From a virus, in IMG/VR virus record IMGVR_UViG_3300042474_000107, positions 1-39,715 of that record: a stretch of 39,715 nucleotides of DNA. The stretch is one strand, 5' to 3'. The translations under genes were made by a program, and so were the position numbers. This document shows positions 1 to 39,715 of this stretch, one piece after another. Under the pieces are notes generated by a model. That model made no database searches, had not been told where the DNA came from, and saw only the letters and a program-made list of their open reading frames with translations. How positions within the stretch are numbered: position 1 is the first letter of the stretch; every line of letters starts with the position of its first letter.

Positions 1-58
1 AATTACTGTTGAGTTAATAGGTGTGGCAACTGCAACATCTATTAACTCAACAGTAATT
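1..58. repeat. Fold-back inverted repeat at contig start
   Basis: Bases 1-20 are the exact reverse complement of bases 39-58, with 18 bases between. The true continuation of the genome at this point is visible at 39573-39589 and does not match bases 1-17. The repeat lies inside the tail-fibre coding region, so a short artefactual fold-back at the contig end (as in amplification chimeras) explains it better than a biological hairpin end. Confidence 0.8.
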
Positions 59-143
59 CCATCATCAAAGACTTTGGTTGCTACAGACTCAACAGATTAT
101 GTAGTACCAAGCCAGGGTGGTAACTCTGGTAAGTACCTAACTA
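18..143. repeat. Left copy of 126-base terminal overlap
   Basis: Identical to 39590-39715 at the other end of the window. The overlap lies within one continuous tail-fibre frame, as expected when a circular or circularly permuted genome is assembled past its start. It implies a unique length of about 39,572 bases. A true 126-base terminal repeat is possible but less likely, because it would cut a structural gene. Confidence 0.9.
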
Positions 144-298
144 CTAATGGAACTGTTTCATCTTGGGGAGCAGTAGATGCACTGCCATCACAGACTGGTA
201 ACTCAGGAAAATATTTAACCACCAACGGAACAGCCGCTGCGTGGGCATCAATCGTAACCGACCCAACACCGTCAGTATTTATGCTGATGGGTGCGTAA
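18..298 (+). CDS. Tail fibre protein, C-terminal part (continues from 38086)
   Basis: This is the 3' end of the fibre gene that begins at 38086. The frame at 23 corresponds exactly to 39595, which is 503 codons after the start, giving a whole protein of about 594 residues. The segment contains two copies of a [12 protein letters not shown] repeat spaced about 26 residues apart, a module common in phage fibres, and ends in TDPTPSVFMLMGA. A GTG at 23 could be mistaken for a start but is internal. An unbroken structural operon follows, with the next gene 17 bases downstream. Confidence 0.88.
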
Positions 299-315
299 CC
301 TAAGGAGAAATACAA

Positions 316-642
316 ATGGCTAAAAAAGTTCTTGGGCAATCAAACCCATCTGCAACAACACTAACAAGTCTATACACAGTACCTGCTTCCAAAGAAGCGG
401 TAGTTTCATCTATTTCAGTTGCTAACTTAACTGCAACTGCTGCAACATTTAGACTGGCAGTACGTCCAGCAGGTGCATCTATTGCTAACCAGCACTACAT
501 TGGATATGACATTACAGTCGGAGCATCTGACTCAACAATCATTACAGTAGGTCTAACACTTGCAACAACTGATGTGCTATCTGTCTATGCGTCTACTGCG
601 AACATTGCTTTCCAGGCGTTTGGAGACGAGGCTTCGGTCTAA
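316..642 (+). CDS. Small tail-associated structural protein
   Basis: A 108-residue protein starting MAKKVLGQSNPSATT, with a strong GGAGA box just upstream. It reads as one small beta-rich domain (alternating Thr/Val/Ala strands, an RPAGASIANQHYIGYD segment, no Cys). Proteins of this type sit directly after fibre genes in aquatic tailed phages and are thought to be tail or fibre accessory proteins; I recognise the type by its characteristic opening rather than by a named domain. Its stop overlaps the next start (TAATG at 640-644), so the glycine-rich gene downstream is probably translationally coupled. Confidence 0.75.
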   Translation: MAKKVLGQSNPSATTLTSLYTVPASKEAVVSSISVANLTATAATFRLAVRPAGASIANQHYIGYDITVGASDSTIITVGLTLATTDVLSVYASTANIAFQAFGDEASV

Positions 643-1514
643 TGTCTATCTCAAGTCTTAAGACTGGCGTAGTCTCTCCATCTAGTTTACTGGCTGGTAA
701 TGTAGCAAACATTCCAACTTCATCTGTTGATTACATTGTGTGCGCAGGTGCAGGTGGCGGTGGCGGTTCAGCCGCAAGTAGTTATGTCGGCGGCGGAGGC
801 GGTGGTGCAGGTGGATTGCGCCAATCAACAGCCCTGGCTGTAAGTGCGGGAACAACTTACACTGTTACAATAGGTGCAGGTGGTGCAGGTGGTACTGGTT
901 CTGCTCACGCAGCAGACGGCAGCAATTCAGTATTTTCATCAATTACATCAGACGGTGGCGGCGGTGGCGGTGGTTACACAGGCGGCTTAGCAGGTAACTC
1001 TGGCGGTTCTGGCGGTGGCGGAGCAGACAGTGGCGCAGGCGGTACAGGTATTAGCGGTCAAGGAAACGCTGGCGGTGTAGCCAATACAAACGCACCTTAT
1101 CGCGGTGGCGGTGGTGGTGGTTGGACTAACGTGGGCACATCTGGAGTAGATACAGGTAATGGCGGTAATGGCGTTGAATATAATTATTCAGGCGCAAGTG
1201 TTTATTATGCAGGGGGCGGCGGCGGCGGTTCGCAAGCCACTTCAGCAGGAACAGGTGGCAACGGCGGTGGTGGAGCAGGCGGTCTAAATAATGTTGGTAC
1301 TGCTGGCACAACAAATCGCGGTGGAGGCGGTGGTGGTGGTGCAACAAATACATCTCCAAATCGTGCGGGCGGAGCAGGTGGTTCAGGAATTGTAATCATT
1401 AGATATTCTGATGCTTATGCTCTTGCATCTTCAACTACAGGTTCTCCAACAGTTACTACTACAGGCGGATACCGCATTTATCAATTTACTGGTTCAGGCA
1501 CAATTACATTCTAA
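642..1514 (+). CDS. Glycine-rich fibre-tip/adhesin protein, paralogue 1
   Basis: 290 residues. A short N-terminal segment (SLLAGNVANIP, about 16-26) is shared with the next two genes and may anchor the protein. From about 35 to 250 the protein is dominated by poly-Gly runs such as GGGGGGAGG, broken by beta strands (TYTVTIGAGGAGG). It closes with GIVIIRYS and a GGYRIYQFTGSGTITF-type strand. Glycine-rich domains of this kind occur in phage fibre adhesins, where poly-Gly helices pack into a receptor-binding tip. Host-receptor binding is inferred from this and from the position after the fibre. It starts within the upstream stop codon and has no clear ribosome-binding site of its own. Confidence 0.8.
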   Translation: MSISSLKTGVVSPSSLLAGNVANIPTSSVDYIVCAGAGGGGGSAASSYVGGGGGGAGGLRQSTALAVSAGTTYTVTIGAGGAGGTGSAHAADGSNSVFSSITSDGGGGGGGYTGGLAGNSGGSGGGGADSGAGGTGISGQGNAGGVANTNAPYRGGGGGGWTNVGTSGVDTGNGGNGVEYNYSGASVYYAGGGGGGSQATSAGTGGNGGGGAGGLNNVGTAGTTNRGGGGGGGATNTSPNRAGGAGGSGIVIIRYSDAYALASSTTGSPTVTTTGGYRIYQFTGSGTITF

Positions 1515-1523
1515 GGAGTAACA

Positions 1524-2396
1524 ATGGCTATTAGAAGTCTTAAGACTGGAACATTTAGTCGCAGTCTCCTTGTTGGTAATACTGCATATATTCCATCTAT
1601 TTCTGATATTGATGTTTTAGTTGTTGCTGGAGGCGGTGGGGGAGGAAAATCTGCAAATGATTACAACTCTGATGGCGGCGGTGGAGCAGGCGGACTTTGC
1701 TATCAAACTGCACGTTCCGTTACAACTGGAGTTTCTTACACAGTTACAATAGGTGCTGGCGGTGCAATACAAACTGCTGGACAAAATTCTGTATTTAATA
1801 CAATTACCGCACTTGGTGGTGGAGCAGGACAAACTGCTGAAACTGCTGCTGGAACTATTAACGGTGGTTCAGGTGGTGGTGCGGCTTGGAGTCGCAATCC
1901 ATCTGGAACTGGAACACAAGGCAATTCTGGTGGAGCAACAGGATACGGAAATGCTGGCGGTTCGTGGGTTTCTGGAAACTTTGGCGGCGGTGGAGGAGGA
2001 GCGGGAGCCGTTGGTACTGACGGAAACAATTCAGCAGGCAATGGCGGAACAGGTCGCTCTTATGACATTTCAGGTTCATCTCTATTTTATGCAGGCGGAG
2101 GTGGCGGAGGTCGTTATTCTGGAACACCCGTTGCAACAGGTGGTTCAAGCGTTGGAGCAGATGGCGCAACTGGTAGTACATCAGCAACATCACCTACTGT
2201 AAATCGTGGCGGTGGTGGTGGTGGTTCATCTGGAACTGGAGCGGCAACGGCTTCGGCTGGGGCAAGTGGTGTAGTCATTTTACGCTATTCAAATATTTAT
2301 GCAGACGCTGCAGCAACAACTGGTTCACCAACATTTGCAAATACTGGTGGTTATAAGATTTATCAATTTACTGGAAGCGGGAGTATCACTTTCTAA
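1524..2396 (+). CDS. Glycine-rich fibre-tip/adhesin protein, paralogue 2
   Basis: 290 residues, clearly paralogous to its upstream neighbour: same length, N-terminal SLKTG and SLLVGN motifs, a DVLVVAGGGGGG entry to the poly-Gly core, GVVILRYS near 250 and a final GGYKIYQFTGSGSITF. Unlike paralogue 1 it has its own AAGGAG box before the ATG. The Gly-rich interior differs in loop sequence, consistent with variable receptor-facing loops on a conserved frame. Tandem duplication followed by divergence is the simplest origin. Confidence 0.8.
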   Translation: MAIRSLKTGTFSRSLLVGNTAYIPSISDIDVLVVAGGGGGGKSANDYNSDGGGGAGGLCYQTARSVTTGVSYTVTIGAGGAIQTAGQNSVFNTITALGGGAGQTAETAAGTINGGSGGGAAWSRNPSGTGTQGNSGGATGYGNAGGSWVSGNFGGGGGGAGAVGTDGNNSAGNGGTGRSYDISGSSLFYAGGGGGGRYSGTPVATGGSSVGADGATGSTSATSPTVNRGGGGGGSSGTGAATASAGASGVVILRYSNIYADAAATTGSPTFANTGGYKIYQFTGSGSITF

Positions 2397-3286
2397 TGGC
2401 TGTTATCAGTATTAAAAACAAAACTAAAAGTGGCTCACTGTTAGTTGGTAATGCATTTTATAACCCACCTAAAGCAACTGGTGGGACAATTACATCTGAT
2501 GCTACATATTGGTATCATACATTTATTTCATCAGGAACATTTACACCATTGGTCAGCCTTACTTGTGACATTTTTATTGTGGCAGGTGGCGGTGGTACTG
2601 GTAGCAATTTTAGTGCAGGCGCAGGAGCAGGTGGATTTTTAACTTTTACTTCCGAATCAGTTACAACGGCTAAAACAGTCACAGTAGGTGGCGGTGGTGC
2701 AGGTAATGCATCAGGCGCAGGAGTAAATGGCGTTAATACAACATTTGGGTCACTGACTACTGCCGTGGGTGGTGGTACTGGTATGTATGACGGTTCAAGT
2801 GAAACGGGTGGCGCAACAGGCGGCTCAGGCGGTGGTAAAACTAATTCGCAAACTACTGGATTTGCTGGGACATCTGGACAAGGCAATGCAGGCGGTGGTG
2901 CAAGCGGAACTACAAACGGCGGCACAGGCGGAGGTGGTGGTGCAGGTGCGGTTGGAACACAAGGAACATTTACAGTTTCAGGCAATGGCGGTGTAGGTTC
3001 ATCAACTGCAATAAGTGGTGGTGCAACAACTGGTGCTGGTCAATTATCTGGTGGAACTTATTATTTTGCAGGAGGTGGTGGTGGTGGTGCATTTAACGGA
3101 AATCAAACGGCAGCAGGTGCTGCTGGACTTGGCGGTGGTGGTGCGGGTGCTAGAGGTATAGGCGCCCCAGTAGATGCAAATCCAGGTACAGCAAATACTG
3201 GCGGCGGAGCAGGTGGAGCATCTGCTTATTCTGCTCCAGGCGCAAATGGTGGTTCAGGAATAGTTATAGTTAGATATGCGATATAA
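2396..3286 (+). CDS. Glycine-rich fibre-tip/adhesin protein, paralogue 3 (permuted)
   Basis: 296 residues, starting inside the stop codon of paralogue 2 (TAATG). It keeps the N-terminal SLLVGNAFYNPP motif, but the aromatic strand (YWYHTFISSGTFTP, about 42-55) precedes the poly-Gly core, whereas in the two upstream paralogues the equivalent strand closes the protein. It ends abruptly at GIVIVRYAI. Strand-first is the usual order in glycine-rich domains I know, so paralogues 1 and 2 look shifted by half a repeat. Role as a fibre tip or adhesin is inferred from composition and position. Confidence 0.78.
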   Translation: MAVISIKNKTKSGSLLVGNAFYNPPKATGGTITSDATYWYHTFISSGTFTPLVSLTCDIFIVAGGGGTGSNFSAGAGAGGFLTFTSESVTTAKTVTVGGGGAGNASGAGVNGVNTTFGSLTTAVGGGTGMYDGSSETGGATGGSGGGKTNSQTTGFAGTSGQGNAGGGASGTTNGGTGGGGGAGAVGTQGTFTVSGNGGVGSSTAISGGATTGAGQLSGGTYYFAGGGGGGAFNGNQTAAGAAGLGGGGAGARGIGAPVDANPGTANTGGGAGGASAYSAPGANGGSGIVIVRYAI

Positions 3287-3298
3287 GGGAGAAAAATA

Positions 3299-3670
3299 AT
3301 GGCACACTTTGCACAACTAGATGAGAACAATATAGTTACACAAGTAATTGTTGTGGCTAATGATGAACTACTTCTTGACGGAGTAGAGAACGAGACTAAA
3401 GGAATTGATTTCTGTAAGTCTCTACTAGGTGATGATACCCGTTGGGTTCAGACATCTTACAACTCTACAATCCGTAAGAATTATGCTGGCATTGGTTATA
3501 CCTATGACCCAGTTGCTGACCACTTCTTTGCACCTCAGCCATATCCTTCTTGGACATTAGATGCTGACGCTAAGTGGCAAGCACCAACTCCTATGCCAGT
3601 AGAAGAAGGAAAGTTTTTCACTTGGGATGAGCCAACTCTATCTTGGGTTGAAGTAGAACTACCAGCGTAA
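3299..3670 (+). CDS. Conserved phage structural-region protein
   Basis: 123 residues opening MAHFAQLDENNIVTQVIVV, an opening I recognise from a protein widespread beside tail-fibre genes in aquatic phages. The body is rich in aromatic and acidic residues (TRWVQTSYNSTIRKNYAGIGYTYD, about 48-71) and the end is Trp-rich (WTLDADAKW, FTWDEPTLSWVEVE). It resembles a short fibre or fibre-assembly domain; no catalytic motif is visible. It has a GGGAG box upstream, and its stop overlaps the next small gene (TAATG). The exact role is unknown. Confidence 0.72.
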   Translation: MAHFAQLDENNIVTQVIVVANDELLLDGVENETKGIDFCKSLLGDDTRWVQTSYNSTIRKNYAGIGYTYDPVADHFFAPQPYPSWTLDADAKWQAPTPMPVEEGKFFTWDEPTLSWVEVELPA

Positions 3671-3756
3671 TGTGTTACCAGTGTGGTAGTTGCTCTCATC
3701 AGCCTGCTCGCACAATAGATGATGCTATAGATGAAACAGATTTACTACCGTATTAA
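3670..3756 (+). CDS. Cys-rich micro-protein
   Basis: A 28-residue reading frame, MCYQCGSC followed by an acidic tail ending LLPY. It is coupled to the upstream gene by a one-base overlap and fills the gap to the next gene's ribosome-binding site exactly. Cys-x2-Cys-x2-Cys suggests metal binding or disulfides. Support comes from context and packing only; the function is unknown. Confidence 0.55.
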   Translation: MCYQCGSCSHQPARTIDDAIDETDLLPY

Positions 3757-3765
3757 GGAGCAATA

Positions 3766-5721
3766 GTGGCAACGAGAGATATAACCGAAGGTAGAGGCTC
3801 TGCAACTGCCAGCATTGGTCGTGCTATTGCTGTTGACTTAGGTATTGTTTCATCTAGTTCTACTTGGCAGAACACTAATGAGTCATATGATGTAGCAGTA
3901 GGTGGACTTCCATTTTTCTACGCTATCAGTGATGCTCGTCCATACATCCGCCAGACTGCACCATTTCGTAAGGAACAGTCAGACATTGGCGCAGAACCAG
4001 GTGAGCAGTCGCTCACTGGTTTCTGGCTAAGAAGTCAGTCTTCTTTCCACAATGGCACAGGCATTAAGTTCTATGACCCATCTGCAGGTGAGACAGTTAA
4101 CTATCGTTTTGCTGACTCAGACAATGTAGACATATGGACTAAGGGACAGGTAACTCTCCTCAAAGAGACAGCCAATATGTCTGGCGTTACTACTGGTGTA
4201 TACAAGGTGCTATCTATTGTTGATGGCTCCACCAATAAGATTCTTGGTTGGACACCAGCAAATACAACTATCAATAATTATACTGCTAGTGGTACTGCTG
4301 TTACTTACTCTAGTGTTGTAACTGCTGGATTAGATACTGCCACACTTGCAATTGCAACTGATGGCGCACACTTGTTTGTTGCTGACAATGACCATATTTA
4401 TGCAGGTGAAATTACATTACCTGCATCTGGATACACCCAGTATTACAATACTGGTAGTGAACGAGTAGTAATGTCTTGGGTAAAGCAACGTCTTGTTGCT
4501 GGTATTGGTGCATCTATTTATGAACTAACTGCTGCTAAAGGCTCAAGTCATACGTTACCTACAGCAACATACACACATCCTAATTCTGACTGGACTTGGT
4601 CATCTATTTCTGAAGGCGGTTCTGCTATTTATGCCGCTGGTTACCTTGGCGGTAACTCTGCCATCTACAAGTTTGTTCTATCTACTGCTGGTGTTATGCC
4701 TACCCTGACATCAGGGATTGTAGCAGCGCAACTACCTATTGGGGAGATAGTTTATAAGATTGAGTCATACCTTGGTTACTTGATGATTGGTACCAATAAG
4801 GGTATGCGTGTGGCTACTATCTCAGATACAACTGGTGACTTGTCCTATGGTCCCTTGATATTTGAAGATACTAATGGTGTCTATGACTTTGCATTCCGTG
4901 ATAAGTATGTCTGGGCAACTGGTACAATTGGGACATCTCCTGGACTCTATCGCATTGACTTAGGCACAGAGATTGAATCTCTACGCTTTGCCTATGCTAA
5001 GGATACCTACCTCAGTACCGCTACTGGATACGCAACTAGCGTAGATTTTATAGGTAACACTAACCAACTAGCCTTTACTACATCAGGTAGTAACGGCATA
5101 GCCGTTCAGTCAACTACAGTCTTGGCAACATCTGGCTCTATAAATACAGGTAAGATTAGATTCTCTACCCTAGAGCCTAAAAACTACAAGCGTCTTATTG
5201 CACGTGGCACATTTACATCTGGCGAGTTTACATTGTCATCTCTTGCTACAGAAGCAAGTGGTTCTGAAACACAGTACGACCACATTACTTATAACTCAGA
5301 AGTAGGTGCAGTAGAAGTAACTACATCTCAACCTGAAGTAGCACAAGAGTTTCTTGCCTATAAGTTTACACTTAATCGTGATGCAACTGATACAACTACT
5401 GGTCCAACCTTTAAGGGATACCAGACAAAGGCAACCATTGCTACTCCACGCAATAGAGTTATTCGTTTTCCTGTCTACTGTTTTGATATTGAAACAGATA
5501 GGTTTAATACTGTAGTTGGGTTTGAAGGCAGAGCCTTTGAGCGTATCCAATTGCTAGAAGAGATTGAAAAGACAGGCGATGTTCTGACTTGGCAAGACTT
5601 GACAACAGGAGAATCACGACAGGCAGTAATCGAACAAGTTACATTCACCCGTATGACACCGCCCGATAAACGCTTTGATGGTTTTGGTGGCATCATAGAG
5701 ATAACCGTAAGGACCGTATAA
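3766..5721 (+). CDS. Large tail protein (propeller-like; nozzle or hub candidate)
   Basis: 651 residues from a GTG start preceded by AAGGAG. The middle (about 150-430) shows repeated beta-strand blocks such as LFVADNDHIYAGEI, VWATGTIGTSPGLYRID and YLGYLMIGTNKGMRVA, the look of a beta-propeller. The C-terminus (about 565-651) contains RFPVYCFDIETDRFNTVVGFEGRAF-like sequence and a strand-rich end as in tail hub or distal-tail domains. In a virion without a recognisable tail tube, a large propeller-bearing protein after the fibre would suit a tail nozzle or receptor-facing hub. The structural role is well supported by position; the specific role is inference. Confidence 0.7.
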   Translation: MATRDITEGRGSATASIGRAIAVDLGIVSSSSTWQNTNESYDVAVGGLPFFYAISDARPYIRQTAPFRKEQSDIGAEPGEQSLTGFWLRSQSSFHNGTGIKFYDPSAGETVNYRFADSDNVDIWTKGQVTLLKETANMSGVTTGVYKVLSIVDGSTNKILGWTPANTTINNYTASGTAVTYSSVVTAGLDTATLAIATDGAHLFVADNDHIYAGEITLPASGYTQYYNTGSERVVMSWVKQRLVAGIGASIYELTAAKGSSHTLPTATYTHPNSDWTWSSISEGGSAIYAAGYLGGNSAIYKFVLSTAGVMPTLTSGIVAAQLPIGEIVYKIESYLGYLMIGTNKGMRVATISDTTGDLSYGPLIFEDTNGVYDFAFRDKYVWATGTIGTSPGLYRIDLGTEIESLRFAYAKDTYLSTATGYATSVDFIGNTNQLAFTTSGSNGIAVQSTTVLATSGSINTGKIRFSTLEPKNYKRLIARGTFTSGEFTLSSLATEASGSETQYDHITYNSEVGAVEVTTSQPEVAQEFLAYKFTLNRDATDTTTGPTFKGYQTKATIATPRNRVIRFPVYCFDIETDRFNTVVGFEGRAFERIQLLEEIEKTGDVLTWQDLTTGESRQAVIEQVTFTRMTPPDKRFDGFGGIIEITVRTV

Positions 5722-5915
5722 TGGAGTTCAAAGACTATCTAACCGTGGCAGTAGCCGTCATAGCAATCTTTTCAGCATTTGCTGGTGGCATAAGGTGGAT
5801 GGTCAAGCATTATCTTAACGAACTCAAACCCAATGGTGGTAGTTCAATGAAGGATTCTATGGCTCGTATGGAAAAACGTATTGATGATTTGTATGCATTG
5901 ATTGCAGGTAAGTGA
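5721..5915 (+). CDS. Small membrane protein with coiled coil (lysis cassette)
   Basis: 64 residues: one hydrophobic helix at about 6-27 (YLTVAVAVIAIFSAFAGGI) followed by a charged amphipathic helix (MARMEKRIDDLYALIAG). The shape resembles small holin or holin-associated proteins of actinophages. It starts in the stop codon of the tail gene and is followed, via a mini-gene, by the endolysin. A lysis role is inferred from this context. Confidence 0.68.
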   Translation: MEFKDYLTVAVAVIAIFSAFAGGIRWMVKHYLNELKPNGGSSMKDSMARMEKRIDDLYALIAGK

Positions 5916-5998
5916 TGGGATTCATTGTACCTGAACCAATGTGGGACCCAGTAACTCCTGACATAGACCCTAGTGATTGGGAAGATGACGATGAGTAA
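5915..5998 (+). CDS. Acidic 27-residue mini-protein
   Basis: MGFIVPEPMWDPVTPDID then an acidic end. It starts inside the upstream stop (TGATG) and overlaps the endolysin start by 8 bases. The tight overlaps at both ends support translation, possibly serving mainly to couple the membrane protein and endolysin. No function is recognised. Confidence 0.5.
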   Translation: MGFIVPEPMWDPVTPDIDPSDWEDDDE

Positions 5999-6482
5999 AG
6001 CAACACCTGCTGCTGTAGCAGTACTAAGACAAGCAACAGCCTTGCGCCCTAAGCGCAAGAAGGCCAGCGATGGGTTACTGCCATCAGCAGCGCATATGAA
6101 ACAAAGCCCAACATCTGACCACAACACAGGGTTGGCTGTTGATTTAACTCACGACCCAGAAAATGGTATTGATTGTGTTGACATTTTTGAAAAACTTAAA
6201 GAAGATAAACGAGTTAAGTACCTTATTTTTCAAGGCAAGATTTGGTCTAAAGAAAAAAGCAAGTTGGGAAACAGACGGTACACTGGGAGTAATGCTCATA
6301 ATAAGCATCTACATATTTCTATTGAGTCCACTATGGGTACCGATACTTCTCCATGGTTTTGGTGGATGAACACACCTAAAACTATTAATCAAATCGTTGC
6401 AGCCTTGAGTTCTATGCCTGCAAAGAAAGCATATAAGACCGAAGTTTGCACCTGCTGTAAGTTACACGGGGCAAAGTCCTAA
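5991..6482 (+). CDS. Endolysin, M15-type peptidase (DD/LD-carboxypeptidase-like)
   Basis: 163 residues from the ATG at 5991 (a GTG at 5973 and an ATG at 5985 are in-frame alternatives; GGAAGA suits 5991). It carries the zinc-peptidase signature SDHNTGLAVD at 42-51, giving likely ligands His44 and Asp51, and HLHI at 106-109 giving His108. This is the M15/VanY-like fold used by phage endolysins to cut peptidoglycan stem peptides. No signal peptide is seen, so release would need the flanking holin-like proteins. The C-terminus has a CTCCKLHG Cys cluster of unknown role. Confidence 0.82.
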   Translation: MSKATPAAVAVLRQATALRPKRKKASDGLLPSAAHMKQSPTSDHNTGLAVDLTHDPENGIDCVDIFEKLKEDKRVKYLIFQGKIWSKEKSKLGNRRYTGSNAHNKHLHISIESTMGTDTSPWFWWMNTPKTINQIVAALSSMPAKKAYKTEVCTCCKLHGAKS

Positions 6483-6499
6483 TCCTATAGGAGGATATA

Positions 6500-6685
6500 A
6501 TGGAGCAATTCAAACAACTAGCACTTACTTGGTTCCGCGCTGCGGCTGCTGCTGTAGTTGCTATCTATATGACTGGCGAGACTAATCCAAAGACTCTTGC
6601 TGCTGCTGCACTTGCTGGTGTGGCTGGTCCAGTCCTTAAATGGCTAGACCCATCCGCTACTGACTTTGGTCGCGGTTCAAAGTAA
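6500..6685 (+). CDS. Holin-like small membrane protein
   Basis: 61 residues with an excellent AGGAGG box. Two hydrophobic, Ala-rich stretches (FRAAAAAVVAIYMTG, about 12-26, and TLAAAALAGVAGPVLKWL, about 32-49) are separated by a short polar turn, and the C-terminus is polar (DPSATDFGRGSK). This matches small two-helix holins found next to endolysins in actinophages. It is the last gene of the rightward block, immediately before the terminator. Holin activity is inferred from topology and position. Confidence 0.72.
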   Translation: MEQFKQLALTWFRAAAAAVVAIYMTGETNPKTLAAAALAGVAGPVLKWLDPSATDFGRGSK

Positions 6686-6726
6686 CACCGTTTTAAGGGG
6701 CCTAGCAGCCCCGTAGAGACTAAAAG

Positions 6727-6768
6727 CCCCCGTTCAGGTACATTAACCTACCTGACGGGGGTCTTTTT
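6727..6768. terminator. Bidirectional rho-independent terminator
   Basis: CCCCCGT plus CAGGTA (6727-6740, one bulged T) pairs with TACCTG plus ACGGGGG (6749-6761), followed by TCTTTTT on the + strand. On the other strand the stem is followed by CTTTTA. It lies between the convergent lysis and leftward operons and probably ends both. A weaker GGGGC/GCCCC hairpin precedes it at 6697-6712. Confidence 0.9.
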
Positions 6769-6927
6769 CTATTTCTCTAGTAGTTCTTCAGTGTCCCAGT
6801 TGAAGAAGTCAGGCTTAAGTTTGCTACGATTTCTAAAAGACCACCATGCATTTTGGATTCGATAAAGAAGTTCTTTGCCTAGTTCTCCTAGCACAATGCC
6901 TAGTGCTATGCTTAGATATAGTTCCAT
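6769..6927 (-). CDS. Small membrane protein, last gene of leftward operon
   Basis: 52 residues, starting MELYLSIALGIVLGELGKEL, a likely N-terminal membrane or signal-anchor helix, then a Trp- and Lys-rich tail. A clear AGGAG box precedes the ATG, and the stop falls at the edge of the shared terminator. It follows the WhiB gene by 7 bases. The function is unknown. Confidence 0.65.
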   Translation of the reverse strand: MELYLSIALGIVLGELGKELLYRIQNAWWSFRNRSKLKPDFFNWDTEELLEK

Positions 6928-6934
6928 GATTCTC

Positions 6935-7195
6935 CTATTGGTATGTTAGATACATTGGTATTGGTATGATATTAAGTTGTCGCCTTATCTTGTTGCGCTC
7001 ATGTTCAGTTGTATCGCCCCAGTATCCCAGAACATTGTAGTTGAGTGCATAGTCAAGGCATTCTTTTTTAACTACACATGCTCCACAAATACGTCTGAGT
7101 GCTTTGCGTTCTGGATAAGTACTCTGTCCTTCTGGTACAAAAAACAATTCATTATCTGTTGATTCGCAGTTAGCAGTTTTACTAGGTTGAAACAT
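6935..7195 (-). CDS. whiB: WhiB-family Fe-S transcription regulator
   Basis: 86 residues with the four cluster cysteines: Cys10, then Cys37-x2-Cys40-x5-Cys46, followed by GYWGDTT (57-63), the WhiB turn motif, and a basic C-terminus (RNKIRRQ). WhiB proteins bind a 4Fe-4S cluster and act with the primary sigma factor in Actinobacteria; phage copies can alter host expression or mimic host WhiB. The family is restricted to Actinobacteria and their phages, so this gene is the main clue to the host. It lies at the end of the leftward operon, next to an FmdB-like gene and close to a sigma-like gene. Confidence 0.93.
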   Translation of the reverse strand: MFQPSKTANCESTDNELFFVPEGQSTYPERKALRRICGACVVKKECLDYALNYNVLGYWGDTTEHERNKIRRQLNIIPIPMYLTYQ

Positions 7196-7357
7196 TTATC
7201 CTCCTGTTGAATAGAATCCACTGCCATTAAACTTCACGGCAATGGATGTCCAGATGCGTACCATTGTGTTGCCACATATAGTACATGGTATTGGTGCTGG
7301 GTCTTGCACTTCAAGTATTGTATTGCATGTTTCACATTTGAAGTCGTAGTTAGGCAC
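7196..7357 (-). CDS. FmdB-like zinc-ribbon protein
   Basis: 53 residues from a GTG start, reading VPNYDFKCETCNTILEV, then CTICG, and ending VKFNGSGFYSTGG. Two Cys-x2-Cys pairs and the closing GSGFYxT motif are typical of the FmdB/CxxC-SSSS zinc-ribbon family, often annotated as regulatory. The start overlaps the upstream gene by 8 bases and the stop is adjacent to the whiB start. It may be a nucleic-acid- or protein-binding adaptor. Confidence 0.78.
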   Translation of the reverse strand: MPNYDFKCETCNTILEVQDPAPIPCTICGNTMVRIWTSIAVKFNGSGFYSTGG

Positions 7358-7532
7358 AGTAATCTCCGTCTATCTCCGTTGGTGCGGTAGTTAATGTACC
7401 GCACTCAATACATTCTTGTTTCAAATCATACCAGCCAACTGCTCTGGTTTCCTCATCCCACATAACAATAACCTTGAACATTTTACACCCACATATGCAG
7501 GCAAAGGCTGGCTCGCCTCTAAGGTCGTTCAC
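7350..7532 (-). CDS. Zinc-ribbon mini-protein
   Basis: 60 residues with two Cys clusters (CICGC at about 12-16 and CIECG at about 37-41) separated by VMWDEETRAVGWYDL, a sequence style I recognise from small actinophage proteins. It overlaps the sigma-like gene upstream by 4 bases and the FmdB-like gene downstream by 8. Zinc binding is likely; its partner is unknown. Confidence 0.75.
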   Translation of the reverse strand: MNDLRGEPAFACICGCKMFKVIVMWDEETRAVGWYDLKQECIECGTLTTAPTEIDGDYCA

Positions 7533-8191
7533 TCTTCTTCATCTTCTGCGATAGGGCTATCGGGTTCTGGTTCTGGTTTAGTATCTCTATCATAGTATGG
7601 CTTCCATCCACCTAGGTTTTTAACCAATGAGTTTAGGGCACGGGTAACCTTCATCCGTGCACCATCAACTGTTGTATCCATATCTTTAGATAACAATGCC
7701 CAGTCAGGTGAGTCTATACTAAAGCGTAATCTTAATACATTTTGTTTGGCTTCTGATAATTTATAGAAAGCCGATGCTATATCCGAGCGCAGCGATAACC
7801 AATTGTTACCATCTGATGCGATACCAGTACCAAACTTAGCATTAAGGTCTTGGATACTTGTGGGGATTTCATAAGTCTCACCCATGATAGATGGCAAGAA
7901 GGCTTCGACTACTGACGTATCGTAATAATATAAATCTGATGTGTCATAGCCAATTTTTTTAGCCTTGTCTCGTTCACAAAACTTAAGCGCTGCATTACGC
8001 AGCGACTTAGCAATTAACTTGTCGCGGTCTTTTTGTTCTAGTGCTGACCATTCTTTGTACTTATTGGGATGACCGACAAACCATACCCACAACTCTTGAC
8101 CTATATCATCACGTTCTAACATAGTATAACGCTTTGCATATTCAGATGAGAGTTGTTGTACTAACTCGTTATATTCTTCAATGTAATTCAT
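7529..8191 (-). CDS. Sigma-70-like RNA polymerase factor
   Basis: 220 residues. A region-2-like segment (DDIGQELWVWFVGHPNKY, about 28-45) and a region-4-like helix-turn-helix (LSEAKQNVLRLRFSIDSPDW followed by DTTVDGARMKVTRALNSL, about 148-190) flank a divergent middle, and the C-terminus is acidic. This is the arrangement of small ECF-like phage sigma factors. It could direct host RNA polymerase to late promoters such as that of the terminase operon; that link is inference. Its start abuts the metallophosphoesterase stop. Confidence 0.72.
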   Translation of the reverse strand: MNYIEEYNELVQQLSSEYAKRYTMLERDDIGQELWVWFVGHPNKYKEWSALEQKDRDKLIAKSLRNAALKFCERDKAKKIGYDTSDLYYYDTSVVEAFLPSIMGETYEIPTSIQDLNAKFGTGIASDGNNWLSLRSDIASAFYKLSEAKQNVLRLRFSIDSPDWALLSKDMDTTVDGARMKVTRALNSLVKNLGGWKPYYDRDTKPEPEPDSPIAEDEEE

Positions 8192-8964
8192 TAGGGGATA
8201 ATGACCTCGCCGTTTACAATTGGAACAGCAAACGGTGTAACCTTGCGGTTGTGTTCTACTAGTATGCCGATGCCGTGCTGCCAGTTAGCAGCACCTGATG
8301 TAAGATAAGATGCCTGCTTAATGTCCATCATGTGACCGACCTCTAACCCGTATAAAGTACTGGTTTTTCCGTAAAATCCTGTGGTCTCATGTTGTAATCC
8401 TATGCGGTGTGTGTGTCCACACACTACTGATTTGCCTAGACGCTTGGCTAAGTTTAATGCGGTAGCCCCAGGTGCACGGTTAAGTGCGCCTTCATCACCG
8501 TGTGCCATTACCCAACCAGGTAATAGTTCATGCATCTTGTGTAAGTAATTAATCTTTAACTTACTGTAACCTAATAGTTCCTCAATCTCTAATGACTTGA
8601 GTGACATAAAGGCTGGTGCATACTTGCGCATGTATGTATCAATGCGGTCAGTATGATTACTTCGTTGAATGTAAAATGGCTTGTTACCCAAAGCACTGCG
8701 GTAACGAGCCATGATGTCGTGCGTTAAATCTATACTGTCTTGTAAGGTCTCAGCATATTCGCCTGCCATACCTTTGTTCCAACGCGAGGGTTCGGGTGCA
8801 TCTAGTTCATCTCCCACGCACCAGAGTTCATCTGGTTTGTAGTCAGCAATGAACTCAAGCGTAGCCTCTACGGTTTTGTTATGTTGATAGGGTATCTGAA
8901 GGTCACTGAGGACCACTACCCGCTTCGTCTTGTTTACCATTAGGTATACCTTCCCATTGTCCAC
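8191..8964 (-). CDS. Calcineurin-like metallophosphoesterase
   Basis: 257 residues with the family's metal-binding series: SDLQ (Asp21), GDELD (Asp52, Asp55), SNHTD near 106, AHGDEG and GHTHR. The first motif is D-x-Q where most family members have D-x-H, a variant I associate with phage homologues. Phage enzymes of this type hydrolyse phosphodiesters or nucleotides; the substrate here cannot be read from sequence. The ATG at 8964 overlaps the upstream gene by 62 bases; an ATG at 8940 (MVNKTKR) would shorten this and keep the domain whole. Confidence 0.87.
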   Translation of the reverse strand: MDNGKVYLMVNKTKRVVVLSDLQIPYQHNKTVEATLEFIADYKPDELWCVGDELDAPEPSRWNKGMAGEYAETLQDSIDLTHDIMARYRSALGNKPFYIQRSNHTDRIDTYMRKYAPAFMSLKSLEIEELLGYSKLKINYLHKMHELLPGWVMAHGDEGALNRAPGATALNLAKRLGKSVVCGHTHRIGLQHETTGFYGKTSTLYGLEVGHMMDIKQASYLTSGAANWQHGIGILVEHNRKVTPFAVPIVNGEVIIP

Positions 8965-9217
8965 GCTGGACTAGTAACCCAATTATGGCATAGTTTGCAA
9001 GGTCAATCAGTGTATCTTCGATACTCTCGTAGTTGGGCGTGTCGTTATCTCCAAGGTTAGATAGCCGTGCCAACTTGTCATACATGCGTACACGCAGTCC
9101 ATTCATAGCACCACCAGGTGCACCCGCTATATTCATTGGACCGTAATCTTCATGTTTTCTATAAAGAATTGTTAGTAATTGTAGTGTAATTGTTTTAGCA
9201 TCTTCAAGATTTTTCAT
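8903..9217 (-). CDS. DUF1599 / nucleotide-modification-associated domain protein
   Basis: 104 residues with KHEDYGPMNIA (about 21-31), GLRVRMYDKLARLSNL (about 40-55) and ESIEDTLIDLANYAIIGLLV (about 64-83). This acidic-helix pattern is that of DUF1599, related to all-alpha MazG-like nucleotide pyrophosphohydrolases. It probably acts on nucleotide pools or modified nucleotides. It overlaps both neighbours, so translation is likely coupled within the replication operon. Confidence 0.78.
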   Translation of the reverse strand: MKNLEDAKTITLQLLTILYRKHEDYGPMNIAGAPGGAMNGLRVRMYDKLARLSNLGDNDTPNYESIEDTLIDLANYAIIGLLVQRGQWEGIPNGKQDEAGSGPQ

Positions 9218-9515
9218 CTAATATTTCCTTAATGCTGGTATCAAAGTCACGCATTGCTTCTTTGATTGAGAACTCTTCCCATACTTCTTCTGCCTTGCCA
9301 TACTTGCTGGCTACTAAGATAGCAGCCAATGCTGTAACACACATCTTGGCTTCGTCTAATTCGCCCTCACATATAGTTTCATATACATCGCGCAATGCGC
9401 TGATGATGTCAAGCATTCTATCTTCTGCTACTGGTATGCCTATGGCAAAATCCATATGTTCTATATGGTCCCAGAAACTATCATCCAGGGGTAACGCACT
9501 CTCTGATTCGCTCAT
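9204..9515 (-). CDS. Acidic helical protein of unknown function
   Basis: 103 residues, strongly acidic and predicted mostly helical (EDRMLDIISALRDVYETICEGELDEAK, EEVWEEFSIKEAMRDFD). No catalytic motif is visible. It overlaps the TOPRIM gene upstream by 35 bases and the DUF1599 gene downstream by 14. The all-helical acidic character would suit a MazG-like or protein-binding role, but this is not demonstrable from the sequence. Confidence 0.65.
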   Translation of the reverse strand: MSESESALPLDDSFWDHIEHMDFAIGIPVAEDRMLDIISALRDVYETICEGELDEAKMCVTALAAILVASKYGKAEEVWEEFSIKEAMRDFDTSIKEILDEKS

Positions 9516-10125
9516 CCAGCCACTCGCTTCCTTGTTTAATCATCATGCTATTAACGTCTTCGCCATCTGGCATGCTGATGATATTGACATTGCCTAACTC
9601 TCTACTGATTTTCTTACCGAACTCTAGCCCTGCTGCATCACCATCTGCTAATACAACAACAACATCAAAGTCATCAAGTATCTTAGCATAGTGTGGCTTC
9701 CAGTTGTTAGCCCCTGGTATACCCACTGTTGGATGATTAGTTTTAACTGTCATCATGATGCAATCAAACTCACCTTCGGTGACGCAGATGTACTTATCTG
9801 CAACAAAGCATGCTTGTGTGTTGAACATCGTTGTCTTGGCACCTACTAAACCCATGTACTTGGGGTCTTCGCCATTCATACCACGGAATCTAATATCAAC
9901 CACGCCTGATGGCGTGATGTATGGGATAGCAAGTCTTCCTTTATAAGGCTCATGACCTGGAAGCGGTTCGTCTACCACCCCCAGATGAAAGATGCTTGCC
10001 TCTTCTACCGAGAGATGACGGTTTGCTAGATAGTCTGTTGCTATTTCTATCTTTGCCGCGTATCTCTGTGTTGCCTGTAGTAAGAACTGACGTTGCGAAC
10101 TTGACAGCCTCACGGTAATCACCAC
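9481..10125 (-). CDS. DNA primase, TOPRIM catalytic part
   Basis: 214 residues from a possible GTG. TOPRIM motifs are VTEGEFDCI with Glu117 and VVVLADGDAAG with Asp161/Asp163, which bind the metal for primer synthesis. A region before it (DEPLPGHEPYKGRLAIPYITPSG) is typical of DnaG-like phage primases. It lacks a zinc finger, which lies in the overlapping upstream frame (to 10327). The residues before about 14 look like read-through of the other frame, so either it is made as a separate subunit or joined to the zinc domain by a +1 frameshift near 10093-10110. Confidence 0.85.
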   Translation of the reverse strand: MVITVRLSSSQRQFLLQATQRYAAKIEIATDYLANRHLSVEEASIFHLGVVDEPLPGHEPYKGRLAIPYITPSGVVDIRFRGMNGEDPKYMGLVGAKTTMFNTQACFVADKYICVTEGEFDCIMMTVKTNHPTVGIPGANNWKPHYAKILDDFDVVVVLADGDAAGLEFGKKISRELGNVNIISMPDGEDVNSMMIKQGSEWLDERIRECVTPG

Positions 10126-10327
10126 CTTCTTTGTACATGATAAGAGAAAAGGTATCGCCTTTCACTCCACATCCGTGGCATATGAAAGCGTTCTTGTCAA
10201 AGTTAACTGCTGCACTTGCATGTGAATCAGAATGGAACGGACATTTCATCTTGCGCCAACCGCTGCCCATAGCAGGCACGGTGGCGCCTATGTAATGGAG
10301 ATACTCTTCAATCTTTGGTTTGTCCAA
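9950..10327 (-). CDS. DNA primase, CHC2 zinc-finger part
   Basis: 125 residues with the CHC2 finger: CPFH (about 29-32) and CHGCG (about 50-54), then KGDTFSLIMYKEGGDYREAVKFA, the standard continuation of a primase zinc-binding domain. After about residue 80 the sequence turns low-complexity and Arg/Ser-rich (SSKPSSLGRRGKHLSSGGGRR), which looks like out-of-frame translation of the TOPRIM gene. The domain recognises template DNA for priming. The overlap with the TOPRIM frame is 176 bases. Confidence 0.85.
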   Translation of the reverse strand: MDKPKIEEYLHYIGATVPAMGSGWRKMKCPFHSDSHASAAVNFDKNAFICHGCGVKGDTFSLIMYKEGGDYREAVKFATSVLTTGNTEIRGKDRNSNRLSSKPSSLGRRGKHLSSGGGRRTASRS

Positions 10328-10655
10328 GTGCTCTCCTTAATAAATCTACATACACATAGCCAGGCATGGTGCAGTACCAATCTTCGGGGCTTCCCCTGCC
10401 CTTACGTTTGTGCCACACCACGCCTGTCCATGCTTTGTCGTTAGCCATCTCGACTATCAACTCTTCTGTCCAACCTGCCAAGTCCATCTTGGCGTGGTTC
10501 TTAATCTCTATAGTAACACCAGGTATACCAGAGATGTCACCTTTATCTAGGGTTGCACCAGCCAAGCGTCTGTCTACATAAGGGAACCATTGCTTGAGAT
10601 ACTTAACTACATCTCGCTCTGCTCCTGAGCCTTTCGCTTTGGCTGCGCTACTCAT
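10308..10655 (-). CDS. Holliday-junction resolvase-like nuclease (Hjc/PD-(D/E)xK)
   Basis: 115 residues with KGSGAERDVVKYL (Glu at about 13), then DKGDISGIPGVTIEIKNH, a GD-x-G...E-x-K motif of the PD-(D/E)xK fold (Asp near 40, Glu-Ile-Lys near 50-52), and GVVWHKRKGRGSPEDWY. The domain order matches Hjc-like resolvases often found in actinophages, which resolve branched DNA before packaging. It overlaps the next gene upstream by an ATGA junction and the primase gene downstream by 20 bases. Confidence 0.83.
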   Translation of the reverse strand: MSSAAKAKGSGAERDVVKYLKQWFPYVDRRLAGATLDKGDISGIPGVTIEIKNHAKMDLAGWTEELIVEMANDKAWTGVVWHKRKGRGSPEDWYCTMPGYVYVDLLRRALGQTKD

Positions 10656-10795
10656 TCGTTAGGTTCGTCTCTAACTTCTGTTAGTTCCCAACGCCCTGTC
10701 TCTGCTTTCTTTGCACGTTCTTCTGCTATTGCTAACGAAGAAGCACGAATAACTTTTACTTTGTATTGTGAGTATGTCACTCTATACTTTGGCAT
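10652..10795 (-). CDS. Small basic protein of replication operon
   Basis: 47 residues: MPKYRVTYSQYKVKVIRASS followed by AIAEERAKKAETGRWELTEV. It is a compact beta-alpha-beta pattern with no recognised family. It is bracketed by a TAATG overlap with the DnaB-like gene and an ATGA overlap with the resolvase gene, strong evidence for translation. The function is unknown. Confidence 0.68.
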   Translation of the reverse strand: MPKYRVTYSQYKVKVIRASSLAIAEERAKKAETGRWELTEVRDEPNE

Positions 10796-11610
10796 TATAC
10801 TTTCATCTCCACTTGTCTATAGTCTCTGACTACATCTTCTAAGTACATAGAGGCTGGGTCAAAGGATAAGGATACGTATGTGTTACCAGTAAAGTCTGCT
10901 TTACCATAACGGTTTTTAACAGGGGCTACGCATAGGTATGCGTCTGGTCCTTGCATCATCTGTCCTACTGTCAATACCATAGCAGGTACCTGACTTACCA
11001 TACCTTGCAACGCTGAGCGTGGCTGGCATGGAAAACCTTGAGCACCTTCTTTAGTATGGTGTAACACTAGTACACATGCATTGGTATCTCTTGCAAGATA
11101 CTTGAGTTCTTTCATGACCTGTCGCATAGCAGCAAACTCTTCTCCGCCATCTGTTGCTATGTCCATAAGGTTATCTACTACGATAAGCGTAGGACTTCTA
11201 CCCCACATAGTTTCAAATGCAGATACTTCTGCATCTAAATCATTGAGAGTAGGGCTGGGTTCAAATGACCAGTATAAATTAGAGAACTCTCGTAAGAGTT
11301 CTTCTGCTTTCTTAGGCTGTGTTTTTAGCATGTGTTCTGCATGTGCTTGGCTTATCTTTGCTTTCATAGCAAGCAAGCGCATTGCCATAGTGTGTGCATT
11401 AGTATCAGCAGAGAAGTATAATGTTGGTTGTTTTAGTCTTGCTGCGATATGTAATGCAATAGATGACTTACCTGCGCCTGGTGTACCAGCAATTACTGAT
11501 ACTTCAGCACGGCGAAAGATAATACCTTCACGTTGAAACGCTTGAAATGGTGGGGCTAATGGCTCCCCACCTACCTCAGGCTTGCCAATACTACGGCGTA
11601 ATGTTTTCAT
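10795..11610 (-). CDS. DnaB-like RecA-fold ATPase/helicase
   Basis: 271 residues. Walker A is GTPGAGKS at 42-49, Walker B is TLIVVDN at 141-147, and VLVLHHTKEG at about 179-188 resembles the sensor/H3 motif of DnaB-type helicases. It lacks the N-terminal primase-binding domain of full DnaB, so it corresponds to the motor domain only. In this operon with a primase and a Cas4-like nuclease it probably unwinds DNA or loads replication proteins at the fork. An alternative is a RecA/KaiC-like recombination ATPase. Confidence 0.83.
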   Translation of the reverse strand: MKTLRRSIGKPEVGGEPLAPPFQAFQREGIIFRRAEVSVIAGTPGAGKSSIALHIAARLKQPTLYFSADTNAHTMAMRLLAMKAKISQAHAEHMLKTQPKKAEELLREFSNLYWSFEPSPTLNDLDAEVSAFETMWGRSPTLIVVDNLMDIATDGGEEFAAMRQVMKELKYLARDTNACVLVLHHTKEGAQGFPCQPRSALQGMVSQVPAMVLTVGQMMQGPDAYLCVAPVKNRYGKADFTGNTYVSLSFDPASMYLEDVVRDYRQVEMKV

Positions 11611-12087
11611 TTATGCCTTTGTTTGGTCGGCTTGGAAACTATTCCACTCTGCTTGATTTTGTTTGATGTATTGAGTAGTACATTTAGTCGTGTCACCCTG
11701 CTTAGCAGGGCAGAAGTAGCCCTTGTATGGACCGAACTTACCTGTTAGTCCATGGATGCGTGTCATTGTACCGTGAGGACAATTACGTGAGCCTGCACCC
11801 ATTGATGGTGCAACAAATGCTGGTGCTGCATCGAATGAATCTTGTGGTTGTACTACACCACCAAATGCTGTAGCAATTGCTGCTACCTGTGGATTGGGTG
11901 GTACTGCTGCATTAACTGCAAGCACATTGCGGATGGCTGCTTCTAGTTCTTGTGTTGCTGCTGCAAGAGAAGCAATAGACAACGCAACACGTTGGTCTAG
12001 TTCTTCTGCTGTGTCAGCACGTAATGTAACAAGAGAACCTGCTACTGATTTAACTGTGATACTGATTGGTGATTCGGTGCTTGCCAT
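11611..12087 (-). CDS. Zinc-motif protein of the replication module
   Basis: 158 residues. The N-terminal half is Ala/Val-rich and helical (RVALSIASLAAATQELEAAIRNVL). The C-terminal third has CPHGTMTRIHG, GPYKGYFCP and TKC, a Cys/His set that should bind one zinc. I recognise the CPHG...GYFCP pattern from actinophage genes next to Cas4-like nucleases, but without a known activity. It is directly adjacent to both neighbours and has TCAAGGAGAA before the ATG. Confidence 0.72.
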   Translation of the reverse strand: MASTESPISITVKSVAGSLVTLRADTAEELDQRVALSIASLAAATQELEAAIRNVLAVNAAVPPNPQVAAIATAFGGVVQPQDSFDAAPAFVAPSMGAGSRNCPHGTMTRIHGLTGKFGPYKGYFCPAKQGDTTKCTTQYIKQNQAEWNSFQADQTKA

Positions 12088-12864
12088 TTATTCTCCTTGA
12101 ATAGATGTTACTAGGGATTTCTTTGTGTCTCGGAAGGCACGGACTTTCATTGCTAACTCTATACCTTTCCAACCTTGCTTGATGTCAACGAAATGCAGTT
12201 CACATTTACCACTACCTGCTGGTAGATGGACAATGATTCCTTTATCTTGATTGACACCACCCCAACTACTACGGACTGCCGTAGCGGGGTTATACGGCAG
12301 GCCGTGCGCATACACGGCTAACTGCATAGCAATTTTATTTGGGTAGGAAATACTACCAGTCTTTAAGTCAGAGATAAACAACTCACCTTTGTATTCAACT
12401 ATGCGGTCAGGTGTACCTGCAATCTTGTACTTATCCAACACACAAAACTGTTCAATGAATACATTATTAAAGTGTTTAGTTGCATCAGCGTATGCTTGTA
12501 TGTCTGCAACATAATCTTCTGGTATCACGCCAAGGTCCTCACCTCTATCGTGTTTCTCTGTCAGTGTATGTATGGCTGTACCTATAGTAGCCTGCGCTGT
12601 TGCACCTGCTGCAGTCATAGCATCTTCAACTAACTTATCCATCTCTAACTTGTTGTCTCTCGCTGCACTTGCAGCCAACAGTAGGTCAGGACGCAGTGTT
12701 AATCCTGCTGCAGCCATGCGTAACTTCCATGCTACTAATGCAGTGCCATCATCTAATGAACCTGCAACTGTAGTAGTCCGTGTATACGGCACAGGTTTAC
12801 CACCTTTAGGTGGTACAACCATAGGTCTACCGTATCTATCTCTTGATATTTCTACTTCTGACAT
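12088..12864 (-). CDS. Cas4/RecB-like PD-(D/E)xK exonuclease
   Basis: 258 residues. The RecB-type nuclease motifs are in order: GTAIHTL with His99, AGTPDRI with Asp153, ISDLKTG with Asp166-x-Lys168, and QLAVYAHG (Gln181, Tyr185). Phage relatives process DNA ends for recombination or degrade DNA; no Fe-S cysteine set of true Cas4 is evident here (only scattered Cys). The N-terminal YTRTTTVAGSLDDG resembles other actinophage members. Its ribosome-binding site lies inside a possible pseudoknot (12867-12929), suggesting translational control. Confidence 0.86.
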   Translation of the reverse strand: MSEVEISRDRYGRPMVVPPKGGKPVPYTRTTTVAGSLDDGTALVAWKLRMAAAGLTLRPDLLLAASAARDNKLEMDKLVEDAMTAAGATAQATIGTAIHTLTEKHDRGEDLGVIPEDYVADIQAYADATKHFNNVFIEQFCVLDKYKIAGTPDRIVEYKGELFISDLKTGSISYPNKIAMQLAVYAHGLPYNPATAVRSSWGGVNQDKGIIVHLPAGSGKCELHFVDIKQGWKGIELAMKVRAFRDTKKSLVTSIQGE

Positions 12865-12866
12865 AA

Positions 12867-12929
12867 CTCTCCCTTGTTAATAGGTCAGGAGGGTGGGAAC
12901 AAGGAGAGAACCGAAACCCCACCACTCCT
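12867..12929 (-). promoter_or_regulatory. Candidate RNA pseudoknot covering the nuclease ribosome-binding site
   Basis: In the leftward transcript, AGGAGTGGTGGG (12929-12918) pairs with CCCACCCTCCT (12897-12887) with one bulge. The intervening loop carries CTCTCCTTGTT (12908-12898), which pairs with AACAAGGGAGAG (12878-12867), again with one bulge. The second helix contains the Shine-Dalgarno sequence three to eight bases before the ATG at 12864. The helices share no bases and form an H-type pseudoknot with loops of 9 and 8 bases. No U-tract follows, so a terminator is unlikely. Confidence 0.6.
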
Positions 12930-12956
12930 AACCCACACATCATAGCATGCCAGGTG

Positions 12957-13337
12957 TCATGCATTGATGTCATTGCCACAGTGAGGGCAAAGTTTTTCTC
13001 GTTTCTTATACACTTCATGCATAACATTATCTTTATAATCCTGATGCACATATATCTTGCATCTGTTGCGTGTCTTTACTGCACGTACAATAGCACCTGA
13101 CTGATGCAGTACTGACAACGTACCACTAGTAGTACCGTGATGCCAACCTGTTACTAGTGCTAACTCTTTCCAAGTAGCACCATTAACACCTTGACTTTTT
13201 AAATACTTCAACGCTAACACCTGGTGGTTTTCTTCCCGACCTGATGTAATGTTATCTATAGCACGAGCCTTAGATGTATCAGTGCCTGACCATCCAGCCG
13301 TACCTTTGTATGGTCTATAAGGTACGTACTCTGCCAT
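12957..13337 (-). CDS. Winged-helix DNA-binding protein with C-terminal zinc motif
   Basis: 126 residues. A helix-turn-helix segment (GATWKELALVTGWHHGTTSGTLSVLHQSGAIVRA, about 53-86) has the wHTH rhythm, with the recognition helix around HHGTTSGTLSVL. The end carries CPHCG, with an upstream Cys (NRCKIYVHQD) possibly completing a site. It may be an operon regulator or replication accessory protein. It starts in the stop of the upstream gene (TAATG) and is followed by the pseudoknot leader. Confidence 0.7.
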   Translation of the reverse strand: MAEYVPYRPYKGTAGWSGTDTSKARAIDNITSGREENHQVLALKYLKSQGVNGATWKELALVTGWHHGTTSGTLSVLHQSGAIVRAVKTRNRCKIYVHQDYKDNVMHEVYKKREKLCPHCGNDINA

Positions 13338-13765
13338 TAGTAATCTTCTTCTACATCATTAACTTCTGTTTGGTCAATGGTGTAATCACCATCATGGAAT
13401 GATACATCTACATTGTCTACGAACATAGACTCTGCTTCATCTGCATCTTCTGCTTCTACTTGGAAGGTACCAGTGATTGTAAATGTACCACCATATCTTG
13501 ATGTAAGTTTGTGTGAGCCAATGCGTTCGAGTAACTCATTGACGTCAGACTTAGTGACTGTTTGCTCACCGTCTTCCCATTCAACTTCACTAAAGAAGTC
13601 ACGGACGTTCTCTTTAATACTACGGATAGTTTGGTATTGCTGGTTGAGCAAGGTGTTAAGGTCATCTATTCCCTTTGCTTTGTCAATGTAGCGTAGTACT
13701 TCGCCTTCAGTATAGGTTACATTAGGTGTACCCTCAACTGTTGACATGATTGTGATTGTGTTCAT
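13337..13765 (-). CDS. Acidic protein of unknown function
   Basis: 142 residues from the ATG at 13765, chosen because GAGAGGAAC lies just upstream; a longer frame up to 13831 would run through the structured leader. The N-terminal half is helical (GEVLRYIDKAKGIDDLNTLLNQQYQTI), followed by a beta-rich segment (GGTFTITGTFQVEAEDADEAE) and a very acidic tail (NDVEEDY). It could be a DNA-mimic or protein-binding factor, but nothing specific is visible. It is notable for its structured 5' leader. Confidence 0.7.
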   Translation of the reverse strand: MNTITIMSTVEGTPNVTYTEGEVLRYIDKAKGIDDLNTLLNQQYQTIRSIKENVRDFFSEVEWEDGEQTVTKSDVNELLERIGSHKLTSRYGGTFTITGTFQVEAEDADEAESMFVDNVDVSFHDGDYTIDQTEVNDVEEDY

Positions 13766-13786
13766 GTGTTCCTCTCGTTGTTTGAT

Positions 13787-13863
13787 GTCCCGTGTGCGCC
13801 ACTGGCGGGACCACCCAGTGAAAGGCAGCAACTGTATAGGAAATGAACGGAAACTATACAGTT
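13787..13863 (-). promoter_or_regulatory. Structured leader: hairpin plus compact H-type pseudoknot
   Basis: In the leftward RNA a perfect 10-bp hairpin, AACTGTATAG/CTATACAGTT (13863-13854 with 13839-13830), is followed by CACTGG (13820-13815), GTG, GTCCCG (13811-13806), CCAGTG (13805-13800), a 7-base loop and CGGGAC (13792-13787). The two 6-bp helices interleave as a classical pseudoknot with loops of 3, 0 and 7 bases. The ribosome-binding site and ATG (13765) follow 14-22 bases later. The hairpin loop also holds GTTCAT, complementary to the ATGAAC at the start codon. It may be a translational operator or riboswitch-like element. Confidence 0.5.
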
Positions 13864-13882
13864 CTGATGCGCTTTACCCTCG

Positions 13883-13896
13883 ATAGGTAAACCTAT
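13883..13896. promoter_or_regulatory. Palindrome ATAGGT-AA-ACCTAT
   Basis: A 6+6 bp inverted repeat spanning the end of the DUF932 gene and the start of the leader before the acidic-protein gene. It could be an operator or short RNA stem. Related TAGGTA/TACCTA symmetry occurs at 18993-19008, before the terminase operon. Confidence 0.3.
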
Positions 13897-14885
13897 ACTA
13901 GCAGAGATAAAGCCTTGGTCTTTATCTTGTCATTGCGTCCACTCAAGGTGGCGGCGGCAAGGCGGCTCGCGCCACCTGTCGCATAATGGTCAGCATGTTC
14001 TACTACTGCATGCCATGCACCAAAGGCTGTGCCTCTGATGTTCTCTTGTGTTTCTGATTCGCTATAGATGGACCATGCTTTAGCACGGGAATCCTTAGCA
14101 ATAGTCTGTTGCTTACGCTCACCTCTGGTGAGTAGGTCGTATGGTTTATCTTCTACTGTAGTAGGTAGAGGCCATACTCTCTTGAAGAAGTTAACTGCTT
14201 CTTGTCGTGTCATTGGTTTGCGTAACAAATTGTTAGCAACCAATTGATAGTCTGCTATAGCAGTGTATGTTAGGTTAGTAATGTTGCGGATGTCTTTGAT
14301 AGACAGTTCTTGATTAGTTGTGTGTGTCATGCGGTATGTGTACTCATTGTACTTTCTACCTGTGTTACTAATTAAGCCGTTAACTTGATTAGCGCAGAAC
14401 AAACGCTCAATGACTGGCTTAATTACTACTGATGATGAGCCATCATGTGATGTCTTAACCAATAGGAACGCAGCATGTGGGTCATTGGCTACTTCTACAC
14501 CTTGTGGTAATTCAAGTAGCATCCAGATGTTAGAGCCTTCATTGAACTCACCTGCTGCTGTATAGCGTGCATCACCTGAGTCTACTAGTGTATCTAATGC
14601 ATTGAATACTTCCATGTTCTGTACCATCTTGTATTTAGTACCAACAATACCAATGACTGTGTTGTTATCCTCACGAATAATAGCCTGCTTCTTATGTATA
14701 TCTACATAGGTGGCTGGTGTTACACCATGCTCATCAATACTTAGTGGTGTTAAAATTCCTTTTAGTTCACCTGTGCGTACAGTCCAGTTAAGTCCTGCTT
14801 GTGTTGCTGCATCACGGGCAGAGGTAGCCTCAACCGCAGTGCCACCTCTTACCCATGCTGACTTGTGTTTAGTTGCTATTGTCAT
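13893..14885 (-). CDS. DUF932 phage/plasmid-like protein
   Basis: 330 residues matching the DUF932 (TIGR03299-like) layout: N-terminal GTAVEATSARDAATQAGLNWTV, a central KQAIIREDNNTVIGIVGTKYKMVQN (about 65-89), VLLVKTSHDGSSSVVIKPVIERLFCANQ (about 142-170), and a helical C-terminus. The family is common on phages and plasmids and has no settled biochemical function, though it often accompanies replication genes. It overlaps the DUF4192 gene upstream by 17 bases. Confidence 0.84.
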   Translation of the reverse strand: MTIATKHKSAWVRGGTAVEATSARDAATQAGLNWTVRTGELKGILTPLSIDEHGVTPATYVDIHKKQAIIREDNNTVIGIVGTKYKMVQNMEVFNALDTLVDSGDARYTAAGEFNEGSNIWMLLELPQGVEVANDPHAAFLLVKTSHDGSSSVVIKPVIERLFCANQVNGLISNTGRKYNEYTYRMTHTTNQELSIKDIRNITNLTYTAIADYQLVANNLLRKPMTRQEAVNFFKRVWPLPTTVEDKPYDLLTRGERKQQTIAKDSRAKAWSIYSESETQENIRGTAFGAWHAVVEHADHYATGGASRLAAATLSGRNDKIKTKALSLLV

Positions 14886-15408
14886 CTGTCCCTCCGAATA
14901 TGCCTGCCTTTACGCGTGGATGTAGTTCCAAGCGCATGCTATTGAATGCACCAACAGGCCAGTTAGTTTGGAACACTCGGCTTAATAGTGTTGCCAATGA
15001 ATAGCCTTGTGCTAGTGCTGGTTTCAATGCTTCATCTGCTTTACCATCTTGATGCTTCTCATAGTATGTAAGAGCAAGCAATGTAGTAGGTGCAGCAATG
15101 TACTTAGTGGGTGCATGCTTTGTTAAGAACTCGAAGCATGCTCTAGCCTTATCATCTTTAGGGTCATACATTCCTAGTGCATAGTCACGCACTTGAATAT
15201 CTTTAAGTGCTAGTATAACAGCGGCTGTTGTGATAGATAGTTCATCTTCACTTGTTTCTTTACTCAAGTCAAAGTTAGTATAGAAATCTTCTACTAACCT
15301 AGCAGCGCTTTGCTGTTCAGGTGTACCAATCTCAAACTGTCCGTGCTCATCTTGACTAGACAGTTTTTTGATTTGTTCTATTCTTGTTTTGATTATGGTT
15401 TTATTCAC
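14869..15408 (-). CDS. DUF4192 family protein
   Basis: 179 residues. The block IQVRDYALGMYDPKDDKARACFEFLTKHAPTKYIAAPTTLLALTYY (about 71-118), followed by a helical region and VFQTNWPVGAFNSMR, is the DUF4192 pattern known from actinobacteria and actinophages. Function is unsettled. It starts with ACAAGGGAGA about ten bases upstream and overlaps the preceding small gene by 8 bases. Together with WhiB it supports an actinobacterial host. Confidence 0.75.
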   Translation of the reverse strand: MNKTIIKTRIEQIKKLSSQDEHGQFEIGTPEQQSAARLVEDFYTNFDLSKETSEDELSITTAAVILALKDIQVRDYALGMYDPKDDKARACFEFLTKHAPTKYIAAPTTLLALTYYEKHQDGKADEALKPALAQGYSLATLLSRVFQTNWPVGAFNSMRLELHPRVKAGIFGGTDDNSN

Positions 15409-15565
15409 TTGCTTCTCCCTTGTTTAGTCGTGTGTCTATCCATCTATGTATGGACATGTTTGCTCCATACATAGTTACTGCATCCTGCACCCAGAAGAGT
15501 GCAGCATCATCGTTGTCCGCTTCTACTTCTATTTCTACTTGTACTATGTACTTAGTACCAGCCAT
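15401..15565 (-). CDS. Small conserved-looking protein
   Basis: 54 residues from the ATG at 15565 (GGAGGAAAC just upstream; an ATG at 15589 is longer but lacks a box). MAGTKYIVQVEIEVEADND followed by ALFWVQDAVTMYGANMSIHRW suggests a beta strand plus amphipathic helix. No family is recognised. It overlaps the transglycosylase gene upstream by 14 bases. Confidence 0.65.
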   Translation of the reverse strand: MAGTKYIVQVEIEVEADNDDAALFWVQDAVTMYGANMSIHRWIDTRLNKGEASE

Positions 15566-15980
15566 GTTTCCTCCAATGTGACCATGCAATTGATGGCTTG
15601 TCGTACCTATGTACTATGTACTCCAGCCCCCGCGCAACTTGTTGCGGGGCTGGGGTACCAGGCTTAGTACCAAGTACTTGTGCTATACCATAGGCTGTTG
15701 ACTTAGGGTTATCCGCATCATGTTTCCATGCTGACTCTTTACCCCATAGTTTCATCAGTGCTTTGTGTTCTCCTCGGTTCCACTCAGGGAACCACATCTT
15801 CATGTATGAAAGAGCATACAACTTGGCTGCGTATGGTGTCCATACTTTAGGTAGTTTTTGTTCGTTATAACATAGGTCGTTAACATGTTGAGAGTAATAC
15901 TTAAGTGGTAGACCTAGCATTGTGGTTAGTGTTAGCAGTATGGTACTGCCTATTGCTATCCATCTTCTTACTGCACTCAT
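15552..15980 (-). CDS. Secreted or membrane-anchored lytic transglycosylase-like protein
   Basis: 142 residues. A basic start and hydrophobic stretch (VRRWIAIGSTILLTLTTML, about 4-22) form a signal peptide or anchor. The C-terminal domain has KLWGKESAWKHDADN with candidate catalytic Glu82, STAYGIAQ (94-101) and YIVHRYDKPSIAWSHWRKHGWY, the transglycosylase SLT pattern seen in actinobacterial and actinophage proteins. It would cut peptidoglycan glycan strands outside the membrane. Its place in the leftward operon, far from the endolysin cassette, suggests a role other than simple lysis, for example wall remodelling. Confidence 0.8.
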   Translation of the reverse strand: MSAVRRWIAIGSTILLTLTTMLGLPLKYYSQHVNDLCYNEQKLPKVWTPYAAKLYALSYMKMWFPEWNRGEHKALMKLWGKESAWKHDADNPKSTAYGIAQVLGTKPGTPAPQQVARGLEYIVHRYDKPSIAWSHWRKHGWY

Positions 15981-15989
15981 GACTATCTC

Positions 15990-16118
15990 CTAGTCTTCGT
16001 CTCCGTACATACGGTCAGGTTCATTGCATACACATTCATAGATGAAGCAACTACACTGGTTGCATTCATCTGATTGCCCTGTTGCTACAGGGTCATCTAA
16101 TGGTGGCTCATAGGTCAT
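15990..16118 (-). CDS. Cys-rich mini-protein
   Basis: 42 residues with CNQCSCFIYECVC in the middle and acidic ends (PPLDDP, YGDED). It overlaps the upstream gene by 11 bases and fills the gap before the transglycosylase gene. Five cysteines suggest metal binding. No clear Shine-Dalgarno sequence is seen, so it is supported mainly by packing and Cys pattern. Confidence 0.55.
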   Translation of the reverse strand: MTYEPPLDDPVATGQSDECNQCSCFIYECVCNEPDRMYGDED

Positions 16119-16296
16119 CGTAACAGACCCCGCATACCCACTCAGCATGTACTTCTAACATCTCTGACATTGGTGTTTGTTCTTCACATCGCCAGCATGC
16201 AATAGTATCTTCTTCTTCTTCGTTTAATATCTTGTGTAGCACTGGTGTTAATGCCCGTGCTGCTGCATTTAATTTATCTTGCAGTTGTTTGCTCAT
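16108..16296 (-). CDS. Small zinc-ribbon protein
   Basis: 62 residues: an N-terminal helix (LQDKLNAAARALTPVLHKIL) and a zinc-ribbon-like half, CWRCEE...VCGVC. TTGACACAAGGGAGAA lies upstream, the same ribosome-binding context used by several leftward genes. It overlaps the XRE gene upstream by 23 bases. Regulatory or scaffolding role unknown. Confidence 0.65.
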   Translation of the reverse strand: MSKQLQDKLNAAARALTPVLHKILNEEEEDTIACWRCEEQTPMSEMLEVHAEWVCGVCYDDL

Positions 16297-16567
16297 TGTA
16301 CATTCTCCCTTGTGTCAATTGCTTATGATATATTTTCATAAGTAATTGTATAGGTTCTTCTTCTTTGACTAATGACTCAATAGATACTTCATACCTATTA
16401 CATAGGCGCAACAGGTTCTCAAGCGTTGGTTTTCTATCTCCTCTTTCCCAACTGCCTAATGTCATTGCACTTACTCGTACAATTCTAGATGCTTCGCTAA
16501 GCGTCAAGCCTTTGGCTTGTCGTATTGCTCGCAATCTTTTGCGTACAGTTCTATAGGTTGGGTTCAT
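16274..16567 (-). CDS. XRE/Cro-CI-type helix-turn-helix regulator
   Basis: 97 residues. RLRAIRQAKGLTLSEASRIVRVSAMTLGSWERGDRKPTLENLLRLCNRYEVSIESLV (about 11-68) is a standard Cro/CI helix-turn-helix, with recognition helix around SAMTLGSWERG and the usual PTLENLLRLCNRY helix. The C-terminal tail is short, so there is no CI-type cleavage or dimerisation domain. It is the best candidate to bind the paired ACAGTnnACTGT palindromes at 18888 and 19179, an untested idea. No integrase accompanies it, so it need not indicate lysogeny. Confidence 0.85.
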   Translation of the reverse strand: MNPTYRTVRKRLRAIRQAKGLTLSEASRIVRVSAMTLGSWERGDRKPTLENLLRLCNRYEVSIESLVKEEEPIQLLMKIYHKQLTQGRMYNEQTTAR

Positions 16568-16757
16568 CTTCTACTCCTGCATCTTGTAGGTCACCTGGTT
16601 GTGGTATTTTTGTGAGTCCTATGTATTGCATACTCTGTCCACATGGGCATGTCATTCTGATTTCCCCATTAGGATAGCCGAACCCATCACTGCTATGAAA
16701 CTCTACTAATCCATCGCAGTTTTCAGGGTCACATACAAATGTATATATCTCACTCAT
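16551..16757 (-). CDS. Small Cys-containing protein
   Basis: 68 residues with CDPENCDG near the start and CPCGQSMQYIG at about 37-47, a probable single zinc site. The C-terminus is acidic (GVEDEPNL). It overlaps the XRE gene downstream by 17 bases and the next small gene upstream by 8. No known family. Confidence 0.65.
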   Translation of the reverse strand: MSEIYTFVCDPENCDGLVEFHSSDGFGYPNGEIRMTCPCGQSMQYIGLTKIPQPGDLQDAGVEDEPNL

Positions 16758-16869
16758 TTGTCATTATCTTTCTAAACATTTGACTCCACCAGCCTAGTGT
16801 AGTGCAGCCATTACAATAGTATTGTCCTGGTATATCACTGCATAACCAATGATGTTTATGTTCATTCAT
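16750..16869 (-). CDS. 39-residue zinc-type mini-protein
   Basis: MNEHKHHWLCSDIPGQYYCNGCTTLGWW then a basic tail. His and Cys-x2-Cys spacing suggests zinc binding. It begins in the stop codon of the membrane protein gene upstream (TAATG), with AGAGG ten bases before, and overlaps the following start by 8 bases. I recognise the HWLC...YYCNGC style from small actinophage proteins. Confidence 0.62.
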   Translation of the reverse strand: MNEHKHHWLCSDIPGQYYCNGCTTLGWWSQMFRKIMTNE

Positions 16870-17045
16870 TAGAACGGTACCTCTACATGCTTCTCGCATG
16901 ACTTGCGCCATGCTCGTAGTCTTTGCTTGAGGAATCTGTTTTCATTTAATAACTGTACGTTAGCAAATGCTAGTATAAACATCATGATAATACTAGCACC
17001 TAATGCTATAGTTATAGCAACTAAGTCACCGTATGATAGTGTCAT
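16869..17045 (-). CDS. Small single-pass membrane protein
   Basis: 58 residues. A long hydrophobic helix (LVAITIALGASIIMMFILAFA, about 8-28) is followed by a basic amphipathic helix (NENRFLKQRLRAWRKSCEKH). AGAGAGAG lies before the ATG. It is the first gene after the 17127-17172 terminator, so it probably depends on readthrough or an unseen promoter. Function unknown. Confidence 0.68.
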   Translation of the reverse strand: MTLSYGDLVAITIALGASIIMMFILAFANVQLLNENRFLKQRLRAWRKSCEKHVEVPF

Positions 17046-17126
17046 AATTTTCTCTCTCTCTTGTACGTAGGTTAAATGTAAATCTAAACTTGTTCATCGC
17101 TGCCGATTACGGGAAGTCCCCGCCAT

Positions 17127-17172
17127 AAAAAAACGGAGAGTGAGTGCTATCTTAGCCACCCACTCTCCTGTT
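17127..17172 (-). terminator. Terminator after the OB-fold-like gene
   Basis: GGAGAGTG (17135-17142) pairs with CACTCTCC (17161-17168), with a further imperfect inner stem. On the leftward strand the hairpin is followed by GTTTTTTT (17134-17127). It ends or attenuates transcription just after the gene ending at 17174. Termination here would divide the leftward operon into an early part (18295-17174) and the remainder. Confidence 0.85.
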
Positions 17173-17173
17173 T

Positions 17174-17530
17174 TTATAGAACTTCTACTGCATGGACTTC
17201 CAACTGGTAACGGAACTCATCGTTGCCACCAGTCTTAGACTTAGCAACCCACTGTGTTAGTCGTCCAGTTAGTGTCACTGGTGTGCTTTCAGGCTTACCC
17301 TGACGAGCCTTATCTAACGCGACTAGAGTCTCGATTACCTCTGGGTCTGTGGCTTTGATGCCTACGCCTACTACATACTTTGGTGAGCCTACTGCGTCAC
17401 CGTTACTCATGCGTGGTACATCACGCTGGCTAATCCAGCCAATGATTTGCGTACCGTATTCGTTTGTCTTGATGCTCTTGTCAGTGAACGCCTTGATTGT
17501 GCCACTAACAGTTAGTGTATTTTGTAACAT
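17174..17530 (-). CDS. OB-fold-like, probable single-stranded DNA-binding protein
   Basis: 118 residues, nearly all beta strand by pattern: LTVSGTIKAFTDKS, TQIIGWISQRDVPR, PKYVVGVGIKA, TPVTLTGRLTQWVAKS, FRYQLEVHAVEVL. A five-strand barrel with a helix near 65-80 would be an OB fold, and its position first among replication genes with its own terminator would suit an abundant ssDNA-binding protein. There is no acidic C-terminal tail as in bacterial SSB. Assignment is by pattern, not by signature motif. Confidence 0.55.
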   Translation of the reverse strand: MLQNTLTVSGTIKAFTDKSIKTNEYGTQIIGWISQRDVPRMSNGDAVGSPKYVVGVGIKATDPEVIETLVALDKARQGKPESTPVTLTGRLTQWVAKSKTGGNDEFRYQLEVHAVEVL

Positions 17531-17560
17531 GTCTTTCTCCTTGTTTAGTAGTTAGTTGGT

Positions 17561-17597
17561 CAGGGTTGCCCCTGTCACTTGGGACAGGGGAACCCTG
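17561..17597 (-). other. Strong hairpin in the leader of the OB-fold-like gene
   Basis: CAGGGTT plus CCCCTGTC (17561-17576, one bulged G) pairs with GACAGGGG plus AACCCTG (17583-17597), a 15-bp stem with a 6-base loop. No U-tract follows on either strand, so it may stabilise or process the mRNA, or act in autoregulation, rather than terminate. The AACAAGGAGA ribosome-binding site lies just downstream. Confidence 0.7.
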
Positions 17598-17603
17598 TTG
17601 TTC

Positions 17604-17759
17604 CTATATTAAGTTGTTTTCGTGTGCAATCATGTGGTCAATTACTCGTGATGAGATTGCATGTATGAACTCCCACATTTCTTTTTCTGTGATTAGTCCG
17701 CGTTTATTTTGGTCAAAGTATTTGATTATCTGTTCTTTTCCTAGTTCGTATGTATTCAT
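17604..17759 (-). CDS. Mini-protein with EF-hand-like loop
   Basis: 51 residues, joined to the upstream gene by an ATGA overlap. FDQNKRGLITEKEMWEFI (about 15-32) fits an EF-hand loop at positions 1 (Asp), 3 (Asn), 6 (Gly), 8 (Ile) and 12 (Glu), but position 5 is Arg. Flanking helices are short. Calcium binding is therefore uncertain; the pattern may be structural only. Function unknown. Confidence 0.62.
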   Translation of the reverse strand: MNTYELGKEQIIKYFDQNKRGLITEKEMWEFIHAISSRVIDHMIAHENNLI

Positions 17760-18295
17760 CGGACGTTCCCTTCCAGTGGTTTGTCACATGATTGACAGTC
17801 GTTGAACAGTTTGGGTGTGAGGATGTGACACCACTGACACTCACGCTCGCGTGAGAGTTGGGTGTAGTCCTCAAGTTCCCAAAGTTCTTCGTATGTTCCA
17901 CCATCGTGCAGTTGCACGATTGGTGGTGTGAACTCCTTGCGTATCAACCATGGGTCATCCTTATCTATGAACTCAACTGCCATTGCAACGAGTTTGCACT
18001 GGTCGTCCCAGTCTTCGGTCATCTTAGCCTGCCAGCGTTGCACACCCATGACTACTTCGGATGCCACCCAGTCACTGCCAGACGGGTTATCAACCCTATG
18101 CATGGGACGCTTGTATTGGTTACTGCCCTCGTCCACGAGGTCGTGGGCAGTAGCATCATCTCGTCCCTCTTTGTTCTCAACACAAGTCTCGCACATGCTT
18201 CCGCCTTGGAAGCCTGCGAGTTTGTCTCTTTCAATAACCATGCACTCGTAGCATGTGTTAGTGACTGTGATACCTTGAGGTAGTTGGCTGTTCAT
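17756..18295 (-). CDS. Zinc-ribbon protein, first gene of leftward operon
   Basis: 179 residues with AGGATACAAG before the ATG. An N-terminal pair CYEC...CETC (about 15-38) and a C-terminal CQWCHILTPKLFNDCQSCDKPLEGNVR (about 153-179) should form two zinc sites. The central part is acidic and Trp-containing (WDDQCKLVAMAVEFIDKDDPWLIRKEF). I recognise the C-terminal block as recurring in actinophages, without known function. Longish frames on the opposite strand here lack start signals and the Cys pattern, so they were judged shadows. Confidence 0.72.
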   Translation of the reverse strand: MNSQLPQGITVTNTCYECMVIERDKLAGFQGGSMCETCVENKEGRDDATAHDLVDEGSNQYKRPMHRVDNPSGSDWVASEVVMGVQRWQAKMTEDWDDQCKLVAMAVEFIDKDDPWLIRKEFTPPIVQLHDGGTYEELWELEDYTQLSRERECQWCHILTPKLFNDCQSCDKPLEGNVR

Positions 18296-18334
18296 CTTGT
18301 ATCCTTTCGTCTTGTTCTCACCGAATGTGAAAAC

Positions 18335-18344
18335 GCGTATAGCA
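18335..18344 (-). promoter_or_regulatory. Possible extended -10 promoter for leftward operon
   Basis: On the leftward strand, TGCTATACG reads as an extended -10 (TGn plus TATACG) about 40 bases before the first leftward gene. No good -35 is visible at the right spacing. The same AT core on the + strand (TATAGC, 18338-18343, with TTCTCA at 18315-18320, spacing 17) could start the rightward structured RNA. Confidence 0.3.
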
Positions 18345-18348
18345 ATAC

Positions 18349-18884
18349 TCCTAAGTCATACCCTGAAGCGAAGCGAAGGGGCGCGTCTGGCTTCAGACAG
18401 ACGAGGACACGTGGTTTACCACGGGGACAGAGCAATCATGACCGCTTTGCTCTGCTGAATAGGCAGAGTAGGGAATGATTTGACGACGGAGTATGATAGA
18501 CGCACCGTAGTAGCATGAGCCTGAGCATGGCTTGCATGGCTTGCATGAGCATTGCTAGGTCTAAAACCTAGCATGCGATTGCAGACAGGCTTGACAGGCT
18601 GGCGAGAGTTAGGCTGTGTGTATGGGCTATCGGTGTGGCGAACCCTTTAGTGGTGAAGCCACTCCCTATAGAACATACGAGGCTCTGGGAACAGAGCCGT
18701 ACAGCCATCGGTGCGACCATCAAAGACAAGCCGAATGCGAGCGTATTGCTGCTCGCGTTCATGAGGTGCAGTCGGTGCGGTAGAACAGGTGAGGGTTTGG
18801 TAACCATCGCCAGGGCATAGGTTTATAGGCGGATAGATATTATTTATTCTATCAGCCCCCCACATGTATTTGTTTTTATGTGGG
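18349..18884 (+). ncRNA. Candidate large ornate structured noncoding RNA
   Basis: No credible gene lies here, but helices are dense. Key ones: 18384-18389/18398-18403, 18410-18414/18419-18423, 18428-18435/18447-18454, 18549-18560/18566-18576; a three-way junction of GGCTGT/ACAGCC (18612, 18701), GTATG-GG-CTAT/ATAG-AA-CATAC (18620, 18668) and GGCTCTG/CAGAGCC (18681, 18692) closed by a GGAA tetraloop; 18733-18742/18751-18760; 18788-18797/18802-18811; 18828-18837/18848-18857; 18859-18865/18878-18884. Imperfect pairs are G.U or G.A only when the + strand is RNA, which fixes direction. Size, phage setting and character recall GOLLD or ROOL RNAs; membership is not shown. Exact ends are unknown. Confidence 0.7.
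18525..18547. repeat. Short tandem repeat GCATGGCTT
   Basis: Two full copies and one partial copy of a 9-base unit, within the structured RNA region. The related octamer GCATGAGC occurs at 18513-18520 and 18543-18550 on either side. These may provide alternative pairing partners in the RNA. Confidence 0.7.
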
Positions 18885-18887
18885 CAG

Positions 18888-18899
18888 ACAGTGCACTGT
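18888..18899. promoter_or_regulatory. Operator-like palindrome ACAGTGCACTGT
   Basis: A perfect 12-bp palindrome just after the structured RNA. Its half-site ACAGT is identical to that of the palindrome at 19180-19191 before the terminase gene, so both may be bound by the same dimeric regulator. Confidence 0.5.
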
Positions 18900-18935
18900 G
18901 ACAGTATCTCCAGTCTACAGTTCTGTCGGCAGACT

Positions 18936-18975
18936 ATTAATAAATCTAGGGGCTACAGACCCTAGGTTTATTAAT
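18936..18975 (+). terminator. Long hairpin, possible terminator of the structured RNA
   Basis: TTAATAAATCTAGGG and its partner CCCTAGGTTTATTAA (extended to 16 bp, 18936-18951/18960-18975) enclose an 8-base loop. The only non-Watson-Crick pair is U.G when read rightward. The 3' arm is U-rich, followed by TTGC, so it could terminate the upstream RNA, though it lacks a classical U-tract. Confidence 0.5.
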
Positions 18976-18992
18976 TTGCTTGGTCCTTTGTA

Positions 18993-19019
18993 TAGGTATC
19001 TCTACCTAGAAATATTTCT
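18993..19019. promoter_or_regulatory. Two adjacent palindromes in the control region
   Basis: TAGGTA-TCTC-TACCTA (18993-19008) directly abuts the perfect palindrome AGAAATATTTCT (19008-19019). They lie in the AT-rich gap upstream of the terminase operon and could be protein-binding sites or parts of an origin. Confidence 0.4.
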
Positions 19020-19073
19020 GTATATAGTTACAGGGGGCATATAGACTGTTATTTAACTGTTTCTATTAAGTAA

Positions 19074-19151
19074 TAAAATAGTTCAGAATAAATCGTTCGT
19101 TTTACCTGTTTGAACGGATTAAGTATATATAGAGAGTAAAATAGTTCAGAA
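19074..19151 (+). repeat. 15-base direct repeats TAAAATAGTTCAGAA
   Basis: Exact copies at 19074-19088 and 19137-19151, 63 bases apart (about six helical turns), flanking the promoter-like 19101-19129 sequence. The second copy runs into an AGAACTCT/AGAGTTCT hairpin (19148-19169). The arrangement suggests binding sites on the same face of DNA for a regulator or initiator. Confidence 0.7.
19101..19129 (+). promoter_or_regulatory. Candidate promoter for the rightward late operon
   Basis: TTTACC and TATATA are separated by exactly 17 bases, a fair sigma-70-type match, about 113 bases before the terminase start. A second -10-like TATACT at 19184-19189 sits inside the palindrome TACAGTATACTGTA but lacks a -35. 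Confidence 0.45.
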
Positions 19152-19178
19152 CTCTTTTTAGAGAGTTCTTCACTCTGT

Positions 19179-19192
19179 TACAGTATACTGTA
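19179..19192. promoter_or_regulatory. Operator-like palindrome TACAGTATACTGTA
   Basis: A perfect 14-bp palindrome 50 bases before the terminase start, sharing ACAGTnnACTGT with 18888-18899. It covers a TATACT -10-like sequence, so a bound repressor could block late transcription. The XRE protein encoded at 16274-16567 is the obvious candidate. Confidence 0.55.
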
Positions 19193-19241
19193 CAAACATA
19201 CATCTGTATGGCGGGGGGACTCTGCCACAAAGGAGATAAAC

Positions 19242-21149
19242 GTGGCAACACCAGCGCACAAGGGATTTAAAAAAGGTGGGGAGCATCACCTAGCAAAGGA
19301 AGTAACCCAGGCTAAGGCAGATGTTATTGCTAGGGTCAAAGAGGGTGTACCTGTTCAAGCCGCGATGGTTGCGGCGGGTAAGAAACCAGATACGGTCCGC
19401 CAATGGATGAACCGTGACCCTGAGTTCGCCCGTGCCTTGGAAGAAGCCAAAGAGCAGGGTAGTAAGCAATCCTTTACCGCCATGGGCGTTGAGAAGGAAT
19501 CTATCCCATTTGCCGATTTCTCTAAGATGTTTTTTGACCAGACGGTCTTTCCCCATCATCAAGACTGGGTAGACCTACTGGAGGGTAAGGAACCTTCTTG
19601 GCTCCACCCCTCTATGATTTATGAGCCAGGCGAGAACAATCGCTTGCTGGTGAACGTGCCACCTGAGCACGCTAAGTCCACGGTCATTACCGTGAACTAC
19701 CCGACTTACCGCATCGCTCTCAATCCTAACATCCGCATCATCGTGGTATCGAAGACATTGAATAAGGCACGCGAGTTCGTATATGCTATCAAGCAACGAT
19801 TGTCACATCCCCGCTGGCTCAAACTGCAGACCGCTTATGGTCCTGAGGGCGGTTGGAAACAAGACGCTGATACTTGGCGTACCGATACTGTCTACCTTGG
19901 GGGCGATGCGCGTAACTCTAGCGAGAAGGACCCAACCCTTCAGGCGCTAGGTATGGGCGGTCAGATTTACGGTGCCCGTGCCGACCTCATCATTCTTGAC
20001 GACTGCATCACTACTGCCAATGCCCACGAGTGGGATAAGCAGATGGACTGGTTGCAGAAAGAAGTTATTACCCGTCTGGGCAAGAATGGTAAGTTACTAG
20101 TTGTAGGGACACGGATTGCCGCAAATGACCTTTATAAAGAACTTCGTAATCCTAAGCATTGGTCTGGTGGTCGGACTCCGTTTACTTATATGGGTATGCC
20201 TGCTGTACTTGACTATGCGGAGGAGACGGAAAATTGGACTACCCTCTGGCCTGAATCAGATGTTGCCTGGGATGGCGACTCTGATGTACCTAAAGAGAAC
20301 GGGTACTATCCCAAGTGGGATGGGCCAGCACTCTTCAAAAGACGCAGCGAAGTTACACCTTCGACATGGGCTTTGGTTTACCAGCAAGAAGACATCCAAG
20401 AAGACTCCATATTCCCGCCAGCACTCGTGCAAGGAGCGACCAATGGGATGCGCAAGCGAGGACCGCTAAAGGCTGGTGCTGCTGGACATCCACCTCAGGT
20501 TGAGGGTTTACATACTGTAATTGGATTTGACCCTGCTATGGCAGGTAATGCTGCATTCGTTGTAGTTGCATACAACAGAGCAGATGGAAAGATTTATGTG
20601 TTGGATTGTGTCAACATGGAAGAACCAACACCACAGAAGATTCGGGCGACAATTGAAGAACTGGTTATCAAATACAAACCGCAAGAGTTCCGTGTTGAAA
20701 TCAACGCCCACCAAAAAGCCTATTCCCTTGACGAAGAACTACGCGGGTGGCTCGCTGGATACGGCGTACGCCTTGATGCTCACTTCACAGGGAAAAATAA
20801 ATGGGACACTTCTTTTGGCGTTGCGTCAATGTCTAACCTCTTTGGCACAGTCCGCGAAGAGAAGTTCCAGAAAAACAACATATTAGAATTACCTTCATCT
20901 GAAGGTTCTGAGGGTATCAAAGCCTTAACTCAGCAACTACTAACGTGGAAGCCTGAGACTAGGGGTAAGACCGATACCGTCATGGCTTTATGGTTTGCTG
21001 TTATTCGCATCCGCGAACTAATGCAATCTAATAGCCGAACATCGCAGTACGCAAACAACAGATGGGCAACTCGTGCTCAGATGAACCAACGCCTTGCAGT
21101 TAATCTCGATGAGATGTTTGCAGAGCAGTGGCAAGAAAACTTCGGATAA
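19242..21149 (+). CDS. terL: Terminase large subunit with N-terminal helix-turn-helix
   Basis: 635 residues from a GTG preceded by AAGGAG. Residues about 24-70 (AKADVIARVKEGVPVQAAMVAAGKKPDTVRQW) form a helix-turn-helix like those of small terminase subunits. The ATPase follows: Walker A PPEHAKST (140-147), Walker B LIILDD (249-254), coupling motif VVGTR (287-291). The nuclease has Asp430 (IGFDPA), Glu486 (FRVEIN) and Asp578 (KTDTV). The enzyme cuts and pumps DNA into the prohead at the portal. No separate small subunit gene is recognisable, so the fused domain may do its DNA recognition. Confidence 0.93.
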   Translation: MATPAHKGFKKGGEHHLAKEVTQAKADVIARVKEGVPVQAAMVAAGKKPDTVRQWMNRDPEFARALEEAKEQGSKQSFTAMGVEKESIPFADFSKMFFDQTVFPHHQDWVDLLEGKEPSWLHPSMIYEPGENNRLLVNVPPEHAKSTVITVNYPTYRIALNPNIRIIVVSKTLNKAREFVYAIKQRLSHPRWLKLQTAYGPEGGWKQDADTWRTDTVYLGGDARNSSEKDPTLQALGMGGQIYGARADLIILDDCITTANAHEWDKQMDWLQKEVITRLGKNGKLLVVGTRIAANDLYKELRNPKHWSGGRTPFTYMGMPAVLDYAEETENWTTLWPESDVAWDGDSDVPKENGYYPKWDGPALFKRRSEVTPSTWALVYQQEDIQEDSIFPPALVQGATNGMRKRGPLKAGAAGHPPQVEGLHTVIGFDPAMAGNAAFVVVAYNRADGKIYVLDCVNMEEPTPQKIRATIEELVIKYKPQEFRVEINAHQKAYSLDEELRGWLAGYGVRLDAHFTGKNKWDTSFGVASMSNLFGTVREEKFQKNNILELPSSEGSEGIKALTQQLLTWKPETRGKTDTVMALWFAVIRIRELMQSNSRTSQYANNRWATRAQMNQRLAVNLDEMFAEQWQENFG

Positions 21150-21159
21150 GGAAAATAAA

Positions 21160-21621
21160 ATGCCATCACCAAGACCACCAATGACTAAAACAGTAGTCAA
21201 AAAAGTATCATCAAATGTAAAAGTATTACGACCAGGTTCAAAGCCACTTACGCAAACCAATACTGAAAAAGCAAAGATTGCTGAAAAGGCTAAGGCTAAG
21301 ACTCCTGCTGCTAGAGAAAAAGCAGCAGAGCAGGCAAAATATAAGGCTTCACAAAGCGCAAGAGAGGAACGTTACAATCGCAACTCATTGCGTCAGAGAA
21401 CATACAAAGAAGCACTTACAGCCGCTGGCTATAAGCCAGCAACGTTTAGCGAAATGCCAACTGCTGCTCAAACTAAAGCAGCAAACAAAGCGGTTGCTGC
21501 TATAGAAGTTAAAATTAAAGCATCAAAAGTAGCACGTACTGCTGCTACCAAAGCACGCGGTGGTTCAGGTATACGTGGCGGTCTTGGTATTGGCGGACTT
21601 CGCGGCAACGTAAACAGATAA
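21160..21621 (+). CDS. Lys/Ala-rich basic protein
   Basis: 153 residues from the ATG at 21160, with AAGGAAA just upstream; a longer frame from 21094 would overlap the terminase. It is basic and helical throughout (AEKAKAKTPAAREKAAEQAKYKASQ) with a Gly/Arg-rich end (GGSGIRGGLGIGGLRG). It could bind DNA or be a minor packaged protein between terminase and portal. No family recognised. Confidence 0.65.
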   Translation: MPSPRPPMTKTVVKKVSSNVKVLRPGSKPLTQTNTEKAKIAEKAKAKTPAAREKAAEQAKYKASQSAREERYNRNSLRQRTYKEALTAAGYKPATFSEMPTAAQTKAANKAVAAIEVKIKASKVARTAATKARGGSGIRGGLGIGGLRGNVNR

Positions 21622-21646
21622 TTTTTAATCAATCGTTAGGACAATA

Positions 21647-23422
21647 ATGGCATTAACAATAGAGCAGGTAACGGCACGGGTTGAATCCCTTCGTTATCGT
21701 AATCACGAACGTGATGCACGCAACCTTGATGTACTTGCCGTACGTAAAGGAAAGATTGCTCAGGTATATCCTAACTTCTTTCCAGAAGGTGTTGATGCTA
21801 ACGTAGTAGCAAACTTTATTGATATTGTTGCACGTGACTTATCTGAAGTTATGGCTCCGCTTCCAGCGGTTAACTGCTCTGCAGCCAATCAAGTATCTGA
21901 TAGAGCACGTACCTTTGCCGACAAGCGCACTCGTATTGCCTCTAACTATTTTCAACACTCAGACCTAGCAGTACAGATGTACTCAGGTGCTGACTGGTAT
22001 CTAACATATGGATTCGTCCCGTTCATTATTGAACTAGACGATGAAGCAAAACTGCCACGTATCCGCATAGAAAATCCTATTGGGGCTTACCCAGAGTTTG
22101 ACCGCTATGGACGTTGTGTGGCATTTGCTAAGCGTTACTCTCTCACACTTGGTGAACTAGTATCTCAGTTCCCAGAGTACGATAGAGAGTTGCTTGGAGA
22201 AGATGGTTACAAGCAGGACCTTAATGCACAGATTGAAATGATTCGTTACTACGATAAAGACCAATCTATCATTTATGTACCACGCAGAAGTAACCTAGTT
22301 CTTTCTCAGGCTGCTAATCCGCTTGGCAAGATGATGGTTGTAGTAGCACGTAAGCCATCTATTGATGGTGAACTACGTGGGCAGTTTGATGATGTACTTG
22401 GCATTCAGTTGCTGCGCAACCGATTTGCATTACTTGCAATGGAAGCAGCAGAGAAGTCAGTACAGGCACCAATTGTTCTACCACAAGATGTACAAGAACT
22501 TATGCTTGGTGGAGATGCTGTTATTCGTACAGCCAACCCAGCAGGTGTTCGCCGTGTAGAACTTACTTTGCCACAGGGTGCATTTACAGAACAACAGGTT
22601 CTTAACCAAGAACTACGTGTTGGCACACGATACCCTGAATCTCGTACTGGAAACATAGATGCTTCTATTGTTACTGGTCAGGGAGTACAGGCTCTTATGG
22701 GAGCCTTTGATACGCAGGTTAAATCTGCGCAAGCAATCTTTGCTGCAACACTTCGGGACATTATTAGTATTTGCTTTAATGTAGATGAAATGATTTACCC
22801 AGAAGAAAAAACAATTCGTGGAGTAGATTCAGGTTCACCTTATGAAATTACATACAAGCCAACTAAAGACATCAAGAGCGATTATTCTGCTGATGTTCGT
22901 TATGGCATGCTTGCTGGTCTTAACCCAGCGCAAGGTCTTATCTTTATGCTTCAAGCACTTGGAGGAAAACTCATCAGCCGAGATATGGCTATGAGAGAAC
23001 TACCATTTACAGTTAACGTAACACAAGAATTAGAAAAGATTGAAATTGAAGAAATGCGCTCTGCGCTACTTGGTTCACTTACGGCATATACACAAGCAAT
23101 TCCACAGATGGCTACTCAAGGTCAGGATGCTTCAGATGTAGTTCGTAAGATTGCTGCGGTGATAAAGGCTCGTCAAAAGGGACAAGCATTAGAAGATGCA
23201 ATAGAAGAAACCTTTGCTCCGCAGCAACAGGTTCCTCCTGCTGGTGAACCAACTAATACGGTTGAGCAAATGTCCCCTGCTCCCGCTGGTCCGCCAGCAG
23301 GAGGTTCTCCAATGCCAGAACCACCACAGGCTAGACCAGATTTGCAAACAATGTTAAGCAGTTTAAGTGGTGGTGGACAGGCAAGGTCAGCGGTAAGTAC
23401 TACTAGAGAACGAGCAATTTAA
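21647..23422 (+). CDS. Portal protein
   Basis: 591 residues directly after the terminase gene. It starts TIEQVTARVESLRYRNHERDARNLDVLAVRKGKI and has NFIDIVARDLSEVMAPLP, YFQHSDLAVQMYSGADWYLTYGFVPFIIE and RIENPIGAYPEFDRYGRC, the alpha/beta pattern of tailed-phage portals of podovirus-like phages. The C-terminal 100 residues are Pro/Ala/Gln-rich (APQQQVPPAGEPTN). The portal ring would dock the terminase and later the tail. Position and length agree; no single catalytic motif exists to confirm it. Confidence 0.85.
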   Translation: MALTIEQVTARVESLRYRNHERDARNLDVLAVRKGKIAQVYPNFFPEGVDANVVANFIDIVARDLSEVMAPLPAVNCSAANQVSDRARTFADKRTRIASNYFQHSDLAVQMYSGADWYLTYGFVPFIIELDDEAKLPRIRIENPIGAYPEFDRYGRCVAFAKRYSLTLGELVSQFPEYDRELLGEDGYKQDLNAQIEMIRYYDKDQSIIYVPRRSNLVLSQAANPLGKMMVVVARKPSIDGELRGQFDDVLGIQLLRNRFALLAMEAAEKSVQAPIVLPQDVQELMLGGDAVIRTANPAGVRRVELTLPQGAFTEQQVLNQELRVGTRYPESRTGNIDASIVTGQGVQALMGAFDTQVKSAQAIFAATLRDIISICFNVDEMIYPEEKTIRGVDSGSPYEITYKPTKDIKSDYSADVRYGMLAGLNPAQGLIFMLQALGGKLISRDMAMRELPFTVNVTQELEKIEIEEMRSALLGSLTAYTQAIPQMATQGQDASDVVRKIAAVIKARQKGQALEDAIEETFAPQQQVPPAGEPTNTVEQMSPAPAGPPAGGSPMPEPPQARPDLQTMLSSLSGGGQARSAVSTTRERAI

Positions 23423-23431
23423 GGAGTAATC

Positions 23432-23668
23432 ATGGCAACACCTCGCAAGAGAACCACAAAGGTTAAAACAGTTGCTGATGAAGGTTATTCAAAGTTAGAC
23501 CAGTATGCAATTGAATTACATGAGTTTTTTAAATCATTACGCAGAGCAGGATTTACAGTAGATAATGCTTTGTATATTCTTTCTGCAAAGCAAGCCTATC
23601 CTGAATGGATGCAAGGCGTATCAATTGAAGATATTAGAAAACACATAGAGGACGAGGAGGACGAGTAA
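23432..23668 (+). CDS. Small protein after portal
   Basis: 78 residues. A basic start (MATPRKRTTKVKT) precedes a helical domain (YSKLDQYAIELHEFFKSLRRAGFTVDNALYIL) and an acidic tail (EDEEDE). The AAGGAG box is good and its stop overlaps the next start. It may be a head-completion or assembly protein; there is no recognised family. Confidence 0.68.
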   Translation: MATPRKRTTKVKTVADEGYSKLDQYAIELHEFFKSLRRAGFTVDNALYILSAKQAYPEWMQGVSIEDIRKHIEDEEDE

Positions 23669-24078
23669 TGGCAGAAGTATCAGGACCAGGAGAACAGTCT
23701 AAGCGCACAGACTTAGGCGTACTTAAACAAAGTACAAAGCCAATACAAGCCACTCAACCAATGCAATCATACACTGGTGGCGAATACGGCAATAATAAAT
23801 CTATGGCAATGCAACAGGCTGCTGCTCCATTAGCAGGCAGTCCAACACCAGCAATGCCAACAATGCCAGAAATGCCACCAATAGTGGGATTAGATGCGCC
23901 AACACAGTTTCCAGATGAACCTCTTTCTTATGGTGCAAACTATGGTGAAGGTCCAGGACTAGACACTTCAGGTATACGTGGTATGGGTCAACCTACTATA
24001 AGAGAAGCGGTTTATCGTGCAATGCAGTTTGACCCTAGTGGAGAATTAGAAGCGATTTATAACAGATTGAACCAATAA
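23668..24078 (+). CDS. Low-complexity head-region protein
   Basis: 136 residues, starting in a one-base overlap (TAATG). The opening GPGEQSKRTDLG and a Pro/Met-rich middle (PTPAMPTMPEMPPIVGLDAP) resemble small proteins seen next to portal genes in actinophages. The C-terminal REAVYRAMQFDPSGELEAIYNRLNQ is helical. Probably a minor virion or assembly component; function unknown. Confidence 0.65.
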   Translation: MAEVSGPGEQSKRTDLGVLKQSTKPIQATQPMQSYTGGEYGNNKSMAMQQAAAPLAGSPTPAMPTMPEMPPIVGLDAPTQFPDEPLSYGANYGEGPGLDTSGIRGMGQPTIREAVYRAMQFDPSGELEAIYNRLNQ

Positions 24079-27000
24079 TGTCAGGTCTTTATCCAAATAA
24101 ATTACCTGCTACATCTAAAAACTTTAATCCAAAATATGTTGAATATAACCCAGGTCTTTATGCTGCCATAAATGCGGGACAACCATCACCAGAAGATGCT
24201 TTTCAAATGGCTGAGATTCAGTATCTTCAGGCAAAACATGCTGAACTAAACAACATGAAAAACATAAATGCTGCTAGAAAACAATTTTCAGAACTTGCAC
24301 CTGCTATAAAAGAAAATATTGTAAAGTTAAATCCTGACTATGAGTATCAGGCTGCTCCTACCTATTTAGCCCGTGTTGGAGAAAACCTATCAAGTACTGT
24401 AAAAAATATTTATAAATCACCATTTCAAACAGCAGGAAAAGCAATAACTGGTCTTTATAATACAATATTAAAAACTCCTTATAATATAGCAACTGGTACT
24501 GCAGAAGCACTTGTTAAAGATGTAAAAGCAACAGATTTAAGTACCGCTATGGGTCAAGTTAATTTTCCTGCTGTTGCATCTTATTTAACAACTGCAAAAT
24601 CTTGGCAAACTGCATGGACTGGTAAAGATAACTGGCGTGAAAATGATGTTAGAGTTCTTGATGAAATGCACGGCAAAGGTTTATCTGCATTAATTCGTGG
24701 ACAAATAGATGGTAAAAAACCAGGAGATATTTACCGTGAATATGGTGGATATAACTATGAAATGCAAAGTGCAATTGCTGCACAGAGTGATTATAATGCG
24801 TACCTATTTGGTGTTGCTACTAATCAAACAGAAAAGTATCCATTAACTATTGCAGGCAAAGCATACGAAACTGCACTCTCTGATATAAGTTCTAGACAAA
24901 AAGAATTTGGTAATGACTTAACAAATTTTATGAACAAGAATTTCCCGCCGTCAAAGGCTGGCCGTATTGGTCAATTAATATTTAGTTCATTTCGTAATCC
25001 ATTATGGGCAACATACGAAGATAGAGTAGCAGCGGGAGTTGAATCAAAAAAAGTTAACCAGTGGAGAATTGCTAATCCAAATCCATTCTCAAAGGGTAAA
25101 CAAACATCTGACCCATCTGGATTTTTTCAATTTGAATATGAATTAGTTGCAGACCCACTAACGTATCTTACTGGTGGTGGGTCTAAAGGATTAGGTCTTT
25201 CTGAAAAACTAGTAAAAAAGTTTAATGATGCTGGTGCTGCTGGAGTTTCAAATGAAATCCGTGTTGCAGACCTTTTTAAGAATCAAAGATTTTCTAGTAT
25301 TCATTCTCGTTTAGTTGATGAATTAAATGTTTTACGTTTGGCCAGAACTCAAGAAGATAAGAGTGCTGCTTATCTATCACGTGAAAGAATTAAACAAAAC
25401 TTTCCACACTACGATAACGATATTACAATTAAACATCTTCTTGATACTAAAGTACTTGATAAAAATGGCGTAGAAGTTAATGTAACAGATTTGGAAACTT
25501 TAAAAAGTTTCTTTATTCGTGGTGAAATGATTGATTACATTACACATGGATACAGAAACAATATAGGTTACTTTAATGACAACCATATTATGCTTGAAAG
25601 GTCTACTCGATTAATAACCGATAGATTTAGGGCAAGATTTGAACGCATAGTTAATGATGCAGATGTATCTAAGCCTAAAGAAACACTGGCAAGTGGTGGA
25701 CTTACTAAAAAGATGCAAATTGTTACAGATGCATTTGCTGATGCTGGTAAATTTCCAACACAACTTGCTGATGACCCTGAATTAATAGCAACAGTCAAAT
25801 CTTTAACAAGACACGGTACTGTTATTCAAAAAACATACAATAGAGCAATGGCTGCTCATCCAGCAAATGTTGTATTACATACATCTAATGAGTTTGTTGA
25901 TAGTTCTATGCCTGCTTTTAGGGATTTTGCAAGAGTTCTTACTGGGGATAAGGCAATGGCTAATTTAATGGCTGAAGTTTATTTAGACCTACCGCCAGAT
26001 GATAGATTTAATATGCTTTACAGTACACTTAAATATTATCTTGATAAAATTGGTGCTCCAGAAGAATATCAACGTCAGGTATTAGAATCTACTTTTGGTG
26101 ATGTTGCTGGTTTTGGTCCAGTACCAGAGTTTAAAGTACCAACACATCTTATTGACGATACAGAATTGCGAGTTGCACCTGGTACAAGCCAGCCACTTCA
26201 CTTAACTCGTGGTATTAGCATGCCAAACTTTAATAAAATACATACAGATTTGTATGATTTAACTGGTTGGGATAATTTTGGATTAAAGTTTGTTAAATCT
26301 CTTACTTATTCTACTTTTGCTAACATTACAAATGGTTTGTGGAGTCTATTGCTTTTGTTCCCAAAGATTGCTGTAAAGGGAGCAACGGACGAATCTGTTC
26401 TTAATGGATTAACAAACTCTTATAAAGCAATTTTTAGTATACTTACTCGTCAAGGTGCAGCAGCATCTAATGTACGCGCTGCCGTTACTGGTAAAGAAGA
26501 AACAATAGGCTTAATTAAAGCCAAGATATTACGTGATAACTCACCACATAAGTATATTTCACCTTCTATGCGTGCAACAATGCAAGAAGATGTTTTAGTA
26601 AAAGAAGCCACAATGCTTCCTAGTGGAAGATTAGTACAGGCTGATGAATGGGTTGGTGCCGATGAATTTCATGGTGCCCCATACTTGGACCGTTTAGTTT
26701 CTATGGGTATTGCTAAGTATGGTGGAAAGTTATCTACTCGCAGAAAAGAAATATTAGCAAGTGAATTAGCAAATAACTCTCACTCTATGCATGCTCATTC
26801 ATTGTCTTCTGTTGGTAGAACATTAGGTAATCATGAAGTAGATGGCAGTATTATTGCCGAGGTGTATGGCAGAAATGAATTAGTAAAAGCATTAGATGAA
26901 AAGCATATAGCCGAAAAGGGTATACGTGCAAAGTATCTTGCAAAACTAAAAGGAACAGATGTCTTAAGACAAACTGGAGACTTTCAAATTCGAGATATGG

Positions 27001-29735
27001 ATAAACTTTCTCAGTCTGATAAGACTGTAGTTCATTATACAAACTTTTGGCAGTACTTTGCAAGAAACGTATGGACACATGAGCCTACTAAGGTATCTGT
27101 AGACTATGGTGATTTGTTTATTAAGCACAATGCAATCCGAACTAAAGAAGATGGCAAAGCATTTGTTGATGATGTAATGAATGAGATTGGTTTCATCCGT
27201 AATTCTATGGGCGAATGGAAGCCACGTATGCAGCAACTTGGCGTAGAGCCAAATGGCACACCTATTATGACTGATAGAATCTCAAGAGAAACTATTGAAG
27301 CGTTCTTAACAGATTTTAGACAGACATCTCAAATGCGTCTTGCTGGTCTTTCACCAGACCAAATTGCGGAAGCATTAATCCGTAACTCACGTGACGAACT
27401 GTACACAATCTTTCATGGCTCAGCAGATGATTTTAATGAAAACCTGCTTAATATGATTAATTTTAAAATGAATGAAGGATTAGAAAAATTAACCAACAAG
27501 GGACCATATGCTGATGCTATTGGTGAAAGCAGTTCACGTGCTAAATGGGCAATTAATCAAGCAAAGCCTTCTTATCATATTTCAAAAATTGCCTTTAATG
27601 AATTTGAAGATGTAACAGTTGGCTATGGATTAAAGGCTAAACTTGTTAAGACTGATTTAAACTTTAAGATATTTGCACCTAAATTAACTGTATCCGCCAT
27701 GTATGAAAAAATGGCTAGAGTTCCTTGGGAAATTATGGATAGGCAAATAAATGACCTATACCGTAGTGATGCTTATATGGTTAAAGTATTTGAAAATAGA
27801 GAACGCATGGATGCTGCTGAAAAGGCTTATGCTCAGCAATTAATTGATAATGGTACAACTCCAGAGGCTGCTGCATTGCAGGCTGATATGGTCTTTGCTG
27901 GTCAAGCAAGTATTAATTCTGTTTATGGTGTAATGAAATATGCAGATAACACTGAAGTGCGTTCACAACTAGCATGGTCATTGCGTGGAGTAGGTCGCTT
28001 TAATAGAGCCAATGAGGACTTTTGGAGACGTATGATACGTCTTGGTTCTACAAAAACACCACAGGCTGTATGGCGATTAGGTCACTATCAATTAGCAATG
28101 GATGGTGCAGGTTTTATTCACACTGATGATGATGGTAATAAATATGTTATTGTTCCAAATGATGGTGTAACTTTCCATACTCTTAACAATGTTTTTACTG
28201 CATTATTAAATCCATTAAACGTTGCAAGGGCTGCTAGAGATGGTGAACTAGATTCAATCTTTAAGCAACCAGAATATAATCAAAGAACACTTAAGATTTC
28301 TATGCTTAACCCATCATATACTGAGGGTTCTGGTGTGGTTTCTTTGCACGGAACAACTATGTCTATATCTGTTGCTGGTCTAAAAAAACTATTTAAATTT
28401 GGTGGTCAACTTATTGGACAAGAGGCTACTGGTTTAAAAATTGCAGAAGAACTTGACAATCTTATCCTTGGACCAATGAGCGATAATCAAACACTTGCTC
28501 GTATGTTGCCATCCGCAATACACAACATATGGGCTGGTATGGACCCAGAACATAGAACTGGTGCTTGGGCAACTGCTATTCAGCAGGCTGCAATGTTTAT
28601 GCAATACAACGATAACACCAAGATAACTCCTGAAGAACTTCAGGACCCAGCAAAAGCACAAAAATACTATGACAGATTAGGCATTGGTGCTTACAATCTT
28701 CTTGTTGTTAAGGGTGGATTTAATACTCTTTCAGCCGTACCTATGGGTGATACAAGTGATGGTGTAAATCCATTACTTCGTGGTGCTGGTATTATTACAT
28801 TTACAGAAGAGTTCAATGACATACTACGAGCAGTAATGGATACAAATGCTGAGAATGGTTATCCATTGTCAGAGCCTATTGCTGTAGCAGTGGCTATGTT
28901 TGTTGGTAGTTATCCAGATAGACTTGTGTTTACTGTAGCAAAGGATAGCCTAGGGGCTAAACTATATGTTAATGCAGTTAAAGAAACAAAGAACTGGGTC
29001 TTTGATAATAAAAAGATGATTGAACGCTATAAGAGCGCAGCATTTGTATTTGCTCCAAAGCCAGAGAATGCAGAGTATGACCCTGCTACGGTTAAGTTTT
29101 TACAGGCTAGTGGAATTATCGAACCAAAGAACAATCCATTTGTTACTGATAAAAATGCTGATACTCCATTGATGCGTTACATCAAAGAACTAGCAGCGGT
29201 CAAAGACCGTGCAAAGTTTTATGACTTAGATAGAGAGATGAACAATCTTCTTACTGACCCTGAAAACCCAAGACGTAATGACCCTGCTTATGCCTCAGAA
29301 CTTAGAGGGCAAGTAGCCTATCAAAAGACTGTATTAAAAGAAGGCAATCCAATGCTGGCTTATACTCTTGGAACAAGTGAAGTAGTAACACGTGAACTAT
29401 TGCAAAAGAACTTTAAGGATATAAAGTCTTTAATTACTGACGCAGACTTTACATCTACTACGGGTAAGCCAGAAAAGGGAAAGATTAATCCTAGTACCCA
29501 AAAGCAAATTAAACAGATGCTTAATATAGCAAGCACAATGTTGCTTGTATTTGAAGATAACAATATCCGTACACAGTCAACTGGTATAGATACACTTAAT
29601 GTTGTCTACAAAGATGGTATTGAAAACTTAATGAAACTATCTCTTGCTAACCCATACGCAAGTATGGCATATCAAAACATTATCAAGCCACTATTGGATG
29701 ATGTTTATAGAATACCAACGAAGGGCTTAAAGTAA
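24078..29735 (+). CDS. Giant virion protein (possible ejection/internal protein)
   Basis: 1885 residues, by far the longest gene. No polymerase, protease or transglycosylase signature was found on reading it through. It is mostly helical with many Asn/Lys/Tyr residues and one hydrophobic stretch (NGLWSLLLLFPKIAVKG, about 752-768). Its place between portal and scaffold, followed by two more large helical proteins, parallels internal or ejection proteins of podoviruses such as T7 gp16, although those lie elsewhere. N4-type virion RNA polymerase was considered but no RNA polymerase motifs (DxxGR, catalytic HD) appear. By eye it is more AT-rich than the capsid genes. Its role is inferred from size and position. 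Confidence 0.6.
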   Translation: MSGLYPNKLPATSKNFNPKYVEYNPGLYAAINAGQPSPEDAFQMAEIQYLQAKHAELNNMKNINAARKQFSELAPAIKENIVKLNPDYEYQAAPTYLARVGENLSSTVKNIYKSPFQTAGKAITGLYNTILKTPYNIATGTAEALVKDVKATDLSTAMGQVNFPAVASYLTTAKSWQTAWTGKDNWRENDVRVLDEMHGKGLSALIRGQIDGKKPGDIYREYGGYNYEMQSAIAAQSDYNAYLFGVATNQTEKYPLTIAGKAYETALSDISSRQKEFGNDLTNFMNKNFPPSKAGRIGQLIFSSFRNPLWATYEDRVAAGVESKKVNQWRIANPNPFSKGKQTSDPSGFFQFEYELVADPLTYLTGGGSKGLGLSEKLVKKFNDAGAAGVSNEIRVADLFKNQRFSSIHSRLVDELNVLRLARTQEDKSAAYLSRERIKQNFPHYDNDITIKHLLDTKVLDKNGVEVNVTDLETLKSFFIRGEMIDYITHGYRNNIGYFNDNHIMLERSTRLITDRFRARFERIVNDADVSKPKETLASGGLTKKMQIVTDAFADAGKFPTQLADDPELIATVKSLTRHGTVIQKTYNRAMAAHPANVVLHTSNEFVDSSMPAFRDFARVLTGDKAMANLMAEVYLDLPPDDRFNMLYSTLKYYLDKIGAPEEYQRQVLESTFGDVAGFGPVPEFKVPTHLIDDTELRVAPGTSQPLHLTRGISMPNFNKIHTDLYDLTGWDNFGLKFVKSLTYSTFANITNGLWSLLLLFPKIAVKGATDESVLNGLTNSYKAIFSILTRQGAAASNVRAAVTGKEETIGLIKAKILRDNSPHKYISPSMRATMQEDVLVKEATMLPSGRLVQADEWVGADEFHGAPYLDRLVSMGIAKYGGKLSTRRKEILASELANNSHSMHAHSLSSVGRTLGNHEVDGSIIAEVYGRNELVKALDEKHIAEKGIRAKYLAKLKGTDVLRQTGDFQIRDMDKLSQSDKTVVHYTNFWQYFARNVWTHEPTKVSVDYGDLFIKHNAIRTKEDGKAFVDDVMNEIGFIRNSMGEWKPRMQQLGVEPNGTPIMTDRISRETIEAFLTDFRQTSQMRLAGLSPDQIAEALIRNSRDELYTIFHGSADDFNENLLNMINFKMNEGLEKLTNKGPYADAIGESSSRAKWAINQAKPSYHISKIAFNEFEDVTVGYGLKAKLVKTDLNFKIFAPKLTVSAMYEKMARVPWEIMDRQINDLYRSDAYMVKVFENRERMDAAEKAYAQQLIDNGTTPEAAALQADMVFAGQASINSVYGVMKYADNTEVRSQLAWSLRGVGRFNRANEDFWRRMIRLGSTKTPQAVWRLGHYQLAMDGAGFIHTDDDGNKYVIVPNDGVTFHTLNNVFTALLNPLNVARAARDGELDSIFKQPEYNQRTLKISMLNPSYTEGSGVVSLHGTTMSISVAGLKKLFKFGGQLIGQEATGLKIAEELDNLILGPMSDNQTLARMLPSAIHNIWAGMDPEHRTGAWATAIQQAAMFMQYNDNTKITPEELQDPAKAQKYYDRLGIGAYNLLVVKGGFNTLSAVPMGDTSDGVNPLLRGAGIITFTEEFNDILRAVMDTNAENGYPLSEPIAVAVAMFVGSYPDRLVFTVAKDSLGAKLYVNAVKETKNWVFDNKKMIERYKSAAFVFAPKPENAEYDPATVKFLQASGIIEPKNNPFVTDKNADTPLMRYIKELAAVKDRAKFYDLDREMNNLLTDPENPRRNDPAYASELRGQVAYQKTVLKEGNPMLAYTLGTSEVVTRELLQKNFKDIKSLITDADFTSTTGKPEKGKINPSTQKQIKQMLNIASTMLLVFEDNNIRTQSTGIDTLNVVYKDGIENLMKLSLANPYASMAYQNIIKPLLDDVYRIPTKGLK

Positions 29736-31250
29736 ATGGCTGAAAAAAATCCACTTAGTTACTATGAGGAGATAGCAAAGACTCAGTATCCTAAACTGAC
29801 TCCTGCTCAGCAAAAGGCTAAAGCCATGGACGCTTACAAGCAGGACCCTCAATCAGATTATACTGGCAAAAGAACAAACAATACTTCAAGTGGAACACAA
29901 CTTACTCCAATTCCTAAAGGAACTAGAACCGATTGGGGTTCTTTCCTTGATGGAAAGATTATCTATGTTCCAGCAACCACAACTGGTGGCGTAACTACTG
30001 AAGCATATGTAGCCCTACCTGGAACTGATACCAAGCAACCAGGTGTTACTGTTATTCTGAAGCCTAGTACAGATGGTAGAGGCTTTGAATTACAAGATGC
30101 AAATGCAGCAGCAAATGAGTTCTTATCGTACATTCCAAAGAATGATGAAAGTTATCTTTATGTAAAGCAAAAACTGCAACAGTATTACCCAGGTGGTATC
30201 AATGGAGCAGCATACAAAAAGTCTTTAACTCAACCAATAGGTGAGTCTGATATTGGCTTTATGACAGCCATTAAGAACTCTTTGAATGAAGTCAGTGCTA
30301 TTAACTGGACTGCAGCAAGAGAGTTTGCACAGATTGACCCCGCTCAGCGTGGTGCTAGTACTGCTAATCTTATTGGCTATAACCAATTCATAGATACTCG
30401 TCAGATACTTCCACCTAAAACAACTCAGTCCCAAAGGACTTCGCAGTTAACTACAGAGATGGACGCTAATGCTGAGTTTAATCGTACTGTTCAGCAATAT
30501 ATTGGTAATTTTGAACTTGTTGATAAAGTAGATGCATTACGTAAGGCATACTGGAATAAACTTCATAAAGAAGAATTGCGAAGAATCTCAACATCAACAT
30601 CAACTAGTGACCCGATTACTGGTGTTAGCACTTCTACTGGTTTTAGTTATGCACCATTAACAGAGCAAGACCGTATTGAAATGCGACTTGGTCTTATTAT
30701 TAATGGCGATAAAAACTCTAATAGCGTTGGCATTAAGAATGCAACACAAGAGGCACTTGAAGATGAGGGCGCTCTTGTTGGTGCTGCATATGGCAAACTC
30801 AAAGAGGTTGCTGCTGACTATGGCGTTCAGTTGACTCATCAGGATTTACTTGGTCGTGTTTATAAATCACTTAAGCCAGGTGGTGTTACTGCTGGTGTTA
30901 GTCCAACTAGCATGGCTACTGGCTTAGAGCAAGAGGCTAACAGTATTAAGCAGGCTGCTAAAGTTCACTTCAAGGGTTTAGCAAATTATATAGACCAAGG
31001 TCTTAAAGTATCTGACATCTCTTCTAACTTCCAAAGACTTAAGGAACGAGAGATGGGTCTTACTGATAATGCAGTAGACATCTACGATGACGATGTACAA
31101 AAGGCTATTGGTGGTCCTGATATTTCTAGCGTTAATGATTTTATATTAGGCGTTCGTTCTAATCCACTATGGCGTAAGACTCCAAAGGCTAATGAAATGG
31201 CTGCAACATTTATTAATACAATACTCAAGAGTTGGGGCAAGGTAGGCTAA
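29736..31250 (+). CDS. Virion protein, unknown role
   Basis: 504 residues immediately after the giant gene. The start NPLSYYEEIAKTQYPKLTPAQQKAKAMDAYKQDP is helical. A Thr-rich, beta-like segment follows (KIIYVPATTTGGVTTEAYVALPGTD), then a largely helical C-terminal half. It shares position and style with minor virion or ejection proteins. No signature domain is seen; a structural role is inferred from its operon. Confidence 0.62.
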   Translation: MAEKNPLSYYEEIAKTQYPKLTPAQQKAKAMDAYKQDPQSDYTGKRTNNTSSGTQLTPIPKGTRTDWGSFLDGKIIYVPATTTGGVTTEAYVALPGTDTKQPGVTVILKPSTDGRGFELQDANAAANEFLSYIPKNDESYLYVKQKLQQYYPGGINGAAYKKSLTQPIGESDIGFMTAIKNSLNEVSAINWTAAREFAQIDPAQRGASTANLIGYNQFIDTRQILPPKTTQSQRTSQLTTEMDANAEFNRTVQQYIGNFELVDKVDALRKAYWNKLHKEELRRISTSTSTSDPITGVSTSTGFSYAPLTEQDRIEMRLGLIINGDKNSNSVGIKNATQEALEDEGALVGAAYGKLKEVAADYGVQLTHQDLLGRVYKSLKPGGVTAGVSPTSMATGLEQEANSIKQAAKVHFKGLANYIDQGLKVSDISSNFQRLKEREMGLTDNAVDIYDDDVQKAIGGPDISSVNDFILGVRSNPLWRKTPKANEMAATFINTILKSWGKVG

Positions 31251-32650
31251 TGGCGCAAACAGCAAAACAAAAAGCAGATGCAGAGAAAGCACGCTTAGCA
31301 GCCTTAGCAAAACAAAGGGCTCAAGCCGAAGCAAGAGTTCAAGGTTTAGATTTTCAAGCAAAAAAAGAAGTAGCAAAACAAAATAGACTTGCAGAAGAAG
31401 CAGCAAGAATTGCTGCTGACCCAGATTCTGTATATGCTATGACTAAGGTTGGCGATACTGGACTTACGCAAGCACAGATAGATGCTAAAGCAGGTGCTGC
31501 TTCAGTTGCTGCATCAACAGGTGGCACGGTTGACCCTATTACTGGTTATGTTATTCCACCTGTTGTTAAAAAGAAAGTTGTTGTTGACGATGTACCAGAT
31601 GACCCAACTGATTATGTAGTTGATACATATACTGACCCTGAAACTGGTGACATTTACCAAGTATATAAGTCTGGCAAAAGACTTCTTTTATCTAAGGGAA
31701 CTAAAAAAGCAGATGATGCTGCTGCAGCAGCCAAGGCTAGATATGATGCAGAACAAGCAGCAATTGCTAAGCAAGCAGCAGAACAGGCTGAAAAGCGTGA
31801 TGCGTTTGCTCTCATTCAAGACACAATGCGTTCATATGGATTTACTGATGCTGAGATGTCAGAACTATCTGGTTTTATTGAAAAGCAAATCATTGACCCT
31901 AACATTGGTCCTAACATGGCTATCCTTAACATGCGTAACCTCGGTGTGTACAAGGATAGGTTTGCTGGTAACGAAGCACTTGTTAAGGCTGGAAAAAATG
32001 CTCTAAGTGAATACGACTACCTACAGCAAGAGAATGCTTATGATGAATATTTTAAGGCATATGGTGTGGGCAACCTATCTACACGTGCACAGAAGGCAAC
32101 TCTAATTGGTAACAGTGTATCTGCTCTTGAAGTAGATAAGCGTCTTAATCTAGCGGTTAAGCGCGTACAAGGTAGCGACCCAGAGATATTAAAACAATTA
32201 AAGGCATACTATCCAACTATTAATGATAAAGATTTAGTTTCATACTTCCTTAATCCAGAGGCTACACGTATTGATTTAGAAAGAAAAGTAACAGCATCTG
32301 AGATTAGTTCTGCTGCAGTAGGCCAAGGCTTTACAGGTGGTACTTCACTTAATGCATTAGGTCTTGCTGACTACGGAGTAGATAGAGCGGCAGCCCTTGA
32401 GGGCTATGCAAATGTTGCCGCTGTACTTCCAGAGGCTACTAAACTTGGTAACATCTATGGCGAGACTGGTATTAAATATGACCAGATGGCTAGTGAAGAA
32501 GAGTTCCTAAAGGCTAGTGATGCAGCAAAACGTAAGCGCACTACATTAGCATCTAAGGAACGTGCTATTTTTGAAGGTAGTGCAGGTAATGCACCAGGTG
32601 CTTACAGTACTAGTTACCTAAAGAAATCCTCAGCAGCAGGACAAATATAA
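31250..32650 (+). CDS. Coiled-coil virion protein of actinophage type
   Basis: 466 residues from the ATG at 31250 (TAATG overlap), preferred to a GTG six codons earlier. Residues about 3-55 and 150-190 form Ala/Lys/Glu/Gln-rich coiled coils. The C-terminal half (MRSYGFTDAEMSELSGFIE, MRNLGVYKDRFAGNEALVKAGKNALSEYDYLQQENAYDEYFKAYG) contains a repeat-like helical pattern that I recognise from large actinophage structural proteins. It may be an ejection-type or internal head protein. A structured gap of 120 bases follows. Confidence 0.65.
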   Translation: MAQTAKQKADAEKARLAALAKQRAQAEARVQGLDFQAKKEVAKQNRLAEEAARIAADPDSVYAMTKVGDTGLTQAQIDAKAGAASVAASTGGTVDPITGYVIPPVVKKKVVVDDVPDDPTDYVVDTYTDPETGDIYQVYKSGKRLLLSKGTKKADDAAAAAKARYDAEQAAIAKQAAEQAEKRDAFALIQDTMRSYGFTDAEMSELSGFIEKQIIDPNIGPNMAILNMRNLGVYKDRFAGNEALVKAGKNALSEYDYLQQENAYDEYFKAYGVGNLSTRAQKATLIGNSVSALEVDKRLNLAVKRVQGSDPEILKQLKAYYPTINDKDLVSYFLNPEATRIDLERKVTASEISSAAVGQGFTGGTSLNALGLADYGVDRAAALEGYANVAAVLPEATKLGNIYGETGIKYDQMASEEEFLKASDAAKRKRTTLASKERAIFEGSAGNAPGAYSTSYLKKSSAAGQI

Positions 32651-32770
32651 AATAGAATCCTATGTGACCAACCAGCCCACATAGCGTAGAAGACTGGTAG
32701 TAAGAGCCAGGCTAGTTCCCCGACTAGAATCTGAGGCTTGCGATTCAAACGAATAGAAGGGTGGGTTGCT
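32651..32770 (+). other. Structured leader before the scaffold gene
   Basis: CTATGTG (32660-32666) pairs with CACATAG (32678-32684). The loop holds ACCAG (32671-32675), which can pair with CTGGT (32694-32698) to give a small pseudoknot. CTAGT/ACTAG (32712-32716/32723-32727) and GAATC/GATTC (32727-32731/32742-32746) follow. It does not form a tRNA. It may be an RNA-processing or translational-control site for the capsid genes, whose products are needed in excess. Confidence 0.4.
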
Positions 32771-33247
32771 ATGAGCAACAACTACTGGGATGAAGACGAA
32801 GACGACCAAGATACCGACAACGAAGTGCAGATGGATGGAAGTGACTTACTTAAAAAGTTACGGAAAGCCAAGCGCAACGATGAGAAGCGTATTAAGGAAC
32901 TCACTGAGCAACTTGAGGGATTATCCAAGTCGCAGCGTGAGCGTACAGTCAAAGAGGTCCTAGAACAGAAGGGTGTCAATCCAAAGGCACAACGATTAAT
33001 CCTAAAGGACTTGGATGAAGTTACCGAAGAGTCAGTTAATAACTGGCTTGCAGATAATGGAGACTTGTTTGGATTAACACAGCCAGAGGTAACACAAGAG
33101 CAGGAACTAAATCGAGCAGCCTTAAGGCAGCAAGATGTAGTTACTCAACTTGGTACGACCCCTGACCGAGCAGAAGATTTATTGACTCGAATTAATAATG
33201 CGGCTTCCGCAGAAGAACTCAATTCAATCATCTACTCTCAACAGTAA
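32771..33247 (+). CDS. Scaffold protein
   Basis: 158 residues from the ATG at 32771; a longer frame from 32738 runs into the leader. The N-terminus is highly acidic (NYWDEDEDDQDTDNE), followed by a charged coiled coil (LLKKLRKAKRNDEKRIKELTEQLEGLSKSQRERTV, about 25-60) and a helical C-terminus. Position directly before the major capsid gene and the acidic coiled-coil composition are typical of capsid scaffold proteins. No protease accompanies it, so it may exit intact. Confidence 0.78.
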   Translation: MSNNYWDEDEDDQDTDNEVQMDGSDLLKKLRKAKRNDEKRIKELTEQLEGLSKSQRERTVKEVLEQKGVNPKAQRLILKDLDEVTEESVNNWLADNGDLFGLTQPEVTQEQELNRAALRQQDVVTQLGTTPDRAEDLLTRINNAASAEELNSIIYSQQ

Positions 33248-33268
33248 TTTACATAGTAATTTCACAAC

Positions 33269-33283
33269 TCACCTAGGAGGTGA
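33269..33283 (+). promoter_or_regulatory. Hairpin containing the capsid gene ribosome-binding site
   Basis: TCACCT-AGG-AGGTGA is a perfect 6-bp stem with a 3-base loop. The 3' arm is the near-consensus Shine-Dalgarno AGGAGGTGA of the major capsid gene (ATG at 33290). The stem could regulate translation, or simply reflect the complementarity of Shine-Dalgarno and anti-Shine-Dalgarno sequences. Confidence 0.5.
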
Positions 33284-33289
33284 ACAACA

Positions 33290-34234
33290 ATGGCTAATGC
33301 ATATACATCCTCTACTGGCAATCTCGCTGGTACCGCTGGTGCTGCAGGTCTCGTCCAAAAGGCGTATGACCGACTATTAGACTTTGCGTTGCGTTCAGAA
33401 CCCCTAATTCGTAGTGTCGCAGATAAGAAGCCCACTAAGTTAGCAAACCCTGGCTCAACCGTAGTCCTACAACTATACGCAGATTTGTCTGAACAGACAA
33501 CTGCTTTGACAGAATCAACTGAGCGTGACTCAGTACAGATTGCTGCTCCAACATCAGTTACTATTACTCTTGCTGAGTATGGTAACTCTGTCCTTGTTAC
33601 ACGTGCTTTGGAACTATTCAGCCTTGCTGATGTAGACCCAGCAATTGCTAACATCATCGCTTTCAACCTTGCAGGTTCAATTGATACAGTCGCACAGACT
33701 GAACTTCGTGGTGGTACAAACGTCATCTATGGTGGCACACGTACTAACACAGTAACAATTGCTGCTACAGATACAATCACTTCTGCAAACATCCGTAAGG
33801 CTGTTGCTAAGTTGCGTTCAGGTCTGTCAGTACCTCGTAAGGGTTCAATGTACTGGTGTGGTATTCACCCAGAAGTTTCACACGACCTTCGTGCTGAGAC
33901 TGGTGCTGGTGGATGGCGTTTGCCTCACGAGTACAACTCAAATGACAACATTTGGGCTGGAGAAATTGGTTCATATGAAGGAGCCTACTTTGTAGAGTCT
34001 GCTCGTATGTTCAACGATACTGATGGTGCTTCAAGCGCCAAGGTATACCGCACAATTCTTGCTGGTAAGGAAGCAATGGCTGAAGCCGTTGCTGAAGAGC
34101 CACATGTAGTTATCGGTCCAGTCATCGACCAGTTAATGCGTTTCCGCCCAATGGGCTGGTACGGCGTTCTAGGCTTCAAGCGTTACCGCGAAGCAGCCCT
34201 GTATCGTATTCTTAACGGTTCATCAGTCGCTTAA
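33290..34234 (+). CDS. Major capsid protein, N4-gp56/HK97-fold type
   Basis: 314 residues with the strongest ribosome-binding site in the window. Segments YDRLLDFALRSEPLIRSVADKKPTKLANPGSTVVLQLYADLSEQTTALTE, LAEYGNSVLVTRALELFS and the C-terminal VVIGPVIDQLMRFRPMGWYGVLGFKRYREAALYRI fit the N4-gp56-like major capsid family, an HK97-fold branch found in many phages. The scaffold gene just before it and abundance-type translation signals agree. A stem-loop follows the stop. Confidence 0.88.
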   Translation: MANAYTSSTGNLAGTAGAAGLVQKAYDRLLDFALRSEPLIRSVADKKPTKLANPGSTVVLQLYADLSEQTTALTESTERDSVQIAAPTSVTITLAEYGNSVLVTRALELFSLADVDPAIANIIAFNLAGSIDTVAQTELRGGTNVIYGGTRTNTVTIAATDTITSANIRKAVAKLRSGLSVPRKGSMYWCGIHPEVSHDLRAETGAGGWRLPHEYNSNDNIWAGEIGSYEGAYFVESARMFNDTDGASSAKVYRTILAGKEAMAEAVAEEPHVVIGPVIDQLMRFRPMGWYGVLGFKRYREAALYRILNGSSVA

Positions 34235-34244
34235 TTGATTGACG

Positions 34245-34276
34245 CTGTAGCAGGGGTAGCAATATCCCTGCTACGG
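34245..34276 (+). other. Stem-loop after the major capsid gene
   Basis: GTAGCAGGG (34247-34255) pairs with CCCTGCTAC (34266-34274), extended by a U.G and a C-G pair, with a 10-base loop. There is no U-tract, so it is more likely an mRNA-stability or processing element that keeps capsid expression above downstream genes than a strong terminator. Confidence 0.65.
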
Positions 34277-34298
34277 AGTAAGTTCACTAAGGAGAACA

Positions 34299-34571
34299 AT
34301 GGCAACGTATACACTTGTAACACCAACTATTGAGCAGGGTCACATTGGTATGCAACGTTTGTTCACACACTTTAGACAACGCACAAAAAGTTTAACTATT
34401 ATTCTTAGTAGTGGTGTCTACTCACTTATACAGTATCCAACTGAAGATGAGTTAGCAACTTACACTGCTTACTATATGGGTGGATGTCAACATACTGGAA
34501 TTAGCGATGCTATTAGAACAGCAATGATTGCTGACGGCATTGTGACTTCGGCTAACTTTACAACAGAGTAG
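34299..34571 (+). CDS. Small head-region protein
   Basis: 90 residues with AAGGAG before the ATG. It alternates strands and helices (MATYTLVTPTIEQGHIGMQRLFTHF, SLTIILSSGVYSLIQYPTEDELATY) and ends in a helical segment (SDAIRTAMIADGIV). Compact and acidic overall; it may be a capsid decoration or connector. No family recognised. Confidence 0.68.
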   Translation: MATYTLVTPTIEQGHIGMQRLFTHFRQRTKSLTIILSSGVYSLIQYPTEDELATYTAYYMGGCQHTGISDAIRTAMIADGIVTSANFTTE

Positions 34572-34577
34572 GGACAA

Positions 34578-35027
34578 ATGCACCAACATATTAGTAAGGT
34601 ACTTGATTGGGGTTTTACCCCAGAGCACAACTTTGTGGCTACTAAGTACGGATGCGTACTCTGTGATGAAACACAAGAAAAGCCATTTGAGTATGAAGAA
34701 GTTTCTATTGACCATACTCAGTGTGATGAAGATTGTTTTGGTTGTAAGGCTAAGGGCCTTCAGTTAAATGCAGGTGATGCTAGAGGCGATGTAATCGCAA
34801 GTGGCACAACACAAAAGAAGTGGAACTCTGAACTCGAAGCATATCGTAGTGCTAGAGCACAGGGTATCCAGCCTAACGGCACAAGAGCACATCAAGTAGA
34901 AGCAGCACACGATGCATCCGAAAGATTAGGGGCAGCGTATGACGGCGGTACAATGGTACAAGCAAAAAAGTTAGACAAATCCACAGCCACAGTAATGCGA
35001 GAACTCAAGGAAGCAGGAATACAATAA
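34578..35027 (+). CDS. Cys-motif protein with conserved CFGCK block
   Basis: 149 residues. The N-terminal half has GCVLCDE and DHTQCDEDCFGCKAKGLQLNAGDAR (about 48-72), a likely zinc site. The C-terminal half (KKWNSELEAYRSARAQGIQPNGT) is a helical block I recognise from actinophage structural neighbourhoods. It is coupled to the next gene by TAATG. It may be a minor head or assembly protein; biochemical role unknown. Confidence 0.72.
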   Translation: MHQHISKVLDWGFTPEHNFVATKYGCVLCDETQEKPFEYEEVSIDHTQCDEDCFGCKAKGLQLNAGDARGDVIASGTTQKKWNSELEAYRSARAQGIQPNGTRAHQVEAAHDASERLGAAYDGGTMVQAKKLDKSTATVMRELKEAGIQ

Positions 35028-35155
35028 TGCCAAAAGTCGGAAAAATGACATTCCCATACACAGCAGCAGGCGAGATGGCTGCAAAGAAAACAGCAAAGAA
35101 GACTGGTAAGAAAGTAGTTAAGAAGCCTATGAAGAAGATGGGCAAGAAGAAGTAA
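35027..35155 (+). CDS. Lys-rich basic mini-protein
   Basis: 42 residues: MPKVGKMTFPYTAAGEMAAKK followed by repeated KKTGKK-type basic runs. It overlaps both neighbours by a single base (TAATG each side). The opening recalls tiny basic proteins found in aquatic phage head operons. It could bind DNA or nucleate assembly; this is inference from charge. Confidence 0.7.
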   Translation: MPKVGKMTFPYTAAGEMAAKKTAKKTGKKVVKKPMKKMGKKK

Positions 35156-35313
35156 TGGCTACTCCTAAAAAAACTCCACCAGTTAAATTAACAGGTTCTT
35201 TAGCAAAAGTGCTTAAGCCTATTAAGGCTCCGCCAATGACTCCACAAGATGCAGCAATGCTAAAAATCTTGCAAAAGAAATATGGCAAAAACGTCTACAA
35301 GCCCAAGGGATAA
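35155..35313 (+). CDS. Basic, proline-containing mini-protein
   Basis: 52 residues (MATPKKTPPVKLTGSLAKVL, then a helix DAAMLKILQKKYGKNV). It starts in the stop of the upstream mini-gene. Basic like its neighbour and possibly a partner. Function unknown. Confidence 0.62.
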   Translation: MATPKKTPPVKLTGSLAKVLKPIKAPPMTPQDAAMLKILQKKYGKNVYKPKG

Positions 35314-35332
35314 TAAATTAAGGTAGGGGACA

Positions 35333-36031
35333 ATGGCTAAACAAAAGAAAGAAACCTTAGCAGTCGCTTGGTGCGACAATGGTATGGTAGATGGAAAGTT
35401 TATGGAAGGTGTCGTAGATACTCTCATAAACTCAGGCGTAGAGTTCTGTGGGTCACTACGTGCCCACGGTAATCAGATAGCACAACAGCGAGAGATGTTA
35501 GTCAATCGTTGGTATGACAATAATAAATCTGATTGGTTACTCTGGCTTGACTCGGACATTATGATTACTCCAGAGAAGTTTCTTAAACTTTGGAATCGTA
35601 GAGATGCCGTAGATATTCCATTGCTTACTGGTGTTTACTTTACAAGTAATGAACCAGAGCAACCATTGATGAAACCTTTAGCAACTGTCTATGAGTTTGC
35701 TGAAGCAGAGTTTGGTATTGGGATTAGAAGGTTAGACCCACTACCAAAGAATGCCTTTATTAAAGTAAGTGCTGCAGGTATGGGCTTTTGCCTTATGCAC
35801 CGCAGTGTAATAGCAAGAATCAAAGAAGCATTACCAGGAGTTCCGTTCTTTACAGAAGTGGGTGCTAACAAGCAGTTCACTGGTGAAGACATCTACTTCT
35901 TTGCAGTAGTAAACAAGGCAGAGATTCCTCTGTGGTGTGATACCGCTGCAACAGTAGGACATATGAAGCGATTCAATATGGACGAGAACTACTACGATGC
36001 TTTTGGTAGAGGTAAAGGTTATGCAGACTAA
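35333..36031 (+). CDS. GT-A type glycosyltransferase
   Basis: 232 residues. WLLWLDSDIM (about 67-76) carries the D-x-D metal and sugar-nucleotide motif. VSAAGMGFCLMHRSVI (about 145-160) and FTGEDIYFF (about 184-192, candidate acceptor-activating GED) complete the family 2-like pattern, and the C-terminus has LWCDTAATVGHMK. It would transfer a sugar to phage protein or to a host surface component. Next to capsid genes and overlapping a methyltransferase gene, virion-protein glycosylation is a reasonable guess. Confidence 0.8.
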   Translation: MAKQKKETLAVAWCDNGMVDGKFMEGVVDTLINSGVEFCGSLRAHGNQIAQQREMLVNRWYDNNKSDWLLWLDSDIMITPEKFLKLWNRRDAVDIPLLTGVYFTSNEPEQPLMKPLATVYEFAEAEFGIGIRRLDPLPKNAFIKVSAAGMGFCLMHRSVIARIKEALPGVPFFTEVGANKQFTGEDIYFFAVVNKAEIPLWCDTAATVGHMKRFNMDENYYDAFGRGKGYAD

Positions 36032-36614
36032 ATATCCTAATTGGTTTGAGATGACTGCAAAGGAAAACTTTGAGTCACAACTACTACCACTTGCTGGTAA
36101 GTTTAATCTTAGGTTCTTACAGATTGGCGCCTTTACAGGCGATGCAACTGTATGGCTGGTAGATAACGTACTTGTTACAAAAAACTCTGTGCTAGAAGAT
36201 GTAGACATCTGGACTGGCTCAGATGAAGAAGAACACAAAGAAATGAATTGGCTAGACGTTGAGCGTGTATACGATTCACGGATTGCCTTTCGGCCTAATG
36301 TGATTAAGTACAAAATGGACAGCAAAGAGTTTCTTCGTTCTGTTGAAGAACCAACCTATGACTTCATCTATATTGATGGAGACCATACTGCAGAAGGTGT
36401 ATTACAAGATGCCGTGCTTGCTTGGAGATTACTCAAGCCAGGTGGGATTATGGCATTTGATGACTACCTATGGGAAGACCCTAGAGGTATCGAGTTTCAG
36501 CCAGGCTGGGCAATAGATACTTTTGTAGGGGCGGTCAAAGATGAATCAGAAGTTCTATTATCAAACTCACAAGTATGGCTAAGGAAAAATAATGACAGCA
36601 GCCTGGACACGTAA
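36021..36614 (+). CDS. Class I SAM-dependent methyltransferase
   Basis: 197 residues from the ATG at 36021 (GGTAAAGG upstream), overlapping the glycosyltransferase by 11 bases. FLQIGAFTGDATVWLVD (about 32-48) is SAM motif I, and DFIYIDGDHTAEGVLQDAVLAWRLLKPGGIMAFDDY (about 114-149) matches the methyltransferase-24-like core. Its IDGDH motif is usual in sugar- or small-molecule-modifying enzymes. With the glycosyltransferase it may methylate the added sugar; that pairing is inference. Confidence 0.83.
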   Translation: MQTKYPNWFEMTAKENFESQLLPLAGKFNLRFLQIGAFTGDATVWLVDNVLVTKNSVLEDVDIWTGSDEEEHKEMNWLDVERVYDSRIAFRPNVIKYKMDSKEFLRSVEEPTYDFIYIDGDHTAEGVLQDAVLAWRLLKPGGIMAFDDYLWEDPRGIEFQPGWAIDTFVGAVKDESEVLLSNSQVWLRKNNDSSLDT

Positions 36615-36882
36615 AGAAGGCAAGAACCCTGCTGGTGGACTCAATGCCAAGGGCAGGGCATCTTACAAGGGTGGCACTCTTAAAGCGCCTGTAAAGGCTG
36701 GAGACAACCCACGTAGGGCATCCTTCCTAGCACGTATGGGTGGAATGCCAGGACCAGAACGCAAGCCTGACGGCTCGCCAACAAGACTGCTTCTATCGCT
36801 TAATGCATGGGGAGCAAGTTCTAAGGCTGATGCCAAGCGTAAGGCTGCAGCAATTTCTAAGAGAAACAAGGGTAAGAAATAA
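36592..36882 (+). CDS. DUF6321-like basic protein
   Basis: 96 residues starting MTAAWTRKEGKNPAGGLNAKGRASY, then RRASFLARMGGMPGPERKPDGSPTRLLLSLNAWG and a Lys-rich tail. This is a widespread phage protein pattern, to my knowledge classed as DUF6321. It overlaps the methyltransferase gene by 23 bases. It is basic and probably DNA- or virion-associated; no activity is known. Confidence 0.72.
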   Translation: MTAAWTRKEGKNPAGGLNAKGRASYKGGTLKAPVKAGDNPRRASFLARMGGMPGPERKPDGSPTRLLLSLNAWGASSKADAKRKAAAISKRNKGKK

Positions 36883-37127
36883 TGGCAGGAACAGCGGGTA
36901 GTAGTTTAACAGCAGAATTAAATCGTCTTGCTAGTACAACTGGCAAGGCTGCACAAGGTGCTGCCAATGTCTACGCTGGCACATCTGGCTTAGGTCTAAA
37001 CGCAGCCCTTAATAAAAAGGCTGATGCTAACCGTCAACCCTCTGCATACAAAGGACTCAACGCTATCTGCAATGAACTTGCTGGTACTACTGGTAAATCC
37101 GCAAGCGATGCATTAAGGACTATATAG
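36882..37127 (+). CDS. Repeat-containing small structural protein
   Basis: 81 residues built from repeats: LNRLASTTGKAAQGAANVYAGTSGLGLNAALN and LNAICNELAGTTGKSASDAL share an (A/S)(G/S)T(T/S)G(K/L) core every 20-24 residues. It is coupled to both neighbours. Small repeat proteins of this style occur before tail genes in aquatic phages. A head-tail or tail role is suggested by position. Confidence 0.68.
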   Translation: MAGTAGSSLTAELNRLASTTGKAAQGAANVYAGTSGLGLNAALNKKADANRQPSAYKGLNAICNELAGTTGKSASDALRTI

Positions 37128-38074
37128 TGACTACATTATTAAATATGATTGATGAAGTGTCAATGAACCTTTCAGGTTACACACTTCAACAGGACCGTGC
37201 TACTCACATCACAGCAGATGTTGCTGCAACTGCTTCAACTATTGCTGCTCCAATTACTTTATCGCTTGCATCTACTGACAGCGTGGGCAAGGGCATTGTT
37301 GAAATTGACGAAGAACTATTCTGGGTAGATAACTATGACCGAGTTGGTAACACTGCAACTATTGCTCCTTATGGTCGAGCATACATAGGCACTACTCTTG
37401 CTGCACATACAGCAGGTACTAAGGTTACTATTGCACCTACCTTTCCACGCTTTACAATTAAACGAGCAATCAACGATACTATCAGCGCGATTGGCTCATC
37501 TATCTTTGCAGCCAACACAACTACAATTACATCTAACTCTGCAGTCTCAGCCTTTAGGTTGCCTGCCGTTGGCACTACCCTAAACATTCGTAACATCCTT
37601 GCTATTGCATATCAAGCCTTAGGCTCAAGCAAGGAATGGATTCCTATTCGTAGTTATCGCTTCGATGGCAATGCCAACTCAACTGCATTTACTAGCGGTC
37701 AGACTGTATCTATCTATGACTACATCCCTTCGGGACGCAGCGTTCAGATTGCATATGCTACTGACCCAGTTGCATTCCCAGACTTAGCAACTACTGCATT
37801 AACTAATGCGCAGGTTTTTGAAACAGTATCGGGGCTTCCAGCCTCTTGTAAAGACCTAATCATTCTTGGTGCTACTTATCGCTTGCTATCTAACCTTGAC
37901 CCAGCACGTGCTTCAATGGTTAGCCCACAGGCAGATGAGACAGATTCCAAGCGTCCATACGGTTCATCTCAATCTCTTACTAAGCAAGTTTACGCTTTGT
38001 TTAATCAACGATTAAATGAAGAAGTAAAGAGTCAGCAAGAAAAATATCCTATCCGTGTCCACTACTCCCTTTGA
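37127..38074 (+). CDS. Head-tail/tail adaptor-like structural protein
   Basis: 315 residues from a GTG in the upstream stop (TAGTG). The N-terminal part (GKGIVEIDEELFWVDNYDRVGNTATIAPYGRAYIGTTLAAHTAGTKVTIAPTFPR, about 53-107) is a beta-rich domain that recurs in actinophage and aquatic phage structural proteins. It is followed by IKRAINDTISAIG and a C-terminal helical region (LIILGATYRLLSNLDPARASM). It probably sits at the head-tail interface or in the tail. No enzymatic motif is present. Confidence 0.72.
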   Translation: MTTLLNMIDEVSMNLSGYTLQQDRATHITADVAATASTIAAPITLSLASTDSVGKGIVEIDEELFWVDNYDRVGNTATIAPYGRAYIGTTLAAHTAGTKVTIAPTFPRFTIKRAINDTISAIGSSIFAANTTTITSNSAVSAFRLPAVGTTLNIRNILAIAYQALGSSKEWIPIRSYRFDGNANSTAFTSGQTVSIYDYIPSGRSVQIAYATDPVAFPDLATTALTNAQVFETVSGLPASCKDLIILGATYRLLSNLDPARASMVSPQADETDSKRPYGSSQSLTKQVYALFNQRLNEEVKSQQEKYPIRVHYSL

Positions 38075-38085
38075 TAGGCAGATAA

Positions 38086-39715
38086 ATGACAACTAGAAAA
38101 TACTCGTCCAGAGCACAGCAAACTACACTAACTAGTCCTATCACCTCTGGTGATGCAACTATGACCGTAGGTTCTGGTGCTAACCTTATGGGTGGTAAGA
38201 CACCCGCAGTAGGTGAAACCTATACCGTTGTCATTGACCCTGATACGGCTCTTGAAGAAATTGTAGATGTTAGTAACTACTCATCAGGTAATACTCTTAC
38301 CATTGCTAGAGGCATTGATGGTTCTACTGGTGTAGCCCACTCTGCTGGTGCAGTTATCAGACATATGGTTGTTGGTCGCGACCTAACTGAATCTAATACA
38401 CACATTGAAGCAACCACTGGACACGGTGCAACAGGTGCTGTAGTTGGTACAACTAACACACAGACTTTGACTAACAAAACTTTAACTGCTCCAACCTTGA
38501 CGACTCCAGCCTTAGGTACACCTGCATCTGGTGTTCTAACTAATGCAACTGGTCTGCCACTTACAACTGGTGTAACTGGAACTCTTCCAGTAGCAAACGG
38601 TGGTACTGGTGTAACAACATCAACTGGTTCAGGTGCTAACGTACTTGGAACTAGCCCAACTATTGCTAGTCCAACTATTACTGGCACAGGAACTATTGCT
38701 GGTACTTTTACAGGCAATGTAACTGGTGACGTAACTGGTTCTTCTGGTTCAACTACTGGTAATGCAGCAACTGCAACAGCACTTGCTACTGCTCGTACAT
38801 TCCAATTAACTGGAGATGTAGAAGCAAGCGGAGTTACCTTTGATGGCACTGGCAATGTAAGCCTAACTACAGTTATTGGTACTGGCGCTATTGTTAATGC
38901 TGATGTAAATGCATCTGCTCAAGTTGCTTATAGCAAATTAAACCTAACTAACTCAGTAGTTAATGCAGACATCAATGCATCTGCTGCTATTGACTGGACT
39001 AAACTTGGTATATCTTCTACAGTAGATTCAACTGAAATTAGTTATGTTAATGGTGTTACATCTGCAATACAAACTCAGTTAGATGCTAAATTAGCAACTG
39101 CTACAGCATCAACTACATACGCTCCGCTGGCAAGCCCAGCGTTGACTGGTGTACCTACCGCTCCAACAGCAGCAGCCAACACTAATACAACTCAGGTAGC
39201 AACTACTGCTTATGTACAGACAGAAATTACAGACCTTATTGCTGCAGCACCTGGTGCTCTTGATACTCTTAACGAGTTAGCAACTGCCCTTGGTAATGAT
39301 GCAGCGTTCTCGACTACTGTTACTAACAGCCTAGCGACTAAGTTACCTCTGGCTGGTGGCACTATGTCTGGTGCTATTGCAATGGGTACTAACAAGATTA
39401 CAGGTGCAGGCGACCCTACATCGGCTCAAGATGTTGCAACTAAGAACTATGTTGATACAGCATCAATTGCCCCTAGCAACTTAACTGGTCCAATTACTTC
39501 CGTAGGTCCAGCAACTAGCGTTGCTGCTCAGACTGGTACTGGTTCAACATTTGTAATGAACACTAGTCCAACGCTAGTCACTCCAGTTCTAGGTGTGGCA
39601 ACTGCAACATCTATTAACTCAACAGTAATTCCATCATCAAAGACTTTGGTTGCTACAGACTCAACAGATTATGTAGTACCAAGCCAGGGTGGTAACTCTG
39701 GTAAGTACCTAACTA
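38086..39715 (+). CDS. Tail fibre protein, N-terminal and central part (continues at 18)
   Basis: Open to the end of the window and continuing at 18-298 for about 594 residues in all. The N-terminal domain (about 1-110) includes TARGIDG-like and [18 protein letters not shown] sequence and should attach to the tail. The shaft has classical fibre repeats: [48 protein letters not shown], and [21 protein letters not shown] with ATKNYVD. It is probably trimeric. The downstream glycine-rich genes may supply separate tip adhesins. Confidence 0.9.
39590..39715. repeat. Right copy of 126-base terminal overlap
   Basis: Identical to 18-143; see the left copy. It shows that the tail-fibre frame continues across the break and that the sequence is circular or circularly permuted. 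Confidence 0.9.

Follow-up and report, generated by a model that had tools for sequence, protein, structure and literature searches.

Slot-specific leaders and exchangeable bodies in three candidate receptor-binding proteins of a lake phage

Why does a phage carry three tandem genes for glycine-rich proteins next to its tail fibre gene, and why does one of them have its domains in a different order? This question is raised by a virus record (IMG/VR IMGVR_UViG_3300042474_000107, positions 1 to 39,715), and the whole stretch of 39,715 nucleotides is referred to as the window. This lake phage probably has freshwater actinobacteria as hosts, most likely 'Ca. Planktophila'. The tail fibre gene runs past the end of the contig and resumes at positions 18–298 of the window; the contig ends overlap by 126 nt. 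The three genes occupy three successive positions, here called slots, which are flanked by conserved genes (Table 1). For the 108-aa gene ahead of them, the label "adapter" was coined in this analysis; the 651-aa gene served as the downstream anchor. Searches of positions 1–6000 with Rfam gave no match, and NCBIfam matches were not found either. On the evidence given below, it is probable that genes 1 to 3 encode fibre receptor-binding proteins of an actinobacterial phage, that each protein consists of a slot-specific leader and a body exchangeable as a whole, and that the body of gene 3 is circularly permuted.

Table 1. Features of the three-gene locus and its flanks, in window coordinates.
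Feature	Position	Strand	Remarks
Tail fibre gene	38086..39714	+	ORF; PHROG tail-fibre families, best E 9e-27
Tail fibre gene, C-terminal end	2..298	+	Ends ...FMLMGA like relatives
Conserved 108-aa gene ahead of the slots	316..642	+	95% identical to phage F5; weak PHROG tail-fibre matches
Gene 1 (slot 1), leader and C-type Gly-rich adhesin	642..1514	+	ORF, 290 aa
Slot-1 leader MSISSLKTGVVSPSSLLAGN	642..701	+	SLLAGN codons 684–701
Gly_rich_2 core, gene 1 (residues 30–255)	729..1406	+	
C-terminal S segment, gene 1	1449..1511	+	Modelled strands 270–274, 277–282, 286–289
Gene 2 (slot 2), leader and C-type Gly-rich adhesin	1524..2396	+	ORF, 290 aa
Slot-2 leader MAIRSLKTGTFSRSLLVGN	1524..1580	+	SLLVGN codons 1563–1580
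Gly_rich_2 core, gene 2 (residues 30–255)	1611..2288	+	
C-terminal S segment, gene 2	2325..2393	+	Alignment with gene 1
Gene 3 (slot 3), leader and N-type (permuted) Gly-rich adhesin	2396..3286	+	ORF, 296 aa
Slot-3 leader MAVISIKNKTKSGSLLVGN	2396..2452	+	SLLVGN codons 2435–2452
N-terminal S segment, gene 3	2480..2548	+	Modelled strands 31–34, 38–43, 47–51
Gly_rich_2 core, gene 3 (residues 58–294)	2567..3277	+	
Conserved 123-aa gene behind the slots, phrog_7759 (function unknown)	3299..3670	+	92% identical to F5
Conserved 651-aa gene, phrog_11667	3766..5721	+	

The motif SLLAGN occupies residues 15–20 of gene 1, and SLLVGN residues 14–19 of genes 2 and 3. The glycine content of the three proteins is 32.8, 27.6 and 30.1%, respectively. 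All three match the family PF21722 (Gly_rich_2) with 90.7, 87.5 and 52.4 bits, which is above the curated cut-off of 24.3 bits. The matches span residues 23–255, 21–255 and 46–294 and cover the core only; the leader and an aromatic three-strand segment of these adhesins, labelled S, lie mostly outside. The cores also match phrog_2295 with E values of at most 4e-42. The S segment is C-terminal in gene 1 (GGYRIYQFTGSGTITF) and gene 2 (GGYKIYQFTGSGSITF); gene 3 carries it on the N-terminal side (ATYWYHTFISSGTF). These findings confirm the original prediction, which had noted the common SLL(A/V)GN start, the poly-glycine core and the different position of S in gene 3. That the proteins are paralogous and adhesin-like is likewise borne out by the PF21722 matches, a fold resembling Pam3 and the tail fibre gene upstream. 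The pentanucleotide TAATG, which had been read as a stop-start fusion, is present at two of the three junctions (640–644 between the 108-aa gene and gene 1, and 2394–2398 between genes 2 and 3; TAAGGAGTAACAATG is found between genes 1 and 2 instead), but it represents ordinary close gene packing and is no evidence of fusion.

As had been suggested, structures were predicted for the products of genes 1 and 3. The AF2 models, which are monomers (pLDDT 92.7 and 87.3), display the same predicted fold with the same series of strands in rotated order, and contain no helices of four or more residues. Comparison of the models with 7ypx and 9d93 yielded Z values of 13.7–14.5, in agreement with a TNF-like and glycine-rich adhesin fold. 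Searching solved structures with single protein sequences gave nothing, and profiles found Pam3 (E 2e-5). In the tail fibre protein gp24 of cyanophage Pam3 (PDB 7YPX, 7YFW), a TNF-like sandwich carries glycine-rich loops as insertions at the fibre tip; residues 36–296 of gene 3 correspond to residues 76–276 of gp24 (Z 14.4), and residues 24–261 of gene 1 to 94–280 (Z 14.3), which makes it the best or near-best solved match. Its variable distal tip has been proposed as the receptor site (PMC9608196, available part). In contrast to the window proteins, of which three different ones stand next to each other, each with a leader of about 20 residues, and which include C-type permutants, Pam3 gp24 exists in N-type order only and forms its trimer through a long N-terminal helical bundle. 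The same fold is found at the tail tip of an actinobacteriophage, in the brush or polyglycine-rich domains of mycobacteriophage Bxb1 (PDB 9D93; named in the available parts of PMC13243192 and PMC13252515). Gene 3 aligns with these domains at a Z of 13.7 (39–295 to 39–267) and gene 1 at a Z of 14.5 (24–256 to 58–267), and the alignments have S in front. The TG domain of the extracellular part of ALK/LTK shares the composite fold. Gene 3 reaches Z values of up to 8.8 in this comparison and gene 1 a value of 5.5, the latter in the range that the tool calls common; the TG domain is a domain of N-type order from a eukaryotic receptor, and no shared function is implied. All solved relatives found carry S first; gene 3 conforms to this order, whereas genes 1 and 2 do not. 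Salmonella phage S16 gp38 (PDB 6F45) resembles these proteins in its polyglycine stretches bearing variable tips, but has a beta-helix middle domain and a helical attachment to gp37, as described in the available part of PMC9608196. 6F45 is not among the fold matches listed, an absence that does not exclude likeness.

Copy number and gene order were compared among related phages, as the original prediction had proposed. The comparison comprised 82 regions, namely 80 loci, the window and isolate E7, and 76 of them contained leader genes. Slots 1-2-3 occurred in 36 of the 63 regions with at least 3.4 kb of downstream sequence, always in this order, and the bodies varied; in the other 27 the simple 1-2-3 set was absent. 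Each of the three ordered slots behind the conserved 108-aa gene has its own leader of about 20 residues ending in SLLxGN. The pN/pS of the leaders is 0.23–0.34. The slot proteins of E7 and F5, two phages from a single reservoir that were isolated on one host strain, are 98.9, 99.7 and 100% identical; for the last pair, this value refers to 138 of 191 aa.

Behind near-identical leaders, bodies of at least three kinds alternate. Leader DNA was at least 95% identical in 252 same-slot pairs; 56 of these had bodies of different fold classes, where the non-Gly classes were set by simple end motifs, and 66 paired a Gly-N with a Gly-C body. Different folds were also seen behind leader DNA of 100% identity (10 of 56 pairs). 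The class names ESIA-LYG and kelch-FGGG were coined here; one member of the former and two of the latter gave no Pfam match, and the lectin-like slot-2 body of locus L055 gave a sub-threshold match to Laminin_G_3 (18.7 bits versus a cut-off of 27.6). In the 135 pairs with differing folds and leader DNA of at least 90% identity, identity dropped from 0.91–0.96 in the leader to 0.50–0.55 in the next 60 nt and to 0.38–0.43 in the following 60 nt; the baseline for shuffled DNA was 0.44. Furthermore, one body has clearly changed its slot. The slot-2 body of locus L213 is 96% identical at the nucleotide level to the slot-3 body of L216, the leaders are 65% identical, and the jump in identity falls at the SLLVGN codons. 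This single clear slot-hop concerns kelch-like bodies, not Gly-rich ones.

One could assume that the genes are three ancient paralogues with functionally conserved leaders and fast-evolving bodies, and that no exchange took place. Median body identity is indeed 0.36 within and 0.26 between slots, and on a body tree of low resolution, with 42 of 90 branches open, 37 slot changes were counted versus 43.0 after shuffling, a value as low being reached in 2 of 200 shuffles. This slight clustering by slot indicates that exchange is not wholly free, but different folds behind identical leaders and the 96% slot-hop make point divergence improbable.

The original prediction had proposed that cassettes recombine through repetitive GGTGGCGGT-rich DNA, so that parts of genes are shuffled within a phage. 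Cassette variation among the relatives is strong. With respect to the route, GGTGGCGGT is strongly enriched (6 copies versus 0.12 expected), every copy lying within genes 1 and 3. However, gene 2 contains no copy, the longest exact words common to the three genes are just 15–17 nt long, and blastn among the slot bodies gave a single partial segment of at least 88% identity over at least 120 nt (129 nt, at the 3' end). Moreover, the junction of the slot-hop lies at the leader end, and both S orders occur throughout the family. Recombination by this route is therefore very unlikely. A dedicated diversity mechanism, i.e. a retroelement or a site-specific recombinase, would be in line with hypervariable heads that adjoin constant flanks. 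However, the window record, which is possibly incomplete, contains no match to the reverse transcriptase family PF00078 that would mark a retroelement target, and none to the resolvase and tyrosine recombinase families (PF00239, PF00589) that would mark an invertase or shufflon; the five inverted-repeat pairs in positions 300–3700 are short and imperfect. We regard such a mechanism as extremely unlikely and prefer an exchange of whole bodies at the end of the leader.

The shifted order of gene 3 is not confined to this locus. At 6 bits, exactly one S per core was found in 94 of 98 single-core and in 21 of 24 multi-core ORFs, using profiles from which the core edge had been removed; profiles reaching into the core over-counted. 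The result depends on the threshold: at 4 bits, where 13.2 false hits are expected, 13 of the 24 multi-core ORFs fit the rule. In an independent set, 82 of 83 proteins contained one S per core, at either end. Tail lengths were bimodal, with 82 long, 16 short and no intermediate ones. As the N-or-C alternative is family-wide, the order of gene 3 is not a product of local shuffling, contrary to what had been predicted. Alternatively, the N- and C-terminal segments might be different add-on hairpins that are mutually exclusive by chance. The C-type profile fails to detect the S of gene 3 (-1.8 bits), hhalign shows a modest resemblance between the two S sets (probability 50.5, E 1.6e-4), and at 6 bits the C profile misses all but 11 of the 36 N segments. 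Against this stand the exclusivity in all but one of the independent proteins, the agreement of the strand series in the two models, and the N profile, which detects 58 of 83 C segments versus 51 of 1660 shuffled ones. We therefore consider separate hairpins doubtful; the data are best read as circular permutation, arisen naturally, of a TNF-like/polyglycine adhesin domain, in which N- and C-terminal S would be spatially equivalent. In the literature searched, which was mostly without subscription papers, neither circular permutation in such domains nor the name Gly_rich_2 was found.

Taken as a whole, the three genes are likely to serve the display of receptor-binding proteins at three positions of the tail fibre. 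Each leader would most likely dock its own protein at its own site, either at the fibre tip or at the 108-aa protein, and the three proteins may be displayed simultaneously. The body would be the exchangeable head, in all three cases here a putative TNF-like/polyglycine adhesin domain presenting variable loops to the host surface, so that receptor binding and host range may be affected. With its aromatic S strands ahead of the core rather than behind it, gene 3 would carry a circularly permuted form of the same domain. Each swap, whether from one phage to another or from slot to slot, would replace the complete body, with the junction falling where the leader ends. More tentatively, the three docking tags may constitute an addressable display with three different heads per virion, in which a crossover at the SLLxGN codons could place any head of a common pool, comprising several folds, at any position; the permuted adhesin forms may have interconverted at least twice, perhaps via fused multi-domain genes.

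A conserved N-terminal part ahead of divergent bodies is what characterises anchored modular receptor-binding proteins of phages. For example, those of Klebsiella phages possess a conserved N-terminal attachment part and an exchangeable distal part (PMC12692247, available part). In comparison, the anchor is here about 20 residues long, three distinct anchors follow each other in fixed order, and the bodies include polyglycine and other folds. Another study of Klebsiella phages reportedly describes the same combination of conserved N-terminal attachment and exchangeable distal part.

Freshwaters around the world harbour abundant 'Ca. Nanopelagicales', whose microdiversity is assumed to result from extensive predation by phages (PMC10202952, available part). 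If our interpretation is true, ordered docking leaders and interchangeable heads would be a way for phages to keep pace with these hosts. This pace would become testable, as metagenomes give the head content, which can be matched to hosts. The rule of one S per core would represent natural circular permutation in a large family of phage adhesins and offers a simple guide for the annotation and modelling of Gly-rich adhesins. In the viral structure library, most proteins of the family are named only "glycine-rich domain-containing".

Each of the three genes at 642-3286 of the window encodes a protein with the motif SLL(A/V)GN inside residues 14-20 and a glycine-rich core that exceeds the cut-off of Pfam family PF21722, plus one aromatic three-strand segment (S). 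In genes 1 and 2 this segment comes after the core (C-type), in gene 3 before it (N-type), as the original prediction had stated. Because the ends of the contig overlap by 126 nt, the tail fibre gene upstream continues from the contig end to its start. The last 126 nt are identical to window 18-143; the genome is therefore circular or terminally redundant. At the very start, some 18 nt repeat about 43-60 in reverse complement and resemble an assembly hairpin.

Features of the window and of related loci
Feature	Record	Coordinates	Strand	Remarks
Tail fibre gene	window	38086 to contig end, on to 298		upstream of slots
108-aa gene	window	316-642		after fibre gene, before genes 1-3
Gene 1 (slot 1)	window	642-1514	+	290 aa
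Gene 2 (slot 2)	window	1524-2396	+	290 aa
Gene 3 (slot 3)	window	2396-3286	+	296 aa
WhiB-like gene	window	6989-7180	-	PF02467, E 4e-15
1885-aa gene	window	24078-29735		lowest-GC stretch (0.35-0.38)
Terminal repeat	window	39590-39715		equals 18-143
ESIA-LYG body	L001 (phage E7)	8277-9873		also slot-3 genes of many loci
Fused Gly-rich gene	L010	206-2809		core-S-S-core linker
Fused Gly-rich gene	L038	5081-7420		core-S-S-core linker
Fused Gly-rich gene	L019	3105-4883		core-S-S-core linker

The genes begin with a slot-specific leader of about 20 residues ending in SLLxGN; the remainder is the body. The best 80 of 130 loci from a scan with the 108-aa protein, the window and E7 make up 82 regions, 76 of which contain a leader gene. 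Once one read-through ORF was removed, leader sequence and position placed 170 of the 176 leader genes in one of slots 1-3. A downstream stretch of 3.4 kb or more is available in 63 regions; 36 of them have the set 1-2-3 in invariant order and 27 are without it. The leaders are kept as protein, since their pN/pS values are 0.23, 0.26 and 0.34 at a pS of 0.54-0.67.

The original prediction of exchangeable adhesin cassettes was right in kind; the exchange point, however, is the leader and not the glycine-rich repeats. Comparison of 135 pairs sharing a slot, with leaders at least 90% identical in DNA but bodies of unlike fold, gave an identity of 0.91-0.96 within the leader; over the first 60 nt beyond it the value was 0.50-0.55 and over the second 60 nt 0.38-0.43, compared to 0.44 for shuffled DNA. 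Slot 2 of locus L213 and slot 3 of L216 have bodies with 96% DNA identity but leaders with 65%, and identity changes at the SLLVGN codons. Only one partial stretch of high identity was seen within bodies. The closest relatives of the window's bodies are often in other slots: gene 3 is closest to slot 2 of L170 (0.56) and gene 2 to slot 3 of L205 (0.51); the two best matches of gene 1 (0.57) are both slot 1. On the body tree the slot label changes 37 times compared to 43.0 when shuffled. Given this slight clustering, exchange is frequent, yet not slot-free. Within the record, no match to reverse transcriptase, resolvase or integrase families was found.

Distinct closed bodies in slots 1-3 (147 in total; classes other than Gly are our own, named from simple end motifs)
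Slot	Gly-C	Gly-N	ESIA-LYG	Kelch-like	Remaining
1	30	10	11	4	1 unresolved Gly
2	27	7	10	3	1 other
3	14	3	21	3	2 others

In E7, an ESIA-LYG body stands behind a slot-3 leader nearly that of gene 3. This family of ~165-215 aa, starting with (Y/F)ESIA and ending with LYG, is among the commonest heads here; one member searched against Pfam and two against PHROG gave no match. In slot 2 of L190/L092, one contig's gene is frameshifted and reads through into slot 3, which may be an assembly error or on/off variation; the closely similar contigs L191 and L192 have intact copies.

The position of S was followed in the best 80 of 253 loci found via the downstream 651-aa gene and in 69 (64 + 5) found via glycine-rich proteins. 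The count took in 122 of 147 ORFs, open-ended, incomplete or identical ones being left out. The tail after the core has at least 33 residues in 82 of 98 closed, non-redundant single-core proteins and 0-6 in 16, with none between. Profiles of S at 6 bits, for which shuffled flanks predict 3.8 false hits, gave as many S as cores in 94 of 98 single-core ORFs and in 21 of 24 multi-core ones; at 4 bits, with 13.2 false hits expected, the two numbers agreed in 91 of the 98 and 13 of the 24. A further 83 proteins, from outside the set behind the profiles and without 23 duplicates or already known sequences, showed S at 6 bits only behind the core in 64 cases, only before it in 18, at both ends in none and at neither in one; in this last protein the core match is followed by 80 residues, of which only 60 were scanned. 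Proteins with at least two cores have linkers such as core-S-S-core; S is therefore tied to a core rather than simply alternating with it. The shifted strand, originally taken as a local reordering, is instead most probably a family-wide permutation.

AlphaFold2 models of gene 3 (pLDDT 87.3) and gene 1 (92.7) place the strands of S at 31-34, 38-43 and 47-51 before a core of 55-62 to 289-295, and at 270-274, 277-282 and 286-289 after a core of 28-34 to 250-256, respectively. For both models the fold matches gp24 of cyanophage Pam3 and the tail tip of Bxb1 (Z 13.5-14.5); the alignment starts at Pam3 residue 76 for gene 3 and only at residue 94 for gene 1. The first strands of Pam3 and the last strands of gene 1 remain unpaired, as predicted by circular permutation. 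ALK/LTK aligns likewise with S in front; the solved relatives that turned up here are all N-type. From these models we infer that N- and C-terminal S would be spatially equivalent. Judged by profile scores, their sequence likeness is partial: at 6 bits, the N profile detects 58 of 83 C segments and also picks up 51 of 1660 shuffled ones; for the C profile the figures are 11 of 36 N segments and 11 of 720 shuffled ones, and S of gene 3 scores -1.8 with it. A tree of 94 cores, poorly resolved, requires 12 changes of the N/C label (shuffled mean 18.3), at least two of them on well-supported branches. The fused genes listed, with two or three glycine-rich domains each, are a possible route to circular permutation.

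The record is a virus contig with E7 and F5, two Planktophila phages, among its relatives: TerL is 63% and the portal 86% identical to F5, and the 108-aa protein 95%, but gene 1 only 47%. WhiB is named as an actinophage marker for the E7/F5 family (PMC10202952). This relationship and the WhiB-like gene make a host within 'Ca. Nanopelagicales' probable. According to PMC10202952, E7 and F5 were isolated on the same Planktophila strain, and the alignment to E7 covers only 63.6% of F5. Despite this, their slot proteins are almost exactly alike, with identities of 98.9, 99.7 and 100% in slots 1-3, the last spanning 138 of 191 residues as the F5 record begins inside the gene; the fibre is 95.9% identical, and the 240-aa gene that follows the slots 94.2%. 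Equal heads on an equal host are compatible with receptor binding in this sample of two phages from one reservoir. Residues 1-20 of genes 1 and 3, with block means of 51-66 pLDDT, are modelled with the lowest certainty of all in gene 1 and belong to the least certain parts of gene 3, as might be expected for a peptide requiring a partner. The 1885-aa gene possibly encodes a large virion-internal protein.
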